From Chloroflexota bacterium (lineage in GTDB: Bacteria > Chloroflexota > Anaerolineae > Anaerolineales > Villigracilaceae): a stretch of DNA of 64,000 nucleotides. The stretch spans positions 240,873 to 304,872 of the forward strand of contig JACRPQ010000005.1 of NCBI GenBank assembly GCA_016223135.1. Direction: 5' to 3'. Below, in pieces: positions 1-64,000 of this stretch (positions within the stretch are counted from its first letter, which is position 1; every line of letters starts with the position of its first letter). Position numbers and translations under genes: made by a program. The notes beneath the pieces were generated by a model that saw only the letters and a list, made by a program, of their open reading frames with translations, was not told the DNA's origin and searched no databases.

Positions 1-206
1 GCAATTACAAAGAAGCAGTGTTGTTGGTCTTAAAAAGTGGTGTAGAATATGACCGCTTAATTGCATTCTGGATTATAAAGGTCAAGCCCCTCTTTTTTGG
101 AGGAAGTCTGAAACCAATAGTCCATGAGTATTGTCACTTTTAGGACATTAAGCGGAAATGAGATAATGCATCAACTTCCCAAAATTATCATTTCATGGAG
201 GCATGG
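1..206. other. Upstream region of the sdh operon
   Basis: No coding region is evident before sdhC. The stretch is more AT-rich than its surroundings and probably carries the sdh promoter. The best candidate I can see is TTGTTG at 21-26 and TAGAAT at 43-48 (16-bp spacer), which is only a moderate match. A GATAAT at 162-167 has no good -35 partner. The ribosome binding site GGAGG at 197-201 is the one clear element. Confidence 0.4.
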
Positions 207-581
207 ATGAGCCTGAAAAGGAATGTTGGTCTTGCGACAGGCTTGCGGTATAAAGGACAGGGACCGTACCTTACCTTTATCCTGCACCGCATTGGCGGGC
301 TGGGGATGGGGATTTTCGTCGCTGTACATATTTTGGCATCGTTTGTGGGAGGCAGTGTCGGCAGTTTCTTGAACGCCATCTACACCAATTGGGCGTTCCA
401 GATTTTCATTTTCTTCTGCGCGCTGTTCCATGCCATCAACGGGCTGCGCATCACCATTAGCGACTTGTTCCCCAAATTAATTGAATATCAGCGGGAAGCC
501 ATTTGGGTGGAATGGGCGGTTTTCCTTCCCATTTTTGGGATCGCTGTGTTTGTGATTATTCAGGGCGCGTTGGGAGGTTGA
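207..581 (+). CDS. sdhC: Succinate dehydrogenase cytochrome b subunit SdhC
   Basis: Membrane anchor subunit of complex II, which binds heme b and quinone and passes electrons from succinate oxidation into the quinone pool. About 124 residues with three hydrophobic segments. The family signature LHRIGGLG is followed by VAVHIL, the usual region of the heme-ligand histidine. I chose ATG 207 because GGAGG at 197-201 lies five bases upstream; the in-frame ATG at 195 has no ribosome binding site. It is first in an operon with sdhD (one-base gap), sdhA and sdhB. Assignment rests on the three-membrane-segment architecture and on its place before the unmistakable SdhA and SdhB. Confidence 0.9.
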   Translation: MSLKRNVGLATGLRYKGQGPYLTFILHRIGGLGMGIFVAVHILASFVGGSVGSFLNAIYTNWAFQIFIFFCALFHAINGLRITISDLFPKLIEYQREAIWVEWAVFLPIFGIAVFVIIQGALGG

Positions 582-582
582 G

Positions 583-1017
583 ATGGCTGCTGCGAAACCA
601 AAAACTCTTCCCCTTTCGAAGCGGGGTTTGAACTTTGAGATGCTGATGTGGATTTTTACGCGTCTTTCAGCCCTGGCAATGTATGCACTCATCCTGATCG
701 CCATTATCGGCGCGCTGATTATGGGTGCGCGCACGCAGATGAACATGGCGGACGTTTTGCGCTGGGGCTTCATGCCTAATGCCAGCCATGTCCAAAGCAC
801 CAACGTTCCCGACCTGGCTCCGTGGGCGAGCCCCTTCTGGAAGGTGACGGCAAGCCTGCTTTTGCTTGTGGCAGTGGCGCACGGTGTGCATGGGCTGGTG
901 GTCATCGCAGACGATTATATTGTTTCCGCTCGCGGTAGAAAGATTGTCCGCCTCATCAGTATCATCATGGTCATCTCATTCAGCCTTATGGGGCTTTCCA
1001 TTATCTGGACTTCGTAG
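583..1017 (+). CDS. sdhD: Succinate dehydrogenase membrane anchor subunit SdhD
   Basis: Second membrane anchor of complex II, 144 residues, with three hydrophobic stretches at about residues 24-48, 85-108 and 115-143. The HGVHGL motif followed closely by DDY matches the heme-ligand His and the conserved Asp-Tyr region of SdhD/FrdD-type anchors. It starts one base after the sdhC stop and ends 12 bases before sdhA, so it is cotranscribed. Anchor subunits diverge quickly, so the name depends partly on operon position. Confidence 0.88.
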   Translation: MAAAKPKTLPLSKRGLNFEMLMWIFTRLSALAMYALILIAIIGALIMGARTQMNMADVLRWGFMPNASHVQSTNVPDLAPWASPFWKVTASLLLLVAVAHGVHGLVVIADDYIVSARGRKIVRLISIIMVISFSLMGLSIIWTS

Positions 1018-1029
1018 GAGCAATGGTTC

Positions 1030-2823
1030 ATGGCAAACATTCATCAATTTGACGTGGTCGTCGTTGGCGCGGGCGGCGCAGGACTCACGGCTGGGCTCTA
1101 CGCCTCGCGCACGGCAAAGACCGCCGTCATCAGCAAACTCTATCCCACCCGCTCGCACACGGGCGCGGCGCAGGGCGGCATCGGCGCGGCGCTCGGCAAC
1201 CTTGAGGAAGACCGTCCCGAATGGCACACCTACGATACGGTCAAAGGTTCCGATTATCTTGGCGATCAGGACGCCATCGAGTTCATGTGCAACGAGGCGC
1301 CGCAGATCGTCTATGAACTCGAACACATGGGTCTGCCCTTCGACCGCACCCCCGATGGGCGCATCGCCCAGCGACCGTTCGGCGGTCACACCAACAACGT
1401 GACCGGCAAACCTGTGCGGCGCGCCTGTCACGCCGCCGACCGCACCGGTCACATGATTTTGCAGACGCTCTATCAGCAATGCCTGAAGAACAACGTCAAC
1501 TTCTTCGATGAATTCCAGGTGGTGGATGTTCTCATCGAGAACGGCAAAGCCGCCGGCGTGGTTGCGCTCGAAATCGCCACCAGCGAACTGCACGTCTTCC
1601 ATGCCAAAGCGGTCATCTTTGCCACCGGCGGACATGGGCGCATTTGGGAAATCACCTCCAACGCCTATGCGTTGACCGGCGACGGTATTGCGGTGGCATT
1701 GCGGCGCGGCGTTCCCGCCGAAGACATGGAATTCTTCCAGTTCCATCCCACCGGCATTTACAAACTCGGCATCCTCATCACCGAGGGCGTGCGCGGCGAA
1801 GGCGGCGTGCTGATCAACGACAAGGGCGAGCGCTTCATGGAAAAGTACGCTCCCAAAGTGAAAGACCTTGCCTCGCGCGACGTGGTCAGCCGCTCCATCT
1901 ATCTCGAAATCCGCGAGGGACGCGGCATCAACGGATCGAACTATGTGTACCTCGATGTCCGCCCCGAAACGGTGAACAAATACGCCGCGCTGGACGGACG
2001 CACCAACCCCGACGGCTCGCCCTACACAGTGACGGGCGAACAAATTCTCCAGAAACTGCCCGACATCATTGACTTCTGCCGCACTTATCTCGGCGTGGAC
2101 CCCGTCACCCAGCCCATGCCCATTCAGCCGACGGCGCATTACGCCATGGGCGGCATTCCCACCAACATGTATGGCGAGGTGGTGATTGACGAGAAGAACA
2201 CCGTCATGCCCGGTCTATACGCGGCGGGCGAGTGCGCTTGCGTTTCCGTGCACGGCGCCAACCGCCTCGGCACCAACTCCCTGCTCGACATCGTGGTCTT
2301 TGGCAAATACGCGGGCATCAAAGCCGCCGAATACGCCAACGGCGCGGACTTCACGCCCCTGCCCGCCGACCCCGACGGATTCGCCCGCCAACAGTTCGAC
2401 CGCCTGCGCAACAATCAGGGAAACGAAAACGTCTTCCAAATCAGCCAGGAAATGAAAAGGGAAATGTTCGATAACATGGGCGTCTTCCGCACCGCCGAAA
2501 CGATGACCCATGCCCTGAACAAAATCCATGAGTTGCAGGAACGCGCCAAACACATCAAACTGACCGATACGGGCAAGGTCTTCAACACCGAACTGCTCAA
2601 CGCCTGGGAGTTGACCAACCTGCTCGACCTCGCTGAAGTCACCACCGTCTCGGCGTTGGCGCGGCAGGAAAGCCGCGGCGGTCACGCCCGCGAGGACTTC
2701 CCCAAGCGCGACGACGTCAACTGGCTCAAACACACCCTCGCCTGGAAACAAAACGGCAAAGTCACGCTTGGTTACAAGCCCGTCGTCATCACCAAATACC
2801 AGCCAAAGGAAAGAGTTTATTAG
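1030..2823 (+). CDS. sdhA: Succinate dehydrogenase flavoprotein subunit SdhA
   Basis: Catalytic subunit that oxidises succinate to fumarate with covalently bound FAD. 597 residues, normal for SdhA. The N-terminus has the dinucleotide motif VVGAGGAGL (about residues 11-19), then [10 protein letters not shown] (41-50), whose His43 is the expected FAD attachment site. The conserved HPTGIY and [10 protein letters not shown] segments are present. The C-terminal helical domain is complete, ending KERVY. The stop codon is directly followed by the sdhB leader. An attached-FAD SdhA together with two membrane anchors fits a respiratory quinone reductase; the direction (succinate oxidation or fumarate reduction) cannot be decided from sequence. 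Confidence 0.97.
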
Positions 2824-2834
2824 TGAGGACCGCC

Positions 2835-3542
2835 ATGCAGGTAACACTGAAAATCTTCCGCTACCGCCCCGAAGTGGATAAGACCTTCCACTATGAAACC
2901 TACACCCTCGAAGCCGCCGAAACCGACCGCGTGCTGGACGTGCTGGAGCGCGTCAAAGGCGAACTGGATGGCTCGCTCTCCTTCCGCCGTTCGTGCGCGC
3001 ACGGCGTGTGCGGCTCGGATGCCGTGCGCATCAACGGGCGCAACATGCTCGCCTGCAAAACCCTCATCCGCGACGTGGGCGACAAGATCACGGTCGAACC
3101 GCTGCTTGGCTTGAAGGTGATCAAAGACCTGATTGTGGACATGGAGCCGTTCTTCGACAACTACAAGAAGATACTCCCCTACTTTATCAACGACTCGCCG
3201 CTTCCTGCCGACGGGAAGGAGCGCCTGCAATCGCCCGAAGAGCGCGCCCGCTTCGACGAGACGACCAAGTGCATCCTGTGCGCCGCCTGCACCACCTCCT
3301 GCCCGTCCTTCTGGGCGAGCGACCAGTATTACGGTCCTGCCGCGTTGGTGACCGCCCACCGCTTCATCTTCGACAGCCGCGATGAAGCCGCCGCCGAGCG
3401 CTTACACATCCTCGCCGAGACCGACGGTCTGGCGCGCTGTCACACCGCTTATAACTGCACGCTCGCCTGCCCGCGTGAGATTCACATCACGAAGGCAATT
3501 GGCGAATTGAAGTTGGCAACGATTACGGGGAAGGTGGGGTAG
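2835..3542 (+). CDS. sdhB: Succinate dehydrogenase iron-sulfur subunit SdhB
   Basis: Electron-transfer subunit carrying [2Fe-2S], [4Fe-4S] and [3Fe-4S] clusters. 235 residues from ATG 2835. The ferredoxin domain has CAHGVCGSD (Cys54, Cys59, Asp62) and Cys74; the Asp in place of the third Cys is also found in E. coli SdhB. The C-terminal domain has CILCAACTTSCP and CHTAYNCTLACP for the other two clusters. GTG at 2823, overlapping the sdhA stop, is an alternative start, but MQVTLKIF from ATG 2835 is the typical N-terminus. Last gene of the operon, followed by an intrinsic terminator. Confidence 0.96.
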   Translation: MQVTLKIFRYRPEVDKTFHYETYTLEAAETDRVLDVLERVKGELDGSLSFRRSCAHGVCGSDAVRINGRNMLACKTLIRDVGDKITVEPLLGLKVIKDLIVDMEPFFDNYKKILPYFINDSPLPADGKERLQSPEERARFDETTKCILCAACTTSCPSFWASDQYYGPAALVTAHRFIFDSRDEAAAERLHILAETDGLARCHTAYNCTLACPREIHITKAIGELKLATITGKVG

Positions 3543-3545
3543 AAG

Positions 3546-3566
3546 GCAAGTAGCAAGTAGAAAGTG
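3546..3566. repeat. Heptamer tandem repeat
   Basis: Three successive 7-base units (GCAAGTA, GCAAGTA, GAAAGTG) between the sdhB stop and its terminator. One of several heptamer clusters in the spacers of this window. Confidence 0.6.
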
Positions 3567-3567
3567 G

Positions 3568-3604
3568 ACAAGCCGTATCTGCGAGGATGCGGCTTGTTTT
3601 TTTT
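3568..3604 (+). terminator. Intrinsic terminator after sdhB
   Basis: ACAAGCCGTATC pairs with GATGCGGCTTGT around a short loop and is followed by eight T residues. It ends the sdhCDAB transcript and sits against the 3' end of the convergent cupin gene. Confidence 0.85.
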
Positions 3605-3965
3605 AGCAGCCCTCGCCCACCAGCGTGATCTTATCTTCCTTGTTGGGGATGATGCACAGGAACTCGAACGGTTCCTTGCCGGTGTTCTCATACGAATGCA
3701 CCGCGCCTTCGGGAATGAACACGACATCTCCCGCTTTGACGTGATACGTCTCCTCGCCGATGGTGATGACCGCCTCGCCGCGCAGGACGTATTGCTCGTG
3801 TTCCACCGTGTTGGTGTGGCGCGGCATTCCGCCGCCCGGCTGCATGGAGAACTTTCGCAGGGCAAAGTGAGGCGCCTCCTGGGAGGAGATGAGCACCTGA
3901 ATGATCGTATCCTTGCCGGCAAGGACGGGTTTGGCTTCCACTTCGTGGGAATGTTTGACGGGCAT
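3603..3965 (-). CDS. Single-domain cupin protein
   Basis: 120-residue cupin. The metal-binding first motif is visible as PRHTNTVEHEQYVLRG, and the second motif lies around PEGAVHSYENTG, so the histidine and glutamate ligands of a small metal-dependent beta-barrel are present. The C-terminus (FLCIIPNKED) resembles small cupins often annotated as mannose-6-phosphate-isomerase-like, but there is no basis for a substrate. It begins 19 bases after the PP2C stop, so it may be the last gene of that transcript; no functional link to the phosphatase is evident. Probably cytoplasmic, since no signal peptide is seen. Confidence 0.85.
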   Translation of the reverse strand: MPVKHSHEVEAKPVLAGKDTIIQVLISSQEAPHFALRKFSMQPGGGMPRHTNTVEHEQYVLRGEAVITIGEETYHVKAGDVVFIPEGAVHSYENTGKEPFEFLCIIPNKEDKITLVGEGC

Positions 3966-3984
3966 GATAACCTCCGTGTGAATA

Positions 3985-5082
3985 TCAGGGTTGGGGCGTA
4001 TTGGTGGGCCACGGCGTGAGCGTGGGGGTAGGCGAAGGGAGGATAACCTCCGGTGCGGCGGTGAAGGTAAAGGTCGGCGAAGGGGGGACGGTTTCGGTTG
4101 CGGCGGCGGTAGGAACGGCTGGGGTGGCGGTCACTGCTGTGGCGCGGCGAATCAGGTTGAAGGTCAGGAGTGAAGCGACCACCACAAAGAACAGCAGGCT
4201 GGCAAGAATTCCCGCCGCCCACGGCAGCCATTTCCATTTCCGTCGTCGCGGAGCGTTGCGCGGTTTGAAATCGGGCGGGACGCCAATCAGGATGACGGTG
4301 ATGTTGTCGAAGCCGCCGCGCTCGTTGGCAAGGTTGACCAGCGCGCGGCTGGCTTCCTTCAGATTGGGGCGCGTGCGTACCATTTCGAGAATTTCGTCAT
4401 CCCAAACCATATCGGTCAGACCGTCGGTGCAGAGCAGGATGACATCGTTCGGCTGGATTTGAACGCCCTGATTGTTTTCGGTGTGATGCGCGCCCTCGCC
4501 GTCGAACAGGTTGAGGCGGAAGTCGGGTTCGGGCGGGACGGGCGACCCCAGATAACGGCGGATGACGTGCACGTTGGGATGGTCGCGCGCCAGTTCGGGT
4601 TTGAGGATGCCCTTTTCGATGGCTTCCTGCACCCACGAGTGATCCACCGTCAACTGCTGGATGCGCCCTCCGCGCAGCAGGTAGATGCGCGAGTCGCCCA
4701 CATAGGCGGTGTAGAGTTTATTGTCAATAATCCAGACCACAGCGCAGGTGGCGCCCATGCCCTGCAGGTTTTCGTTCGCGGCGGAATGGGATGCGATGGC
4801 GCTGCTGGCTTCGTTGATTGCCTGTTCGATGATGTGCCGCGAGAATTTGCCGTCGCCCCGCGCCACGCTTTGCATGATGTGGTTGACCGCCAGTTCCGCC
4901 GCCACCTCCCCGCCCTTATGCCCGCCGATCCCGTCTGCCAGCACGGCGAACAGCACCGGCGTGTGATCCTTTTCGCTTACACGGAACGAAGCCACTGCAT
5001 AACGGTCCTCATTGTTCTTGCCCGTCATGCCTGGGTGGCTGTATGCTTCGACGTTCAGGTGGGCGCGCGAAGTGCGAATCAT
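3985..5082 (-). CDS. PP2C-type Ser/Thr phosphatase with membrane anchor
   Basis: 365 residues. Residues 1 to about 250 form a PP2C catalytic domain: NNEDRYAV, ADGIGGHKGGEV, AYVGDSRIYLLR, CTDGLTDMVWDDE and GGFDNITVILI supply the metal-binding Asp and Gly motifs. A basic stretch (RRRKWKW) then precedes one transmembrane segment at about 293-317, and a Thr/Pro-rich tail of about 45 residues should lie outside the membrane. Its ATG overlaps the stop of the FHA protein gene by four bases (ATGA), so translation is probably coupled. The family removes phosphate from Ser/Thr and typically works opposite Hanks-type kinases; no kinase is present in this window. Confidence 0.93.
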   Translation of the reverse strand: MIRTSRAHLNVEAYSHPGMTGKNNEDRYAVASFRVSEKDHTPVLFAVLADGIGGHKGGEVAAELAVNHIMQSVARGDGKFSRHIIEQAINEASSAIASHSAANENLQGMGATCAVVWIIDNKLYTAYVGDSRIYLLRGGRIQQLTVDHSWVQEAIEKGILKPELARDHPNVHVIRRYLGSPVPPEPDFRLNLFDGEGAHHTENNQGVQIQPNDVILLCTDGLTDMVWDDEILEMVRTRPNLKEASRALVNLANERGGFDNITVILIGVPPDFKPRNAPRRRKWKWLPWAAGILASLLFFVVVASLLTFNLIRRATAVTATPAVPTAAATETVPPSPTFTFTAAPEVILPSPTPTLTPWPTNTPQP

Positions 5083-6989
5083 GGATGGGGATTATTTTTA
5101 GAGATAACCTTCGGTTCGGACTCCGCCGGGGGCTGACTCAGATCAAAGCGGTAGTACATCATCCCAAAGTGAATCCTGTCCCCATGCTTCAGGCGGACGC
5201 CTTCGCGCGAGACCGGCTCGTAATTCAACCATGTGCCTGCCACCGAGCCGTGATCCATCAGCAGGAAATTGCCCTCCCCCATGCGGCGGATGCGGGCATG
5301 CAGAGGAGAAATGGAGGGGTCATCCAGCACATGCATGGATTGTACCGGATCGGCGCCAAAGGTGGTCTCTTTTTCGAGCAGGGGAATGGGCGCAGCGCTG
5401 GCTGGTTCGCCGCCGTTCTTCAGGCGGATGAGGTAGGCGGGCGCGGAGGGGACGCGGCTGTGCCGCAGGTTCATCCACCCGAAGCGGGAGGAGGACGTTT
5501 TCCCTTTTTTAGGAGGGATGGGCGGTTCTGCCAGCGCAGGGACAGGCTGGGTGAGCGGGTCTTCTTTGGCGCGGCGGGCTTTTTTGCGGCGGCTCTCCGG
5601 CAGGTTCTTTGCCCGGCTGCGCACAAGGACAGCCAGTAAGGCAAAGCCGGCAAGAATGGTCGCGCCGAAAATCAGGTGGGAACGATATTGCAGGAGGAAC
5701 ACTTCCAGCCTGCCGGGCGGGTGAATGACCGTGAAGGTGACCGGGATGGCGATGCTCGATTTCGTCAAGCCCAGCACATCCTCCGCCTCAACGACGATTT
5801 GGTGCTGCCCGCTCTCGGCAAAGGCGCTGAGGTCCCACACGAAGCGGTCAAAAGGTTCCTGGGTGTTTTCAGCAGTCACCTGACCATCCACATAGAGCGT
5901 CGTGCGGGCGAGGTCGCGCGGATGCCCGTCGGGGAATTCGACGATGATTTCGATGAGCCGTTGAGCAGGTTCGAGGATTTCCGGGTTGTAGGGATCGTCG
6001 GCGGGCGGCTGGCGGGTGATTTGCAGCGGCGGGGTGACGAAGATGGGGTTGGGCGGCTGGACTTCCACAGAGAAGGCTGCATCCGCTGTGCTGATGGTCG
6101 TCTCGCCGCTGTGGAAGTCGAAGCGGAGCGTATGCTCGCCGCTGGTGTTGAGCGCGGAGGTGTATTGGATTTCGTAGAGGGAACGCAGAGGGGCGAAATA
6201 CTCGTCCAGGTTGGGGAAGGGTTCGTTGCGGGAAAAGGCAAAGAACTGTCCGCCGCTCTGTTGGGCGAGCAGTTTGAAAGCGTTGGCGCTGGGGGAAAGG
6301 AATTGAGCCTCTGCATCCACAAACCAGACGAAGACGCGCACTTTCGCTTCCACAGCGCGCTGAATGAATGGCGCAATGCTGTTATCTATGTTGGGGTCGT
6401 TCAGCGCAGGGGTGATGAACAGCACGGCGCGCTTCATGCCGGGCTCCGGCGTCGGCGCGCTGACCGTATCCAGCGCAATGGCGAGGGTTTGCAGATTGGG
6501 CTTCGAGTTGCGGAAATCGGGTTTGAAGGCGTTCAGGCTCACGAGCCAGTCGTTCACGCCGGCATGGTTGATGAGCGACCCGGAGAGCGAGACCAGGCTG
6601 AAGTCGTCGCGGGAATCAGCCGGCTGCGCCTCCGCCCACAGGCGCAGCGCCTCGACCACGCGCTCGAAGCGGGAAATCCCGGTCCCGTCGCGGATGCCCA
6701 GCGGCGGTCCGGGGTTGACGGCGGTCACCGCCTGCACCGGTACCTTCACTTCGCGGAGCGAAACGGGCGGGCGTTCCTGCCCGTCTTCATAGACCGTAAC
6801 GTCCGCCGCTTTGAGACCGGCGAGAAAATTGCCGTCTGCGCCGTACACATCCACCAGCGCGGAGATTTGCGGGAAGTCCGACGCGTCAATCCGCGCGACT
6901 TCAGCGGAGGAAGCGCTCTGAGCGTGGGCAAAGGTCCGGGTCCCAGCCAGCAGGCTGAGGGTCAGGAGGAAGCGGATGAATTTAGGCAT
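5079..6989 (-). CDS. Secreted VWA-like / transmembrane / cytoplasmic FHA protein
   Basis: 636 residues with a clear domain order. A signal peptide ends near AHAQS (about residue 24). Residues ~40-300 resemble a von Willebrand A fold (VDVYGADG and an Ala-Leu-Asp segment), but I see no intact DxSxS metal site. A beta-rich extracytoplasmic region follows to ~425, one membrane segment lies at ~432-453, then a basic linker. A C-terminal FHA domain (~540-620) carries FGADP, the DPSISPLHARI core and the GTWLN turn, which bind phosphothreonine. Its start lies eight bases inside the preceding membrane-protein gene and its stop overlaps the PP2C start. The layout suggests a sensor whose cytoplasmic FHA domain reads phosphorylation controlled by the adjacent phosphatase. 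Confidence 0.85.
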   Translation of the reverse strand: MPKFIRFLLTLSLLAGTRTFAHAQSASSAEVARIDASDFPQISALVDVYGADGNFLAGLKAADVTVYEDGQERPPVSLREVKVPVQAVTAVNPGPPLGIRDGTGISRFERVVEALRLWAEAQPADSRDDFSLVSLSGSLINHAGVNDWLVSLNAFKPDFRNSKPNLQTLAIALDTVSAPTPEPGMKRAVLFITPALNDPNIDNSIAPFIQRAVEAKVRVFVWFVDAEAQFLSPSANAFKLLAQQSGGQFFAFSRNEPFPNLDEYFAPLRSLYEIQYTSALNTSGEHTLRFDFHSGETTISTADAAFSVEVQPPNPIFVTPPLQITRQPPADDPYNPEILEPAQRLIEIIVEFPDGHPRDLARTTLYVDGQVTAENTQEPFDRFVWDLSAFAESGQHQIVVEAEDVLGLTKSSIAIPVTFTVIHPPGRLEVFLLQYRSHLIFGATILAGFALLAVLVRSRAKNLPESRRKKARRAKEDPLTQPVPALAEPPIPPKKGKTSSSRFGWMNLRHSRVPSAPAYLIRLKNGGEPASAAPIPLLEKETTFGADPVQSMHVLDDPSISPLHARIRRMGEGNFLLMDHGSVAGTWLNYEPVSREGVRLKHGDRIHFGMMYYRFDLSQPPAESEPKVISKNNPHP

Positions 6990-7890
6990 TTGCCTCGCTG
7001 ATGAGGGGGGCGTCCACCTGTTTCGGGCGGGTCAAACGCAGGTAGGTGATGGCGTATGCCGCTTTGAGGAAGGTGATGCCGACGCCTTGAACCAGGAGCA
7101 TGAGCGGGAACATGAGCAGGGTGAGACCGGCGATGAAGAGCATGATGACGCGCATGTCGGGCATAGAGCCGTCGGCGAAAAAGGGCATGAAAAAGGAAGG
7201 CGTCATAAACGGCGCACTGATGAAGCCGCTCAGCAGGCTGATAGCAAAGTACACAATGAATGACAGCAGCAGAATGCCCCAGAAATTGGCTTTGACCAAT
7301 TCCCAAGCGCGCTCGATGGCGGGGATAACGCCGAGGTCATCTGCCACTATTGCCGCCAGCGCTTCCTCGATGAAGCCATAGACCACCAGCATCAATGGGT
7401 AGAGGAGAATAATCAGCGGCAGTGCGCAAAGAAATCCCAGCCCCAGGGTCACCAACCCAAACAGCGTCAGACACCCAAAGAGGATGAAGTATCCAAAGGA
7501 AAAAATGACGCTGGTCAGGAACATGACGCCCAGCGTCCTCAGCCAGTATTTTTGTGCGCCTTCGACCAGGCTGCGCACGCTCAGGGCTTCCTCGCCGTCC
7601 TCCGCGCGCAGCACGCCAAAGGTGACCGTGGCGCCGGCAATGCCTGTCAAAATGAAACCGAGCAAGGTGACGAAAATCCCCCCGAGGAAAAAAGGAACCA
7701 AAAGGAGCGGTTCCTCCACAAAGCGGGGCTGACCATATTGATCGAACTCCGAAAGGAAGAACAACCCGAAGAGCAGCGGCAGGATGAAGATGCCCGTCAG
7801 CGCGGGCAGGGCGCTGATGAGCCACAGGATTTTATGTTTCCAGGTGATTTGACCTGCGCGGGTCAATACTTCGCCGAAATCGAAATTCAT
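6982..7890 (-). CDS. Multi-pass membrane protein of unknown function
   Basis: 302 residues with about six strongly hydrophobic segments. The N-terminus (FGEVLTRAGQITWKHKILW) and the internal LVKANFWGILLL segment resemble the broad glycerophosphodiester-phosphodiesterase-membrane-domain-like or DUF975-like families, which have no known catalytic residues. It is the first gene of a four-gene minus-strand unit (membrane protein, FHA protein, PP2C, cupin), overlapping the FHA gene by eight bases. I do not assign a function; the tight coupling suggests a role in the same membrane signalling system. Confidence 0.75.
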   Translation of the reverse strand: MNFDFGEVLTRAGQITWKHKILWLISALPALTGIFILPLLFGLFFLSEFDQYGQPRFVEEPLLLVPFFLGGIFVTLLGFILTGIAGATVTFGVLRAEDGEEALSVRSLVEGAQKYWLRTLGVMFLTSVIFSFGYFILFGCLTLFGLVTLGLGFLCALPLIILLYPLMLVVYGFIEEALAAIVADDLGVIPAIERAWELVKANFWGILLLSFIVYFAISLLSGFISAPFMTPSFFMPFFADGSMPDMRVIMLFIAGLTLLMFPLMLLVQGVGITFLKAAYAITYLRLTRPKQVDAPLISEANA

Positions 7891-7905
7891 GCTTTCACCT
7901 CATCA

Positions 7906-7946
7906 ATCGCAAATCGTCAATCGTCAATCGTCAATCGCAAATCGTC
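7906..7946. repeat. Heptamer tandem repeat
   Basis: Six 7-base units alternating between ATCGCAA and ATCGTCA fill the short gap between the guaA stop and the next gene on the minus strand. Confidence 0.75.
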
Positions 7947-9506
7947 TCACTCCCATTCGATGGTGGCAGGCGGTTTGCTGGTAATATCATACACCACGCG
8001 GTTAATCCCGTCCACTTCGTTGACGATGCGGTTCGCCACCCGAGCCAGCAGGTCGTGCGGCAGGCGCGCCCAATCGGCGGTCATGAAATCCTCGGTCGTC
8101 ACCGCGCGGATCGCCGCCGCCTCCTGATAGGTGCGCTGGTCGCCCATCACGCCCACCGAGCGCACAGGCAGGAGGACGACGAACGCCTGCGATGTCTCTG
8201 CGCCTTTCCCCAAAAATCCCGCTTTGGACAACTCCTCGATCAGGATGGCATCCGCCGCGCGCAGACGTTCCACACGCTCGCGCGTCACCTCCCCCAGACA
8301 GCGCACGGTCAAACCCGGACCCGGAAACGGCTGCCGCCAAACCAGCCTTTCCGGCAGCCCAAGCGCTTCTCCCACCGCCCGCACCTCGTCCTTGAACAGA
8401 TACCGCAGCGGTTCGACCAGTTCGAATGACATATCTTTCGGCAGTCCGCCCACATTGTGATGCGTTTTGATTTTCTCGGCTTTGTTCCGATCCGGCGCGG
8501 AGGATTCCACCACGTCCGGGTAAATCGTTCCCTGCACGAGGAAGCGCGGCTGTCCCAACTGCCGCGCCTGCGCCTCGAAGATGCGAATGAACTTCTCGCC
8601 GACGATTTTCCGCTTTTGCTCCGGCTCCGTCACGCCCGCCAGCGCCGCAAAGAATTCGTCGGAGGCGTCTACGGTGATAAGCTCGGCGTGCAGGTTATCT
8701 CGAAACGCCGCAGCCACTTGTTCCCCCTCGTTTTTTCGCAGCAGACCGGTATCCACAAACACCGCCACGAGTTGATCGCCGACCGCCTTATGCACCAGCG
8801 CCGCCGCCACCGAAGAATCCACGCCGCCCGAAACCGCCGCCAGCACACGTGGTCCCTGAGCCTTGTCGAAGGGCTCCCCGCCCACCTGCCTGCGGATGCG
8901 CTCCACCGCTTCCTCGATGATGGATTGAGGCGTCCAAGTGGGTTTTGCCCCGCAGACCTCGGTCACAAACCGCTGAAGCAGTTTATGTCCGTTCGGGGTG
9001 TGATGCACCTCCGGGTGAAACTGCACGCCGAAGTATTTGCGTTTCATGTCGCCCATTGCCGCCAGGGGGCTGTTGCCTGAGCGCGCCAGCGCGACGAATC
9101 CCTCCGGTAGTTTGGTGATGCGGTCGCCGTGCGACATCCACACTTTGCAAATGCCATCCAGCAGGGTGTCGGACAGGTTGAGTTCAATTTCGGCGGGACC
9201 GTATTCCCGTTTGGCGGAGGCGTCCACCTGACCGCCCAAGGCGTGCGTCAATGCCTGCATGCCGTAGCAAATGCCGAGGATGGGCAGCCCTGTCTTGAAG
9301 ATGAAGTCCTGAATGTAAGGGGCGTCTGCCTCGTACACCGATTTGGGTCCGCCGGAGAGGATGAAGCCCTTGGGGTTGATGGCGAGTATCTTCTCCATGG
9401 GCGCATCCCAGGGGAACAACTCGCAATAGACCTGCGCCTCGCGCACGCGGCGCGCGATCAGCTGTGCGTATTGGGAACCGAAATCCAAAATCGCTATCGA
9501 GTCCAT
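7947..9506 (-). CDS. guaA: GMP synthase (glutamine-hydrolysing)
   Basis: Converts XMP to GMP using glutamine and ATP, the last step of guanine nucleotide synthesis. 519 residues, normal length. The class I amidotransferase domain (1-~195) has the nucleophile motif GICYGMQAL and the FHPEVHH catalytic segment. The ATP pyrophosphatase domain carries the PP-loop SGGVDSSVA. The C-terminal dimerisation domain ends in TIEWE, as in the family, so the gene is complete. It is flanked on both sides by heptamer repeats and has no obvious operon partner. No purine riboswitch was recognised upstream. Confidence 0.97.
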
Positions 9507-9520
9507 ATCAATCCTTGTTG

Positions 9521-9541
9521 AAGGTCAAAGGTTGAAAGTGA
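9521..9541. repeat. Heptamer tandem repeat
   Basis: Three 7-base units (AAGGTCA, AAGGTTG, AAAGTGA) lie directly upstream of guaA. Confidence 0.55.
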
Positions 9542-9558
9542 GGGGCGACCTTCGACGC

Positions 9559-10458
9559 TTACGATGTTATTGCTTGTCTCGCCAGCGCAATCGCGCCCAG
9601 CATTCCGGCGCGGCTTCCGAGCGCGGGGTGGACGATGTAGCCGTCCATGTGTTGAGTGACGGCGGGCGATTGGACGTAACCGTTCAGCAGTGTTTGCACC
9701 TCTGTGCGAATGAGGGGCAGCAGGTCATCCCGTCCGCCCACGCCGCCGCCGATGATGATGCGCTGAGGGGAGAATGTGAGGATGTAGTTTACCAGCGCCA
9801 GGGCGATGTAGTGCGCTTCCAGCCTCCAGGCAGGGTGATCGGATGGGAGCGTTTCGGCGCGCTGACCCCAGCGTTTTTCGAGGGCGGGACCGGATGCCAG
9901 CCCCTCGAAGCAGTCCTTATGAAAGGGACAGGCGCCCTCGAACGGGTCGCCGATGCGGTCGTGCGGGAGCAGGATGTGTCCCATTTCGGGGTGAAGCAGT
10001 CCGTGCAGGAGTTTGCCGTTTGCCATCATGCCGCCGCCGATGCCGGTGCCAACCGTCAGGTAGAGGAAGGTCTCCAGCCCTTGCGCCGCGCCCCACGTCC
10101 ACTCGCCGAGCGCCGCGCCGTTGACATCGGTATCGAATGCGATGGGAAGGTCGAAGGCGGAACGAAGCGGTCCCACGATGTCGGCGTTCGTCCAGCCGGG
10201 CTTGGGGGTGGAGAGGATGCGTCCGTAGGCGGGCGAGGCAGGATGCGGGTCGAGCGGACCGAACGAGGCGACGCCCAAGGCGGAGAGTCTGCCGAAATCC
10301 CGTTCCGCCTGTTTGAAGAAATCAACGGCTTGTCTCAGCGTTTCTGCAGGCGTGGTGGTTGGGAAACGCGCTTCGCGGCGGATGTCGCCTGGCGCTGTCC
10401 CCACCGCGCAGAGAAATTTTGTCCCGCCGCCTTCGATGCCGCCGAAGAGATGTGTCAT
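9559..10458 (-). CDS. ROK-family sugar kinase (fructokinase-like)
   Basis: About 299 residues. The ATP-binding loop IEGGGTKF opens the protein, [12 protein letters not shown] carries the catalytic Asp region, and HPEMGH followed by [10 protein letters not shown] forms the ROK zinc site (one His, several Cys). This combination is typical of the ScrK/GmuE-type fructokinase branch, so phosphorylation of a hexose such as fructose is likely, but sugar choice cannot be read from sequence. ATG 10458 is preferred because it overlaps the stop of the upstream lipoprotein gene in an ATGA arrangement; ATG 10467 is an alternative. Cytoplasmic. Confidence 0.9.
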
Positions 10459-11687
10459 GGACCCCATTTTAATCGCTGAGCGTAGGGAATGAGAACCACG
10501 TTGGGGCGCGAGTCGGTGTACACGATTTCCACCCGCCCGCCAATATAGACATCGGTAATTGGGGCAAAGGCAACCAGGACGAAACTGGCGTCGGGCGCCC
10601 AGAGCGCTTCGTTCATGAGTTCGAACGTGTCGGGGCGCAGGATGGTTCGCCCGGTCACGCCATCGGGAGCGGAGCGCACCAACTGCATGGGCGCGCGCTG
10701 GACGAACTCCTCTTCGGGCCTGAAGTTGACGAAGAAGTAGTACAACTGACCGTCGGGAGCGAGGTAGGCGTCTGAAGGGATGTTATACGTGCCGTCGCCC
10801 GCTTCGCCCGGCAGGAGGGTGGTGACGTTTCCGCTGGATGCGTCCACGCGCCACATGCCAGCCACGAACATGCCCATGTAGGGATACGCCGAATACAGGG
10901 CGGCGCTGTCGGCGGTCCAAGTTGGTTCGCCGCAGCAAATGGTTGCGGGATCCACGCTATTCAGCCGCACGAGGGTATTGCCGTTCGGGTAGTAGATGGC
11001 AGATGAACTGCCCTCATAGTAACCTAGCGAGATGAGCAGTTTTTGCCCGTCGGGCGAGTATTTTTCGGGCCAATATAGTTCACGCGGGATGAGCAGCCCG
11101 CCGCCGGCGTCATCCCACTGGTTTTCGAGAACGAGGTTGGAGACGCCCGTCTCCAGCGAATAAAAATTCAAACCGCCCCGCCCGTAGGCGATGCTCTGTC
11201 CATCGGGGGAGAAGACCGGGGAATTGATGCTCGTGAGGAAAGGGTTGTTCTCGTCCACCGCGCCGCCATCCACAAGGACGCGTCTGCCTGAACCGTCTGC
11301 CTGAATCAGAATCATTTGGTTGTTCGCCACATAGACGACGCTACCGTCCAGCGGTGAGACATCATACGAGTCGACCGGACCGGGCTCAAAGGTGAGTTGG
11401 CGCGTCGTCACTCCGTCTCGCTCCATGCGAAAGACTTGGGAGAGGTTGGCGTTGTCATTGCCGAGGTAGTACAGACTGTGCGGCAGCAAAGCGGCGGGTT
11501 CGTCCGGCTCGGGGGTGATGCCGCTGGTTGGCGTAGCCGTCGTGACCGCCTCGAGGGTGGCTGCGACGATGGTCGCCAGCTGGTCGGGCGGGGAGGTCGC
11601 TTCGCCGCCTCCCAACGGCGAGTTACATGCCAGCGCGGCAAGCGCCAGCGCAAGAAAAACACTCAGAAGACGCGATTTTTGATTCAT
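10455..11687 (-). CDS. Beta-propeller (TolB/WD40-like) lipoprotein
   Basis: 410 residues. A signal peptide with lipobox LAALAC (Cys21) is followed by a Thr/Pro-rich linker to about residue 65. Repeated blades then contain motifs such as [21 protein letters not shown] and [11 protein letters not shown], spaced as in TolB-like or WD40-like propellers. It should be exported and lipid-anchored. No enzymatic residues are recognised and the role is unknown. It overlaps the ROK kinase start by four bases, which may reflect cotranscription only. Confidence 0.85.
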
Positions 11688-11711
11688 CTCAACCTCGAAT
11701 TTATATTGATG

Positions 11712-11904
11712 TTACGCGGTAGCGCGAGATTTATCTCGCGTCTCTCTACCGTACATTTTTCTCGTGAAAAACCCTAAAGGTCTTTTTGGAAATTCTCAAA
11801 TTCACGAAGGGAAAGCAGACCTTTAGGGTCTCTGTGTACGGTAAAGAATCTCGCGTTTTCGGGCGACATGAATGTCGCACTACGAAGAAACTGCGTAGGG
11901 TGAG
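11712..11904. repeat. Composite intergenic repeat with palindromes
   Basis: The spacer holds CGCGAGAT-tt-ATCTCGCG (11723-11740), a nested copy of another repeat (11768-11843) and GCGACAT-ga-ATGTCGC (11863-11878), ending in CTGCGTAGGGTGAG. Similar blocks occur near 14484-14545, 46348-46459 and 62311-62421. No gene is visible here. Confidence 0.6.
11768..11843 (-). repeat. Dispersed CCTAAAGGTCT hairpin repeat, copy 1
   Basis: ACCCTAAAGGTCT and AGACCTTTAGGGT flank a loop of roughly 35 bases, followed by TGTACGGTA. On the minus strand the hairpin runs into a T-rich stretch, so it could also terminate the transcript of the sensor genes that ends at 11982. Related copies are at about 18551-18630 and 25755-25810. 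Confidence 0.7.
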
Positions 11905-11981
11905 TTTATAAAATACGGAGACACTGAAACATCCGTGTCTCCGCATTTCAGGATACTCACATTCACTTGTTTTGTTCCCGT

Positions 11982-12245
11982 TTACACCTGCTCAAAGCGT
12001 TCCACCGGCACAACAAACAGCGTAGCGCGCCGCTCGCCCGAAGGCAGGGGAGGCAGTTTGGCGCGAATCAATTCCAGGCAGGTTTCCACGCGCTCATCCA
12101 GCACACCAAGGAGAAGGGTCACAATACCGCTCCGCAAAAATCCGCCGGTGGATGCCACCCGCGTCACACGGTATTTCTCGGCGGTCAGCGCCTGGGTCAC
12201 TGTGTCGGCGTCGCTGTCTTTGACAATAAGGATGATCATTTTCAT
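11982..12245 (-). CDS. DarA-like (cyclic-di-AMP receptor family) small protein 1
   Basis: About 87 residues. ASTGGFLRSGIVTLLLGV closely follows the DarA/PstA signature (ASTGGFL-x-x-G-x-T-x-LIGV), a PII-like trimer that binds cyclic di-AMP in the founding members. The C-terminal RRATLFVVPVERFEQV supplies the last strand. I start it at ATG 12245, which has GAGGAA upstream; ATG 12263 has no such site. It is last in a coupled minus-strand run after the antiporter and two other sensors. Ligand binding is inferred from family resemblance only; the protein could have lost or changed its ligand. Confidence 0.8.
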   Translation of the reverse strand: MKMIILIVKDSDADTVTQALTAEKYRVTRVASTGGFLRSGIVTLLLGVLDERVETCLELIRAKLPPLPSGERRATLFVVPVERFEQV

Positions 12246-12278
12246 GGGTTGTTCCTCGCTCATATTTTATCGTTGCGC

Positions 12279-12614
12279 CTAGAGCTCTTCAAAATGTTCC
12301 ACCGGCAGGGCGAAGATGGTGGCGCCGCCCACCGTGACCGGAACAGGCGTCGGCATGGGAAGAGGCGAACCCTCCAGCGGCAGCGTCAGATATTCGATGT
12401 GCTGTTTGCAGGTCTCCTGCAGAATCTTTATCGCTTCATCTTCCATGCCCTTACGCAAACCGATTAACAGCGTCGCATTTCGGCGTCCTAAAAAACCGCC
12501 CGCGCTGAACAGATACACCACCGGCATCTTCAATTTTTCGAGGGCGCGGGCAGCCTCCTCGCGGTCCTGTTCCTGAACAACTGCCAGCATCAATAAACGA
12601 ATTTGTCCATTCAT
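12279..12614 (-). CDS. DarA-like (cyclic-di-AMP receptor family) small protein 2
   Basis: 111 residues. FSAGGFLGRRNATLLIGL matches the same DarA core motif as the neighbouring protein, and the ending VGGATIFALPVEHFEEL is clearly paralogous to its VVPVERFEQV end. Between the core and the last strand is a longer insert with a proline-rich turn (PLPMPTPVP). The ATG overlaps the stop of the preceding sensor gene (ATGA), so the two are translationally coupled. Two DarA-like paralogs side by side suggest a hetero-oligomer or two different inputs; this is inference. Confidence 0.8.
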   Translation of the reverse strand: MNGQIRLLMLAVVQEQDREEAARALEKLKMPVVYLFSAGGFLGRRNATLLIGLRKGMEDEAIKILQETCKQHIEYLTLPLEGSPLPMPTPVPVTVGGATIFALPVEHFEEL

Positions 12615-12970
12615 TGGCTTTCTCTTTTCTCCAATCCGTAAGCCTTTACTATCGGCAACACCAATAGTATGCCGGTCTCGTGATTGTGCAAATCGCCCAC
12701 CACGCGTTGGGTGGCTTCGAGGATTTTATCTATCATAGACTCATCCTCCGCAGTTGTAAAGACCGTGCGGCTGAAGGTTTGCGCCATTTCGTAGAAGTCA
12801 TTGAGGGAAGGCATGAGGGGAATATCTTCCCGCAAGCCGCCCTTCAAGCGCAGACGGCGCATGCCCGTGCTGAGCATCACGGTGGCGCGCTGGACCCCAG
12901 CCGCATCCCAGGCTTCCAGCAATGGATCGAGCAAATTGGGATTATGCATCACAAACAGAATGAAGAACAT
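12611..12970 (-). CDS. PII-like small regulatory protein
   Basis: 119 residues with a beta-alpha-beta start (MFFILFVMHNPNLLDPLLEAW) and a final hydrophobic strand (GILLVLPIVKAYGL), consistent with a ferredoxin-like PII fold. It lacks the DarA ASTGGFL signature and any recognised PII T-loop, so it is a more distant member. Its ATG overlaps the antiporter stop by one base (TGATG) and its stop overlaps the next gene by four. Position strongly suggests regulation of the antiporter. The fold call is moderate and the ligand is unknown. Confidence 0.6.
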   Translation of the reverse strand: MFFILFVMHNPNLLDPLLEAWDAAGVQRATVMLSTGMRRLRLKGGLREDIPLMPSLNDFYEMAQTFSRTVFTTAEDESMIDKILEATQRVVGDLHNHETGILLVLPIVKAYGLEKRESQ

Positions 12971-14259
12971 CAGGCTTCCTCCTCTGACTCTGAACGATTT
13001 GACGCTTCAGGCTGGACCTTGACCTGCCTCGCCTCCAAAGGCTTTTTCTCTTCCTCATGTTTTTCTTGCGCAAACAGATACCGCAGGATGGGCGGTGTCA
13101 TCAACGTGGTGGCAAGCACCATCACGACGATCGCAGAAAATTCCTCAGGCGGTAAGAATCCCTGCCGAATCCCCACATCTGCCACAATCAACCCCACCTC
13201 GCCGCGCGAAATCATGCCTGCGCCGAGTTGCAAGGCTTCCTCCTTCGACAGTCCACCCCACCGCGCCCCCAGCCCGGCGCCCAGCCATTTTCCGCTCACC
13301 GCCGCAAAAATAATGACCAGCGTCAGCAACAGAATGCCCACGTGGAATTCTTGTAAATTGATGGATAAGCCGATATTCACGAAGAACACCGGCACGAACA
13401 AACCGTATGCCAGCGCATGTACGCCGCTCTCGATTTGTTCCTTTTCCGGGCAGCGTCCCAGCATGAGACCCGCCAGAAACGCGCCGGTGATCGCCGCCAT
13501 GCCGCCCAAAAACTCCGCCGCAATCCCGTAGGTAAACATGACAATGAGCGACATCGTCAACAATCCCTGACTGATGGGCAATTTTGAGGTTTGCCGGATG
13601 AGCCAGGGCAAGCCCCAAACTCCAAGCAAGACCGAGAAGACGAGGAACAGCGCCATTCGAAACAGGATTGCCAGAATATCCGCCGATGTCTCGCCGCCTC
13701 CCTGAATGCCCAGAAATACGGAGAGCAGCAGGATAATCAGAATATCGTCGAACACCGCAGCGCCCAACAGACTCAACCCCACGCGGCTGCGCAAGACTTT
13801 CAACTCAATCAAGGTTTGCGCTGAGATGCTGACGCTGGTGGCGCCAAGCGTCAGACCGAGGAAAAGGGCAGAGTTTGATTCCAGTCCAAACAGCACACCG
13901 GCGCCCCATCCCATCAACACAGGAAAGACCACGCCCCAAAAACCCGCCAGCGATGCCACGCGCACGTTTCGCCGCATCTCGCTGAAGTGAAGTTCAAGCC
14001 CGGCGATGAACATGAGCAGCAACACACCAAGCTCGGCAAACTCGGTAATCGTTTCCGACATGCTGTGCTGGATGAAAGGCAATTCGAGCAGGTTGATCAC
14101 CGAAGGACCCAGCAGAATACCCACGAGCAATTCACCCAGCACGGAGGGTTGTCCGAGCCGCACGCTGATATAACCAGCCGTTTTTGCACAGAAAAGAATT
14201 ACGGATACCAAAAAGGCAAGTTGAAGAAAGGCAGCCATGAGGTTTTCAGGAGTATACAA
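12970..14259 (-). CDS. CPA2-family cation/proton antiporter
   Basis: 429 residues with about 12-13 hydrophobic segments. Family features include LGQPSVLGELLVGILLGPS near the N-terminus and GAVFDDILIILLLSV, where paired Asp residues in the middle of the protein match the ion-binding DD or ND site of Na+/H+ and K+/H+ exchangers. Kef-type relatives carry a C-terminal RCK domain; here the tail after the last helix is only about 35 charged residues. The three small sensor proteins encoded directly downstream may supply the missing regulation. It exchanges a monovalent cation for protons; which cation is not evident. Confidence 0.9.
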   Translation of the reverse strand: MYTPENLMAAFLQLAFLVSVILFCAKTAGYISVRLGQPSVLGELLVGILLGPSVINLLELPFIQHSMSETITEFAELGVLLLMFIAGLELHFSEMRRNVRVASLAGFWGVVFPVLMGWGAGVLFGLESNSALFLGLTLGATSVSISAQTLIELKVLRSRVGLSLLGAAVFDDILIILLLSVFLGIQGGGETSADILAILFRMALFLVFSVLLGVWGLPWLIRQTSKLPISQGLLTMSLIVMFTYGIAAEFLGGMAAITGAFLAGLMLGRCPEKEQIESGVHALAYGLFVPVFFVNIGLSINLQEFHVGILLLTLVIIFAAVSGKWLGAGLGARWGGLSKEEALQLGAGMISRGEVGLIVADVGIRQGFLPPEEFSAIVVMVLATTLMTPPILRYLFAQEKHEEEKKPLEARQVKVQPEASNRSESEEEA

Positions 14260-14297
14260 CAGGTTTGAACGGAAAACAGGAGCAACGCCCGGAAAGA

Positions 14298-14450
14298 TAT
14301 GGCTTTCTCAAAGTCTGGATGCGAGCCTTCTTTGTACACGGATTTCTCGGAATGAACGGATTTCTTTCCGTTTTTCACGGAGAATTCCATATCATCCGTG
14401 CGATCCGTGTACAAAAATTGATCCCGTCAAGCGATAATGAGAAAGCCATA
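14298..14450. mobile_element. 153-bp MITE, copy 1
   Basis: Terminal inverted repeats TATGGCTTTCTCA and TGAGAAAGCCATA bound exactly 153 bases. Inside lies a second inverted pair (TTTGTACACGGAT and ATCCGTGTACAAA). The flanks are CCCGGAAAGA on the left and CCCGGAAAAA on the right, a 10-base target duplication with one mismatch. A second copy in reverse orientation lies at 51706-51858. It has no coding capacity, so it would need a transposase supplied in trans. Confidence 0.88.
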
Positions 14451-14624
14451 CCCGGAAAAATGCCGTGACCGTAAAAGTTCATGGCTCACCCTATGAGGCA
14501 GGGCGAGATTTGTCTCGTCTTTCCAGCCGACATAAATATCGCGGCGCAAATAAAGTGTGAAGCAGCAACTTGGGATTTTTTTCACCGCCAGGGAGGAATG
14601 GCGAGCCTGACAGATCGCCGCCTT
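14451..14624. repeat. Intergenic region with repeat fragments
   Basis: No gene is seen. A CTCACCCTATG segment followed by GCGAGATTTGTCTCG (14506-14520) is a fragment of the palindrome-rich repeat also found at 11.7 kb, and CTTGGGATTT recalls the 46.4 kb copy. Confidence 0.45.
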
Positions 14625-15335
14625 TTACAGCGGCTGTTTGGACGGAATGCCCGGCTTGCGCGGGTATTTGGGCGGCGTTGCCGCCACTTTTTCCACCACC
14701 ACCAGGTAGCGGTCGTCTGCCACGCCCGGCAAGTGGACCGGGATTAACTGTTCCAATTTGCCGCCCAGCATCTTCATTGCTCCCTCGGCAGATTGCGCCT
14801 CGGCGGGTCCGCTTTCGCCTTTTTGCGCAAGCATTCGCCCGCCGATTTTGAGGAGCGGAATCAAATATTCGCTCAATACATTGAGATTTGCCACCGCGCG
14901 CGCCACCGCCCAGTCATACGCTTCGCGGTGTTTGGGGTGTTGTCCCACATCCTCCACGCGTTTATGAATCACCTCCACATCCTCCAGCCCCAACACGCGG
15001 ATAATATGCTGGCAGAACATGGCTTTCTTGCCCACCGATTCCACCAGTGTCAGTTTCATGCTGGGATAGAGAATTTTGAGGGGAATGCCCGGGAAACCGG
15101 CGCCCGTTCCAACGTCTATGAGACGATGCGGAGGGTTCGCCTTCCAAGCCAGCACACAGGAGAACGAATCCAGAAAGTGCTTGGTGCGAATCGAATCCAT
15201 GTCGCGGATGGCGGTCAGGTTGAACTTCTGGTTCCATTCCATCAGTTCTTTTTCGTAAGTGATGAGCGCCATCACCTGCCGCCCGGTCATGTGGATATGA
15301 AATAATTCCTGCGCTTCGCGGACAAGTTTTTCCAT
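14625..15335 (-). CDS. rsmG: 16S rRNA m7G527 methyltransferase RsmG
   Basis: Methylates G527 of 16S rRNA with S-adenosylmethionine. 236 residues from ATG 15335. The N-terminal helix MEWNQKFNLTAIRD is the standard RsmG substrate-side motif, the SAM-binding loop is IDVGTGAGFPGIPLK, and the downstream VARAVANLNVLSEYLIPLL is conserved. A longer reading from 15413 adds residues unlike the family, so ATG 15335 was chosen. The C-terminus is slightly extended with a basic tail. It is preceded on the minus strand by a strong terminator and is likely expressed alone. Confidence 0.94.
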   Translation of the reverse strand: MEKLVREAQELFHIHMTGRQVMALITYEKELMEWNQKFNLTAIRDMDSIRTKHFLDSFSCVLAWKANPPHRLIDVGTGAGFPGIPLKILYPSMKLTLVESVGKKAMFCQHIIRVLGLEDVEVIHKRVEDVGQHPKHREAYDWAVARAVANLNVLSEYLIPLLKIGGRMLAQKGESGPAEAQSAEGAMKMLGGKLEQLIPVHLPGVADDRYLVVVEKVAATPPKYPRKPGIPSKQPL

Positions 15336-15372
15336 TGGGCGAATTATAAACCGTGAAGTGTCTCTTTCTCCC

Positions 15373-15403
15373 AAAAAAAGACCGTCATTTCTGACGGTCT
15401 TTT
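15373..15403 (-). terminator. Intrinsic terminator after the DUF4349 gene
   Basis: AAAAGACCGTCA and TGACGGTCTTTT form a perfect 12-bp stem around a four-base loop. On the minus strand seven T residues follow. It ends transcription of the DUF4349 gene before rsmG. Confidence 0.9.
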
Positions 15404-15418
15404 CATGTTGCAAAGGGT

Positions 15419-16429
15419 TTACTTTTTCACATTCTCATCTTTCGTCATAGCCTTGCCTCGTTTGAAGCGGCGGTAGAGCGCCCGCCCTCCGAGGAACGCG
15501 CCGTAGGACGGGATGGCGAGCAGAATGAGCGCGGGCAGATACGACAGGAAGAGACGAATCAAGAAGCGGGTGAACCCCTGCGTAAAGCGGATCAAATCCT
15601 GGATGGCGTCGTTGGCAGTGCCTTGCAATTTCCAGCCGCCAATCTCAATCGGTTTGACCTTTTCCTCGGCAATCAGTTGAATGCTGATGGCGGAGAGCGC
15701 AGCCGACTCCTCAAGATACTTGATCTGTCCCTTCAGCGATTCGATCTCCGTCTGAATGTTTTGTATCTGCATGTAAATGGCAAGCACATCCTCCGCCCTC
15801 TCAGCCGTCTCCATGATGCGCAGCAGTTCTTTTTCCGCTTTTTCCTTTGCCGCCAGGCGGGACTTCAAATCCACATACTGACTGGTGACATCCTGCCCGG
15901 AACGGTTTTCGTAGTCCACCTTGACCACGTCCGCCTTGATTTTTTCCAGCGCCTCATCCAGGCGTGCCGCCGGCACGCGGATGGTGATGCTGGCTTCCGG
16001 CACTTCGATTTGATTGGGTCCATAGGTGGAGCGGTACAGATTGGAAGAAACCACAAAGCCGCCCATTTCCACCGCCATCTGGGCAATCTCGTCCATGCGC
16101 GTCTTGGGGTCGGCAACGACAATCCTCATATCCACGTTCTGGATCACCAGCCGTTCGGTGGCAGCGCCGGCTGCCGGCTGTTCGTAGGATTTGACATAGT
16201 CGCTTGTGGTGTTCTGCAATTCAATGGACGGCACTGGCTGCATCGGCGCCTCCATGGCAGGCGCCAGCATGACTTGCGGCGCGCCTGCGCCGCCGTAGCC
16301 GTCGGGCAATTCATTGGAAATATTGCTGAAGGTGTTGCCGATCCTCGGCGAAAACAAGCCTGTGACGACGCCCACCAGCGTCAACACCACCACTGTGGTA
16401 ATTGTCACGGTAATCAAGGTTCTTTTCAT
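15419..16429 (-). CDS. DUF4349 membrane protein
   Basis: 336 residues from ATG 16429. A signal anchor (LITVTITTVVVLTLVGVV) is followed by a low-complexity linker, then the DUF4349 domain: VIQNVDMRIVVADP, a strand-rich region with SITIRVPA, and a coiled coil of about 50 residues (RLAAKEKAEKELLRIM) ending near ALSAISIQL. A C-terminal transmembrane helix (FLSYLPALILLAIPSY) and a basic tail close the protein. The family is membrane-bound and of unknown function. The longer N-terminal reading from 16522 is rejected because MKRTL begins a normal signal sequence. Confidence 0.87.
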   Translation of the reverse strand: MKRTLITVTITTVVVLTLVGVVTGLFSPRIGNTFSNISNELPDGYGGAGAPQVMLAPAMEAPMQPVPSIELQNTTSDYVKSYEQPAAGAATERLVIQNVDMRIVVADPKTRMDEIAQMAVEMGGFVVSSNLYRSTYGPNQIEVPEASITIRVPAARLDEALEKIKADVVKVDYENRSGQDVTSQYVDLKSRLAAKEKAEKELLRIMETAERAEDVLAIYMQIQNIQTEIESLKGQIKYLEESAALSAISIQLIAEEKVKPIEIGGWKLQGTANDAIQDLIRFTQGFTRFLIRLFLSYLPALILLAIPSYGAFLGGRALYRRFKRGKAMTKDENVKK

Positions 16430-16525
16430 GGGTTCTTCTCCTTTATGAACGCAAGGTGATTTCACCCTACAGACGAATCGCGTGCCGCAAAGTTCCTGCC
16501 CCCCGCCCGTTCTGTCGAACACCCT

Positions 16526-16564
16526 CCCCTATTTTCCAACCGAAGTTCATTGGAAAAATAGGGG
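16526..16564. other. Stable hairpin between phosphoesterase and DUF4349 genes
   Basis: CCCCTATTTTCCAA and TTGGAAAAATAGGGG pair with one bulged base around a 10-base loop. No clear T run follows on either strand, so termination is possible but not certain. Confidence 0.5.
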
Positions 16565-16579
16565 ATGGCTGGGGAGGGG

Positions 16580-17311
16580 TTACCACCCCTCGGAGAGACG
16601 AATGGCATGTTTTTCGGGCAGTTTTGCCTCGCGGATGCGCTGCTGCACTTCGGCAATGTCGTATTCCACCCGGCGCGGCTCCCAAACGTGACCTTCCGTT
16701 TCATAGATGGCATACGCCGCGCGCGGGTCGCGGTCGCGCGGCTGACCGACCGAGCCGGGATTGATGATCGCCCGCGGGCGCAGCCGGTAATGCTCTCCCG
16801 CGCGGATCGGCGCCAGACTCACCCGGTCGTTATCCACGTTCAACTGGAACATACACTGCAAATGCGAATGCCCCACAAAACACCACGACGTCGTGAAATG
16901 ATCGAAGTTCAGACGCGCCGAAAGCGTGTTCAAAATATATTCCCACACCGAGTCGCGCGGGCTGCCATGCACAATACTCACATCCCCGCGCACCTTCAAG
17001 TTCGAGGGCAGGGAGCGCAGAAAATCCATATTATCCGCCGTCAGCACTCGCTCGTGATATTCCAGCGTGCGGCGCGCATCGGTGTTGAAGACATCCAGCG
17101 GAATCTTGCCGATGACCGCCATGTCGTGATTGCCCAGGATGCAGGTCAAATTTGGGATTTCGCGGATTTCATCTATTACTGCATTGGGATCGGGACCATA
17201 GCCCACCATGTCCCCCAGGCACCAGGTTTCGTCCACAGGACCCGCGTCCTTCAACACCGCCTCCAGGGCGGTGTAATTCGCATGAATATCCGATATGACT
17301 AAAACGCGCAT
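16580..17311 (-). CDS. Calcineurin-like metallophosphoesterase
   Basis: 243 residues from ATG 17311. All five metal-site motifs are visible in order: SDIHAN, GDMVGYG, GNHD, VHGSPRD and GHSH. This is the compact YfcE/MJ0936-type architecture with a C-terminal strand (INPGSVGQPRD) that is characteristic of the group. These enzymes hydrolyse phosphodiesters or phosphomonoesters; the natural substrate is not predictable. It starts two bases beyond the coaBC stop on the same strand, so the two are probably cotranscribed. Cytoplasmic. Confidence 0.9.
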   Translation of the reverse strand: MRVLVISDIHANYTALEAVLKDAGPVDETWCLGDMVGYGPDPNAVIDEIREIPNLTCILGNHDMAVIGKIPLDVFNTDARRTLEYHERVLTADNMDFLRSLPSNLKVRGDVSIVHGSPRDSVWEYILNTLSARLNFDHFTTSWCFVGHSHLQCMFQLNVDNDRVSLAPIRAGEHYRLRPRAIINPGSVGQPRDRDPRAAYAIYETEGHVWEPRRVEYDIAEVQQRIREAKLPEKHAIRLSEGW

Positions 17312-17312
17312 T

Positions 17313-18524
17313 CTACTCCAACAGCGCCGCAACGCGTTCGACGATAATTTCAGCCGCCTCGCTCTTGCTCATCAATGACAATGATTCCGTGCGCCCATCG
17401 GCAAACAACAGCGTGATGCGATTGGTCTCGACGGAAAACCCCGCATCGGAGGCGGAAATATCGTTTGCGGCAATCAAATCCAGTTTCTTGGATTGTAACT
17501 TATTTGCCGCATTTTCAAGAAGACTTTGCGACTCGGCTGCAAACCCCACGACCACCTGTTTTCGCTTCAATTCGGACCTCAGTCCTGCCACGGCTTTCAA
17601 GATGTCTTCCGTCGCTTCGAGCGTGATCTGCGGAACGCCCCCCTCTTTTTTGATCTTGTTCTCCGCAACACTCTTCGGACGAAAGTCTGCCACCGCCGCC
17701 GCCATGAACAGCGCATCGCAAGCGGGGAACCCCTTCAGCACTGCCTCCAGCATTTGTTTTGCCGTTTCCACGCGGACGATTTCCGCGCCGACTGGTGGAG
17801 TGAGCGCAGTGGGCGTTGTGATGAGCGTGACCTGTGCGCCGGCGTCCAGCGCGGCTTGGGCAAGGGCATAGCCTTGTTTGCCGGAGGAGCGGTTGGTCAG
17901 CACACGCACCGGGTCGAGCGGTTCCTGAGTCCCGCCGGCGGTGACCAAAACTCGTTTGCCGGCGAGCAAACCTCCCCGTCCGAGAACGAGGCGGAGGTGT
18001 CCGATGAGTTCGGGCGTTTCGGGCAGGCGTCCCTTTCCCGTCAAGCCTGAGGCGAGGTGTCCCTCCGCCGGTTCGATGATGTACGCGCCGCGTTTGCGGA
18101 GAATCTCCAGGTTTTCGCGTGTGGCGGGGTGGTCATACATGCCGCCGTCCATGGCGGGCGCAACGACCAGCGGACAGTTTGCGGCGAGCGCGGTGACGGT
18201 GAGCAGGGTGTCTGCTTGCCCGTGTGCGAGTTTGGCGAGGGTGTTGGCAGTGCAGGGCGCAATGACCAACAGGTGGGCGGTGTGACCCAGCCCCACGTGC
18301 AGAACATGCGCCTCGCTTCCCCATAGATCGGCGTCGGTGTAAACGCGCCGCCCTGTCACGGATTGAAAAGTAAGCGGCGTGACGAATTTTTCGGCGGAGG
18401 CGGTGAGGATGACATCCACTTGTGCGCCCGCCTGCGTGAGTTTGGATGCCAAATCGGCGGCTTTGTAGGCGGCGATGGAACCGCTCACCCCCAGCACGAT
18501 CCGCTTATCGGAGAGAATGGACAT
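17313..18524 (-). CDS. coaBC: Bifunctional phosphopantothenoylcysteine decarboxylase/synthase CoaBC
   Basis: Catalyses two steps of coenzyme A synthesis: joining cysteine to phosphopantothenate (CoaB) and decarboxylating the product (CoaC). 403 residues, usual length. The CoaC flavodomain (1-~185) begins LGVSGSIAAYKA and has APAMDGGMYDHPA; the flexible catalytic Cys is lacking in the form I can see (GLTGKGRLPE), so that loop deserves checking. The CoaB half has VLVTAGGTQEPLDPVR, NRSSGKQGYALA and AAVADFRPK. Start codon ATG 18524 gives a normal N-terminus. Confidence 0.93.
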   Translation of the reverse strand: MSILSDKRIVLGVSGSIAAYKAADLASKLTQAGAQVDVILTASAEKFVTPLTFQSVTGRRVYTDADLWGSEAHVLHVGLGHTAHLLVIAPCTANTLAKLAHGQADTLLTVTALAANCPLVVAPAMDGGMYDHPATRENLEILRKRGAYIIEPAEGHLASGLTGKGRLPETPELIGHLRLVLGRGGLLAGKRVLVTAGGTQEPLDPVRVLTNRSSGKQGYALAQAALDAGAQVTLITTPTALTPPVGAEIVRVETAKQMLEAVLKGFPACDALFMAAAVADFRPKSVAENKIKKEGGVPQITLEATEDILKAVAGLRSELKRKQVVVGFAAESQSLLENAANKLQSKKLDLIAANDISASDAGFSVETNRITLLFADGRTESLSLMSKSEAAEIIVERVAALLE

Positions 18525-18534
18525 GCAAATATTA

Positions 18535-18793
18535 TAACGTTAGTTCGGGTGTAAGGTCTTCTTTGAAAATCTCAAATTTGCGAAGTGGAAGGAGACCTCT
18601 AGCGTTTTGGGGTACGGCAGCCCAAAAATCAAAAAACTCTGCGGTAAATTTTTGGACTTGAACCGTTTATCCCGGCTTGAGGCTATTAACCTGAATTCGG
18701 GATAAGGCTTTTGAATCGTCCCGAAGGCTTTTGACGCAGCGGGTTCGAGAGCAGAATCAGCCTTCGGGACGCTTTTATCCCGAACTGACGTTA
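18535..18793. repeat. Nested repeat block bounded by TAACGTNAGTTCGGG ends
   Basis: The spacer between coaBC and the pentapeptide gene opens with TAACGTTAGTTCGGG (18535-18549) and closes with CCCGAACTGACGTTA (18779-18793), inverted with one mismatch. Inside are a copy of the CCTAAAGGTCT repeat and a segment from about 18688 that recurs inverted at 33349-33397. A long hairpin (CGTCCCGAAGGC with GCCTTCGGGACG) lies near 18718-18772. No gene is visible. Confidence 0.7.
18551..18630. repeat. Dispersed CCTAAAGGTCT-type repeat, copy 2 (degenerate)
   Basis: GTAAGGTCTTC, CTCAAATTTGCGAAG, GGAGACCTCTAGCG and GGTACGGCAG align in order with copy 1 at 11768-11843 (CTAAAGGTCTTT, CTCAAATTCACGAAG, CAGACCTTTAGGG, TGTACGGTA). 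The stem is weakened by substitutions. Confidence 0.6.
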
Positions 18794-18847
18794 TTACGTC
18801 TCCGCCCGCCTCGAAATATCAAAAAGTTACACCGCCCAAAGTGAAAC

Positions 18848-18876
18848 TTGTCTCACCCGTTCACTACGTCTATAAT
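18848..18876 (+). promoter_or_regulatory. Sigma-70-type promoter of the pentapeptide gene
   Basis: TTGTCT at 18848-18853 and TATAAT at 18871-18876 are separated by exactly 17 bases. The implied transcript would start near 18883, about 30 bases before the ATG, leaving room for GGAGG at 18907-18911. Confidence 0.8.
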
Positions 18877-18914
18877 ACCTTTGTAAGGCAAACCATCGGC
18901 ATTGGAGGCGAGCA

Positions 18915-19742
18915 ATGAAACTTTCCCCGTACGAACTGTATGACCTGCTCAATCGTCCTGGTCCCCTCTGGCTGGCAGACGCCGACTTGAGCGACGCCCG
19001 CCTGCGCAGAGCCAACCTGCGGCGTTTCATTTTTGTCGGGGCGAACCTGAGCAAAGCCGTCCTCAGCAATGCCGATTTGAGCGAAGCCGACCTGACCGAT
19101 GCCAACCTGAGCGAGTGCGTTCTCACCGAAGCCAACCTGAACAAGAGCATCATGGTCAAAGCCGACTTGAGCGGGGCAAACCTGGGCGGGGCGAATCTCA
19201 GCGAAGCCAACCTGGGGAGCGCCAGGCTCAGCCATGCGGTCATTACCGAAGCCAACTTACGCGAAGCCAACCTGCGCGGCGCCAAATTGATGCGGGTCAA
19301 TCTCAACAAATCGAATCTCTTTGGCGCGAACCTCGGCGGCGCAGACCTGAGTGAGGCGCGCCTGGTCGAGGTCAACATGCAGGACGCCAAGTGCGTCAAA
19401 ACCAACCTGAGCGGGGTCAGCCTTTCCGACAGCATCCTGATTGAGACGGATTTCAGCCGCGCCGTTTTGCTCGGAGCAAACCTCAGCCGCAGCAACCTCA
19501 CCCGCGCCGACCTGAGTGAGGCGAACCTCTCCAATGCCACCCTGAACGACGCCGACCTGAGTCATGCCAACTTGAGCGGCGCAAATCTGTACGGCGCATC
19601 TTTCCTGAACGCTAATCTGTGCGGCGCCAACTTGAGCAATGTCAATCTCCAGAATACAAGTTTCGTCAAGGCGCGTTATAACGCCGCCACCCTGTGGTCT
19701 GATGGGTTCGACCCGCAAGCCGCCGAAGCGGTGCTGATTTAG
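18915..19742 (+). CDS. Pentapeptide-repeat protein
   Basis: 275 residues made almost entirely of A(D/N)LSX-type pentapeptides from about residue 18 to 255, which fold as a right-handed quadrilateral beta-helix. There is no signal peptide and no attached catalytic domain; a short N-terminal cap (LSPYELYDLLNRPG) and a C-terminal cap are present. Some family members mimic DNA and protect gyrase, but most have no known role, so no function is assigned. It has its own strong promoter and ends four bases inside the 3' end of the convergent esterase gene. Confidence 0.92.
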   Translation: MKLSPYELYDLLNRPGPLWLADADLSDARLRRANLRRFIFVGANLSKAVLSNADLSEADLTDANLSECVLTEANLNKSIMVKADLSGANLGGANLSEANLGSARLSHAVITEANLREANLRGAKLMRVNLNKSNLFGANLGGADLSEARLVEVNMQDAKCVKTNLSGVSLSDSILIETDFSRAVLLGANLSRSNLTRADLSEANLSNATLNDADLSHANLSGANLYGASFLNANLCGANLSNVNLQNTSFVKARYNAATLWSDGFDPQAAEAVLI

Positions 19743-20818
19743 GAAGGGTGAAACAGCGCCTCCAGTCCCTTCCAAACATCATTTCTCCACGCCGTGTAGT
19801 TGTGACCTGCCGTGAATTCGCGGCAGGTCACGTTGTATCCCTTCTCCTGCAACAGCGCGTACATCGCCCGGTTATCATCGAGCAGCGCATCCAGTCTGCC
19901 AACATCCATCCAGATGTTCAATCCGCGCGCCTGCCCATGGCGGACAAGGTCCACGACGACGAAGTCGCGGCTCTCGATGGTGAACGCCCCTGCCTGGCTG
20001 ATGACCTTGCCGAACACGTCGGGTATCCGCAAGCCGGTGTACATCGCCATTGTGCCGCCCAGCGAGGCGCCCAGCACGCCGAATGCGCCGGGCTGTTTTT
20101 TCACGTCCAGCAGGTTGAGCTTTTCCCGTGCCAGCGGCAGGACGATTTGATCGAGCCAGAGCAGCGCAGCGTCGGAGCAGGCGTATTCCACACTGCGCCA
20201 GCGCCCGCCGCTGGGCAGGAACGCCATCGCAATCGGCTGGATGCGCCCCTCGGCGATGAGGTTATCCACGATGACGGTCAGTTTGGCGCGGTGGAGGTAA
20301 TCCTGCCCGTCATACACGACCAGCAGGGGAACAGGCTGTTTGACCGGCGGACGGTAGAAGTAGATTTCACGTTCGTAATCTTCGCGCAGCCATCTTGTCT
20401 CCACGCTGTGACTGGTCAATGCGCCGGGCGTCACCTCGGCGCGGCGGAGGTGGAACGGCGAGGGCATGGTCTCCGGCATGTAGAAGTAGTTGTTGCGCCC
20501 GCCCATGCCGTTGGGGACGGTCTTGCGATTGAGCGGGTCGAGAAAATTCTGCTGGGAGACCGGGTCGCGGAAGGCGTATTCGACGTAGGCGTCGCGGGGG
20601 AGGGTCAGGGCGGCGTACCAGATGGATTGGGCAGAATCAGGCACAAGTCGAGGGGAGATGCGTCTGAATCGTCTCGGTCTTCCGCCCCAGTGGTCGAAGT
20701 CTCCCACCAACCAGGGAGCCGTCTCGCCCTGCCAGATGAAGATGGCGCGGTCAAGGTGGACGACGGGGCTGCCTTCCTTGAAGGCGCGCTGGATGAGCGA
20801 ATGTGGAACCGTCGTCAT
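19739..20818 (-). CDS. Enterochelin-esterase-like alpha/beta hydrolase
   Basis: 359 residues. The N-terminal ~120 residues resemble the early-set (carbohydrate-binding-like) domain of Fes-type esterases (FIWQGETAPWLVGDFDHW). The hydrolase domain has VYDGQDYLHR, the nucleophile elbow GVLGASLGGTMA, DVGRLD for the acid and TAGHNYTAWR for the catalytic histidine, so the triad is complete. No signal peptide is seen. Fes-type enzymes cleave siderophore esters, but many relatives act on other esters and no siderophore genes are nearby. The start overlaps the end of the PEBP gene by four bases, implying cotranscription. Confidence 0.85.
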   Translation of the reverse strand: MTTVPHSLIQRAFKEGSPVVHLDRAIFIWQGETAPWLVGDFDHWGGRPRRFRRISPRLVPDSAQSIWYAALTLPRDAYVEYAFRDPVSQQNFLDPLNRKTVPNGMGGRNNYFYMPETMPSPFHLRRAEVTPGALTSHSVETRWLREDYEREIYFYRPPVKQPVPLLVVYDGQDYLHRAKLTVIVDNLIAEGRIQPIAMAFLPSGGRWRSVEYACSDAALLWLDQIVLPLAREKLNLLDVKKQPGAFGVLGASLGGTMAMYTGLRIPDVFGKVISQAGAFTIESRDFVVVDLVRHGQARGLNIWMDVGRLDALLDDNRAMYALLQEKGYNVTCREFTAGHNYTAWRNDVWKGLEALFHPS

Positions 20819-21381
20819 TTACTGAAGGTGCCCATCAGTTCGGCGCTGGCGAGGATGTGACCGACCATCGCTTTTTCGAGTTCACCCTTATCGGCGCGGG
20901 CGTTGATGGCGAGGGTTTCGTCGAGGGCGTAGAGTTTGAAGAAGTAACGATGCGTGCCGCTGGGCGGACAGGGACCGCCGTAGCCGGTGCGCCCCCAACT
21001 GTTTTTGCCGCTCAGGCTGCCGTCGGGGAGGGAGGCGTCGGCGGGGAAGGCTTCGGGCAGTCCGCGCGCCGAGGCGGGGATGTTGAACAGCACCCAATGC
21101 ACCCAGGTTCCGACGGGCGCGTCGGGGTCGTCCATGATGAGGGCAAAGGACTTTGTGCCTGCGGGCGGTTCGCTCCAGGCGAGGGCGGGAGAGATGTCTT
21201 CGCCTTTGCAGGTGTATTTGACGGGGATTGGCTGCCCGTGCGCGAAGGCAGGGCTGGTCAGTTCCATGGTCATGGCTTCCTCCATTGCCAAAGGGTCAGA
21301 AATTACGGTTTCGGGCGCCTCCGTTGCAGACGGGGCGCACGCCGACAAGACGATGGCTGTGAGCAACAAAATGCGCTTCAT
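20815..21381 (-). CDS. YbhB/YbcL-type PEBP lipoprotein
   Basis: 188 residues from ATG 21381. A short signal peptide with lipobox LSAC is followed by the PEBP fold: KYTCKGEDISPALAW, the DPDAPVGTWVHWVLFNIP core and GYGGPCPPSGTHRYFFKLYALD, which line the anion-binding pocket. Bacterial members are small periplasmic or surface proteins with no settled function. The long upstream in-frame extension to 21654 lies inside the next gene and is not used. It overlaps its upstream neighbour by four bases (ATGA type). Confidence 0.9.
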   Translation of the reverse strand: MKRILLLTAIVLSACAPSATEAPETVISDPLAMEEAMTMELTSPAFAHGQPIPVKYTCKGEDISPALAWSEPPAGTKSFALIMDDPDAPVGTWVHWVLFNIPASARGLPEAFPADASLPDGSLSGKNSWGRTGYGGPCPPSGTHRYFFKLYALDETLAINARADKGELEKAMVGHILASAELMGTFSK

Positions 21382-22433
21382 GGCAAGTCCTCTCTTTCCA
21401 CGCCGTCGAACCCCAGGATGAAATCTGCGCCGTAAGCAAGCGACGGGGTTTGGAAGCCGGGCTGATAGTTGCCCGACAAAATCCGCTTCATAATCTCGAC
21501 CGAGGTCAGTGCGGTGAGCCGATAGCCTTCCGGCGTCCGCAACTTTGCCCGCACCACTCGCTCCGCGTCGCGCATCTCGCCGATCATCAGGCTGAAGCCG
21601 CGTTCGTTCTGCTCGCGCGAGGGTCCACCCGGGATGAGATAGCCGATAAACCACTTGAGCAGGCTCCGCATCGGGCGGGAATAGACCAGCGGTCCGATGA
21701 AGCGGGAGAGTTTCAAAAAGCGAATGACGGCGCGCGGGAAGGCGAAATACGTCTCCACGTTCGGGACACCGGTGCTGTAATACGCGGTGGACACGTCGCC
21801 CCAGCCGACAGAGACGACCGGCACCGCTCCGCGCCCGAAGTCCTGCTCCAACACCTGCCAGGCGGGCGGCACCGTGACAATCTTCCCCTCGCGGCGGATG
21901 CGTCCCTGGCGATGCATGTTCTCAATGGCTGAGCGCGCCGTTCCGCGTGAGACGCCGCCGCCGACCCCTCGCAAGAACAGGCGGAAATGCGTGGCGGTGG
22001 GAAGTCTCTGCTTCAAATATGCGGCGAGACAATCGGAAGGCGCCACGTCGAACCCGCCGCCGGGCAGAAGCATGACGCCCGCCCGCTTCGCCTCCGCGCT
22101 CATGCCTGCCAGCGCTTCGAAGCCTTCGATTTCCCCGCTGATGTCCACATAGTGACGTTTTGTCCGCAGGCAGGCTTCTGCCATTTGGCGGAATGTCAGC
22201 ACGAAGGGACCCGCGCAATGCAGGACGGCGTCCACTTCGAGCAAAGCGGAATCGAGTTTCTCGGTCTCTTCGAGTGAGAAAACACGATACTCGAGATTGT
22301 ATCGCTGTGCTTGTGCGCGCAGTTTTGCCTCGTCGCGTCCGGCAAGGAGAGGGCGCAATCCCTCTTTCACCGCCTGTTCCACGATGAGTTGACCGGTATA
22401 GCCGTAAGAGCCGTAAATGAGGAATTTGCTCAT
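21378..22433 (-). CDS. Saccharopine-dehydrogenase-like NAD(P)-binding protein
   Basis: 351 residues from ATG 22433. The Rossmann motif YGSYGYTGQLI opens the protein, followed by LLAGRDEAKL and VLHCAGPF, the usual signature of trans-acting enoyl reductase or saccharopine-dehydrogenase-like oxidoreductases. RHYVDISGE and LLPGGGFDVAPSDCLA are also family segments. The substrate is unknown. The reading extended to 22574 adds residues encoded by an insertion-sequence-like spacer and is rejected. First gene of the run that continues with the PEBP lipoprotein and esterase. Confidence 0.88.
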   Translation of the reverse strand: MSKFLIYGSYGYTGQLIVEQAVKEGLRPLLAGRDEAKLRAQAQRYNLEYRVFSLEETEKLDSALLEVDAVLHCAGPFVLTFRQMAEACLRTKRHYVDISGEIEGFEALAGMSAEAKRAGVMLLPGGGFDVAPSDCLAAYLKQRLPTATHFRLFLRGVGGGVSRGTARSAIENMHRQGRIRREGKIVTVPPAWQVLEQDFGRGAVPVVSVGWGDVSTAYYSTGVPNVETYFAFPRAVIRFLKLSRFIGPLVYSRPMRSLLKWFIGYLIPGGPSREQNERGFSLMIGEMRDAERVVRAKLRTPEGYRLTALTSVEIMKRILSGNYQPGFQTPSLAYGADFILGFDGVEREDLP

Positions 22434-22479
22434 AAGAACCTTTTGAACTGCAGAGTCACTGAGATACTGAGAAGAAAAT

Positions 22480-22618
22480 GCTCTGTTGCAAACATGAGAT
22501 AGGCATGGTAAATCGCTCTGTTGCAAGGATTTTTCCGAGCGTACTCGGCGGTCTCTACCGCCGGGTTTGCGCAAGAGAGCGCAAACTACGCAGATTTTTT
22601 TGATGATTGCAACAGAGC
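22480..22618. repeat. IS6-like terminal repeat remnants
   Basis: GCTCTGTTGCAA occurs at 22480-22491 and 22515-22526, and its inverse TTGCAACAGAGC at 22607-22618. The motif matches the terminal inverted repeat core of IS6-family elements (CTGTTGCAA). The segment 22515-22618 is a 104-base unit with inverted ends and no transposase. The rest of this roughly 300-base spacer (22434-22735) shows no gene. Confidence 0.55.
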
Positions 22619-22693
22619 TTCATCCGCCACTCTTCACTACCTTGTTCAAAATTCGCGAAGAGTGGCGCAGATTAGCGGAGAAGACGGAGCAAT

Positions 22694-22726
22694 AAAAAGA
22701 CCCTGAAGGCTGGAACCCTCAGGGTC
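22694..22726 (-). terminator. Intrinsic terminator after ferritin
   Basis: GACCCTGA and TCAGGGTC form an 8-bp stem extended by further G-C pairs. On the minus strand it is followed by TTTTTATT. It lies nine bases after the ferritin stop. Confidence 0.85.
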
Positions 22727-22735
22727 AATTGTAAA

Positions 22736-23230
22736 CTACTCGCCCTGGCGCTTGGAAAGGCGATGGTCGAGCATCAGCACCGCCGATTCGCGCGCCTCGA
22801 TCATCTTGAGTTGAGCGACAATCTCCGCGGCGTTCTTTTCCTCCTCCACCTGTTCGCTGACGAACCACTGGAGCATCACTTGGGAGGGGTAATCCTTCTC
22901 CTTGAGCGCCAGTTCGTACAGCGCGTGGATGGAAGCGGTCACTTTTGCCTCGTGCGCCGCAACTTCCTCGGCAGCCTCCAGCGGCGATGCCCAGTCGGAC
23001 TTCGGCGCTTCGATGGCTTTGAGCGCCACCCTGCCGCCGCGTTCCAGTATGTGGTCGTAGATTTTCATGGCGTGCTCGCGTTCCTCGTCCGCCTGGACGC
23101 GCATCCAGTTGGCGAAGCCGGGCAGGTTTTTCTCCTCGAACCATGCCGCCATCGAAAGGTAGAGATACGATGAGAACAGCTCCTTGTTGATCTGTTCATT
23201 CAATGCGTCTTGAACGGTTTTTTCTATCAT
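22736..23230 (-). CDS. Ferritin
   Basis: 164-residue non-heme ferritin that oxidises Fe(II) and stores the iron as a mineral core in a 24-subunit shell. Ferroxidase-site residues are in place: NKELFSSYLYLSMA with the first Glu, EEREHAMKIYDHI with Glu and His, and SEQVEEEKNA toward the third helix. ATG 23230 (MIEKTVQDAL) is preferred because GGAGG stands seven bases upstream; longer starts add residues not seen in ferritins. The gene is followed by its own terminator. Confidence 0.94.
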   Translation of the reverse strand: MIEKTVQDALNEQINKELFSSYLYLSMAAWFEEKNLPGFANWMRVQADEEREHAMKIYDHILERGGRVALKAIEAPKSDWASPLEAAEEVAAHEAKVTASIHALYELALKEKDYPSQVMLQWFVSEQVEEEKNAAEIVAQLKMIEARESAVLMLDHRLSKRQGE

Positions 23231-23247
23231 AGGGTCCTCCACTTCCA

Positions 23248-23682
23248 TTATACGGCTTTGGATGAAAAAAGGATAAGCCACCCGATGAAGACGAAGACGA
23301 CAATCCAGATGAAAAAGATGATCGCCGCCCCGGCAACCCGGACGCTTCTTTCCACGCCGCAGCCTGCCGCGTTGACCCGCGCCTCTGCCAACACCTCAGG
23401 CGGAATCAGACGGATCGCCAGCCAGAGTCCGCCCGGGGTGATGAGGAGATCATCGAGATAGCCGAGGATGGGGATGAAATCGGGGATCAGGTCTATGGGG
23501 CTGAAGGTGTGCGCCACTACGAAGAAGACCAGCGCCTTCACATACCAGGGCGTGCGCGGATCCTTTGCCGCCAGATAAACGGCAAGGGCTTCGCTTTTCA
23601 AGGCGCGGGCGTGGGATTTAAGGGACTCCCACATTTTCTTCGTCCAGCGGCAGAGGGTTACTCTGTCCGTGCGAAACATCAT
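23248..23682 (-). CDS. DUF1232 (YkvA-like) membrane protein
   Basis: 144 residues. The DUF1232 core is the stretch [19 protein letters not shown] followed by [14 protein letters not shown], which is diagnostic for the family. A second hydrophobic segment ([20 protein letters not shown]) closes the protein, so it is membrane-anchored at both parts. The function of the family is unknown. The start overlaps the prs stop by four bases, so the two are cotranscribed. Ferritin lies 17 bases downstream and may share the transcript. Confidence 0.88.
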
Positions 23683-24653
23683 TCCCCGAACACGAACAAC
23701 TCGTTGATGGATTCGTGATGCAGGTTGTTGTAAATGGCGTGGGCAAAGACGGGCGCAACGGAAAGAATCTTCAACTTGGGATGGCGTTTTTCGGGTGGAA
23801 TATAAACCGTGTCGGTGGTGATGATTTCAATGATTTGCGGGATTTCCGCCAGCCGCTCCAAGCCGCCGCGTGTGAAAACGCCGTGCGTGCAGACGACGGT
23901 GATGTTTTCCACGCCTTCTTCAATCAACACGCGGCTCAACTCGGCGATGGAGCCGCCGGTGGCGATTTCGTCGTCGTAGATCAGCGCGCGTTTATGTCCG
24001 CGCACCTGATTGCCGACCAGCCCGCTGATGCGCACCTGTGTATCGGAAATGCGTTCCTTGTTGCCGGCGGCAATGGGCAGCTGAAGGCTTTTGGCGAAAC
24101 GGGCGGCGGATTTTGCCGAGCCCATATCGGGGGCGACGACAATGCAGTCATCCAGATCGCGGGTGGAAAGGTATTCGCGGAAGACCGGGCGGGCGCTGAG
24201 CGGGTCGGTGGGCATGGCGAAGAAACCATGCACCTGCGGCGAGTGGAACATCATGCTCATCACATGCGTGGCGCCGGCGGTCTTGATCAGGTCGGCGACG
24301 AGGCGGGCGGTGATGGAGATGCGTGCCGCGTCCTTTTTATCGGACCGCCCGAAGGAGTAGTACGGGATGATGGCATGAACTTCCGATGCCGCCGCGCCGC
24401 GCGCGATGTCGAGCATCATCAGCAGTTCCATCAGGTGGTCGTTGACCGGCTGCGAAAGCGACTGGACGATGTACACGCGGCGGTAGCGTACTGTCGCGCC
24501 GAGTTGGATGTACAGGTTGTCGTTGCTGAAGCGGGTGATGTGGGTCTCATCGAGGGGGACGCCGAGCGCACGGGCAATGCTCTCTGCCAGCGGTCGGTTC
24601 GAACTTCCGCTGAAAAAACGGACTTCTTCGGCGGGGAGGGGGGTAAGTGTCAT
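23679..24653 (-). CDS. prs: Ribose-phosphate pyrophosphokinase
   Basis: Makes PRPP from ribose-5-phosphate and ATP for nucleotide, His and Trp synthesis. 324 residues from ATG 24653, normal length. The N-terminus has [15 protein letters not shown]; the flexible-loop region reads [17 protein letters not shown] rather than the usual YSRQDRK, the PRPP loop is [12 protein letters not shown] rather than DDxxDTAGT, and [12 protein letters not shown] follows. These substitutions mark a divergent subgroup. A TTG start at 24731 would add 26 residues; AGAGG before ATG 24653 favours the shorter form. Confidence 0.88.
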
Positions 24654-24775
24654 GGGGGCTGCCTCTTCTGGGGTGCTGTGGGGGTTTTCGTCTATTTTAT
24701 CCGGGGAATCCAGCGAGGCGTCTTTTTGCAATCTTACTGCCTATCCTCCCTCACCCCTGTCCCATACGGGAGATA

Positions 24776-24814
24776 TGTCATTGCGAGACCTGCGAAGCAG
24801 GTCGAAGCAATCTC
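24776..24814. repeat. Dispersed CATTGCGAG/GAAGCAATCTC repeat
   Basis: TGTCATTGCGAG, a small palindrome (ACCTGCGAAGCAGGT) and GAAGCAATCTCC form a roughly 39-base element with inverted ATTGC/GCAAT arms. Elements of this shape are scattered through intergenic DNA of many bacteria. Right next to it, 24819-24838 (TAACGTGAGTTCAGGATAAG) matches the end of the repeat block at 18.7 kb. Confidence 0.6.
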
Positions 24815-24838
24815 CTGCTAACGTGAGTTCAGGATAAG

Positions 24839-25048
24839 CATTCCATCATCGCCCCCTTTCTGTCTGACAACCAAACCGGTTGTACTTAACGAAAGAGGTC
24901 CGCGTCATCGGACAATTGGCTTACAGATCCGCATGAGTTGACGTACTGCTTTATTCTCATCAGAATTCAATGCATATAGCACACTGGGCTGCCAGGGATT
25001 GGCAGCCCAGTGTTGTTCCGCCGCTTTTTGGCGGGGTAAAGGGAGGCA
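24839..25048. other. Non-coding spacer with strong hairpin beside the CRISPR array
   Basis: No gene is recognised. ACACTGGGCTGCC and GGCAGCCCAGTGT (24981-25013) form a perfect 13-bp stem with a seven-base loop, followed by a smaller CCGC/GCGG hairpin at about 25020-25036. On the minus strand these lie just beyond the trailer end of the CRISPR array and could end its transcript, although no T run follows. Confidence 0.5.
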
Positions 25049-25379
25049 ACCCTAATCCCCTAAATCGGGGCAATGGGATTCTTACCCCCCAGGAACTATA
25101 CAAATTTCCCTGGCTGATATGTTTCAATCCCCTAAATCGGGGCAATGGGATTCTTACTAGGGCTGGTCGTCGCTCTTTTCTCTTGGCGCATTCGGTTTCA
25201 ATCCCCTAAATCGGGGCAATGGGATTCCTACGATTTGCCCCCAAGGCGATCGCATTGGAGATTACGTCAGTTTCAATCCCCTAAATCGGGGCAATGGGAT
25301 TCCTACGATCCTGGACTGGTAAAGTCGCGTTGGTGTTCTTGTGTTTCAATCCCCTAAATCGGGGCAATGGGATTCCTAC
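25049..25379 (-). CRISPR. CRISPR array, 5 repeats and 4 spacers
   Basis: 37-base repeats at 25049-25085, 25121-25157, 25195-25231, 25270-25306 and 25343-25379, with spacers of 35, 37, 38 and 36 bases. On the plus strand each repeat starts GTTTCAATCCCC and ends GGGATTCCTAC or GGGATTCTTAC. Read on the minus strand the repeat ends in ATTGAAAC, the usual crRNA 5' handle of many type I and III systems. The leftmost repeat has lost exactly that end (ACCCT instead of GTTTC), as expected for the trailer repeat, so the array is transcribed leftward. No cas gene is found in the window. Confidence 0.95.
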
Positions 25380-25460
25380 TCTGGCTTTTTGATCGCCTGA
25401 AATCACCATTTTTTGCATTATATCATTATTCTTCCTCGCGCTTGTACCAGCCTTGCGAAC
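25380..25460 (-). promoter_or_regulatory. Probable CRISPR leader
   Basis: AT-rich sequence next to the intact end of the array. On the minus strand TATAAT (25417-25422) would start transcription about 30 bases before the first repeat; no convincing -35 hexamer is seen. The rest of the spacer up to 25754 shows no gene that I can support. Confidence 0.55.
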
Positions 25461-25754
25461 CCCGGAGGCAGAATACGAAAAATCGTGCAAAACTCGATGT
25501 TTCGTGTTGCGTGCTTCCTCAACGGATCGCTCTGAAACCCATCCGAACTCATCCAATCTTCTCCACCCTCCATTTGCGAATGGTAATCGCTGTGCACCGC
25601 TCTTTTTCAACTTCGCGGTGATTTGCTGGAAATTCCAAGAATATATACAATACGCCACACGAGGTTGACATGCCATCCAAACCGGAAACATACCCCGCTA
25701 TTAATATCATATTCACCTTGTTGAATGTCCTTCGACTACGGCGCGTAAAACGTC

Positions 25755-25810
25755 TAAAAAACCCTAAAGGTCTTTCTTGAAGAGACCTTTAGGGTTTGAG
25801 CGTACGGCAG
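25755..25810 (-). terminator. CCTAAAGGTCT hairpin, copy 3, as terminator of the ABC operon
   Basis: AAACCCTAAAGGTCT (25759-25773) and AGACCTTTAGGGTTT (25783-25797) form a perfect 15-bp stem with a nine-base loop. The minus strand continues with a T run (25756-25760), so this is a textbook terminator after the permease gene. It belongs to the same repeat family as 11768-11843, including the GTACGG tail. Confidence 0.85.
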
Positions 25811-25822
25811 AGAAATTTCTAT

Positions 25823-26770
25823 TCAACTCACATGTGCCAGCCGCGGATCGAGCGCATCGCGCAGACCGTCGCCGAGCAGGTTGAAGGCGAGTACGGTCAG
25901 GGCAATGGCAATGCCGGGGAAGAAGACCAGGTGCGGTGCGGTGAAAACCTGGTTGCGCTCTGCGCCGAGCATGGAACCCCACTCCGGCGTGGGTGGCTGC
26001 GCGCCCAGCCCGAGGAAGGAAAGAGCCGCCGCGTCGAGGATGGCAGTGGCGATGCCCAGAGTCCCCTGCACGATGAGGGGCGTTAGAGCATTGGGCAGAA
26101 TGCGGCGGAAGAGGATTTGGGTCATACTGCCGCCCAAAGCGCGTGAGGCGGAGACGTAGTCCATCTCGCGCACAGACAGCACACTGGCGCGGACAACGCG
26201 CGCATAGGCTGGGATGGAGACAATGCCAATTGCGAGCAGCGCATTGATAAGTCCAGGACCGAGAACCGTGACGATGGCGATGGCGAGCAAAAGAGAGGGA
26301 AACGCCAGCAGGACGTCCATCAGGCGCATGATGACGTTATCTATCCAGCCGCCGAGGTAACCGCCCAGTGCGCCCAGCACAGTGCCGATGATGATGGCAA
26401 ATGTCACAGTGGAGAAGCCAATCATCAGGCTGAGGCGGGCGCCATAGAGCAGGCGGCTGAATTGGTCGCGGACGTTGCCGTCAACGCCGAGAATATGCTG
26501 GGGCTTGGAGGGCGGACATCCCAGCGCATGAATGCAGGGCGCCTCGCGCGCCTTGACATCCTCGATGCCAATCAAGGGCGTATAGGGGTCGTAGGGAGCC
26601 AGCCATTGGGCGGTGAGAGCAATAAATGTCAGAATTGCCAGAATCGTCAGCCCGATAAGGGCGGACTTTCGGCGTCGCAGCCGCCGCAGGGTGATATTCC
26701 ACAGGCTGACAGATTTGAGGGAGATGCCCTCCGCGTCGAGCACGGCGACAGATGAGGTTTCCTGGGTCAT
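25823..26770 (-). CDS. Dipeptide/oligopeptide ABC transporter permease (DppC/OppC type)
   Basis: 315-residue inner-membrane permease. The N-terminus has the OppC_N segment (LRRLRRRKSALIGLTILA), then five to six membrane helices; the ATPase-docking loop is ALGGSMTQILFRRILPNALTPL, and the family ending FLGLGAQPPTPEWG is present. It starts two bases after the DppB-type gene stop. With that permease and the lipoprotein binding protein upstream it forms a peptide-type importer. The two ATPases normally encoded next (DppD and DppF) are missing; a terminator follows this gene instead. Confidence 0.93.
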   Translation of the reverse strand: MTQETSSVAVLDAEGISLKSVSLWNITLRRLRRRKSALIGLTILAILTFIALTAQWLAPYDPYTPLIGIEDVKAREAPCIHALGCPPSKPQHILGVDGNVRDQFSRLLYGARLSLMIGFSTVTFAIIIGTVLGALGGYLGGWIDNVIMRLMDVLLAFPSLLLAIAIVTVLGPGLINALLAIGIVSIPAYARVVRASVLSVREMDYVSASRALGGSMTQILFRRILPNALTPLIVQGTLGIATAILDAAALSFLGLGAQPPTPEWGSMLGAERNQVFTAPHLVFFPGIAIALTVLAFNLLGDGLRDALDPRLAHVS

Positions 26771-26772
26771 GG

Positions 26773-27852
26773 TTAATCCAAACGAATGCGGGGATCGAGG
26801 TAGGCGTAGGAAATATCAACCAGCAGGTTGAGGACGACGAAGAAAATGGCAATGACCACCGTAAAAGCCTGGACAATGCCATAATCGCGGGCGGTGATGG
26901 CATCGTAGAGGATGCGCCCGACGCCCGATAAGTTGAAAACGGTCTCGGTCAGAACCGCGCCGCCAAGCAGCCCGCCCAGAGAGAGACCGATCACCGTCAC
27001 CAGCGGGAGCAGGGCGTTGCGGAAGGCATGTTTCATGACGACGACTCGCTGGCGCAAGCCTTTGGCGCGCGCTGTGCGGATGTAATCCTGTCCAAGCACT
27101 TCCAGCATGGAGGAACGCGTCATGCGCGCAATCAACGCCATGGGGATGGTGCCAAGCGCCAAGGCTGGCAGAATCAGATGCCGTATCGCATCGCGCAGGA
27201 CCTCGAAATTGAGACTCAACAACGAGTTCAGGATGTTCATCCGCGCGACGAAATCCAAAATGCCGTAGAAGAAAGTCCCCCGCTGAAGCGGCAAATTCCA
27301 CACCTCATAGAATGGTACTGTGATTATGCCGGGGCTGAGCCGGCCCGAGGGTGGCAATTGAAAAGGAGTGTCTTTGAGCGCAAGCGCAAAAATATAGGCA
27401 AGCATCAACCCCAGCCAAAAGACAGGCATGGAAACGCCGATGTTTGCCCAGAGCATGGTCAACACATCCACCCAGGAATTGTGCCGAACCGCAGAGATAA
27501 CCCCTAACGGAATCCCGACAATAATGCTGACGAAAAGTGCGGCAAAACTCAGTTCAATCGTAATCGGCAAACGTTCAACAAGCAGTTCGTTCACCGATTT
27601 TGAAAAGCGGAAGGAACGCCCGAAATCGCCCTGCGCCACCTCGCGGATGTAATACCCAAACTGAACATGCACGGGTCTATCCAAACCGTGCCGGTGGATG
27701 AATTCGTCGCAGACGGCATCGGTGGCTTTTTCGCCCAAAATGGCGCGACAGGGGTCGCCGGGAATCCAGCGCCCAAGGGCAAAGGTCACAAACAGAATGC
27801 CCAACAGCACTGGTATGCTGGAAAGAAGTCTTCGCAGGATATAAGTGGTCAT
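26773..27852 (-). CDS. Dipeptide/oligopeptide ABC transporter permease (DppB/OppB type)
   Basis: 359-residue permease. The first helix LLSSIPVLLGILFVTFALGR and the FGYYIREVAQGDFGRSFRFSK region are typical of DppB. The coupling loop GLRQRVVVMKHAFRNALLPL and the conserved GGAVLTETVF follow. Compared with shorter DppB proteins there is a periplasmic insert of about 60 residues (~190-250) between the membrane segments. Upstream is a stable hairpin that separates it from the binding-protein gene. Confidence 0.93.
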   Translation of the reverse strand: MTTYILRRLLSSIPVLLGILFVTFALGRWIPGDPCRAILGEKATDAVCDEFIHRHGLDRPVHVQFGYYIREVAQGDFGRSFRFSKSVNELLVERLPITIELSFAALFVSIIVGIPLGVISAVRHNSWVDVLTMLWANIGVSMPVFWLGLMLAYIFALALKDTPFQLPPSGRLSPGIITVPFYEVWNLPLQRGTFFYGILDFVARMNILNSLLSLNFEVLRDAIRHLILPALALGTIPMALIARMTRSSMLEVLGQDYIRTARAKGLRQRVVVMKHAFRNALLPLVTVIGLSLGGLLGGAVLTETVFNLSGVGRILYDAITARDYGIVQAFTVVIAIFFVVLNLLVDISYAYLDPRIRLD

Positions 27853-27860
27853 GTTTTAGA

Positions 27861-27891
27861 GACCCCCGGCGCCGAGGCGACGCCGGGGGTC
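27861..27891 (-). other. GC-rich hairpin between binding-protein and permease genes
   Basis: GACCCCCGGCG and CGCCGGGGGTC form a perfect 11-bp stem with a nine-base loop. No T run follows, so rather than a full terminator it may protect the upstream mRNA or allow only partial read-through. Such hairpins commonly raise binding-protein levels over permease levels. Confidence 0.65.
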
Positions 27892-27915
27892 AGTTGTTCA
27901 AGGAAGGGGAGTCAA

Positions 27916-29595
27916 CTATTCAGCCGGGGCGTTGAGGAAAGCGCCAAACAAGCCGCTCCAGTAACTGAACGCGCCGGTATTTCCCTTGTGGAGAGGATGC
28001 GCCGCGTCCCATTGCAGGACGAGAGACTCAACCACATCGGCAGCGTCGAGCGTAAAGCCGTTGTGGAATTTCACATTCGGGCGCAGTTTGAAGGTCCACA
28101 CGGTCAAATCCGCGTTGGCTTCGTAGGATTCCGCCAGGACCGGTTCAACCGCCGTGCCAGCCACCTGGTAGCCGAGCAGGGATTGTGTCACCTGTTCGCA
28201 GGCGCGCAGGGATTCGCCGTCGGTTTCATCGGCGCAGAAGAGGGAAATCGGTTCGGCGTTCTGCATCCAGACGAAGGTATCCTGTCCGGGGATGCTCATG
28301 ACCGCAAAGTTCTCATTGCCGAGCGGGCTGGCATGAGCGCCTTCCACCGCAGCCTTGAAGGCAGTGCCGGAACCGCCATGCGCCACCGGGATCATGGGAA
28401 CATGCTGTTTGATGGCGTTGTTGGCTGCCTCATAGTAGGGTCTGCGTTCCTCGTCGCTGGCGAGTTGAGCCGCCTTGGCAAGGTTTTCAACAATATCGGG
28501 GAACTTCTCGCCAAACTGCTTGGAAGCGCCGGCGCCAAAGTGATAGTCCAGGAAGTTGGTCTGATCGGGATAGTCGGCGCCCCAGCCCAGCAGGTGCAAG
28601 CCGTCGAGTTTGCCGGAGTCGGCGTTGTCGAGGAACGTGCCGGATTCCTGAACTTCAATTTCAGCGTCAATGTTCAGGTTGGCTTTCAACTGAGCCTGGA
28701 TATCCTGCGCCACGTTGCTCACCTGCGGCAGGTAACCGCGCACGACATCGCGGTAGTAGAGTTTGGTCTTGAAGCCATCGGGGAAGCCGGCTTCCGCCAA
28801 CAGGGCGCGCGCCGCTTCGGGGTTGAATTCATACCACGACTCGCCTACACAGCCGTTCGGGATGGCGCAAGGCGTAAAGTGACTGGCAACCTCCGACCCG
28901 GCCGGGTAGAAGTTATCCACAATGCGCTGGCGGTCAATGCCCATGGCGATTGCCTGACGCACCTTCTCGTTATCAAACGGCGGATAGGTGTTGTTCATGC
29001 CGATGTAGAAGATGTTGAGCGCCGGGCGGGGTTTCAACTGCAGGTTGGGATCCGCTTCGATCACAGCGAAATCATCCGGGGCGGGGTTGTCAATTCCGTC
29101 CACCGTGCCGGACTGCAGTTCGAGCAGGCGCTGGGCAGATTCGGAACCCCAGCGGAAGACCAGCGTGGGGGTCTTGGCTTTTTCGCCCCAGTAGGCATCG
29201 AAACGCTTGAAGATCAACTGGTTGCCGCGTTCCCACTGTGCAACATAGTAGGGACCCGTGCCGATGGGCTGTTCCAAAATGGCGCCGGTCGCGCCGGTGA
29301 ACTCAAGGTATTCCTTCGGCTGAACTGCAAAGGCTGAAAAGGCAATCTTCGAGGGGAAGGCAGGATCAGGCACACACAGCGTAAAGCGCACAGTGCTCTC
29401 ATCCACCGCTTCCATGGACTTGAACTCGCCGCCGTAATCGCAATTTGGCGCCTCGTACTTGACGGGAGCAAAGTCTTTTTCCTTCAGTCCCTCGATGGTA
29501 ATCGCGGCTGGCTGTGCGCCGCCTCCACCGCACGCCGCCAGCATCAGGCTGGCAAGCACAAACACAGACAGTACAGCAAACAGGTTACGTTTCAC
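27916..29595 (-). CDS. Peptide ABC transporter substrate-binding lipoprotein
   Basis: About 559 residues. The GTG start at 29595 is supported by AGGAGG a few bases upstream; the longer reading to 29640 has no support. A signal peptide ends at the lipobox LAAC (followed by GGGG). The SBP family 5 fold is shown by AFAVQPKEYLEFTGA, EKVRQAIAMGIDR and FHNGFTLDAADVVESL. The order is unusual: DAADVVESLVLQW and NVKFHNGF, normally near the N-terminus, lie at the C-terminal end, so the protein appears circularly permuted relative to standard OppA, or is a divergent family member. Confidence 0.88.
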   Translation of the reverse strand: MKRNLFAVLSVFVLASLMLAACGGGGAQPAAITIEGLKEKDFAPVKYEAPNCDYGGEFKSMEAVDESTVRFTLCVPDPAFPSKIAFSAFAVQPKEYLEFTGATGAILEQPIGTGPYYVAQWERGNQLIFKRFDAYWGEKAKTPTLVFRWGSESAQRLLELQSGTVDGIDNPAPDDFAVIEADPNLQLKPRPALNIFYIGMNNTYPPFDNEKVRQAIAMGIDRQRIVDNFYPAGSEVASHFTPCAIPNGCVGESWYEFNPEAARALLAEAGFPDGFKTKLYYRDVVRGYLPQVSNVAQDIQAQLKANLNIDAEIEVQESGTFLDNADSGKLDGLHLLGWGADYPDQTNFLDYHFGAGASKQFGEKFPDIVENLAKAAQLASDEERRPYYEAANNAIKQHVPMIPVAHGGSGTAFKAAVEGAHASPLGNENFAVMSIPGQDTFVWMQNAEPISLFCADETDGESLRACEQVTQSLLGYQVAGTAVEPVLAESYEANADLTVWTFKLRPNVKFHNGFTLDAADVVESLVLQWDAAHPLHKGNTGAFSYWSGLFGAFLNAPAE

Positions 29596-29702
29596 GTTTC
29601 TCCTCCTGAGAGAAATTTTAGTTTGAATGGACTTGTGCACATCTGGGAAATCGGAATTTTCTTATTGGATGAGGGGACACCTCCTTCCGAATGGCTGGTT
29701 CG

Positions 29703-29708
29703 ATTATA
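29703..29708 (-). promoter_or_regulatory. Possible -10 box upstream of the binding-protein gene
   Basis: TATAAT on the minus strand with no good -35 hexamer at 16-18 bases. It is placed just after the amrS stop, where the promoter of the ABC operon is expected. The implied leader would be about 100 bases. Confidence 0.35.
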
Positions 29709-29715
29709 CAGCAAA

Positions 29716-32166
29716 TTAATAAACAGGCAGGGGAACGCCCAAACCATTCAGCGCCACTTGGGAGGGGTCCCTGTGCCAGATGCCCGCCACCTTTGCGCCG
29801 CATTGCGGACATTTCCCTTCGCCCGTAATGTGATACTCCAAAATGACATATCCCCGCCTCCGAATCAACGGACGATTGCATTCCGCGCAAAAGGTATTTT
29901 CATACTCCCCAACCTGCCCCGGCAAATTGCCCGCATAGACGTATTTCAACCCCGCCTCACGCCCGATCTCCGCCGCGCGCAGGAGCGTCTTGGCGTCCGT
30001 ATTATCGGGGTCGGTCATCTTGTAATCCTTGTGGAAGGCGGTCACATGCCAGGGAATATCGCGCGAGACGCCCGCGATGAAGCGCGCCGCATCCCACAAT
30101 TCCTCGTTCGAATCGTTGAAGCCGGGGATGGTCAACGTCACCACCTCCACCCACAGCCCCATCTCGTGCGCGCGCTGGATGCCATCCAGCGTGTTTTGCA
30201 AAACGCCGCCCAGTTTGCGATAATTCTTATCGCTCATGCACTTCAAATCCACTTTGTACGCTGAAAGATATGGCGCAAGATACTCCATCACTTCCGGCGT
30301 ATTGTTTCCATTCGAGACATAGGCGCACATCAAACCCGCCGCCTTCGCCTCCTTGAAAATCGCCACCGCCCACTCGCTCGTAATCAACGGCTCGTTATAA
30401 GAGGAGACCACCACCGAAGCCTTCGTCCGCTGCGCCAGCCGCACCATCTCCTGCGGCGTGATCTTGCGGATATAATGCGCCGAGACATCCGCCGCCGGGT
30501 CGCGCATGGCTTGGGAGGTCAACCAGTTTTGGCAATTCGAAACGAGCAGGAAGTTGACGAGATAATTGTGTTCCTCCTCAACCTCCATGTTATATACCTG
30601 CCCTTCAAAGGATTCGCTTTCGATTTCCCGGATTGGGATTAGGTAATAATCTTCAGTCTCCACGAAATTGCGCTTTGCGGCGCTGTCTTCGTACCAGACC
30701 ACTGAATACTGATGCGGCGCACGTCTTACTTGACGCCCCTGAATCCTGCTTGTTTCAGCCATTTCCACATCATAAACCGATGCAAAGTATCCGCATTTCA
30801 AAGCCAGCCAGGCAATGCCGTAAGCCAGTTCTCTCGAAACAGTTGTCGAACTAACCTTTCCATTCGGGAAGCGATGCCCATCTCCTCGAACATAAGCATC
30901 GAGGAATGCCTTAACCACCTCACGCGGCGCATCGAAAAACATCTCCGGCACGCGTTTCCTGGTTGATTGATCGCCCGCCAGGGATTTCAACAAGAGCGCC
31001 AGCGACGCCTTTGCAACCGACACGCTCAACGTCGTTTGCCGGTTTACCAGCCGAGCGCCAACTCCAAAGCAAAGGCGCAAGAGGGAAACCACCCGTTCTG
31101 CCAATTCGGTTTCCGCCTTCGAAAAACTGAAGTTAATCGAAAAACTATTCGGGCGTTTTTTATCCTTCTGGATATTCCCTTCCGCACAGTAATATCCCAG
31201 CAATTCCGCAACTTCCACCCCCACGTCAATTTTGAGCGGAATGCCCGGTCTCCTCTCGTTGGGGAATCGCAAAGCGCCGTTTTCAACGTACGCGTGAAAT
31301 GTCTTGGTATCCGTAACACTGCCATTTCGGATTTTGCGGCGTAAATGACGAATGTAAGAACCGCTCTTTCGGAGCATTTCTCCAATCTGGCGTGAGGATT
31401 TTCCCTCGGCAGTCATATCCATGATTTTCTGCATCTCATCGCGGGATAATTTCCATGGTGTTCGATACGTCACTCGATGAGACCCGATTAGACTCTCAAC
31501 GTCAATCACCTGCGGCGATGAAAAGTGATACTTTTTAGGCGCTGCCAGATAATGCTTGTGGGTCAAATCCCTGGCGCGGACCAATTGCGGTTCTTCATGC
31601 GGACTGCAAGTTGCATATATACGATGATCGGGCGTGCAGCGAATGGCGGGCAGATAATAAGGTTTTATCTTCACCAAACCGCCTCGATACGAATGGCGGA
31701 AAACGCCTCTCACTTCCCTGAGAGCGCCAGAAGAAGTAACTGCCTTTAGATTGTGCGGGAACGATATTTCCCCGTCAGGTTGTTGGCTGCGGGAGACTCC
31801 AAGTTCAAAAGCATCCTCCAATGTCATTGGTCCGTGATTAGTAATGACCATCGCATCCCCTGTAAAACAGTAACTGCAATGAAAATCACATCCCAGCATT
31901 CCAAAGGTCAAAGCGTTGGCGCTGGGCAGCACATGAAAGAACGGCTTCTTCTCGATGGGGTCGCTTTGCAGCGCCGCCACATAACCGTACGGCACGCGCA
32001 ACTCCCCTCCCTTGTTGAACCGCACCTGACAAATCCCCCGCCGTCCCTCGCGAATCTTGCACCGATGCCCGCAGGCATGACAAACAACCGTGTTGTCGGG
32101 CAGTTTTTCGTATAACTCCCCCGGCGCTGTCAACGTATCCAATAAATCAGCGATGGATGTAGCCAT
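29716..32166 (-). CDS. amrS: AmmeMemoRadiSam-type radical SAM enzyme AmrS, intein-containing precursor
   Basis: 816-residue precursor that after splicing leaves a 371-residue radical SAM protein. Extein N-part (residues 1-99): a Cys-rich entry (CHACGHRC) and the start of the cluster motif GCDFHCSY. The intein occupies residues 100-544. The C-part starts CQNWLTSQAM and contains SYNEPLITSEW, YVSNGNNTPEV, VTLTIPGFNDS and a zinc-ribbon-like end (CAECNRPL...CPQCG), all typical of AmrS. ATG 32166 opens the family-like N-terminus MATSIADLL; a longer upstream reading has non-protein-like composition. The partner genes of the AmmeMemoRadiSam set are not in the window. The function of the family is unsettled. 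Divergent from mobA. Confidence 0.9.
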   Translation of the reverse strand: MATSIADLLDTLTAPGELYEKLPDNTVVCHACGHRCKIREGRRGICQVRFNKGGELRVPYGYVAALQSDPIEKKPFFHVLPSANALTFGMLGCDFHCSYCFTGDAMVITNHGPMTLEDAFELGVSRSQQPDGEISFPHNLKAVTSSGALREVRGVFRHSYRGGLVKIKPYYLPAIRCTPDHRIYATCSPHEEPQLVRARDLTHKHYLAAPKKYHFSSPQVIDVESLIGSHRVTYRTPWKLSRDEMQKIMDMTAEGKSSRQIGEMLRKSGSYIRHLRRKIRNGSVTDTKTFHAYVENGALRFPNERRPGIPLKIDVGVEVAELLGYYCAEGNIQKDKKRPNSFSINFSFSKAETELAERVVSLLRLCFGVGARLVNRQTTLSVSVAKASLALLLKSLAGDQSTRKRVPEMFFDAPREVVKAFLDAYVRGDGHRFPNGKVSSTTVSRELAYGIAWLALKCGYFASVYDVEMAETSRIQGRQVRRAPHQYSVVWYEDSAAKRNFVETEDYYLIPIREIESESFEGQVYNMEVEEEHNYLVNFLLVSNCQNWLTSQAMRDPAADVSAHYIRKITPQEMVRLAQRTKASVVVSSYNEPLITSEWAVAIFKEAKAAGLMCAYVSNGNNTPEVMEYLAPYLSAYKVDLKCMSDKNYRKLGGVLQNTLDGIQRAHEMGLWVEVVTLTIPGFNDSNEELWDAARFIAGVSRDIPWHVTAFHKDYKMTDPDNTDAKTLLRAAEIGREAGLKYVYAGNLPGQVGEYENTFCAECNRPLIRRRGYVILEYHITGEGKCPQCGAKVAGIWHRDPSQVALNGLGVPLPVY
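30535..31869 (-). mobile_element. Intein with LAGLIDADG homing endonuclease in AmrS
   Basis: 445 residues in frame. Splicing residues: Cys1 (CFTGDAMVI), block B TPDH (residues 79-82, Thr and His), block F around VYNMEVEEEHNYLV, terminal Asn445 and Cys+1 in the extein. The penultimate residue is Ser instead of the usual His. The endonuclease has two LAGLIDADG motifs, LLGYYCAEGN (~223-232) and FLDAYVRGDG (~322-331), both keeping the acidic residue, so it may be active. A helix-turn-helix-like stretch (SSRQIGEMLRKSGSYI, ~158-173) precedes them. The DNA is visibly more AT-rich than the flanking extein DNA, which suggests acquisition by transfer. Confidence 0.92.
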
Positions 32167-32265
32167 ACGAACCTTCCTTTCACTGCGCAATCGGCATCCT
32201 CTGATGCCGTATCCCGCGCGCCTGACAAAGCGCCCGTCGCCAAGTTCCTGTTTATAATACTCCAA

Positions 32266-32868
32266 ATGCTCACTCTTTGCATTCAGGCAGGCGGCGCCTC
32301 CTCCCGCATGGGCGAAGACAAGGCGCTCAAACCTTTTCTTGGGCGTCCCCTCATTCAGCGTGTCATTGAGCGGCTCGCCCCCCTTGCGGACGAAATCATC
32401 GTGACGACCAACCGCCCGGCCGATTACGCCTTCCTCAACCTGCGCCTCGTTTCGGACCTCAAGCCTGGTCGCGGCGCCCTCGGCGGACTCTACACTGCCA
32501 TCGCTTCTGCCACGCATCCCCTCGTCGCCGTCGTCGCTTGCGATATGCCCTTCGCCAGTTCAAGGCTGATCGAAGCGATGACCGGGCTCCTCGTCCGGGA
32601 AGAAGCGGATGTGGTCATTCCCAAAAGTGCGGAGGGCTACGAACCGTTCCACGCCGTCTATCGCCGCGAGACCTGTCTTTCCGCTATCGAATCCGCCCTA
32701 CGCGCCGATCAATGGAAGGTCATCGCCTGGTTTCCCGCGGTCAGGGTGCGTGAATTGGCTGTTGACGAATTGTCGTCCTATACCCCTGACGGGTTGGCAT
32801 TTTGGAACGTCAACACTCCCCAAGAGTTCGCCGAAGCAGAGCGCATTGCTTTAACAGCCAACGACTAA
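32266..32868 (+). CDS. mobA: Molybdenum cofactor guanylyltransferase MobA
   Basis: 200 residues. Transfers GMP to molybdopterin to give the guanine-dinucleotide form of the cofactor. The nucleotide-binding N-terminus reads CIQAGGASSRMGEDKAL, as in MobA (LAGGxSxRMGxDKA), with FLGRPLIQRV after it; GALGGLYTAI and VACDMPFAS are the other conserved segments. It is transcribed away from amrS with about 100 bases between the starts. MoaA is encoded at the far end of the window, consistent with molybdoenzymes in this organism. Confidence 0.92.
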   Translation: MLTLCIQAGGASSRMGEDKALKPFLGRPLIQRVIERLAPLADEIIVTTNRPADYAFLNLRLVSDLKPGRGALGGLYTAIASATHPLVAVVACDMPFASSRLIEAMTGLLVREEADVVIPKSAEGYEPFHAVYRRETCLSAIESALRADQWKVIAWFPAVRVRELAVDELSSYTPDGLAFWNVNTPQEFAEAERIALTAND

Positions 32869-32883
32869 CACCCAACGACCATC

Positions 32884-32907
32884 AGACTATTTGACTATCT
32901 GACTATC
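32884..32907. repeat. Octamer-spaced GACTAT repeats
   Basis: GACTAT occurs three times with an 8-base period in the spacer after mobA, partly forming the end of the universal stress protein gene. Confidence 0.5.
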
Positions 32908-33314
32908 AACACCGGGCATGGCGCATGACTGACTACTTTTTGGCTGGCGCTTCCCAGGAGCAGCCCTGCCAGCCGTCCCAAGCCGCGTGAACCCATCACA
33001 ATCAAGTCGCTGTTGCGAGTCTTTGCCACCTCAATGATGGCTTCCGCCGCATCTCCTTCGAGCAATTCCGTGTGAATCTCTGCGGGAATATCCCCCACCG
33101 TCTCCACTGCTTTTTGTAAAATCGTGTGCGCCTCATCGAGGCGGGAATTGATTGCCCGCTGCAGGTTGGGCTCGCCCAAATACGGCGGGATGGGAGCATA
33201 GACCACGACGATTCTTAGTTCCGCTTTCATGCACCGCGCCAGGTCGGCGGCGACTTTGGCGGCGCGCAAAGCATGCTCGGACCCGTCCACTGCGAGCAGA
33301 ATGCGTTCGAACAT
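32895..33314 (-). CDS. Universal stress protein (UspA family)
   Basis: 139 residues, one Usp domain. The N-terminus ILLAVDGSEHALRAA is standard, and the nucleotide-binding signature G-x2-G-x9-G-S appears as GSRGLGRLAGLLLGS, followed by VSHAPCPVLIVR. This indicates the ATP-binding class. It is cytoplasmic, commonly induced under growth arrest, and its exact role here is unknown. Monocistronic: mobA converges on it and the class V aminotransferase diverges from it. Confidence 0.93.
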   Translation of the reverse strand: MFERILLAVDGSEHALRAAKVAADLARCMKAELRIVVVYAPIPPYLGEPNLQRAINSRLDEAHTILQKAVETVGDIPAEIHTELLEGDAAEAIIEVAKTRNSDLIVMGSRGLGRLAGLLLGSASQKVVSHAPCPVLIVR

Positions 33315-33348
33315 GGCGGCTCCTTTCTTCTGTAGAGTACAATTTAAG

Positions 33349-33397
33349 TAACGTCAGTTCGGGACGATTCAAAAGCCTTATCCCGAATTCAGGTTAA
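33349..33397. repeat. Inverted, shortened copy of the 18.7-kb repeat
   Basis: TAACGTCAGTTCGGGA at one end and TCCCGAATTCAGGTTA at the other bound a 49-base unit. Its central part (GACGATTCAAAAGCCTTA) is the exact reverse complement of sequence at about 18699-18718. Relative to that copy a segment of roughly 58 bases between two TCCCGAA direct repeats is absent. Confidence 0.75.
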
Positions 33398-33440
33398 GTA
33401 TACAGTTCCTCCATCTGAAATTCATTAATCAGGAGTCGCT

Positions 33441-34700
33441 ATGTCTTTCGATCTTGAAACCATTCGTCAGCAATTCCCCGCACTCGACCGCCCGGCAATC
33501 TTTTTGGATAACCCCGCCGGCACGCAAATCTCCAAGCCCAGCCTCGACCGCATCAACCGCTACCTGCTCGAATGCAACGCCAACCATGAGGGGTTATTCG
33601 AGACCAGCCGCCGCTCCGACGAAATTCTTCACGAGGCGCACGCGGCAATGGCGGATTTCCTCAACGCCTCGCGCCCGGAGGAAATCATCTTCGGCAACAA
33701 CATGACCACGCTGACTCTACACATCTCGCGCTCGCTGGCGCGGACCCTGCAGCCCGGCGACCATATCCTGGTCACCCGCCTCGACCATGACGCCAATATC
33801 GCTCCCTGGATGCTGGTTGCGGAGGATAGAGGCTGCACTCTGCTCTGGGTGGATATTGACGTGGAGCAGGGCACACTCGATCTCGATGATTTTGCGCGGG
33901 CGCTGGAGAAAAAGCCTAAGATCGCGGCGTTTGGCTATGCCTCGAACCTGCTGGGAACGGTTAACCCGGTCGAGAAACTAACGAAGATGGCGCATGAGGC
34001 AGGCGCGCTGGTGTACATCGACGCGGTGCAGTACGCGCCGCATGGTCCCATTGATGTGCAGAAGATTGGCTGTGATTTCCTCGTTTGCAGCGCCTATAAG
34101 TTCTTCGGTCCGCACGCGGGGGCGTTGTATGGGAAGTATGACCTGTTGAATGAGTTGAAGGCGTACAAAGTCCGCCCAGCCTCGGACGAACTGCCGCACA
34201 AATTCGAGACCGGCACCCAAAACCACGAGGGTATTGCGGGCGTGCTGGGGGCGCTGGAATACATCGAGTGGCTGGGCAGGCAATTTGGGGCGGAGCAGGA
34301 ATCGGCGTGGAAGGAGGCGGGGTTCTCCGGTCGGCGCTTGGAACTCAAGAAGGGCATGTCGGCGATGCAGGCTTACGAGAAGCAGTTATCCAAAAAGTTG
34401 ATCGGCATCATCGAATCTGTGCCGGGGACGCGCATTCACGGCATCACGGATTTGGAACGTCTCGATGAGCGCGTACCGACCGTCTCGTTCACGGTGCCGG
34501 GCAAAGACCCGGCGCACATTGCCGAGGAACTTGGCAAGCACGGGATTTATGTTTGGAACGGTCACAATTATGCGCTCGCCATTGTGGAACGCATGGGGCT
34601 GCTGGAAGCGGGCGGCATGGTGCGCGTGGGACCGGTGCACTACAACACGCCGGAGGAATTGGAGAAGTTTGGGGAGGTGTTGGAGAAGGTGTTGAAATAG
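33441..34700 (+). CDS. Cysteine-desulfurase-like class V aminotransferase
   Basis: 419 residues, PLP enzyme of fold type I. AIFLDNPAGTQISK opens the protein; HDANIAPW, IDAVQYAPHGPIDVQ and the lysine motif SAYKFFGPHAGALYG (Schiff-base Lys) are visible, and the C-terminal small domain includes RVPTVSFTVPGKDP. It resembles the cysteine-desulfurase family subgroup with an insert before the small domain, which may act on cysteine or related amino acids. There are no iron-sulfur assembly genes nearby, so a role in cluster biogenesis is not supported. It lies alone, downstream of the inverted repeat at 33.35 kb. Confidence 0.88.
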   Translation: MSFDLETIRQQFPALDRPAIFLDNPAGTQISKPSLDRINRYLLECNANHEGLFETSRRSDEILHEAHAAMADFLNASRPEEIIFGNNMTTLTLHISRSLARTLQPGDHILVTRLDHDANIAPWMLVAEDRGCTLLWVDIDVEQGTLDLDDFARALEKKPKIAAFGYASNLLGTVNPVEKLTKMAHEAGALVYIDAVQYAPHGPIDVQKIGCDFLVCSAYKFFGPHAGALYGKYDLLNELKAYKVRPASDELPHKFETGTQNHEGIAGVLGALEYIEWLGRQFGAEQESAWKEAGFSGRRLELKKGMSAMQAYEKQLSKKLIGIIESVPGTRIHGITDLERLDERVPTVSFTVPGKDPAHIAEELGKHGIYVWNGHNYALAIVERMGLLEAGGMVRVGPVHYNTPEELEKFGEVLEKVLK

Positions 34701-34889
34701 AAACGCGGTGGTCTCGATGCTTGTTTGCATACTTGACCACCGCGTCATGCTCGTTAAATGATAACTGCCAGAGTGAGGGGGGCACCCTAGCAGTCATCGC
34801 TTTTATATTACTATATCCCTAAATTTTTTTCAAGAGGTTTGCGTAAGAAATAGATTAGAGTTTACGCAGGCTGGTACAGACAGGGATGA
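34701..34889. other. Spacer without a recognised gene
   Basis: Between the class V aminotransferase and tRNA-Arg. AT-rich toward its right side; I see no gene or convincing hairpin. Confidence 0.4.
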
Positions 34890-34961
34890 TGCCCCGGGCA
34901 GGAATCGAACCTACATCTAAGCCTTAGGAGTGCCTTGTTCTGTCCATTGAACTACCGGGGC
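34890..34961 (-). tRNA. tRNA-Arg (anticodon CCU)
   Basis: On the minus strand the acceptor stem GCCCCGG pairs perfectly with CCGGGGC, followed by discriminator A. The D arm is GTTC/GAAC, the anticodon loop CTCCTAA gives CCT (reads AGG), and the T arm is GTAGG-TTCGATT-CCTGC. The anticodon stem AGGCA/GGCTT has one G-T pair and an A-G mismatch at its end. The 3' CCA is not encoded. Confidence 0.93.
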
Positions 34962-34971
34962 GGCGGGGAAA

Positions 34972-34999
34972 ATTATATCATCCTTCGTTTTATGCTCAA
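34972..34999 (-). promoter_or_regulatory. Promoter of tRNA-Arg
   Basis: On the minus strand TTGAGC (34994-34999), 16 bases and TATAAT (34972-34977) precede the tRNA by about 10 bases. The promoter lies against the end of ftsK, within three bases of its stop. Confidence 0.7.
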
Positions 35000-35001
35000 C
35001 G

Positions 35002-37308
35002 CTATGCGCCGTCATCCTTGGGCGGGGCGGTGGGACCGTAATCCAGTACCTGCCTCATCTGTGTTCCTCCCTCCGGCGGACCGACAATGCCCTGGTCTTC
35101 CATCATATCCACGAGACGCGCGGCGCGGGTATACCCGATGCGCAGACGCCTCTGCAGCATGGACACGGAGGCGCGTCCCTCCTTGCGGACGAGGTCAATC
35201 GCCTCCGCCAGGAGGGGGTCAACGCTGGTGTCCACGGCTTCCATATCGTCGAAGAGGGGCGCTTGTTTGAGAGGCACATCTGCTTTGGGGAGGTCGGCAG
35301 GAGCGGCGGGAGCGGCGTAGGGGCTGCCGCCGCCGAGTTGCGCCCGCCAAAATTCCACCAGGGTGTTGATTTCACGGTCTGAGACGAACACGCCTTGCAG
35401 GCGTACCGGAGCAGCCGCATCCGGCGCTTGGAAGAGCATATCGCCGCGCCCGAGCAGACGTTCGGCGCCGGGCTGATCGAGGATGACGCGGCTGTCGGTG
35501 TTGGAGGCAACCGCAAAGGCGATGCGCGCCGGGAAGTTTGCTTTGATGAGGCCCGTCACCACGTCCACGGAGGGGCGCTGGGTGGCGAGAATCATGTGAA
35601 TACCGGTGGCGCGCGCCAGTTGCGCGAGGCGCGTGATGGACTGTTCGGTTTCGGTGGGGGCAATCATCATCAGGTCGGCAAGTTCGTCAATGACGATGAC
35701 AAGCAGGGGGAGCCGCTTTTGTCCCTGCAATTTCATCTTGGCGTTGTAATCGTTGATATTGCGCGAACCAACCTGGGCAAAGAGGTGGTAGCGGCGGTCC
35801 ATTTCGCGGGTCATCCATTGCAGCGCGCCGACAACGCGCTCCACCTCCACCACCACAGGCGCCAGCAGATGCGGGATGCCGTTGTAGCCGGTCAATTCCA
35901 CACGCTTGGGGTCAACAAGAATCAACTTCAGTTCGTCCGGGGTGTTGTGCAGGAGCAGGCAGGTCAGAATCGAGTTCACACAGACCGATTTACCGGAGCC
36001 AGTGGTGCCGGCAATCAGCAGGTGAGGCATGCTTTCGAGGGTGGTGCTGACCGGGCGTCCGGTCACGTCCTTGCCGAGGGCAAATTTGAGCGGGCTGAGG
36101 TTGCGTTTGAACGCATCGCTTTCGACAATATCGCGCAAAGCCACCAGCGCCATTTCTTCGTTTGGCACTTCGATGCCCACGTAACTATGACCCGGCACCG
36201 GCGCCTGGATGCGGATGCGCGGAGCGGCAAGCGCCAGGGCGAGGTCGTCTGCCAGCGAGGCAATCTTGTTGACGCGCACTTTCGTGCGCCCGGCTCGCGT
36301 CTCGACATAGAGCGGTTCCACCCCAAATTGTGTGATGGACGGTCCGCGGTTGATCTCCACCACCTGCACCGGCGCGCCAAAGGAGGCTAACGTTTCTTGA
36401 ATCAAACGAGCGCGCTGTTGGATGAATTCCTCGTTGACTTCCGGCGCCGAGCCCGCCTCGAGGATGTTCTTCACATCAGGCAGCTGCCACTGAATGACCG
36501 CCTCCGCCGGGCGGACGGTGGTCACCGGCGCGGCGCTGGAAACGGTCTCTGCTACGACAGGTTCGGGGCGGTCCAGGGGGGTGAATCCGTTCAAGGCGAC
36601 CTCAGCAGGTTCCGGCGAGGTCGAGGCGGATTGAGGCATCCGCTGGCGAATCTGCGCGAGCAGGGATGTCATCAGCGGCGGGATCCAGCGGAACAAGTCC
36701 TGAATTTCGAGATCGAACGTCATGGTGACGGCGATAAGAAGCCAGGCGAGCAGCAAGACGATGGAACCGCCCATGCCAAACGCATTGAAGAGGATCTTTT
36801 GGAGGAAGCCGCCGAGGTAGCCGCCGCCGTCGCCGTTCAGAGCGGCTTCATCTGCCCGCGAGGGCGCGGCAATGGCAAAATGCATCGCCGCCAGCAGCCA
36901 CAGGAACAGGAGCAGGATGCCGGTGGCGCGTTCCAGCGTGAGCGGCGGGAGTTTCTCGATGCGGCGCAGAACCAGCCAAATACCCATTACGATCAGCCCA
37001 AAGGGGAGAATGTAAATGCCCCAGCCGAGCGCCTGGCTCAGACGGAGCATGAGGTAGGATGTGACACTGCTGCGCGTGGCAGAAAACAAGATAAGCGCCG
37101 TCAGCACGCCCGTCACCGCCATGACCACGCCAACCACGTCCAGTTTGCGTTCGGCGGAGAGTGAATCCCACCACGAGAGGGCAGGCTCAGGCGGAGGAGG
37201 AGGCGCTGCCTTCCCTCGTTTACGCGGCGCGCTCCCTTTTTCCTTGGCGGCGGATTTACCCTTCGCACCGGCTTGAGATTTTGAAGAAAACGGCATTTTC
37301 AACGGCAT
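35002..37308 (-). CDS. ftsK: DNA translocase FtsK/SpoIIIE
   Basis: Hexameric motor that pumps chromosome ends across the division septum. About 768 residues from ATG 37308. A basic Ala/Pro-rich cytoplasmic start is followed by four membrane helices (to about residue 190), a linker, then the motor with Walker A GTTGSGKSVCVNS and Walker B LLVIVIDELADLMM. The C-terminal gamma winged helix (SVSMLQRRLRIGYTRAARL...MEDQGIVGP) reads polar KOPS/SRS-like sites. All domains are complete. A slightly longer start at 37332 is possible. The tRNA-Arg promoter overlaps its 3' boundary. Confidence 0.96.
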   Translation of the reverse strand: MPLKMPFSSKSQAGAKGKSAAKEKGSAPRKRGKAAPPPPPEPALSWWDSLSAERKLDVVGVVMAVTGVLTALILFSATRSSVTSYLMLRLSQALGWGIYILPFGLIVMGIWLVLRRIEKLPPLTLERATGILLLFLWLLAAMHFAIAAPSRADEAALNGDGGGYLGGFLQKILFNAFGMGGSIVLLLAWLLIAVTMTFDLEIQDLFRWIPPLMTSLLAQIRQRMPQSASTSPEPAEVALNGFTPLDRPEPVVAETVSSAAPVTTVRPAEAVIQWQLPDVKNILEAGSAPEVNEEFIQQRARLIQETLASFGAPVQVVEINRGPSITQFGVEPLYVETRAGRTKVRVNKIASLADDLALALAAPRIRIQAPVPGHSYVGIEVPNEEMALVALRDIVESDAFKRNLSPLKFALGKDVTGRPVSTTLESMPHLLIAGTTGSGKSVCVNSILTCLLLHNTPDELKLILVDPKRVELTGYNGIPHLLAPVVVEVERVVGALQWMTREMDRRYHLFAQVGSRNINDYNAKMKLQGQKRLPLLVIVIDELADLMMIAPTETEQSITRLAQLARATGIHMILATQRPSVDVVTGLIKANFPARIAFAVASNTDSRVILDQPGAERLLGRGDMLFQAPDAAAPVRLQGVFVSDREINTLVEFWRAQLGGGSPYAAPAAPADLPKADVPLKQAPLFDDMEAVDTSVDPLLAEAIDLVRKEGRASVSMLQRRLRIGYTRAARLVDMMEDQGIVGPPEGGTQMRQVLDYGPTAPPKDDGA

Positions 37309-37401
37309 AGTGCATATTGGAGTATAGCACAAATGGTCTGGTTTTCCCCCTGCCGCATCCGGTAGGGTAAAATTGCAGAACTACGCATTCAAGGATTCAA
37401 C

Positions 37402-38319
37402 TTGTTCGAACTACTCTTTCTCGGCACATCGGCATCGGCGCCTTCGGCAAAGCGCGGGCTTTCGGCGCAAATCGTCAAGCATGATGAGTATCGCTTCCTG
37501 GTGGATTGCGGGGAGGGCACTCAGCGCCAAATTTTGCAATCAGGCACGGGCTTCAAAAACCTGACCAACATCCTGCTTACGCACGGACACCTCGACCATA
37601 TCCTCGGGCTGGGCGGCTTGCTCAGCACCTTCCTGCGCTGGGAAGCCATCGAGGAACTCAATATCTTCGGCGGGCGCGCCACGCTGGAACGTGTCCATGC
37701 GCTGGTCTATGACGTGGTGCTGCGCGGCAATCAACCTCCCATGCCGCTCAGCCTGCACGAAATCAAACCTGGCACATTTTTCGAGGCAGATGATTTCACC
37801 ATCACTGCCTTTCCGGTCACTCATCGCGGCCCGGATTGTCTCGGCTACATTTTCGAGGGAAAGGCGCGCCGTCCCTTTTTGCCCGAAAAAGCGGATGTCC
37901 TCGGCGTGCCGTTCGGACCGGAACGACGGGAACTGGTCGCCGGCAACAGCATCACCCTGCCCGACGGCAAGCGCATCACACCGGACGATGTGCTGGGTCC
38001 GCTGACGAAGGGCGCGAAACTCGTCATTGTGGGGGATACCGGGCGAACGGATAATCTGGTCGATGTAGCGCGCGATGCGGATGCGTTGGTCATCGAAGCG
38101 ACGTATCTGGAAGAGGAGGCGGAGATGGCGAGTCAGTTCTCGCACATGACGGCGCGCAGAGCGGCGGAATTGGCAGTGAAGGCAAATGTCAAACAGTTGA
38201 TTCTGACGCACATCTCGCGCCGCTACCGCGAAAAGGATGTACTGAAAGAAGCGCAGGCGGTGTTTCCAAATGTCACGGTCGCGCGGGATTTTGATGTGTT
38301 CCAAGTAAAACGCGAATAA
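37402..38319 (+). CDS. rnz: Ribonuclease Z
   Basis: Endonuclease that matures tRNA 3' ends, metallo-beta-lactamase fold. 305 residues starting at TTG 37402 (LFLGTSASAPS is the family N-terminus). The zinc motif is THGHLDHILGL, FPVTHRG gives another ligand, GDTGRTDN the Asp, and LTHISRRYREKD the C-terminal His motif. The exosite arm common to long RNase Z forms is present around residues 150-190. Chloroflexota tRNA genes without encoded CCA (see tRNA-Arg) would need this enzyme. Confidence 0.94.
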   Translation: MFELLFLGTSASAPSAKRGLSAQIVKHDEYRFLVDCGEGTQRQILQSGTGFKNLTNILLTHGHLDHILGLGGLLSTFLRWEAIEELNIFGGRATLERVHALVYDVVLRGNQPPMPLSLHEIKPGTFFEADDFTITAFPVTHRGPDCLGYIFEGKARRPFLPEKADVLGVPFGPERRELVAGNSITLPDGKRITPDDVLGPLTKGAKLVIVGDTGRTDNLVDVARDADALVIEATYLEEEAEMASQFSHMTARRAAELAVKANVKQLILTHISRRYREKDVLKEAQAVFPNVTVARDFDVFQVKRE

Positions 38320-38344
38320 GCTTGCCCCAGACGAACGAACAAGA

Positions 38345-38425
38345 ATCATGGCTCATTGGGAATTGGCGTGGTTAAAGCCTTTTGGTACACGGATCTCTCC
38401 GTGAAAACCTGCGCCATCCGAACAC
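38345..38425. repeat. Possible degenerate MITE remnant
   Basis: CATGGCTCATTG, TTGGTACACGGATC and CTCCGTGAAAAC follow in the same order as blocks of the MITE at 51706-51858, with the middle partly deleted. Similarity is weak and the ends are not recognisable. Confidence 0.3.
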
Positions 38426-38463
38426 AGAACGTCCCGAAGGTTCTTTAACCTTCGGGACGTTCT
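38426..38463. terminator. Bidirectional hairpin between convergent genes
   Basis: AGAACGTCCCGAAGGTT and AACCTTCGGGACGTTCT form a perfect 17-bp stem with a CTTT loop between the 3' ends of rnz and the membrane protein gene. There is no long T run, but position and strength suggest transcript 3' ends on both strands. The CGTCCCGAAGG core recurs in the hairpin at 18.72-18.77 kb. Confidence 0.75.
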
Positions 38464-38476
38464 GTAACATTAGGTC

Positions 38477-39178
38477 TCAACTCATAAATCGGTTATTGTT
38501 CTGTCCTTCGGCGTTCATGCCGATGGGATGATAGGTCGGTTCGGCATAGACGGGACGGTTAACCGCAGCGGCAGGCTTGGGCGCCGGACGCGGGAAGGAG
38601 CCGGCGGGTGCGCGGTAGTTTTCGTCTTCGGCAGAGCGGTAGGCGGGACGATTGGAATATTGTCCATCCTCCGCCAGCGAGAAGATGCGCTCGCCGGCAA
38701 TCGAAAAGGTGTTGATGAGCAGGACGCGGATGGTTAGCACCATCACCGCCACCAGAATAGGCACTACCTTGGTCATGGTTGCCTGCCCAACCAGGACGCC
38801 GCCTTCCGCCGTGTGCTTCAAAATCGCTACTGAGATACCCCACCAGGTGAGCGCAGCATTGAACGCCGCGGCAAGAAACCATGCGCCCAGCAAATACCAG
38901 ACCTCGGCAGGTTCGTTCGCGCCCTTTTCGGGAGTGAAGATGCGGGCGATGCCGGCAAAATCTATGGCGCAGAAGGCGAACGCAAGCACGGTCGCCCAGC
39001 GAAACGGTCCCACAGCCAAGTCCCCCAGAATATCGCGCAGGGCAAAGAACGTGCTGGAGTAGTTAAAGACCTCGAATGCCAGCAGGGCGCTGAGGATGAG
39101 CATACCGAACAATAGTCCGCGCTGAAGCGCCACCCTGCGGAACATTTGAATCGAATTAAAAGTTGTGGAACGGTTCAT
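38477..39178 (-). CDS. Membrane protein of unknown function with operator-bearing promoter
   Basis: 233 residues from ATG 39178, which has AGGAGG upstream. Four hydrophobic segments (about 20-38, 56-75, 88-112 and 128-150) are followed by a ~70-residue soluble tail rich in Pro, Ala and Tyr (NRPAYRSAEDENYRAPAG). No family is recognised. Its promoter at 39245-39273 is a near-consensus sigma-70 site containing GAAC-N4-GTTC, so expression is probably repressed under ordinary growth, possibly by LexA. The long N-terminal extension to 39334 runs through that promoter and is rejected. Confidence 0.75.
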   Translation of the reverse strand: MNRSTTFNSIQMFRRVALQRGLLFGMLILSALLAFEVFNYSSTFFALRDILGDLAVGPFRWATVLAFAFCAIDFAGIARIFTPEKGANEPAEVWYLLGAWFLAAAFNAALTWWGISVAILKHTAEGGVLVGQATMTKVVPILVAVMVLTIRVLLINTFSIAGERIFSLAEDGQYSNRPAYRSAEDENYRAPAGSFPRPAPKPAAAVNRPVYAEPTYHPIGMNAEGQNNNRFMS

Positions 39179-39244
39179 TTGAGCCTCCTGTGGTTTCCGC
39201 AACAGGGAAAAGCCACTCACATAAAAGGAAGTTACGCTGGCGTA

Positions 39245-39273
39245 AATATAGAACACTTGTTCTAAATTGTCAA
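39245..39273 (-). promoter_or_regulatory. Consensus promoter with GAAC-N4-GTTC operator
   Basis: On the minus strand TTGACA (39268-39273), a 17-base spacer and TATATT (39245-39250). The spacer contains the palindrome AGAACAAGTGTTCT; its core GAAC-AAGT-GTTC (39251-39262) fits the Gram-positive type SOS box. It lies 70-95 bases upstream of the membrane protein ATG at 39178. Confidence 0.75.
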
Positions 39274-39320
39274 GAGGTGAATTTTTCCAATGCAGTCCAG
39301 AATCTATGAGTTTCGTAAAA

Positions 39321-39350
39321 TTGTCCAACTCCACACATACTTTTCATAAT
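39321..39350 (+). promoter_or_regulatory. Possible promoter of the CaCA-mrp operon
   Basis: TTGTCC (39321-39326), an 18-base spacer and CATAAT (39345-39350), about 50 bases before the exchanger ATG. A moderate match only. Confidence 0.45.
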
Positions 39351-39401
39351 TCCTTTGCTAAAATACACGGCATATTCGGGCTTGGAGGAGTGGAAAATTC
39401 A

Positions 39402-40493
39402 ATGACTGTACTCACCGGAATGACATTTTTGGCAGGACTCGCCGTACTTATCATTGGCGCCGAGTGGCTGGTGCGCGGCGCTTCGCGGCTGGCGGCGAAA
39501 ATTGGTATTTCTCCCCTCATCATCGGTTTGACCGTGGTCGCTTTCGGCACCAGCTCGCCCGAAATGGCGGTTTCGGTGCAATCCGCGCTGGCGGGTCAGG
39601 CGGATATCGCCGTGGGCAACGTGGTTGGAAGCAACATTTTCAATGTTCTTTTCATCCTGGGGATTTCAGCGGTCATCACCCCTCTGATTGTGCAGCAACA
39701 ATTGATCCGCCTTGATGTACCGCTGATGATCGGACTCTCATTTGTATGCTACCTGATGGCGCTGGACGGAGTCATCGGCAGGTTGGAAGGACTCCTGCTT
39801 TTTGCCGGTATCATCGCCTACACCTTCTTCCTCATTCGCCAAAGCCGCAGGGAAAGCAAAGCCGTGGAGGACGAATACGCACAGGAATTTCCCGCCAAGA
39901 CCGAGACCGGCTGGAAGCCGTTGGCAGTCAACCTTGGGCTGGTCGGCATCGGACTCACGCTTCTCATCCTCGGCTCGAACTGGCTCGTGGGCAGCGCCAT
40001 CTCCATCGCCCGCTGGCTGGGGCTAAGCGAACTCATCATCGGTCTGACCATCGTTGCGGCGGGAACATCCATGCCGGAAGTTGCCACCTCCATCACCGCC
40101 GCCATCAAAGGCGAGCGTGACATTGCCGTTGGCAACGCCGTCGGCAGTAATATCTTCAACATCCTCTCCGTGCTGGGACTAACCGCCACGGTCGCGCCGG
40201 GCGGAGTCCCCGTCTCGCAGGCGGCGCAGGCGCTTGACATCCCCGTGATGGTCGCCGTCGCCGTTCTCGCCCTGCCGATCTTCTTCACCGGCAACCGTAT
40301 CGAACGCTGGGAGGGCTGGCTCTTCCTCTTATACTACGCCGCCTACACCGCCTATCTTATCCTCGATGCCGCCCAACACGATGCCCTGCCCCTCTTCAAC
40401 AACCTCCTGCTCTACGGCATCATTCCGCTGACCGTGCTTACGCTTGCCGTCTCCCTCTTTCTGGAGCGGCGCACAGTGGCGGCAGCGGAATAA
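39402..40493 (+). CDS. Calcium/sodium antiporter (CaCA family)
   Basis: 363 residues, ten predicted membrane helices in two inverted halves. The alpha-repeat signatures are clear: GTSSPEMAVS with VGNVVGSNIFNVL in the first half, and GTSMPEVATS with VGNAVGSNIFNIL in the second, giving the paired Glu ion-binding site. It exports Ca2+ against Na+ or H+. ATG 39402 has GGAGGAG upstream; the longer reading from 39267 runs through the promoter. Only 13 bases separate it from mrpA, so it appears to be the first gene of the mrp operon, which would supply the sodium gradient it uses. Confidence 0.93.
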   Translation: MTVLTGMTFLAGLAVLIIGAEWLVRGASRLAAKIGISPLIIGLTVVAFGTSSPEMAVSVQSALAGQADIAVGNVVGSNIFNVLFILGISAVITPLIVQQQLIRLDVPLMIGLSFVCYLMALDGVIGRLEGLLLFAGIIAYTFFLIRQSRRESKAVEDEYAQEFPAKTETGWKPLAVNLGLVGIGLTLLILGSNWLVGSAISIARWLGLSELIIGLTIVAAGTSMPEVATSITAAIKGERDIAVGNAVGSNIFNILSVLGLTATVAPGGVPVSQAAQALDIPVMVAVAVLALPIFFTGNRIERWEGWLFLLYYAAYTAYLILDAAQHDALPLFNNLLLYGIIPLTVLTLAVSLFLERRTVAAAE

Positions 40494-40506
40494 AATGGAT
40501 TGAATT

Positions 40507-43407
40507 ATGCAGGATTTTTTCCTCGCCCTTCCCCTTCTCCTCCTCGCCGCCGGCACGCTAACCGCCCTCGCCTTCCTCCGCAGCGGGTGGAGCGCCTCGC
40601 GCCTCGGCTGGTTCCTGTCTCTCTTTCCCTTCTCCTCTTTCCTCCTCGTCCTCTACGCCTTCACCCTCGTTCCCTCCGGCAAAGCGCTGACCTTCAGCAT
40701 GCCTTGGATTCCCACGCTGGGACTGAATTTCTCCCTCTACCTCGACGGTCTTTCCGCGCTCTTCGCGCTGCTCATCACCGGCATCGGCACGCTGGTTGTG
40801 ATCTACGCCGGGCAATACTTCGGCGGCGACGTCTCCGCTTGGCGCTTCCACGCCTACACCCTGCTCTTCATGCTCGCCATGCTGGGACTTGTCCTCGCCG
40901 GCGATTTGATTACTCTCTTCCTCTTCTGGGAGGGGACGAGCGTCTCCTCCTTCCTGCTCATCGCCTACAAATTCAAGGATGAAGCCGCCCGCAAGGGCGC
41001 CTTCAAATCGTTGTTCATCACGGGCGGCGGCGGGATCGCCATGCTGGCAGGCTTCCTCTTCGTCATCTCCCTCAGCGGCGGCGCGGACTTCAAGACAATC
41101 CTCTCCAGCGGCGGCATCCTTCGCACCAGCCCGCTCTACCCGGTCTTCTTCACGCTCATTGCCTTCGGCGCGTTCACCAAGAGCGCCCAATTTCCCGCTC
41201 ACATCTGGCTCCCCGAAGCCATGACCGCACCCACGCCCGCCAGCGCCTTCCTGCACTCTGCCACCATGGTCAAGGCGGGCGTCTATCTCCTCGCACGGCT
41301 CAACCCTGCGTTGGGGCAAACTGACTTATGGTTCTGGACTCTCTCCATCGTCGGGCTGACGACCATGCTCGTCGGCGCGTATCTCGGATTCAAGCAAAAC
41401 GACCTCAAGCCTCTACTCGCCTATTCCACCATCTCGCAACTCGGCGTTTTAGTCGCCCTCATCGGGCAGGATACCGAAATTGCCTTCAAGGCGCTGGTCA
41501 TCGGCATCCTCGCTCACGCTCTCTACAAATCCGCGCTGTTCATGTCGGCGGGCATCATTGACCACGAGACCGGCACGCGCGACATCCGCCAACTCGGCGG
41601 GCTTCGCAAACAGATGCCGCTCATGTTTGGGATTATGGGGACCGCCGCCCTCTCGATGGCTGGACTCCCGCCTCTCTTCGGTTTTCTCGCCAAGGAAACG
41701 CTGCTCGCTTCCGCGACTCACCCAAGCCTGCCCCCCATCGTGGACAGCCTCTTCCCGCTGACAACGGTCCTTGCCGGCGCATTGCTCCTTGCCCAGGCTG
41801 CACTTGCCGTTTGGGGCGTCTTTCTTGGCAAGCCCGCCAACGAAAAGCATCCGCCGCACGGGCATGACCCCAACTTTGCCTTCTGGCTGGCGCCTGCCAT
41901 CCCTGCGCTCATTTCGCTGTTGATTGGGCTGACGCCGGTCGAGCCGCGATTCCTCGTGGACTTCCTCGCCGACGCCGCCAAAGCTGCCTACGGCGACAAG
42001 GTGAAGGTTTCGCTCGCCCTGTGGACCGGCATCAATGTACCGCTGATCTTGTCCATGGTGGCGGTGACGCTCGGCTCGCTGCTCTTCTGGCAGCGCGGAC
42101 GCATCCGCCTGTGGATGACAAACTTTCTGCCAAATTTCACCGCCAATGCGCTCTTCGACGGAACCATGTCCGGGTTGGATGCGCTCTCTCGGACGGCGAC
42201 CCGGCTGCAGGGCGGGCGGCTGCGGGTTTACATCCGCATTATGCTCATGAGCATGATTGCGCTGATTCTCCTGTTCAACGGGACGCCCGCCGGGCTGTCT
42301 CTCCCGCAATTGGAATGGGGTGTTGATGGATTGAACGGCTTGCGAATGTTCTCGCTGGTCATGCTGACCGCTTCGGCGTTGGTAAGCGTTTTCGTGCGGC
42401 GCGACCTGTACGCCGTAATTGCGCTGGGCATCACCGGGCTGGGCGTGGCGGTGTGGATGGCGCTGGAACCATCGCCCGATGTGGCGCTGGTGCAATTAAT
42501 GGTTGACATCCTTGCGACCGTGATTCTGATTCTCAGCCTGAGCCTGATCCCGCGCAAATTGCGCGATCGCGCCAACGAACTCCTGCACAGCCGGCGCGGC
42601 ATGGCGCGCGACGCCCTGCTCGCCGGGCTGACAGGGCTGGTGGTGGCGGGGCTGACCTTCACGGCGTTGAACACGCGCCCGCGTGAGAGCGTCGTCTCGC
42701 CGTTCTACGCGGAGAACGCCAAGCCACTGACCGGCGCCAAAGACATCGTCGGCGCGATCGTGGTGGACTTTCGCGGCATGGACACGCTGATGGAGATATT
42801 GGTCTTTTCGCTGGCGGGACTGGGGATATATACCCTGTTGCATTACGCCACTCGTAAAGGCGGGGATCACACCCGCGAGGAGGCGGAGCAGCTGCTCAAG
42901 GCGAATAGTCCGCACGGCATTTTCAGCCTGCCCACCTCGCCCATGCTGCACACGCTGGCGTACATCATGCTCCCGCTGTCGTTCATGCTCGGCATCACGC
43001 ACATGATGTACGGTCACGACCAGCCCGGCGACGGTTTCACCGCCGGGGTCATCATCAGTCTTGCTATCGCGCAGTGGTACATGCTGTTCGGATACTACGA
43101 AACGCGCCGTAAACTCGCCTGGCTCAACCGCAACAACATGATTGCCGCCGGGTTGACGCTGGCTGTCCTCAACGCCCTCGGCGGGGCGGTCTTCGGAGGC
43201 GGCTTCTTCTCGCCCGTGGACTACGGCAAGATGCTTGGCTTGCCCCTGCCGCCCGGCTTCTACCTGACCAACTCGTTCCTCTTCGAGGTGTCCATTGCGT
43301 TGAGCGTGATGGGCGCGGCAACTTTGATTCTCGACAATCTCGGACATCCGCGCGAGGAGGACCTCGAAGCCGATGCCGACCTCGCGGCGCTGGAGGAAAA
43401 ACCATGA
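40507..43407 (+). CDS. mrpA: Na+/H+ antiporter subunit MrpA fused to an MrpB domain
   Basis: 966 residues. Residues 1-~500 form the NuoL-like antiporter: LFWEGTSVSSFLL carries the key Glu and TKSAQFPAHIWLPEAMTAPTPASAFLHSATMVKAG the key Lys and His helices (given here in overlapping parts of one segment). Residues ~620-700 match the DUF4040 part of MrpA. From ~800 the segment GHDQPGDGFTAGVI and four helices match MrpB/MnhB, so A and B are one polypeptide, as in several bacteria. Its stop overlaps the mrpC start by four bases. The complex exchanges Na+ for H+ and shares ancestry with complex I. Confidence 0.94.
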   Translation: MQDFFLALPLLLLAAGTLTALAFLRSGWSASRLGWFLSLFPFSSFLLVLYAFTLVPSGKALTFSMPWIPTLGLNFSLYLDGLSALFALLITGIGTLVVIYAGQYFGGDVSAWRFHAYTLLFMLAMLGLVLAGDLITLFLFWEGTSVSSFLLIAYKFKDEAARKGAFKSLFITGGGGIAMLAGFLFVISLSGGADFKTILSSGGILRTSPLYPVFFTLIAFGAFTKSAQFPAHIWLPEAMTAPTPASAFLHSATMVKAGVYLLARLNPALGQTDLWFWTLSIVGLTTMLVGAYLGFKQNDLKPLLAYSTISQLGVLVALIGQDTEIAFKALVIGILAHALYKSALFMSAGIIDHETGTRDIRQLGGLRKQMPLMFGIMGTAALSMAGLPPLFGFLAKETLLASATHPSLPPIVDSLFPLTTVLAGALLLAQAALAVWGVFLGKPANEKHPPHGHDPNFAFWLAPAIPALISLLIGLTPVEPRFLVDFLADAAKAAYGDKVKVSLALWTGINVPLILSMVAVTLGSLLFWQRGRIRLWMTNFLPNFTANALFDGTMSGLDALSRTATRLQGGRLRVYIRIMLMSMIALILLFNGTPAGLSLPQLEWGVDGLNGLRMFSLVMLTASALVSVFVRRDLYAVIALGITGLGVAVWMALEPSPDVALVQLMVDILATVILILSLSLIPRKLRDRANELLHSRRGMARDALLAGLTGLVVAGLTFTALNTRPRESVVSPFYAENAKPLTGAKDIVGAIVVDFRGMDTLMEILVFSLAGLGIYTLLHYATRKGGDHTREEAEQLLKANSPHGIFSLPTSPMLHTLAYIMLPLSFMLGITHMMYGHDQPGDGFTAGVIISLAIAQWYMLFGYYETRRKLAWLNRNNMIAAGLTLAVLNALGGAVFGGGFFSPVDYGKMLGLPLPPGFYLTNSFLFEVSIALSVMGAATLILDNLGHPREEDLEADADLAALEEKP

Positions 43408-43736
43408 ACCTGCTCACCGCCCTCGCCATTGGCATTCTCTTTGCGGCAGGCATCTATCAAATTCTGCGCCGCAATGTCATCCGCGCTGCCATTGGGCTGG
43501 TACTGCTCTCGAACGCGGTCAACCTGTTCCTGTTCAGCGCCGGCGCCTACAACGGTCAGTCAGCGGCGTACAGCGCCGCCGCCGCGCAAATCAGCGACCC
43601 GCTTCCGCAGGCGCTCGTCCTGACCGCCATCGTCATCAGCATGGGCGGCTTTGCCTTTGTGCTAAGCCTGCTCTACGTCATCTCGACCCGCTACAAAACC
43701 AGCGACAGCGACGAAGTGAAAGGCTTGAAAAACTGA
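43404..43736 (+). CDS. mrpC: Na+/H+ antiporter subunit MrpC
   Basis: 110 residues with three membrane helices, NuoK-like. GIYQILRRNVIRAAIGLVLL and the SDPLPQALVLTAIVIS segment are diagnostic for MrpC/MnhC. It overlaps mrpA by four bases and mrpD by one, so the subunits are translationally coupled. Confidence 0.95.
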   Translation: MNLLTALAIGILFAAGIYQILRRNVIRAAIGLVLLSNAVNLFLFSAGAYNGQSAAYSAAAAQISDPLPQALVLTAIVISMGGFAFVLSLLYVISTRYKTSDSDEVKGLKN

Positions 43737-45211
43737 TGAATACCTGGCTGTTGCTTCTGCCGTTCCTGCTTCCCTTCGCCGGCGTGCCGCTCACGCTTGC
43801 ACTGCGCAAGAGACGAAAGATTCAATCCGTCCTTGCGCTGGGACTCATGCTCGCCGCCCTCGGCTTCACTTTTGGGCTGCTCCGCGCGGTTCTGACGACC
43901 GCCCAGCCTGTCTCCATCCAAATGGGCTTATGGCAAGCCCCGTTCGGAATCACCCTCACCGCCGACCCGCTGGGCGTCTTCATGACATTGATGAGCCAGA
44001 TTGTGCTTTCGGCGGGACTCATCTACTCGCTCGGCTCCACCGAGAAGGTCGTTCAGTATCCCACCTACCATCCGCTTTTCCTCGCCCTCGCCGCCGGCTT
44101 GACCGGCGCCTTCCTGACCGGCGACTTGTTCAACCTGTTCGTCTTTGCCGAGATCATCGTCATCTCCGGCGCGGTGCTGACTGCCATTGCCGATGACGCC
44201 TACGGCGTGGAAGCCGCCTACAAGTACTTCTATATCTCCACGCTTGCATCTGTTTTTTTCCTACTTGGCATCGGGTCGTTGTACATTGGGCACGGCACGC
44301 TCAACCTCGCCGACCTTGCCGCCCGCATCGCTTCTGCCCCCTCTGCCCCGCTGACGATGGCAGGCATGGCGCTGCTGACAGCCGCCTTCCTCATCAAGAG
44401 CGCGGCGTTTCCTTTCCACTTCTGGCAGCCCGATTTCCACGCCGCCGCCCCCACCCCGGTCAGCGCCATGCTCTCATCGCTGGTGGTCAAGGTGGGTGTG
44501 TATGCTTTCTTCCGCATGACCACGCTTCTTTTCCCACATGTGCAGTTGCTTAAAACCCTGCTCGTGGTTGTGGGCGTGGCAGGCGTCATCTACGGCGGGT
44601 TTGGTGCGGCAGGGACACACAACGTCAAGCGCATGCTGGCATATTCCACGCTGGCGCAGATCGGCTTCATCCTGGTCGGCATTGGCTGGGGGACGCCGCT
44701 TGCGCTGGCGGCGGCGCTGGTCTTTACCTTCAACCACGCGCTCGTCAAAGCCGCCATGCTCATGCTGGCAGGCGCGATGGCAAGCCGCGCCGCGGTCAAA
44801 TCCGCTTCGTTTGAGGTGGTGGTCGGCGTCGGGAAACACCATCCCTTCGCGGGCGCGCTCTTCCTGCTGGGCGGCATGGCGCTGGCGGGCATCCCGCCGT
44901 TGAACGGCTTCATCAGCAAATTGATGATTTTCTGGAGCGGGGTGGAAGCGGCGCAATACATCCCCCTGCTGATTATCGGCGTAGCGAGCATCGTCACATT
45001 GACATATGTCATCCGCTCATTTATCCGTATTTGGTTTGAGCCGAATCCAAAAGCCAAAGAGAAGGCGGGCGACCGTCTCCTCGCACCGGCGCTGCTGGTT
45101 TTCCTCAGTCTCCTGCTGGGGGTCTGGGCAGAACCGCTCGTTGCGCTCTCCCAGTGGACGGCGGCATGGCTGGGCGACCCAGCATTTTACATTGCCGCCA
45201 TCTTGCGATAG
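43736..45211 (+). CDS. mrpD: Na+/H+ antiporter subunit MrpD
   Basis: 491 residues, NuoN/NuoM-like, about 14 helices. NLFVFAEIIVIS carries the conserved Glu; SAAFPFHFWQPDFHAAAPTP then SSLVVKVGVY carry the conserved His/Lys line of the proton path. The start is ATG 43736, overlapping the mrpC stop in TGATG; the much longer in-frame reading from 43373 is out of family and overlaps mrpC. Essential ion-translocating subunit of the Mrp complex. Confidence 0.95.
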   Translation: MNTWLLLLPFLLPFAGVPLTLALRKRRKIQSVLALGLMLAALGFTFGLLRAVLTTAQPVSIQMGLWQAPFGITLTADPLGVFMTLMSQIVLSAGLIYSLGSTEKVVQYPTYHPLFLALAAGLTGAFLTGDLFNLFVFAEIIVISGAVLTAIADDAYGVEAAYKYFYISTLASVFFLLGIGSLYIGHGTLNLADLAARIASAPSAPLTMAGMALLTAAFLIKSAAFPFHFWQPDFHAAAPTPVSAMLSSLVVKVGVYAFFRMTTLLFPHVQLLKTLLVVVGVAGVIYGGFGAAGTHNVKRMLAYSTLAQIGFILVGIGWGTPLALAAALVFTFNHALVKAAMLMLAGAMASRAAVKSASFEVVVGVGKHHPFAGALFLLGGMALAGIPPLNGFISKLMIFWSGVEAAQYIPLLIIGVASIVTLTYVIRSFIRIWFEPNPKAKEKAGDRLLAPALLVFLSLLLGVWAEPLVALSQWTAAWLGDPAFYIAAILR

Positions 45212-45220
45212 GAAAAGACC

Positions 45221-45706
45221 ATGTCCCAAATGCTTCAAGTTTCCGTGCCGCTATTTATCGTGTACCTTGCCCTAACCGGCAACGTCGAACCTTCAAATTT
45301 GGTGATTGGCGCGCTGATTGCAGTTGGTGTCAGCCTGCTCCGCCCCAAGATGGACCTTCCGCTTATCAATCCAAAGCGGCTGCCGCAGTTCCTGTGGGCG
45401 GGGATACGCTACATCTTCATCGTTGCCGGCGATGTGATCCGCGGCGGAATTAGCACCGCCCGCATCGTGCTGGACCCCAAACTGCCCATCAACCCCGGCA
45501 TTATCGCCATCCCCAGCGGGACGCGGAGCGAACTCGGCACCGCGCTCTCAGCGCACTCCATCAGCCTCTCGCCTGGTGAAATGGTGGTGGCGATAGACGA
45601 CGACGGTGTGATGTACACCCACTGCCTGAACGTGGACGGCTCTGAAAGAATGATCGCTAACGCCCAATCCCTGCGCAAGAACCTGCTCAGCCGCATGTTC
45701 GAATAA
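45221..45706 (+). CDS. mrpE: Na+/H+ antiporter subunit MrpE
   Basis: 161 residues with two N-terminal helices and a soluble C-terminal part containing GIIAIPSGTRSELGTALSAHSISLSPGEMVV, whose sub-segments (ALSAHSISLSPG) are diagnostic for MrpE/MnhE. It follows mrpD by nine bases. Confidence 0.94.
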   Translation: MSQMLQVSVPLFIVYLALTGNVEPSNLVIGALIAVGVSLLRPKMDLPLINPKRLPQFLWAGIRYIFIVAGDVIRGGISTARIVLDPKLPINPGIIAIPSGTRSELGTALSAHSISLSPGEMVVAIDDDGVMYTHCLNVDGSERMIANAQSLRKNLLSRMFE

Positions 45707-45722
45707 GAACGGTATCGTAGTT

Positions 45723-45998
45723 ATGAAGTCTCTCCTCGACACCACCATCTGGATCGTGCTGATTGCCCACCTGCTCATGGTGCTGGCTGCCGCTTGGCGC
45801 GCCTGGCGCGGCGAGAACAGCCTCAGCCGGCTGGCAGGACTCGATCTGGCAAGCACGCTGACCATCGCCGTACTCGTTATCATCTCCATTATCCGCGCCA
45901 GCATCCTCTATATTGACGTCGCCATTGCAGTTGCGGCGCTGAGTTACATTTCCACCATTGCGCTGGCAAAGTATATCTCGGACCACAAGGTGTTTTGA
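45723..45998 (+). CDS. mrpF: Na+/H+ antiporter subunit MrpF
   Basis: 91 residues, three helices. RLAGLDLASTLTIAVLVI with its conserved Asp, and the following ILYIDVAIAVAALSYIST, match MrpF/MnhF. The stop overlaps the mrpG ATG by one base. Confidence 0.92.
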   Translation: MKSLLDTTIWIVLIAHLLMVLAAAWRAWRGENSLSRLAGLDLASTLTIAVLVIISIIRASILYIDVAIAVAALSYISTIALAKYISDHKVF

Positions 45999-46339
45999 TG
46001 GAAATCATCCTGCAACTTGTCGCGTTTCTTCTGCTTGTGCTGGGGACGTTGCTTTCCATCATCGGGGTCATCGGCTTCATTCGCCTGCCGGATGTGTACA
46101 CACGCCTGCACGCCACCGGTAAAGTCAGCGTGTTTGGGCTGGTCTTCCTGCTGCTCGCTGCCGACATTCTTACCCCTCTCGCCACTTGGAAAGCCCTGCT
46201 GTTGATTTTCTTCGTGCTGGCGGCGTCGCCCGCCGTCTCACATGCCATCTCCTCGGCGGCATACCGCGTGGGCATTCCCCTTGTGGGCAAACGGGATGAT
46301 CTGAAAGGCAAAATGGAACGGGGAAAGGAAAAAGAGTGA
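45998..46339 (+). CDS. mrpG: Na+/H+ antiporter subunit MrpG
   Basis: 113 residues, three helices. IGVIGFIRLPDVYTRLHATGK is the MrpG/MnhG signature (shown in part: LPDVYTRLHA). ATG 45998 is preferred over TTG 45995. It completes a full mrpA(B)CDEFG set. A charged C-terminal tail (KGKMERGKEKE) ends the protein. Confidence 0.94.
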   Translation: MEIILQLVAFLLLVLGTLLSIIGVIGFIRLPDVYTRLHATGKVSVFGLVFLLLAADILTPLATWKALLLIFFVLAASPAVSHAISSAAYRVGIPLVGKRDDLKGKMERGKEKE

Positions 46340-46347
46340 CGAACTGA

Positions 46348-46459
46348 TGTTACGTAGAGAGTGCGTCGCACCATACGGGCAGATATACCCACAAAAACAG
46401 TCAAAACGCGGCTTGGGACTTTCTTTGGCAGCGAAGGTGCGACGCACTGCGTAAAGTGA
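46348..46459. repeat. Intergenic repeat with GTGCGTCGCACC arms
   Basis: GTGCGTCGCACC (46361-46372) and GGTGCGACGCAC (46436-46447) are exact inverted 12-mers. The block begins ATGTTACG and ends CTGCGTAAAGTGAG, like the repeat at 11.7 kb. It separates mrpG from the convergent SGNH gene and may serve as a transcript end. Confidence 0.6.
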
Positions 46460-46463
46460 GTGA

Positions 46464-47426
46464 CTAAGGCTGTGCTTGTGTAAGCCCCTTGCGGACGACA
46501 TCCAGCGTTTGCAGGGCAGTCAGGTTGCGCCAGGGCCAGGCGCTCTTCATGCGGACGGGGTCATCGAAGAAGTTGCGGGCGAAGGTGAGGTGGAAGCCGT
46601 CGGGGCTAAGACCGTGATCGGGTAATGGCTGGACCGCCGCCCAGAAATTCCATAATGGAATCTCGTATTCGTAGGCAAGTTGAGCGATGACGGCATTGAT
46701 GGCATGGTCGCCTTCGAGGTTGTCGGCTTTGGTGGCGATGATAGGGACGGCGCCGGTTTCGATGATGCGGTCGAGCACGCGGCGCATGTACTTCTCGTAC
46801 TCCTGGGCTGGTTTGTGCGACCACCACGTCTCCATGCTGACAATAACCACGGAGGGACGCCACAGGCGCAGTTCACAATCGAGGGGCGATTCGTTCGAGT
46901 TACAGACTTGCGGGTCGGCGCGCAGCGGGGAGATGACTGCCGCGGCGTTGAAACCGCCCTTGACCGCCACACTGACGCGCGAGAACGAGCCTTGATAGTA
47001 GTCAATGGTGGGCTGAAGGTAGGCGTATTGCTCGCCGAGGCTGTATTCACCGGGCTTGTCGAACACCGAGAGAAAATAAGATGAGACGTTCTGGCAGTCG
47101 CCGATGATGGAGAAATGTGTCGGGTCGTTGCCGAGGGCGAGCCCGCGCCGGTACACTTCACGCATGGCGTCGCTGACGCCATCTGGCACGGCGGGCATTT
47201 GCATCCAGGCGTCTTTGGCGAGGGGTGGTTTGGGAGTCCGTGTGGGGGTGGAGGTGGGGGGAAGCGCCGTCGGGGAGGCAGAGGCTTGTTGGGGAGAAGC
47301 AGGCGTCGGGGCGGTGTGAGGCGGGGCGTCCGTTGGAGGAAGGGAGGAAATGGGCGCGGCCGCCTGTCCGCTGGAACAGGCGGTGAGGAGGGTCAAAATT
47401 AGTGGGATGAGAATCATTCTTCGCAT
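46464..47426 (-). CDS. SGNH-fold lipoprotein 1 (Cys at the nucleophile position)
   Basis: 320 residues. Lipobox LTAC near residue 17, then a Pro/Thr/Ser-rich linker to about 70. The globular part resembles SGNH hydrolases: block I reads SIIGDCQNVSS, with Cys where the catalytic Ser of GDS is expected, and block V reads SPDGFHLT (Asp and His kept). The middle block that carries Asn is altered (VSMETWWSHK). It is clearly paralogous to the next gene, with four bases between them (NLTALQTLD versus NLTALQVLD ends). Exported and lipid-anchored. Esterase activity is uncertain because of the Ser-to-Cys change. Confidence 0.8.
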   Translation of the reverse strand: MRRMILIPLILTLLTACSSGQAAAPISSLPPTDAPPHTAPTPASPQQASASPTALPPTSTPTRTPKPPLAKDAWMQMPAVPDGVSDAMREVYRRGLALGNDPTHFSIIGDCQNVSSYFLSVFDKPGEYSLGEQYAYLQPTIDYYQGSFSRVSVAVKGGFNAAAVISPLRADPQVCNSNESPLDCELRLWRPSVVIVSMETWWSHKPAQEYEKYMRRVLDRIIETGAVPIIATKADNLEGDHAINAVIAQLAYEYEIPLWNFWAAVQPLPDHGLSPDGFHLTFARNFFDDPVRMKSAWPWRNLTALQTLDVVRKGLTQAQP

Positions 47427-47429
47427 AAG

Positions 47430-48374
47430 TCACTCCTGCGCTTCTGCAAGTATGGCATCCAGCACTTGCAGAGCAGTCAGGTTTCGGATTGCCCAAGCAC
47501 CTTTGAGGTTTTGAGGGTTATCAAAGAAATTTGGGGCAAAGGTAAGATGAGCCCCGTCTTCTTGCAGCCCGTGGCCGGGCAGCGGCTGAACTGCCGCCCA
47601 GAAGTTCCAGAGCGGGACATGATATTCAACAGCAAGGCGGGCAATGCTCAGGTTGATGCTTTCATCGCCTTCCAGATTGTCGGCTTTCGTAACCAGAATG
47701 GGGATGATGCCCTGTTCCAGCGTATATTCGATGATGTCGCGCATTTGCGGTTCGAATTGTTCGCGCTTATGGATATCGTTGGTGCCAAGGGCAATGAAGG
47801 CAAAGGCTGGGTTGTGCAGGCGATATTCACACGCCAGGGGCGTTTCGCCGCTTTCACAATCTTGAGGGTCAGCCCAGATAGGCGAGAGGACGGTGGAGGC
47901 AGTCGCGCCGCGAAGGGCGGCGTAACTGCGATACCCGAGGGAGGCTTTGAAGTGGTCAATCGTGCTTTGCAGGTTTGCGTATGGACCGAGGTTGTAGAAG
48001 CGTTCGTCTTTTGAAAAGTCCTTCAAGAACCAGTCCGAAGAACTTTCGCAATCGCCCACCACAGAAACGACATGCACATCACGCCCCATGTTTTGCCCTT
48101 TGAGATACACATCAAGCATCTCTGGGCTAAGTGTTGGGATGACGGACCAGGTTTTCCAACTGGCAGGTTCGGGACTTGTTGGGGCAGGTGTAGGTGTGAA
48201 GGCAGGAAACGTTGCAGTGACAGGTACAGGCGTTGAGGTAATCACTACAGTAGTTGTTGCGGATGGCGTTTTTTGCGGTGTGGGTTCAAGAGCGGCAGGA
48301 GTTGTCGCCTGCATTGCCGAACAGGCAGTAAAGAGTATGGTTAGTAATGAGCAAAAGAAAATACTTTTTTTCAT
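47430..48374 (-). CDS. SGNH-fold lipoprotein 2 (Cys at the nucleophile position)
   Basis: 314 residues, paralog of the preceding gene product. Lipobox FTAC near residue 18, Pro/Thr-rich linker, then VVGDCESSSDWF (block I, Cys for Ser), IALGTNDIHK (block III with Asn kept) and QEDGAHLTFAP (block V Asp and His). Apart from the Ser-to-Cys exchange the catalytic set is complete, which suggests either a Cys nucleophile or a binding role. It lies between the other paralog (four-base gap) and the AlgJ-like gene (seven-base gap), so it belongs to the O-acyl-transfer operon. Confidence 0.82.
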   Translation of the reverse strand: MKKSIFFCSLLTILFTACSAMQATTPAALEPTPQKTPSATTTVVITSTPVPVTATFPAFTPTPAPTSPEPASWKTWSVIPTLSPEMLDVYLKGQNMGRDVHVVSVVGDCESSSDWFLKDFSKDERFYNLGPYANLQSTIDHFKASLGYRSYAALRGATASTVLSPIWADPQDCESGETPLACEYRLHNPAFAFIALGTNDIHKREQFEPQMRDIIEYTLEQGIIPILVTKADNLEGDESINLSIARLAVEYHVPLWNFWAAVQPLPGHGLQEDGAHLTFAPNFFDNPQNLKGAWAIRNLTALQVLDAILAEAQE

Positions 48375-48380
48375 GAGGAA

Positions 48381-49493
48381 CTATTTGCAGAGCATTGGGA
48401 TGACTGCGGCAATTTTGTCTGCAAGAAGGGCTTCGGCGGCGGGGGTGAGGTGGATGGCGCTGTTGGTGAATTGATCCATTGGCGCGAGGTTCCAAAGGTC
48501 GAGGTAGTTCCAGCCATTTTGGGCGGCGCGGCTGGCAAGCAGGCGGCGGTATTCGTCGTATGCCCAGCGCGGGTAGAAGAAATTATAGCGGATGCCGCTG
48601 TTTTGTCCGCTGCTGATGAGCATCGGTTCGTTGACCAACAGAGTGGGAACATCGGCGGCGTTCATGAGGGCATCGAGCACCTCGAAAGCCAGCGCGCCGC
48701 GCAGTTCGGAAGGCTGAGTGAGACCGTGATATTCGGCAGTCGCTTCGAGGTCAATTTGAGCGCGTTCGTAGTTTTCGGGATAGACCTGGTCTATGCCAGT
48801 GGATGCCCATAGTGCGCCGTAGAGTTGCAGACGGATGAGGTCGGCAACTGCCCTCCTGCGGCTGAGGAAGGTCTGGTCCCATGCCGAGGGATGGAGCAAG
48901 GCTGGGTCATGGGGGTTGAGGGGTAACTGGTAAGCGGTAATTAAGCGCTGGATGCGTTCGGCGTTGTTGGCGGCGAGCGGAGATTCGAATTGTTTGTCGA
49001 GCGGGAATGCCTCCAGCGTGGTCAGCACGATGAGCATGTCGGGTTGGTAAGCGAGCGCCTGGTCTAGGAGCATCAGGTCTTTGGTGAGCGAGATGGTTGG
49101 GTAGCCGAGGTTGTAGGCGCGGACAGTCCTTCCGCAGGCGGCGAGGGAACGGGCGTTGAGTTGACCGGCGAGGGTTTGCTCCGGTCTGAGCAGTGTACCC
49201 CACACGGATGAATCGCCGATGAGCAGGACGCGGTACTCCTCCGATGATTTTTCTGCGCCCGCCAGAACGTGCGAGGCAAACATGGCGTTGATGTTGTAGA
49301 GGCTGAGGTTATAAGAAGAGCGGGTCTCGCCGAAGGGGAAGCGTTCGCGTCCGGGAAAGAGGCGGTTGTAAAGTGAAAGCCTGCCCAGGGCATCTACATT
49401 CACGAAGATAAATGCAAAGTTGAACAGGATGAATAGAATGCCTGTCTTGAGGAGCAGGCGAAAGAGGTTGATGGGCGGCTGTTTCTGTTCCAT
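48381..49493 (-). CDS. Membrane-anchored SGNH protein (AlgJ/AlgX-like)
   Basis: 370 residues. One N-terminal membrane helix (LLLKTGILFILFNFAFIFV), then an extracytoplasmic SGNH domain: VLLIGDSSVWGTLL with the canonical GDS serine, LIVLTTLEAF, and a C-terminal NSAIHLTPAAEALLA where the histidine is clear but the Asp three positions before it is replaced by Ser. Such proteins work with MBOAT acyltransferases to place acetyl groups on secreted polysaccharides (AlgI with AlgJ/AlgX). The MBOAT gene lies directly upstream. Confidence 0.8.
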   Translation of the reverse strand: MEQKQPPINLFRLLLKTGILFILFNFAFIFVNVDALGRLSLYNRLFPGRERFPFGETRSSYNLSLYNINAMFASHVLAGAEKSSEEYRVLLIGDSSVWGTLLRPEQTLAGQLNARSLAACGRTVRAYNLGYPTISLTKDLMLLDQALAYQPDMLIVLTTLEAFPLDKQFESPLAANNAERIQRLITAYQLPLNPHDPALLHPSAWDQTFLSRRRAVADLIRLQLYGALWASTGIDQVYPENYERAQIDLEATAEYHGLTQPSELRGALAFEVLDALMNAADVPTLLVNEPMLISSGQNSGIRYNFFYPRWAYDEYRRLLASRAAQNGWNYLDLWNLAPMDQFTNSAIHLTPAAEALLADKIAAVIPMLCK

Positions 49494-49514
49494 TTACGAG
49501 TCCACTGCAAGAGG

Positions 49515-49615
49515 GAAATGATCCACGAAGAGCACAAAGAAATTTTCAAAGGCGCAGTTGAACATCTTCGAACGTGGCACGAAAACTTTTGTGACCTTTA
49601 TTTCCTTCGTGAAAG
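49515..49615. repeat. Intergenic repeat with CACGAAG arms
   Basis: CCACGAAGAGCACAAAG and CTTTATTTCCTTCGTG lie inverted in the 147-base gap between the MBOAT and AlgJ-like genes. A similar pair sits at 51175-51235. No gene is visible. Confidence 0.45.
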
Positions 49616-49640
49616 GGAAAGGGTTTTGCAATAAGGTCAT

Positions 49641-51062
49641 CTATCCGAACCCGAAGAGTTTCGAGAAAACCTGCGCCGAGAGATGCGGTTCGCTCAGGGC
49701 AAAGAAAACCCACCCCAGCGCGACGAAGTGGAAGGTGAGCAGGACGCCGCCAACTTGCAGGGCGGTTTGCAGGCGCGGGTTGGCGGCTGGGATTCGTGTC
49801 TTTGCAAAGTCGCTCCAGCGATTTTGCAGGAAGAGACCCAGTCCGTGCCATGCGCCCCACAGGACGAAATTCCACGTGATGCCATGCCAGAGAGCGATGA
49901 GCAGCATGGTGGCGAGTTGACCGATGAGGAGCATCGCCCAGGCAGGGAGGGATTTGTATCCGCGAATCCAGCGGTTGAAGGGATTGAAGAAGTAGGCGCG
50001 GATCCACTGGGTGAGGGTCATGTGCCACGCGTTCCAGAACTGGGTCAGGTTGGGTTTGGCGTAAGGGGCGAGGAAGTTTTCGGGAAGTTTGATGCCGGCG
50101 AGCCGCGCGATGCCGATGGCAATGTCGGTGTAGCCGCTGAAGTCGAAGTAAATTTGGAAGGTGTAAGCGTAGAGATGAAGCCACATCCAGCCGCTGGAGT
50201 GAACTTGCGCCGCAAGGGAGTCGTTGAGGGCGATGAGCGCCAGCGCGTCGGCAATGACGAATTTTTTGAACAGCCCGACGACGAGCCTCTGCCCCGCTGA
50301 CAGCGCTTCTGTTGACGTGAGAGCAAAGCCGGCGCGCAGGTCTTTGGCGAAGCGTTCGGCACGGTCAATGGGACCGGCGGCAAGCGATGGGAAGAACACC
50401 ACGTAGGTCGCAAATTCGGGCAGGGAGAGTTCGGGGAGCCGCCCGGTCTGCTTGTCGCGCAGGGTGTGGATGAGGCGGAAGGCAATGTAAGAGAAGCCGA
50501 GCCAGCGCAAGTCGAGGGCGGAGGCGGTTGCGGTGGGGCGGTCGGTCAGCGCGCGGAAAAAGATACTGGCTTGCAGGGAGAGTTGAGGGGATTTGAGGAT
50601 GATGAGGATGGAGAGTAGAAGGATGGAAAGTAGAAGAGTGGAAAGTGAGGAGGCGCGGCGGGTGAGGAAGGCGAAGATGACAGAGAAGAGGATGATGCTT
50701 GCAAGGAAAATGATGTATTGGAGAAACGGCGGCGTGGGTGTTCCGGTAAGGACTGGTTCAGGGAAAATGTAACGGGAGAGGTCAACGAATGTGACAACGC
50801 CGGCGATGATGAGCAAGCCGGCGAGGTTTTGCCGCGCTTTCCACGCGCCGGGCGGAGAGGTGACGAACCAGGTGAGCGTCACCAGTGCAAGGGAGAGGGA
50901 GGGAAGCCAAAAGTCAAAGGAGCGCAGGGGCAGGGCTGGCTGGAACCAGTACACCGCCAGGGCGCTGAGCGCGAGCAGGAAATACGTCCGCTGTGCGCCG
51001 CGCGTCAGTGCGCCGACCAGGATCGAGGTCAGGATGGATGCGGCGATTTGAATCAGCCCCAT
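49641..51062 (-). CDS. MBOAT-family O-acyltransferase (AlgI-like)
   Basis: 473 residues, about 11-12 membrane helices. The catalytic-histidine region LIALWHGITWNFVLWGAWHGLGL is shown by ALWHGITWNFVLWGAWHG, and the family segments FFPSLAAGPIDRAERF, YFDFSGYTDIAIGIA and TQFWNAWHMTLTQWIRAYFF are present (each cited in part). The enzyme moves acyl groups, usually acetyl, across the membrane to an extracellular acceptor. With the AlgJ-like protein and two SGNH lipoproteins downstream it forms an exopolysaccharide or glycan modification operon; the acceptor is unknown because no glycan synthesis genes are in the window. Confidence 0.92.
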   Translation of the reverse strand: MGLIQIAASILTSILVGALTRGAQRTYFLLALSALAVYWFQPALPLRSFDFWLPSLSLALVTLTWFVTSPPGAWKARQNLAGLLIIAGVVTFVDLSRYIFPEPVLTGTPTPPFLQYIIFLASIILFSVIFAFLTRRASSLSTLLLSILLLSILIILKSPQLSLQASIFFRALTDRPTATASALDLRWLGFSYIAFRLIHTLRDKQTGRLPELSLPEFATYVVFFPSLAAGPIDRAERFAKDLRAGFALTSTEALSAGQRLVVGLFKKFVIADALALIALNDSLAAQVHSSGWMWLHLYAYTFQIYFDFSGYTDIAIGIARLAGIKLPENFLAPYAKPNLTQFWNAWHMTLTQWIRAYFFNPFNRWIRGYKSLPAWAMLLIGQLATMLLIALWHGITWNFVLWGAWHGLGLFLQNRWSDFAKTRIPAANPRLQTALQVGGVLLTFHFVALGWVFFALSEPHLSAQVFSKLFGFG

Positions 51063-51260
51063 TTAGAAGCCCTGATAAATCCATTGCGGGCTGTCATCGG
51101 TGGTGAAGATGATCAGCGCGACGATGATGAGGAAAAGCAAGAACGCCCAGAGGTTTTCGGGCGAAAAGATTTTTACCACGAAGGACACTAAGGGGCTTTT
51201 TTTATCTACTTTGTAACCTTGGCGTCCTTCGTGGTGGGATGAATCTAGCGCGTGCCGCAT
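51063..51260 (-). CDS. Small single-helix membrane protein (DUF5989-like)
   Basis: Up to 65 residues; only the last ~37 look like a genuine protein: VVKIFSPENLWAFL, a strong helix (LLFLIIVALIIFT) and the ending SPQWIYQGF. Size and ending resemble DUF5989-type small proteins, which sit beside membrane glycan genes; this match is tentative. Its stop lies one base before the MBOAT start. The first ~27 residues come from an inverted repeat (51175-51235), so the true start may be a GTG at 51188 or 51179. Confidence 0.5.
   Translation of the reverse strand: MRHALDSSHHEGRQGYKVDKKSPLVSFVVKIFSPENLWAFLLFLIIVALIIFTTDDSPQWIYQGF
51175..51235. repeat. Inverted repeat ACCACGAAGGAC
   Basis: ACCACGAAGGAC (51175-51186) and GTCCTTCGTGGT (51224-51235) are exact inverted 12-mers, overlapping the 5' part of the small membrane protein reading frame. 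Confidence 0.6.
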
Positions 51261-51631
51261 ACGAGCCAGTCGCCGCCCTGCTGGATGACTTGATAGGTGC
51301 GGACGGAGAGGTCGAGTTTCTGGTCTTCGTTGTTGTAGGTGGCGACGATGTTTCCCGTGCAGCGGACGAGGGCAGTATCGCCATCTGTGCCGGTTTGGGA
51401 GCAGGAGACATCCTCAAGGCGGGCAGTGACCGCTTGGAAGGAGTCAAGCTCGATGAGGGCATCTTCCTCCCATTCGCCGCAGACGAGGGCGGGGAGTTTA
51501 TCGGATTCCTTATTAACCAGGGCATTGAGGTAGTTTTGGACAGCCTGTGCGGGGGCGTCGGAATCCGAAGCGCAGGCGGTGAGAAGGATGCCAGCCAGAA
51601 TGAGGGTGAAAAGCAGGATGGTTTTTCGCAA
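51245..51631 (-). CDS. Small lipoprotein of unknown function
   Basis: 128 residues. Signal peptide with lipobox LTAC at about residue 20, then a compact domain of alternating helix and strands (PAQAVQNYLNALVNKES, LEDVSCSQTG, YQVIQQGGDWLVCGTR) that resembles the NTF2-like fold of DUF4878-type lipoproteins. Three cysteines beyond the lipobox could form disulfides. Possibly first gene of the acyltransferase operon; its end overlaps the longest reading of the small membrane protein. Confidence 0.75.
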   Translation of the reverse strand: MRKTILLFTLILAGILLTACASDSDAPAQAVQNYLNALVNKESDKLPALVCGEWEEDALIELDSFQAVTARLEDVSCSQTGTDGDTALVRCTGNIVATYNNEDQKLDLSVRTYQVIQQGGDWLVCGTR

Positions 51632-51675
51632 AGGTACCTCCAGTGTTCGAGATGGGGATTATAAGGGAGGAAAGG

Positions 51676-51696
51676 GGAAGTGGAAAGTAGGAAGTG
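51676..51696. repeat. Heptamer tandem repeat
   Basis: GGAAGTG, GAAAGTA, GGAAGTG in tandem, directly left of the MITE target duplication. Confidence 0.6.
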
Positions 51697-51705
51697 AAAC
51701 GAAGA

Positions 51706-51858
51706 TATGGCTTTCTCATTATCGCTGGACGGAATCAATGTTGGTACACGGATCGCACGGATGATACTGAATTCTCCGTGAAAAACGGAAAGAAATCCGT
51801 TCATTCCGCGAAATCCGTGTACAAAGAAGGCTCGCATCCAGACTTTGAGAAAGCCATA
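51706..51858. mobile_element. 153-bp MITE, copy 2 (inverted relative to copy 1)
   Basis: The same 13-base terminal repeats TATGGCTTTCTCA and TGAGAAAGCCATA and the same length as copy 1, in the opposite orientation. The flanks GAAACGAAGA (51696-51705) and GAAACGAAGA (51859-51868) are a perfect 10-base target-site duplication. It lies between the small lipoprotein gene and the aminotransferase leader. Confidence 0.92.
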
Positions 51859-51946
51859 GAAACGAAGATAAAGGGGGGCTATGTTGAATTTTTACCCAGA
51901 ACCTTACAAATACCCAATGTCTTATGTCGAAGGTGATGGTTGTCAA

Positions 51947-51975
51947 TTGCAAGGGGAAAGAAAATAGTGTAAGAT
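51947..51975 (+). promoter_or_regulatory. Promoter of the attenuator leader
   Basis: TTGCAA (51947-51952), a 17-base spacer and TAAGAT (51970-51975). The start of transcription would fall at about 51981-51985, essentially on the ATG of the leader peptide, so that peptide may be read from a leaderless or nearly leaderless mRNA. Confidence 0.6.
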
Positions 51976-51984
51976 AAATCAGCC

Positions 51985-52047
51985 ATGATACGAGTTCTGG
52001 CTCTCATTCTCCTGGACATTTTTGTAGGAAGGAGTCAGTCAGCCTGA
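51985..52047 (+). CDS. Candidate leader peptide rich in Leu, Ile and Val
   Basis: A 20-codon reading frame, MIRVLALILLDIFVGRSQSA, in which nine of the first fourteen residues are Leu, Ile or Val. Its stop codon (52045-52047) lies inside the 5' arm of the terminator hairpin at 52041-52074, the geometry of a ribosome-mediated attenuator. The downstream gene encodes an aminotransferase that could handle branched-chain amino acids. No ribosome binding site is evident, but the promoter would place the transcript start at the ATG. The function is an inference from composition and position. Confidence 0.6.
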   Translation: MIRVLALILLDIFVGRSQSA

Positions 52048-52080
52048 CAGGTGTAGAAGTATACCTGCCGGGCTTTTTTT
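52041..52080 (+). terminator. Terminator hairpin of the candidate attenuator
   Basis: AGCCTGACAGGTGTA (52041-52055) pairs with TATACCTGCCGGGCT (52060-52074) with one mismatch, and seven T residues follow (52074-52080). It lies between the leader peptide and the aminotransferase gene on the same strand, so it would reduce expression of that gene unless an alternative structure forms. Confidence 0.85.
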
Positions 52081-52115
52081 ATCTTCACGCACAGGAGGCG
52101 TTCTTCACGCCAATA

Positions 52116-52134
52116 GCGCATCAGCAAAATGCGC
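52116..52134. repeat. Small hairpin GCGCAT/ATGCGC
   Basis: GCGCAT-cagcaaa-ATGCGC followed by CCTACGCG just before the aminotransferase; it resembles parts of the palindrome-rich intergenic repeats elsewhere in the window. Confidence 0.4.
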
Positions 52135-52160
52135 CCTACGCGAAACTATAAGGAGTAAGA

Positions 52161-53390
52161 ATGCAGACACCCTGGGAATATCGTTATGCTCATCGTACAC
52201 AGAAAATGGGGAGTTCGGTCATCCGCGAATTGCTGAAACTGACCGAACAGCCCGATATCATCTCGTTTGCGGGCGGCTTGCCGGCGCCGGAGGTTTTTCC
52301 GGTGAAGGAATTCCGTCAGGCATGCAATTATGTGCTGGAGCATTTCGGTCCGCAGGCATTGCAATACAGCACCACAGAAGGGTACCGTCCCTTGCGCGAG
52401 ATGATCGCCCGCCACACGGCGCGCTACAGCGTGGCAGTCACTGCCGACAATATCCTGATTACTTCCGGTTCGCAGCAGGCGCTGGATTTCATTGGACGGC
52501 TGTTCATTAATCGCGGCGATTATATTGTGGTCGAATCGCCCACCTATCTGGGCGCGTTGCAGGCATGGAACGCCTACGGCGCGCAGTACATTCCGGTCCG
52601 CTCGGACGAGAACGGCATGATTGTGGATGAATTGGAGGCGGCGCTGCGCGTCGGACCGAAATTCATCTACGTGCTCCCCAACTTCCAAAACCCAAGCGGC
52701 TCCACCCTGACCCTCGAACGGCGCAAGAAACTGGTGGAGCTTGCCGATAAGTACGGCGTCCCCATCGTCGAGGACGACCCCTACGGGCAGTTGCGCTACG
52801 AGGGGGAGCACATCCCCTCTGTGGTGATGCTGGACAGCGAATACCGTGGACCAAACGGCTCGCATTACAGCGGCAATGTCATCTACCTGAGCACATTTTC
52901 CAAATTGCTGGCGCCCGGTCTGCGGCTGGCATGGGTGATTGCGCCGCCGGAGGTGATTCGCAAACTGGTGATGACCAAGCAAGCCGCCGATTTGCACACT
53001 TCCTCGTTCAACCAGTATGTGGCATACGAGGTGGCGAAGGGCGGCTTCCTTGACGAGCATGTCAAGGTCATCCGCGCCACTTACAAGGAACGCCGCGATG
53101 TGATGATTGAAATGATGGAGGAGGTGTTCCCCGAAGGCGTGCGTTGGACCAAGCCGCAGGGGGGCATGTTCCTGTGGGGCATTTTGCCTGAAGATATGGA
53201 TGCCGCCGAGGTGTTGAAGCGCGCCATCGAGAAGAAGGTGGCGTTCGTGCCGGGCGAGGCGTTCCATCCCAACGGCGGCGGCAAGAATACCATGCGGATT
53301 AACTTTTCCTACTCATCGCCTGACACCATCCGCGAGGGTGTGGCGCGGCTCGGCATGACGCTGAAGGAATTGATCCGCGAAACAGTGTAA
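52161..53390 (+). CDS. PLP-dependent aminotransferase (LysN/2-aminoadipate type)
   Basis: 409 residues, fold type I, class I/II. GGLPAPEVFPV opens the substrate site; TSGSQQALDFIGR, VLPNFQNPSGSTL, DDPYGQLRYEG and the PLP-lysine region YLSTFSKLLAPGLRLAW are in order, with GMFLWGILPE near the end. This is the group that includes LysN (2-aminoadipate, also leucine) and MocR-like aminotransferase domains. GGAGTAAG precedes ATG 52161. The branched-chain leader peptide upstream points to control by Leu, Ile or Val supply. Confidence 0.9.
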   Translation: MQTPWEYRYAHRTQKMGSSVIRELLKLTEQPDIISFAGGLPAPEVFPVKEFRQACNYVLEHFGPQALQYSTTEGYRPLREMIARHTARYSVAVTADNILITSGSQQALDFIGRLFINRGDYIVVESPTYLGALQAWNAYGAQYIPVRSDENGMIVDELEAALRVGPKFIYVLPNFQNPSGSTLTLERRKKLVELADKYGVPIVEDDPYGQLRYEGEHIPSVVMLDSEYRGPNGSHYSGNVIYLSTFSKLLAPGLRLAWVIAPPEVIRKLVMTKQAADLHTSSFNQYVAYEVAKGGFLDEHVKVIRATYKERRDVMIEMMEEVFPEGVRWTKPQGGMFLWGILPEDMDAAEVLKRAIEKKVAFVPGEAFHPNGGGKNTMRINFSYSSPDTIREGVARLGMTLKELIRETV

Positions 53391-53397
53391 GCCTTGC

Positions 53398-53430
53398 AGA
53401 CTTCCGAAGTCTTCAAGACTTCGGAAGTCT
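53398..53430. terminator. Bidirectional terminator hairpin
   Basis: AGACTTCCGAAGTCTT and AAGACTTCGGAAGTCT form a perfect 16-bp stem around a single C, between the convergent aminotransferase and malic enzyme genes. There is no long T run. Confidence 0.75.
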
Positions 53431-53433
53431 CAT

Positions 53434-54783
53434 TCACCCTTCCGCATAGGGGACATACTCGGCGCGGGCAATGCCCTGTTTGATGGCGGTCTGTGCCACA
53501 GCGCGGGCAACCTCGCGGTGGACGTTTTTGTCGAGCGGGTTGGGGAGCAGTTCGCCGGACGGGGTCATGCGCACCAGCGCTTCCATTGCCGCAATCAACA
53601 TCTCATGCGTGATGCGCGGCGCGTTGGCGTCCACCGCTCCGCGGAAGATGCCGGGGAAGCCCAGCACATTGTTGACCGATTTGCCGTCGGCGGCGAATGC
53701 CGCGCCCTGCGCCAGCGCCGCGTCCGGGTCAATTTCGGGGTTGGGGTTTGAAAGCGCAAAGATGATTTGCCCTTTGCGTACCATTTCCGGCTTGATGAGA
53801 TTGGGCGCGCCGGTGGTTGCCAGCACGATGTCGCACTCTGCCATGATCTCGCTCAGGGTGGAGCGTTTGCCGCCCGCATCCACAAACCGCCTGACCGCGT
53901 CCTCGTTCAGATCCGCCCCGTAAACGGGATTCCCGCTCAGCCCCATCAGCATCTTGCCGATGGCGTTTCCCGCCGCGCCCAAACCGATCTGACCGATTTT
54001 TGCCTTGCGAACGTCCACGCCGGCGCGTTTGGCGGCGGTCATGAGCGCCGCCGTGCTGACCACTGCCGTGCCGTGCTGGTCATCGTGCATGACCGGGATG
54101 TCGAGCAGCGCCTGCAATCTTTCCTCCACCTCGAAACAACGCGGCGCGGAGATGTCTTCCAATTGAATCGCGCCGAAGGTCGGGGCAATGGCGGCGACGG
54201 TGCGCACGATTTCATCGGTATCGCGGGTGTTCAGCAAAATTGGCATGCCGGATAAGCCGACGAGCGTTTCCATCAACATGGCTTTGCCTTCCATGACCGG
54301 CATACTCGCCAGCGGACCGATGTCGCCCAACCCCAGCACTGCCGTGCCGTCGGTGACGATGGCAACCATGTGGCTGACGCTGGTGTAGAGCCGCGCCAGC
54401 GCCGGGTCGTCGGCAATCTTCAGGCACACTTCCGCCACGCCGGGGGTATAGACGCGGCGCAGGGTGGCAATCGAATCAATGGGGAAACGCGAGCGGATGG
54501 CAATCTTCCCTTTTTGATGCAGTTCCAGCACTTCATCGCGGACGGCAAGCACGCGCGTCCCCTCGTTGGCGCGCATCGCCTCGATGACCTTGTCCATGTG
54601 TTCGGCGTCATCGGCATAGACGGTAATGTCGCGCACAACGGATTGAGCGGTTTCGTTAATCAGTTCGATGGTGCCGACGCTCGCTCCCAGATTGGAGATT
54701 GCCGTCATCAGGCGCGCCAGCGTGCCAAGTTTATGTTCGTTGCGAACGCGGACGGTTCGCATGATTTTTCGTTCCCATGCCAT
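53434..54783 (-). CDS. NAD(P)-dependent malic enzyme with N-terminal ACT domain
   Basis: 449 residues. Residues ~8-80 are an ACT domain (VRVRNEHKLGTLARLMTAI), which in other enzymes binds amino acids and gives allosteric control. The malic enzyme part follows: FPIDSIATLRRVYTPGVAEVC with the catalytic Tyr region, VTDGTAVLGLGDIGP, EDISAPRCFEVE, MHDDQHGTAVVS for metal binding, and the dinucleotide loop GLGAAGNAI. It oxidatively decarboxylates malate to pyruvate. The cofactor preference is not clear. Amino-acid control of malate use is an inference from the ACT domain. Confidence 0.93.
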   Translation of the reverse strand: MAWERKIMRTVRVRNEHKLGTLARLMTAISNLGASVGTIELINETAQSVVRDITVYADDAEHMDKVIEAMRANEGTRVLAVRDEVLELHQKGKIAIRSRFPIDSIATLRRVYTPGVAEVCLKIADDPALARLYTSVSHMVAIVTDGTAVLGLGDIGPLASMPVMEGKAMLMETLVGLSGMPILLNTRDTDEIVRTVAAIAPTFGAIQLEDISAPRCFEVEERLQALLDIPVMHDDQHGTAVVSTAALMTAAKRAGVDVRKAKIGQIGLGAAGNAIGKMLMGLSGNPVYGADLNEDAVRRFVDAGGKRSTLSEIMAECDIVLATTGAPNLIKPEMVRKGQIIFALSNPNPEIDPDAALAQGAAFAADGKSVNNVLGFPGIFRGAVDANAPRITHEMLIAAMEALVRMTPSGELLPNPLDKNVHREVARAVAQTAIKQGIARAEYVPYAEG

Positions 54784-54877
54784 GGTTTACATCCTTTTCC
54801 AAGTATCGTTCAAAACAGTCGCGGTGTAAGAGAATGCCGCTTACGCCCAAGACAACATGAAAATCGAAGGCGGCTGA

Positions 54878-55600
54878 TTACAAGCCTGCGATTACAGCAT
54901 CAAACTCATCGAACGACTTGATGGTGGGGCAGTCGGCTTCGGGGAAGATTCCGTTCGGGTCGTAGAGCACTGCATGAAGTCCGGCGCGACGCGAGCCGAC
55001 AACGTCGGCAAAGTAATTGTCGCCCACATAGACGGTCTCTTGCGCCGACACGTTCGCACGTTCCAAAGCATGTTGAAAGATACCGGGCTCGGGCTTGTAG
55101 ATGTCTACTTCGCCGGCGGCGAGTGAAAAATGAAAGTATTCGCTCAGGTTGTGACTGTCGAGCAGTTCATGGAAGGGTTCGTCGCGGTTCGAGATGACCG
55201 CCAGGAGGTAGCCAGCCTCCTTGAGAGCAGGTAAGAGGCGCTGCACATCGGCAGGGACGATGCTCTGCGGCTTGTACATCTCGCCCATGTGGGCGGAAAC
55301 CTGAGGCGCAAGTTCCTTTGCCTCAGCGGGAGAAAGTCCCACCGCCACGAGACGGCGGCGGGTGTATTCGTTCCAGAAGTTTTCGGTATCGGCAGAGTGA
55401 GCGAGAAGGTCGTCGCGCAGGTCGGGGGAGTTTGCCCAATAGAGGTATTCCCAGCGCAGCGCGCGGCGGCGGGCTTCCTCCGTGAGAAGATAACCCAGCG
55501 AAATCAAATATTCGTCGAAGACTTGTGCGCCCTCGGGGACACTGTGACGGAGCGTGCCGTCGAGGTCGAAGAAGACGGCTTTGATGTGGTGGTTTTTCAT
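54878..55600 (-). CDS. HAD-superfamily hydrolase
   Basis: 240 residues. HAD motif I is VFFDLDGTLRH with the nucleophile Asp, motif II lies at VISNRDEP, and motif IV at YVGDNYFADVVGSRRAG. The alpha-helical cap between residues ~18 and 105 is of the C1 type, as in phosphoglycolate phosphatase-like or 2-haloacid dehalogenase-like enzymes. The substrate is unknown. It diverges from the SDR gene and lies upstream of the malic enzyme with about 95 bases between. Confidence 0.9.
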   Translation of the reverse strand: MKNHHIKAVFFDLDGTLRHSVPEGAQVFDEYLISLGYLLTEEARRRALRWEYLYWANSPDLRDDLLAHSADTENFWNEYTRRRLVAVGLSPAEAKELAPQVSAHMGEMYKPQSIVPADVQRLLPALKEAGYLLAVISNRDEPFHELLDSHNLSEYFHFSLAAGEVDIYKPEPGIFQHALERANVSAQETVYVGDNYFADVVGSRRAGLHAVLYDPNGIFPEADCPTIKSFDEFDAVIAGL

Positions 55601-55656
55601 GGGGGCTATGGTATAGCGAATATAATAACCTTGTCAAGTCAACAAAGGAGGACGAT

Positions 55657-56433
55657 ATGGGTAAATTGAACGGCAAGGCTGCCATCATCACAGGCGCGAC
55701 TTCGGGTATCGGAAAAGCGACAGCGTTGTTGTTTGCAGACGAAGGCGCGGACCTGGTCATCACGGGACGACGCGCGGAGTTGGGAAAAGTCGTCGAAGCG
55801 GAGATCAGGCAGAAGGGAGTCCGATGCGTATTCGTTCAGGCGGATCATTCTCAAGCCGACGATTGCTCCCGCGTCGTCGAGCGGACTCTCGCCGAATACG
55901 GTCGCGTGGACATCCTGTTCAACAATGCCGGCATCGTGACAAGCGGCACCGCCGAAACGACGACCGATGAAGTTTGGAATCAGACGCTGGCAATCAACGT
56001 AACGGCGGTCTGGCGCATGAGCAAACTGGTCATTCCGCACATGAAGAAGCAGGGCGGCGGCGTGATCGTGAACAACGGCTCGGACTGGTCGGTGGTGGCA
56101 GGCAGGGACGCCTTCCCATACGTGGCGAGTAAGGGCGCGGTGGGGTTGATGACCAAGGCGATGGCGCTCGATTTTGCGCGCGACAACATCCGCGTCAACG
56201 CGGTCTGCCCGGGCGATACGTTCGTGGATCGCTGGCTGGAGAAGGGTTATTTCGAACATTCGGACCCGGTCAATCTGGAACAGGCAATCAAGGACTCGAG
56301 CGCGTACATCCCGATGGGGCGCTTTGGCAAGCCGGAAGAAATCGCCCGCGCCGTGCTGTTCCTCGCTTCGGACGATTCGTCTTTCGTGACGGGTCATCTC
56401 CTGCTGGTGGATGGGGGGAACACAGCGCAGTGA
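55657..56433 (+). CDS. Short-chain dehydrogenase/reductase
   Basis: 258 residues, classical SDR. TGATSGIGKATALLF binds NAD(P), FNNAGIV is the structural motif, and the active-site Ser, Tyr and Lys appear in NNGSDWSVVAG and YVASKGAVG. The ending TGHLLLVDGGNTAQ is the usual SDR C-terminus. An AAAGGAGG site precedes ATG 55657. Its 3' end has a diverged partial counterpart at 57077-57115, beyond the toxin-antitoxin pair. The substrate is unknown. Confidence 0.93.
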   Translation: MGKLNGKAAIITGATSGIGKATALLFADEGADLVITGRRAELGKVVEAEIRQKGVRCVFVQADHSQADDCSRVVERTLAEYGRVDILFNNAGIVTSGTAETTTDEVWNQTLAINVTAVWRMSKLVIPHMKKQGGGVIVNNGSDWSVVAGRDAFPYVASKGAVGLMTKAMALDFARDNIRVNAVCPGDTFVDRWLEKGYFEHSDPVNLEQAIKDSSAYIPMGRFGKPEEIARAVLFLASDDSSFVTGHLLLVDGGNTAQ

Positions 56434-56472
56434 TAGGTGATGTTTGGTGTACAATTATTTATGAGGTGACCC

Positions 56473-56688
56473 ATGCAAGAGACCTTTCGCACGAAAACAC
56501 TCGTAACCCAAGACGGGAAATTGTCGCTCAAAGGGCTTCCTTTCCGCGCGGGTGAGTCAGTAGAGGTAATTGTCCGCCGCGGAAAGAAGACACGCCGCTC
56601 TGCGAAGTATCCACTGCGCGGCAAGGCTCTGGTGTACCGCGACCCGTTCAAGGGAGTGGCGGTCAATGACTGGGATGCCATGCGATGA
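56473..56688 (+). CDS. Antitoxin of a VapBC-type pair
   Basis: 71 residues. A short N-terminal beta-hairpin region (TLVTQDGKLSLKGLPFRAGESVEVIV) looks like the AbrB or DUF2281-type antitoxin start, and the tail YRDPFKGVAVNDWDAMR resembles the toxin-wrapping end common to VapB-like antitoxins. The gene overlaps the PIN-domain toxin by four bases (ATGA). It would bind and neutralise the toxin and repress its own promoter, by analogy to the family. Confidence 0.8.
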   Translation: MQETFRTKTLVTQDGKLSLKGLPFRAGESVEVIVRRGKKTRRSAKYPLRGKALVYRDPFKGVAVNDWDAMR

Positions 56689-57077
56689 TCGTGCTGGATA
56701 CGCACATCTGGGTCTGGTGGGTGCACGGAGACGAGAAACTGACTCCTGCCCAAGCGGAGATCATCCAAGCCAATGAAGACGGGGTAATCGGCGTCAGCGC
56801 CATTTCGCTTTGGGAAATTGCAAAACTTGTGGAGTATGGCAGGCTTGAACTACCCGTGCCGCTCGAGAAATGGTTCTCGCAGGCGTTGGGCTATCCCGGG
56901 ATTCAAGTCATTGATTTAACGCCGGAAATCGTCGTCGAGTCCACCCACCTGCCGGGCGAATTCCACAAGGATCCTGCGGACCAGATCATCGTTGCCACAG
57001 CCAGAATCCTGAAATGCAAACTGATCACATCCGACGAGAAAATTCTCACATATCCCCATGTAAAAACAGTAGGGTGA
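56685..57077 (+). CDS. PIN-domain toxin VapC
   Basis: 130 residues, PIN fold. MIVLDTHIWVWW supplies the first Asp, SAISLWEIAKLV the Glu, and HKDPADQIIVATARI the third and fourth acidic residues, with ITSDEKIL near the end. This is the metal-dependent ribonuclease toxin of VapBC pairs. It follows its antitoxin with a four-base overlap. Its stop codon adjoins the SDR remnant that begins at 57077. Confidence 0.9.
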   Translation: MIVLDTHIWVWWVHGDEKLTPAQAEIIQANEDGVIGVSAISLWEIAKLVEYGRLELPVPLEKWFSQALGYPGIQVIDLTPEIVVESTHLPGEFHKDPADQIIVATARILKCKLITSDEKILTYPHVKTVG

Positions 57078-57115
57078 GTCACTTATTGCTCGTGGATGGG
57101 GGAAATACGGTTCAG
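57077..57115 (+). pseudogene. Remnant of an SDR gene 3' end
   Basis: Translates to SHLLLVDGGNTVQ, against GHLLLVDGGNTAQ at the end of the intact SDR (56392-56430): 11 of 13 residues but only 28 of 39 bases match by my alignment. The differences are mostly synonymous, so this is the end of a diverged homolog rather than a recent duplicate. Confidence 0.7.
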
Positions 57116-57151
57116 GAAAAAAAAGGAAGTTTTTCCGTGTCCCCCATCCGC

Positions 57152-57212
57152 ATGAAAAAGATCGAATCCGCCCTGCGCGTCGTCTTGGAGTTCAACGACG
57201 CTTTCAATCGTC
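57152..57212 (+). pseudogene. N-terminal fragment of an NTF2/SnoaL-like gene
   Basis: MKKIESALRVVLEFNDAFNRH resembles the first helix of SnoaL-like or NTF2-like proteins. The frame then runs directly into the inverted remnant of an endonuclease IV-like gene and stops, so the gene is truncated after about 20 codons. Confidence 0.5.
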
Positions 57213-57240
57213 ATTCCCTCTCGCCGCTTACCTTCATCCA
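57211..57240 (-). pseudogene. Remnant of an endonuclease IV-like gene 3' end
   Basis: On the minus strand it reads WMKVSGERE and a stop, the same last nine residues as the intact gene ending at 57883, with synonymous changes and TGA instead of TAA. 26 of 28 bases match between 57213-57240 and 57885-57912. The mazEF pair lies between the two copies. Confidence 0.7.
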
Positions 57241-57304
57241 TATTTAATTGCCCATTGACCCGCATCCTGTGTGTGATTACAATGTTGACACAAAGGAAAT
57301 TGTT

Positions 57305-57562
57305 ATGAACACGATTAGAACCCAGGTAATCAAGATTGGCAACTCGCGCGGCGTCCGCATCCCCAAGCCTTTTATTGACCAAGCAAAACTCGGCACCGAG
57401 GTGGAGATTGCCGTTCAACGCGGCGCGATTGTAATCCGTCCGGTTGTGCTTCCCCGCCGCGGCTGGGCGGAACAATTCCGCAAAATGGCTGAAAATGGCG
57501 ACGATCAACTGCTCGATCCTTCTGTCTCAACCAAATGGGATAGGAGCGAATGGGTATGGTAG
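57305..57562 (+). CDS. MazE-type antitoxin (AbrB fold)
   Basis: 85 residues from ATG 57305. The swapped-hairpin DNA-binding domain is recognised by VIKIGNSRGVRIPKPFIDQA and VEIAVQRGAIVIRPV. The C-terminal acidic tail (LDPSVSTKWDRSEWVW) should wrap the toxin. It overlaps the mazF start by up to 13 bases. A longer start at 57248 is possible but unlikely. Confidence 0.9.
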   Translation: MNTIRTQVIKIGNSRGVRIPKPFIDQAKLGTEVEIAVQRGAIVIRPVVLPRRGWAEQFRKMAENGDDQLLDPSVSTKWDRSEWVW

Positions 57563-57879
57563 TCAAACGCTTCGAGGTTCACCTTGTCAACCTCGATCCC
57601 ACCATCGGCAAAGAGATCAAGAAAACCAGACCCTGCCTTGTCATTTCTCCTGACGAAATGAACGAACATATTGCCACAGTCATTATTGCCCCCATGACCA
57701 CAAAAGGGCGCCCCTACCCAACGCGCGTGGACTGCCGTTTTCAAGGCAAAGAGGGGCAAATCGTACTCGATCAAATTCGCACAGTGGACAAGGCGCGGCT
57801 TGTCAAACGATTGGGACAAATAGACGCAGCCGCTCAAAAGAAGGTGCTTGCGCTCCTCGCTGAAATGTTTGCTGAGTAA
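57556..57879 (+). CDS. MazF/PemK-type mRNA interferase toxin
   Basis: 107 residues. The fold is shown by VHLVNLDPTIGKEIKKTRPCLVIS with the catalytic Arg, VIIAPMTTKGRPYPTRV with the Thr loop, and GQIVLDQIRTVDKARL, all in order (cited in part). It cleaves mRNA at short sequences when not bound by MazE. ATG 57556 fits AGGAG at nine bases; ATG 57550 is closer to it. Three bases separate its stop from the convergent endonuclease IV-like gene. Confidence 0.92.
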   Translation: MVVKRFEVHLVNLDPTIGKEIKKTRPCLVISPDEMNEHIATVIIAPMTTKGRPYPTRVDCRFQGKEGQIVLDQIRTVDKARLVKRLGQIDAAAQKKVLALLAEMFAE

Positions 57880-57882
57880 AAA

Positions 57883-58737
57883 TTATTCCCTCTCGCCGCT
57901 CACTTTCATCCACGTCTTCTTCATCAACAGCGCATCCTCCTCCATGATGGGGCTTTCGCACAGAATGCGCCCCGCACAGCCGAAATCCCTCAACGCCTCG
58001 AACAGCGCTTTCAACTTCAAATCAGACCCCTGCAGCGGCAGATGATTTTTCTCGCCTTTCGGACCGTACTCGATGCCCGAGAGGTGGATGTGCAGACTCT
58101 TCAACGCTTCTTTCCCCAGCGACGCCTGATACGCTTCGAGCAGCCTTTTCCACTCCTCGACCGTGTTCATCGTCCCATCGCCGGGACGGGCGTGTAGATG
58201 CGCAAAATCGAGGCACGGCTGGACTCCCTCGATGGCTTTGCTCATCGCCAGCGTATCCTCCAGCGATCCCAGCATCGCGGATTTGCCCATCGTCTCCGGG
58301 CGCAATATGACTGGGTTCTTTGCCTGGCGCAGTTCCCGCACGCACTCTTTCAAGCGCGGAATTGCCACCTTCAACACCTCTGCCGGCGGACGCTCGAAAT
58401 ACGAACCGGGATGAAAGATGATGTCGGTGGCGCCGGCGAGATTGCCGTAGTATGCCGCGTCCATCAGGCGTTTGCGGGATTTGGTCCATTCCTCCTCGTC
58501 CGCATTCAGGTTGATGAAGTACGGCGCGTGGACGCTCAGCGCAACGCCCTGTTCCGCCGCCTTGTCTTTGATTGCCGCGCAGGTCGCCTCGCTCACGCGG
58601 ACCGATTGCACCCAGCCGAGTTCCAGCGCCGTCAGCCCGATGGATTTGCTGAATTCAATCGCTCCCACCGAGCCGCCCGGCTTTTTGGGCGTGCCAATGG
58701 GCGAGCCGACTGTACCGAATTGAAAAGATAGTGCCAT
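57883..58737 (-). CDS. Endonuclease IV-like TIM-barrel protein
   Basis: 284 residues from ATG 58737 (GGAGA upstream). Metal-ligand segments of AP endonuclease 2 family enzymes are in place: SVHAPYF, IIFHPGSY, LRPETMGK, CLDFAHLHARPGDG, LHIHLSG, NHLPL and CESP, giving the His/Glu/Asp trinuclear set with the Asp of the DxH pair not obvious. This is most like the shorter archaeal-type endonuclease IV relatives, so abasic-site repair is likely, but sugar-phosphate isomerases share the fold. Its 3' end is duplicated in diverged form at 57211-57240. Confidence 0.82.
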   Translation of the reverse strand: MALSFQFGTVGSPIGTPKKPGGSVGAIEFSKSIGLTALELGWVQSVRVSEATCAAIKDKAAEQGVALSVHAPYFINLNADEEEWTKSRKRLMDAAYYGNLAGATDIIFHPGSYFERPPAEVLKVAIPRLKECVRELRQAKNPVILRPETMGKSAMLGSLEDTLAMSKAIEGVQPCLDFAHLHARPGDGTMNTVEEWKRLLEAYQASLGKEALKSLHIHLSGIEYGPKGEKNHLPLQGSDLKLKALFEALRDFGCAGRILCESPIMEEDALLMKKTWMKVSGERE

Positions 58738-58764
58738 AAAGTCTCCAGTTTCCAATGCCAATTA

Positions 58765-58792
58765 CCAGTTATCAGTAATCAGTTATCAGTGA
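58765..58792. repeat. Heptamer tandem repeat
   Basis: CCAGTTA, TCAGTAA, TCAGTTA, TCAGTGA: four 7-base units that also form the last codons of dgkA. Confidence 0.6.
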
Positions 58793-59174
58793 ACAGGGCG
58801 ATGAGTTTCAGCCACAACGGCGGACCGAGAATGAGCAGACCAATCAGCACTGCTGCCAGCGCCGCAATCAGCACCGCCGCTGCGCCTACGTCCTTGCCGA
58901 CTTTTGCCAGCGGGTGATGCACGGGGCTTGCCAAATCCACCACCGCTTCGATGGCGGTGTTGACGAACTCGGCGGCGAAGACCATCGTGATCGTCAGGAT
59001 AAGCACCGCCCAATCGCGGGGGGGCAGTCTCAGCCAGAGGGCGAGGAGAAAGACAATTACCGCCGCCACCGCGTGAATCCAAGCGTTGTGCTGGGTCTTG
59101 AGAACATACCACCAGCCGCGAAAGGCATGTCCGAACGAGCGGATGCGGGAAGAGATGAATTCTTGGAAGGTCAT
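58779..59174 (-). CDS. dgkA: Diacylglycerol/undecaprenol kinase DgkA
   Basis: 131 residues, three membrane helices. The family signature is FVNTAIEAVVDLASP followed by HPLAKVGKDVGAAAVLIAA, carrying the catalytic Glu and Asp residues. In Gram-positive-type bacteria the enzyme phosphorylates undecaprenol to feed cell-wall synthesis. The gene follows ybeY on the minus strand, as in Firmicutes, where yqfF (pgpH), ybeY and dgkA are adjacent. The extreme C-terminus is formed by a heptamer repeat. Confidence 0.94.
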   Translation of the reverse strand: MTFQEFISSRIRSFGHAFRGWWYVLKTQHNAWIHAVAAVIVFLLALWLRLPPRDWAVLILTITMVFAAEFVNTAIEAVVDLASPVHHPLAKVGKDVGAAAVLIAALAAVLIGLLILGPPLWLKLIALFTDN

Positions 59175-59224
59175 GGTTTACGAAATGCGCAGTATGAGAA
59201 CCTTTCGTGTAACGTGCTGCGTAT

Positions 59225-59671
59225 TCATTCCTCTCGAATTTTGATATGTCCCAGCCCGAGCGCGGCGAGGATCTCCGCCTGCGCCTTCCACATCCGCGCC
59301 TTTTCACGGGCTTTGGCGTGGTCGTGACCGAGCAGATGCAGCACGCCATGCACCACCAGCAGCTGCACTTCCGCTTCGAGCGGATGACCGGCGAGCGCGG
59401 CGCTTTTGGCGGCATAAGGCAGGGAGATGAGGATGTCGCCCAAATAGGGCGCCCCCGTTTCGGGGTCCGTTTCAGAGGCGGGGAAGGAAAGCACGTCGGT
59501 GGGGGCGTCGTTGCCCAGGTAGTCGCGGTTCAGTTCCTGAATCCGTTTATCATCGGTCAGGACGATGGTCAGGTTCGATTCCGCCGGAGCGGATTGATGC
59601 TCCAGCGCGGCTTTTGCGGCGCGTTCGAGAAGTTTGGCGGGAAAACCGCCTTTGGAGTGGATGGTAATCAT
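59225..59671 (-). CDS. ybeY: Endoribonuclease YbeY
   Basis: 148 residues. The zinc motif HGVLHLLGHDH (H-x3-H-x5-H) is intact, and NRDYLGNDAPTDVLSFP is the conserved N-terminal segment. The enzyme takes part in 16S rRNA 3'-end maturation and ribosome quality control. Its start overlaps the stop of the 7TM-HD gene by four bases. Confidence 0.96.
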   Translation of the reverse strand: MITIHSKGGFPAKLLERAAKAALEHQSAPAESNLTIVLTDDKRIQELNRDYLGNDAPTDVLSFPASETDPETGAPYLGDILISLPYAAKSAALAGHPLEAEVQLLVVHGVLHLLGHDHAKAREKARMWKAQAEILAALGLGHIKIREE

Positions 59672-61785
59672 GACTTGTGAGGGACAGTCACCACGTCTTC
59701 GCCGGCAGGGGTCTCTTTGGGATAGACAATGCGGGGATGGTGTGTGCCTTTGAGGACGGTGACGAAGGCTTCGGTGATGATGCTGAGGTCGCGCAGGGTG
59801 AGTTTGGTATCGTCAAGTTGACCTTGCTTTTGTGCGGCTTCGATGGTGGAAAGCACCACTTTGCGGATGGACTCTTCGTCGTGCGGGCGTTGTGCGCGGG
59901 TGCGGGCTTCAGCGCCGTCGGCGAGCATGAGGAGCGCGGTTTCGCGCGATTGCGGGCGCGGACCGGGGTAACGGAATTTCTCGATGTCCACTTTGGATGC
60001 GTCGCCGCCTGCCGCCTGCACGGCTTGATTGTACTGGTAGCGTGTGACCATTGTGCCGTGATGTTCGAGGATGAAGTCGTCCATGCGGCGCGGCAGACGG
60101 TATTTGCGCGCCAGCGCCACGCCGTCGGTGACGTGAGCGATGATGGCTGCCGCGCTTTCCTCGGGTGGGATGTCGTCGTGCGGGTCAATGTTTTCGGCGG
60201 GCTGGTTTTCGATGAAGAAAGACGGGTTGAGCGCTTTGCCGATGTCGTGGAACAGCGCTCCCACACGGGTAAGCAGGGCGTCGGCGCCGATCAGTTCGGC
60301 GGCTTGTTCGGCAAGGTTGGCAACCTGAAGGCTGTGCTGGTAGGTGCCGGGCGCGTTGCGCAGGAAAAATTGCAAAAGGGGAAAGTCGGGACGCGAAATT
60401 TCAATTAACTGCAAGGCAGTGGTGAGACCGAGCGTTTGTGCGAGGAAGTATTGCAGGAGCAGGGCAATGCTGGAAGACGCCAGCCCGTTGAAGAGCGCCG
60501 CCGCCGTCAATTGAAAGACGGCAACGCCGTCCATGGAAGCGAAGGGCAGGCGGAACGCCGTCAGCATGATGATGCCGGCAACGGCAATCCCCATGCCGGC
60601 GCGGAAGAACGTCCATACGCGGCGCGCCGCTCCCAGCACCAGCACGCCGGTCAGCGAGGAAAAGAGGAAATAGGGAATTAAGTCGAGGGCGTTGGGCAGT
60701 CCATACGGCACGAGCATGGAGAGCAAAATCGAAATAATCACGCCCGTCTCCAGACCGAAGAGAGTGGTCAACAGCAGCCCCACCGCCGGCAGGGGGTAGG
60801 CATAGGGCAGGACAGTGCGGTCAGGGATGATGAGGCGTGCGCCGACGACAAACGCCAGAAATATCAGCGCCACAATCATCGTGCTGCGCGCGTCTGCAAG
60901 GAAGCCCAGGCGGCGGCGCGTGAAGTACAGTACGGTCAGCATTGCCAGCATTATCACCAGCGCAGCGGCGCCGGCATATTCCTGCCAGGGGCTGGTCTGC
61001 TCGATCAAGCCCAGTTTTTGGAGCGCCTCCAACTGCGCCGGGCGGAGGACTTGTCCCCGCAGGACGATGATTTCGCCTGCTTTGTAACTTTGGGTGATTG
61101 GCTCCACCGCCTCTCGCGCGGACCGTTTGGCGGCTTCGGTCAATTCAGCCGAATACACGCTGTTGGGGATTACAAACGCCGAGACCAGTTCCACCACCAC
61201 GGCGGCTTGCTCTTCGTTGAGCGCCAGACTCACGAGAGAGGGAACGCTCCTTCGGACGGCATCCAGGTCGGTGTCGCGGATGGTGCGGCGCATGACTTGT
61301 TCCAGCACGCTCAGCGCTTCCTGTTGGATGGCGTCCCAGCGGGCGGGGGTCAGGGCGAGGATCTGCTCGATGGTTTGGGGTTTGAGGCTGATGTCGCTGA
61401 GCGAGGCGATGTCGGAGGCTTTTTGTTCGGGGGAGGCGTTGGCGTCCTCGCGCACGAGGGTAATGTATTGCAGGGCGGCGCGCAGGCGTTCGAGTTGTTT
61501 GCGCGCAATGGAAGGATCGGGCGGGGCATAGACGGGCGCAACTGCGCTTTCGGCAGCGGCGCGCGCCTCTTCCGTGCGGACTTCGCTGATGTAACTGATG
61601 TCTTGCGGCGCTTGAAAATCGCTGGGCGAAACATCCCCCACCTGCAGGGAAATGGAGGCAGGTCCCACGAGCGAGGGCAGGACCAGCGCCCCATAGGAAA
61701 TGATGCTCACGAGAATGAGCAAAACGATTTGAAGGGTGCGCAGTTGCGGCGGGATCTGCTTCTGCCGCGCAGGTGGGAGGGTCAT
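59668..61785 (-). CDS. 7TMR-HDED / HD-domain membrane protein (PgpH-like)
   Basis: 705 residues. One N-terminal helix (VLLILVSIISYGALVLPSL) is followed by an extracytoplasmic HDED domain (~60-285), seven membrane helices (~290-480) and a cytoplasmic HD phosphohydrolase domain: YQHSLQVANLAEQAA, LFHDIGKA, HDDIPPEESAAAIIAHV and HHGT supply the metal ligands. Listeria PgpH of this architecture hydrolyses cyclic di-AMP, so the same activity is likely. DarA-like receptors are encoded at 12 kb. The gene sits between yqeY and ybeY, the arrangement seen for yqfF in other phyla. Confidence 0.92.
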   Translation of the reverse strand: MTLPPARQKQIPPQLRTLQIVLLILVSIISYGALVLPSLVGPASISLQVGDVSPSDFQAPQDISYISEVRTEEARAAAESAVAPVYAPPDPSIARKQLERLRAALQYITLVREDANASPEQKASDIASLSDISLKPQTIEQILALTPARWDAIQQEALSVLEQVMRRTIRDTDLDAVRRSVPSLVSLALNEEQAAVVVELVSAFVIPNSVYSAELTEAAKRSAREAVEPITQSYKAGEIIVLRGQVLRPAQLEALQKLGLIEQTSPWQEYAGAAALVIMLAMLTVLYFTRRRLGFLADARSTMIVALIFLAFVVGARLIIPDRTVLPYAYPLPAVGLLLTTLFGLETGVIISILLSMLVPYGLPNALDLIPYFLFSSLTGVLVLGAARRVWTFFRAGMGIAVAGIIMLTAFRLPFASMDGVAVFQLTAAALFNGLASSSIALLLQYFLAQTLGLTTALQLIEISRPDFPLLQFFLRNAPGTYQHSLQVANLAEQAAELIGADALLTRVGALFHDIGKALNPSFFIENQPAENIDPHDDIPPEESAAAIIAHVTDGVALARKYRLPRRMDDFILEHHGTMVTRYQYNQAVQAAGGDASKVDIEKFRYPGPRPQSRETALLMLADGAEARTRAQRPHDEESIRKVVLSTIEAAQKQGQLDDTKLTLRDLSIITEAFVTVLKGTHHPRIVYPKETPAGEDVVTVPHKS

Positions 61786-61786
61786 C

Positions 61787-62233
61787 CTATTTGGAAAGCA
61801 ATTCCCGCACGGTACGGCTGATTACGTCGTTCGGGGCGCGTCCCGCGACCTTGCCCATGACGACCTTCATCACCTTGCCCATGTCGGCGGGAGAGGCGGC
61901 GCCGGTCTCTGCGATGGCGGCTTGGACGATTTGGCGCAATTCCTCTTCCGGCATGGCTTTGGGGAGGAAGGACTCCAGCACGGCGATTTCCGCCTCGTTG
62001 GCGGCGACCAGGTCGGCGCGGCTGGCTTTTTTCGCTTCTTCGAGCGCTTCGCGGCGGTTCTTGATTTCCTTTTGCAGGAGCGCCATCACGGCGGCATCGT
62101 CGAGTTCGACGCGCTTATCCACCTCCGCCTGTTTGACGGCGGCGAGCACCATCCGCACCGTGCGCTTGCGGACTTCGTCGCCACTCCTCATGGCGTCTTT
62201 CATGGATTGGTTGAGTTGTTCTTTGATGGTCAT
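61787..62233 (-). CDS. yqeY: GatB/YqeY-domain protein
   Basis: 148 residues. The N-terminus IKEQLNQSMKDAMRSGDEVRKRTVRMVLAAVKQ and the C-terminal AGRAPNDVISRTVRELL match the YqeY family (cited in part), related to the tRNA-binding tail of the amidotransferase subunit GatB. A role in tRNA-dependent amidation is suspected but not shown. It starts the minus-strand run yqeY, pgpH-like, ybeY, dgkA, with one base before the next gene. Confidence 0.93.
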   Translation of the reverse strand: MTIKEQLNQSMKDAMRSGDEVRKRTVRMVLAAVKQAEVDKRVELDDAAVMALLQKEIKNRREALEEAKKASRADLVAANEAEIAVLESFLPKAMPEEELRQIVQAAIAETGAASPADMGKVMKVVMGKVAGRAPNDVISRTVRELLSK

Positions 62234-62310
62234 GGGGAGGATTATAGCAGAGAGGCGGTCAACCGCGCGCCTCTCTTGCGGGCAATAGTATCTGAACTTT
62301 TGTGTAAAAG

Positions 62311-62421
62311 CGTCGCACGGACGTTTACGTCCGTGCTATTCGTACAAAGTCCCGCCAGGGCAGGACTAGTCTGCTTGAGTGGACTTGGCAAAAATAGCAC
62401 GAGGGGTAATCCCCGTGCGAC
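62311..62421. repeat. Intergenic repeat with GTCGCACGG arms
   Basis: GTCGCACGG (62312-62320) and CCGTGCGAC (62413-62421) are inverted. Inside are CACGGACG-ttta-CGTCCGTG and a GCACG/GGGG hairpin near 62397-62418. Related in layout to the blocks at 11.7 and 46.4 kb. No gene is seen between 62234 and 62423. Confidence 0.55.
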
Positions 62422-62423
62422 AC

Positions 62424-63425
62424 TTATCCCCCGATATGCGACATTTCCACCTTGGGCAAGGCAACCGTTTTCTCAGAGCGGATTTCCGAATAGCGGTCGC
62501 TGCGTTTGCTCCACAGATGAGCGATGAACTGTGCAATCTCATCGTCGCTTGCGCCGCTGCGCAGCATGCCCTTGAGATCATGTCCCTGGGCGGCGAAGAG
62601 GCAGGTATAGAGTTTCCCCTCCGCCGAGAGGCGCGCGCGGTTGCAGTCGCGGCAGAAGGGCTGGGTGACGGAGGCAATCACGCCGATTTCACCGCCTCCA
62701 TCCTTGTAGCGCCAGCGTTCCGCCACCTCGCCTTTGTAATTCGGGTCGAGCGGTTCGAGCGGCAGTTCCGCGTTGATGATGTTGACGATCTCTTTGGCTG
62801 AAACCACATCGTCCATGCGCCAGCCGTTGCTCGAGCCGACATCCATATATTCGATGAAGCGCAGGATGTAGCCCTTTTCGCGGAAGAAACGCGCCATCGG
62901 CAGGATGCTGGATTCATTCAGCCCGCGTTTGACCACCATGTTAACCTTAATCGGCTCCAGCCCGACCTTTTGGGCGGCTTCCATGCCCTCCAACACTTTC
63001 GCCACCGGGAAGTCCACGTCGTTCATGGCTTTGAAGACGGCATCATCGAGCGAATCGAGGCTGACGGTAATCCGCTTCAAGCCCGCCTCTTTGAGCGCCC
63101 GGGCGTTGCGGGCAAGGAGCGAGCCGTTGGTGGTCATGGTCAGGTCAACGTCAGGAATCTGCGAAAGCATGGAAACGAGCAGGGGTAAATCACGCCGCAC
63201 GAGAGGCTCGCCACCGGTCAGGCGGATTTTCTTCACGCCGAGCGCGGCAAAGATGCGCGCCAAGCGCGCGATCTCTTCAAAAGTCAAGATTTCGGCGTGC
63301 GGCAGGAAGGGGTGATCCGAACCGAAGACTTCCTTGGGCATGCAGTACACACAGCGGAAGTTGCAGCGGTCGGTGACGGAGATGCGCAGGTCGCGCAGGG
63401 GACGGTGGAGGGTGTCGGTTAGCAT
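62424..63425 (-). CDS. moaA: GTP 3',8-cyclase MoaA
   Basis: First step of molybdenum cofactor synthesis: radical rearrangement of GTP. 333 residues. The N-terminal cluster motif CNFRCVYC (Cys-x3-Cys-x2-Cys) is preceded by [27 protein letters not shown] and [12 protein letters not shown] follow, and the C-terminal cluster is [23 protein letters not shown] (three Cys, cited for the motif). The catalytic C-terminal Gly-Gly is present (HIGG). No molybdenum-cofactor riboswitch was recognised upstream. MobA is encoded at 32.3 kb. Confidence 0.96.
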
Positions 63426-63608
63426 AGGCTTGAGGGTGGAACAGGTTGGGGAGGCGCGTCAGCCTCGAGCGGGGAAAGAGGCGGGCGTCCTTCAAAACAA
63501 CAGTTTTAGAGATTATAACAAGAGTATCTGAAGTTTCGATGAGCAATTGACTAGGTTTTTCAGCCATGCTATGATGAGATTATTATCGCACTTTACAAAG
63601 GAGTTTTT
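63426..63608. other. Spacer between divergent moaA and the YacL-like gene
   Basis: Holds the rightward promoter at 63547-63575. No other feature is recognised. Confidence 0.5.
63547..63575 (+). promoter_or_regulatory. Promoter of the YacL-like gene
   Basis: TTGACT (63547-63552), a 17-base spacer and TATGAT (63570-63575), about 35 bases before ATG 63609, with AAAGGAG at 63597-63603. Confidence 0.75.
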
Positions 63609-64000
63609 ATGAAAAGCAGTTATTCTTTTCGCGTTGTCGAATTCATTTTTCGCTTCATTGGCTTGTTTATTTTCAGTATTTCGGGGTTTTCGTTTGGGGC
63701 GGCGGTGGCAAATTATTTTGGTCCTTCCGATTCCGCTGAAATTTTCCTGTTTCAAACCGTTTTCGCTCTGCTGGGCGGGCTTTCCGGGTTTATTTTGATC
63801 CCTTACTTTACCACCCGCCCGGCGCGCGCCATCCGCCGCAGCCTGGGGCGCCTTTCTGCCGAAACGCTTTTTGCCGGGCTGGTGGGGCTGATTGTCGGTC
63901 TGTTGACCGCCGCCCTGCTGGCGTTTCCGCTTTCCCTGCTCCCGACACCATTTGGGCAGATACTGCCATTTTTGGGGGTGGCGGCGTTTTCCTACCTGGG
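63609..64000 (+). CDS. YacL-like PIN/TRAM membrane protein, N-terminal part (runs off the window)
   Basis: 130 codons are visible, with no stop before the window ends. Four hydrophobic segments (RFIGLFIFSISGFSFG, TVFALLGGLSGFILI, FAGLVGLIVGLLTAALLA and ILPFLGVAAFSYLG) and the linker RRSLGRLSAETLFAG match the N-terminus of YacL-type proteins, which carry a PIN nuclease-like and a TRAM domain after the membrane part. Those domains would lie outside the window, so the assignment rests on the N-terminal region only. Confidence 0.7.
   Translation, partial: MKSSYSFRVVEFIFRFIGLFIFSISGFSFGAAVANYFGPSDSAEIFLFQTVFALLGGLSGFILIPYFTTRPARAIRRSLGRLSAETLFAGLVGLIVGLLTAALLAFPLSLLPTPFGQILPFLGVAAFSYL

Follow-up and report, generated by a model that had tools for sequence, protein, structure and literature searches.

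A predicted homing intein at the iron-sulfur cluster motif of AmrS and homologous inteins at the same cysteine of other radical-SAM enzymes

The analysed window is a stretch of 64,000 nucleotides from a Chloroflexota genome and contains an amrS gene on its minus strand (29716-32166 including the stop codon), which encodes a precursor of 816 amino acids. The ATG start at 32166 is consistent with the starts chosen for homologs. The gene was assigned based on the NCBIfam model TIGR04337 (AmmeMemoSam_rS; 258.3 bits, cut-off 220), and Pfam recognizes a Radical_SAM domain in the C-terminal portion of the precursor. Adjoining amrS on the plus strand are two open reading frames (32266-32868 and 33441-34700); we take the product of the first to resemble a MobA-type nucleotidyltransferase and that of the second a cysteine-desulfurase-like aminotransferase. 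A search of the own genome returned this single AmrS and no second match, while the Memo model TIGR04336 matches elsewhere in the genome (G000:C17, 244 bits).

An earlier sequence-only reading had placed a 445-residue in-frame insertion after Tyr99, and reading of the junctions bears out both its coordinates and its lengths. All parts of the precursor lie on the minus strand, which the earlier reading had left unnamed: an N-extein (residues 1-99; 31870-32166) ending in CDFHCSY and delimited by alignment with intein-free homologs, the intein itself (residues 100-544, 445 aa; 30535-31869) as defined by Pfam, NCBIfam and the junctions, and a C-extein (residues 545-816; 29719-30534) beginning with CQNWLTS and delimited by Pfam together with the same type of alignment. 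The junctions read GCDFHCSY/CFTGD on the N side and LLVSN/CQNW on the C side. The insertion thereby interrupts the CxxxCxxC cluster motif in front of its third cysteine. In the precursor, the motif is C93-x3-C97-x2-C100, and in the spliced form it becomes C93-x3-C97-x2-C545, which agrees with the proposed swap of Cys1 and Cys+1 as the third cysteine. The codons involved (minus strand) are those of Cys93, the first motif cysteine (31888-31890); Cys97, the second motif cysteine and intein position -3 (31876-31878); Cys100, which is the Cys1 of the intein and fills the third place in the precursor (31867-31869; Cys in 47/47 relatives); and Cys545, or Cys+1, which takes this place once spliced (30532-30534).

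The profile matches and catalytic residues of the insertion support the idea of an intein with a homing endonuclease. Pfam detects a splicing fold (Intein_splicing, PF14890; 44.6 bits, cut-off 35.8) and LAGLIDADG_3 (46.1 bits, cut-off 22.5), and NCBIfam detects intein_Nterm (27.4 bits, cut-off 24.5); the C-terminal model TIGR01443 (intein_Cterm) stays below its cut-off (11.3 bits, cut-off 15.6). The residues of a class 1 intein are all present, namely Cys1, the TxxH of block B (TPDH, 31624-31635, with T and H in 47/47 relatives), a C-terminal Asn and Cys+1. Blocks F and G (30535-30597) contain the block-F His and end in LLVSN, with Asn544 as the terminal residue and Ser instead of the usual His as the penultimate one. 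A penultimate His is usual but not obligatory in class 1 inteins. The endonuclease region carries two LAGLIDADG motifs with acidic catalytic residues, AELLGYYCAEGN (31174-31209) with Glu329 (intein Glu230) and AFLDAYVRGDGH (30874-30909) with Asp429 (intein Asp330). Between the splicing and endonuclease parts, residues 239-272 (31351-31452) form an HTH-like segment that could be a DNA-binding accessory (HTH_38, 21.0 bits with the intein alone, below the cut-off of 27). All of these features are on the minus strand.

The precursor was modelled with AlphaFold2 from 29 sequences (mean pLDDT 86, pTM 0.58), and both modules are predicted to fold well individually. The top Foldseek match was the TliVMA intein (7qsu, E 2e-24, target TM 0.78), and other endonuclease-bearing inteins were found as well, while the radical-SAM half matches the PFL-activating enzyme 3c8f and also HydE. 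The motif regions are of low confidence (residues 92-98 and 546-566 under 50). A reading of cluster geometry from the model was rejected because these loops are too uncertain, and the model is uninformative on cluster binding.

The distribution of the insertion was analyzed in 61 genomes, comprising the own genome and 60 relatives. Matches extend through the intein in 7/61 genomes (G000, G004, G005, G007, G008, G019 and G039), while in 42 further genomes the match to the AmrS C-extein (E 1e-99 or better) stops short of it. Within the own genus, five of 18 genomes carry the intein and 13 have an empty site. The junction was read in 23 of the 42 intein-free genes, including all 13 empty members of the genus, and in every case (23/23) the joined exteins align without a gap near the junction at an identity of 69-86%. 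Alignment of homologs, as the sequence-only reading had suggested, confirms the insertion boundaries.

Furthermore, a profile built from seven inteins was scanned against named genomes and yielded 45 loci. In 42 of these, the intein is immediately flanked on one or both sides by a piece of an AmrS extein; L071-L073 have hosts other than AmrS. The records are labelled Chloroflexi/Chloroflexota, Acidobacteria, Rokuibacteriota, Latescibacterota, Bipolaricaulota, Armatimonadetes, Deltaproteobacteria and several archaea. Chance is not a plausible explanation, because 42/45 loci adjoin an AmrS extein and 23/23 intein-free genes are gap-free at the site. Six loci lie on viral contigs, five of which (L076-L080) were recovered by a follow-up tblastn. 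A viral origin was rejected, as the loci recovered by tblastn match only from the endonuclease on (query 205-442) with 23-29% identity.

For counting residues, we defined a set of 47 inteins at the a-site, i.e. before the third cysteine, from AmrS and the PflX-like family described below. Exact or near copies were omitted (L031-L034, L040, L112-L119 and L122; copy identities were verified for all but L113 and L114), as were loci cut by contig ends, deleted or broken in frame (L044-L046, L048, L051, L052, L054, L058, L063 and L067), L160, and the later arrivals L193-L195, L197, L198 and L208. Cys1, the T and H of TxxH, the block-F His and the terminal Asn are each present in 47/47 inteins, the opposite of what would have spoken against an intein, namely relatives with the same insertion lacking splice-site residues. 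The penultimate residue is Ser in 30, Ala in eight, Lys in four, Gly in two, His in two and Arg in one. The sequence-only reading had correctly recognized the penultimate Ser; its suggestion that this residue may slow or condition splicing finds no specific support, since His is absent from 45 of the 47 inteins and present in only two, and its lack is the norm of the group. We rejected Ser as a specific sign of slow splicing. A cysteine before the threonine of block B looks common among inteins, and Cys78, considered as a regulatory cysteine at this position, was set aside (Cys in 43/47, Leu in four).

Full-length inteins account for 36/47 of this set; both endonuclease acids are retained in 33 of these 36, and an acid is lost in the other three. 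Ten of the 47 are mini-inteins of 173-206 aa without an endonuclease, and in L127 (313 aa) the endonuclease is partly deleted. Empty, full, decaying and mini forms are all found, as a homing cycle would give.

The history of the intein is not that of its host gene. By their exteins, the window locus (L001) and L002 are the closest pair (extein tree support 98/99), with a dS of 0.34 in the N-extein and 0.52 in the C-extein. In contrast, the dS of their inteins is 2.45 in the 5' splicing part, 2.84 in the endonuclease region and saturated in the 3' splicing part. Forcing both together on the intein data was marginally rejected (AU p 0.044). The GC content is 0.498 in the intein compared to 0.568 in the extein. 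Deeper intein and extein trees also differ, and these conflicts are weak: AU tests gave p values of 0.14 and 0.128 (not rejected) and 0.005 (rejected), the last for a grouping that the intein tree supported at 80%. Since two of the three AU tests did not reject, we did not take the tree conflict to prove inter-phylum transfer and relied on the dS contrast. Together with the patchy presence in the genus (5/18), this contrast provides the distribution and non-vertical history of a mobile LAGLIDADG element.

The endonuclease region looks to be under purifying selection, with dN/dS values much like those of the exteins. For L001 and L002 the value is 0.07, and it ranges from 0.06 to 0.11 in the five of ten pairs that are unsaturated, the other five being saturated; these values are rough, because dS exceeds 1 in most comparisons of inteins. 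Exteins of five intein carriers show a dN/dS of 0.04-0.10 at unsaturated dS. From these sequence comparisons we conclude that the intein has been transferred between lineages, and rather recently, and that selection maintains its endonuclease.

Judged from the junctions, the same cysteine is occupied by predicted homologous inteins in at least four radical-SAM families, namely AmrS, a PflX-like family, Tes and a B12-binding enzyme, in both Bacteria and Archaea. In the class of the window genome, the intein profile (E 1e-20) matches 25/249 genomes. Among the loci examined from this class, AmrS a-site inteins occur in at least ten genomes and a second family, with the junctions GTIFFSWCNLRCVF/C ... 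SN/CQN, in at least five; G399 carries both. This second family, which we presume from its motif to be PflX-like, is nameless in NCBIfam and assigned to Radical_SAM in Pfam. Its loci whose homologous intein occupies this cysteine (L120-L123, L140 and L193-L195) stem from bacteria and archaea, and that of L140 is a mini-intein of 176 aa.

In the phylum of G065, 37/300 genomes gave matches, and a motif search of 30 loci (L193-L222) revealed the same junction in L193-L195 (PflX-like), L196 (AmrS), L208 (Tes), and L197 and L198 (B12-binding radical-SAM). The Tes locus scores 1327 bits with NF045703 (below its cut-off of 1700) and 669 bits with NF045702 (above its cut-off of 450), and its junctions read CNFSCWY/CLPGD ... 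LLSN/CFFFAERSGY. The B12-binding enzymes show RGCPFCCDF/CV ... HN/CWRPDYG, for L198 by sequence reading. In the phylum of G061 (matches in 34/292 genomes), a motif scan of 30 loci found this junction only in the AmrS of G061, a scan that minis or variant motif spellings could escape. A search of the own genome with the Tes model returned nothing besides AmrS.

The surprising part of the survey is an arrangement of two inteins in archaeal AmrS. In L064 (Euryarchaeota RBG_16_67_27), the order is CNWL/intein b (173 aa)/CRY/intein a (404 aa)/CQN, where intein b lies before the second cluster cysteine and intein a before the third. Intein b occurs in 15/37 genomes of the order of L064, and in eight of these 15 both inteins are present with the extein Cys-Arg-Tyr between them. 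All four junctions are visible in seven of the eight, i.e. L143 (= L064:3152-6010), L148 (= L083), L149 (= L085), L153, L154, L157 and L160; in the eighth, L161 (= L088), the contig begins within intein b. In L160, the contig stops just past CQNADI and intein b is shorter (141 aa), and the open frame of L154 is without most of the N-extein. In Pfam, too, L064, L083 and L085 each show two stretches of intein, and both inteins are minis in L149, L153 and L154. Five of the 15 genomes have intein b alone (L150 (= L086), L151, L152, L155 and L156), and two (L158 and L159) are cut too early to be classified. An assembly artefact is unlikely because the double intein is seen in eight different genomes. 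For two inteins of one host, spacings of 85 and 48 residues are given in PMC8966425, and a three-residue extein may already be published.

Some b-site elements have features of their own. In L086 (806-1327, plus strand), residue 1 of intein b is Trp and not Cys, with TxxH and the C-terminal HN retained; it is either splice-defective, or has an unusual start, or reflects a sequence error. In L087 and L089 (both 2308-3366, minus strand), a DUF559-type nuclease, above cut-off in both, replaces LAGLIDADG in intein b; MTES_1575 is above cut-off in L087 alone, and both contain a CxxC...HxxxC segment. The matches L144-L147 of the b-site profile, all from one phylum, were discarded as Hint domains in proteins unlike radical-SAM enzymes.

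We consider it highly probable that the window insertion is a class 1 cis-splicing intein with an intact-looking LAGLIDADG endonuclease between Tyr99 and the third cluster cysteine, whose splicing yields AmrS and whose endonuclease spreads the element. We infer splicing, DNA cleavage and homing from established intein chemistry: Cys1 would perform the N-S acyl shift, Cys+1 (Cys545) would then accept the N-extein, and the terminal Asn544 would cyclise, giving a 371-aa AmrS with a contiguous CDFHCSYC. The endonuclease would carry the element over to amrS alleles lacking an intein, with the strongly conserved cluster motif as the site of entry. That the insertion is instead an ordinary conserved domain of AmrS has practically no chance of being correct in view of the clean empty sites in close relatives, the splice motifs in 47/47 and the intein fold; nothing in the analysis spoke for it. 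It is also quite improbable that the intein is splicing-dead or very slow and leaves AmrS inactive in the host organism. The penultimate Ser and the C-terminal model below its cut-off would fit such an element; however, the catalytic residues are retained in 47/47, the extein dN/dS of 0.04-0.10 in the five carriers indicates that AmrS function is kept, and the own genome has no second AmrS match.

A further explanation concerns a conditional switch, in which a Cys97-Cys1 disulfide, or iron or a [4Fe-4S] cluster bound by C93, C97 and Cys1, blocks the first step, so that AmrS is made only once the cell has become reducing or the metal has left. MoaA is a radical-SAM enzyme, and its intein in P. 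abyssi, reportedly described by Callahan et al. in 2011, would sit at the third motif cysteine, judging by the Cys-3/Cys1 spacing. The disulfide between Cys-3 and Cys1 of this intein stops splicing, according to two reviews (PMC10663303, PMC3922620), and the spacing equals that of the window intein, in which Cys97 at position -3 has the MoaA-type placement relative to Cys1 by residue position. Moreover, CxxxCxxC is already complete in the precursor, at least four radical-SAM families have inteins at the identical cysteine, and the ten minis among the 47 a-site inteins indicate that some lineages retain an intein without homing. On the other hand, Cys-3 is dictated by the host motif, so that finding it conserved does not argue for a switch, and the patchy distribution in the genus and the conserved endonuclease suit selfish spread. 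Overall, we regard a switch as unlikely, and redox or iron gating through Cys-3 and Cys1 as a property that the site allows. A selfish homing element is favoured first because the intein is patchy within the genus, has diverged far more than its exteins and has a conserved endonuclease. The best-supported reading is that the window insertion is a mobile, selfish and probably active homing intein whose splicing is required for AmrS.

These findings tie intein biology to the maturation of Fe-S enzymes, as the cluster motif differs between the precursor, where the Cys1 of the intein is part of it, and the spliced protein. AmrS can probably be finished only once the insert has excised itself, at a spot invaded repeatedly across relatives. 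With the invasion of at least four radical-SAM families at the same cysteine, MoaA is no longer a lone published case but part of a testable pattern, and the natural double intein with its three-residue extein could be a test case for coupled splicing. As a tentative and rather doubtful extension, the cluster motif might be a preferred intein harbour with a built-in gate, since any intein inserted there would find a cluster cysteine of the host at -3 with which its Cys1 could pair. In the double-intein AmrS, one cysteine would then serve intein b as +1 nucleophile and intein a as the trap residue at -3, a single disulfide or metal could lock both, and its release would let two splicings build one Fe-S motif from three exteins.

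The window intein belongs to a known kind of element, and interest is raised by the wider pattern and by the double intein in one Fe-S motif. Radical-SAM inteins are known to curators, because NCBIfam models exist for intein-containing Tes and Rv2578c; among the papers found on inteins in radical-SAM enzymes and on AmmeMemoRadiSam, no title or opening of an abstract reports an AmrS intein. The archaeal VMA inteins TliVMA (7qsu) and PhoVMA (7qst) and PI-PkoII (2cw7), the top PDB matches by structure and sequence, share the splicing domain and LAGLIDADG, whereas host and insertion site differ. Intein-containing Tes (NF045703) is the best curated intein-host match after AmrS, at 71 bits and starting at Cys93 with the N-side motif included; however, Tes is an archaeal lipid enzyme (tetraether lipid synthase), and the window protein is far below the cut-off of 1700 bits. 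Intein-containing Rv2578c (NF038136) is a radical-SAM host too, likened here by its family model; NF038136 matches the archaeal b-site intein, whereas the 13 families hit by the window intein do not include it. In comparison to the P. abyssi MoaA intein, the enzyme differs and the AmrS element is predicted here from its sequence, whereas both have a radical-SAM host and a Cys-3/Cys1 pair spaced as CxxC, for which a redox trap is reported in MoaA.
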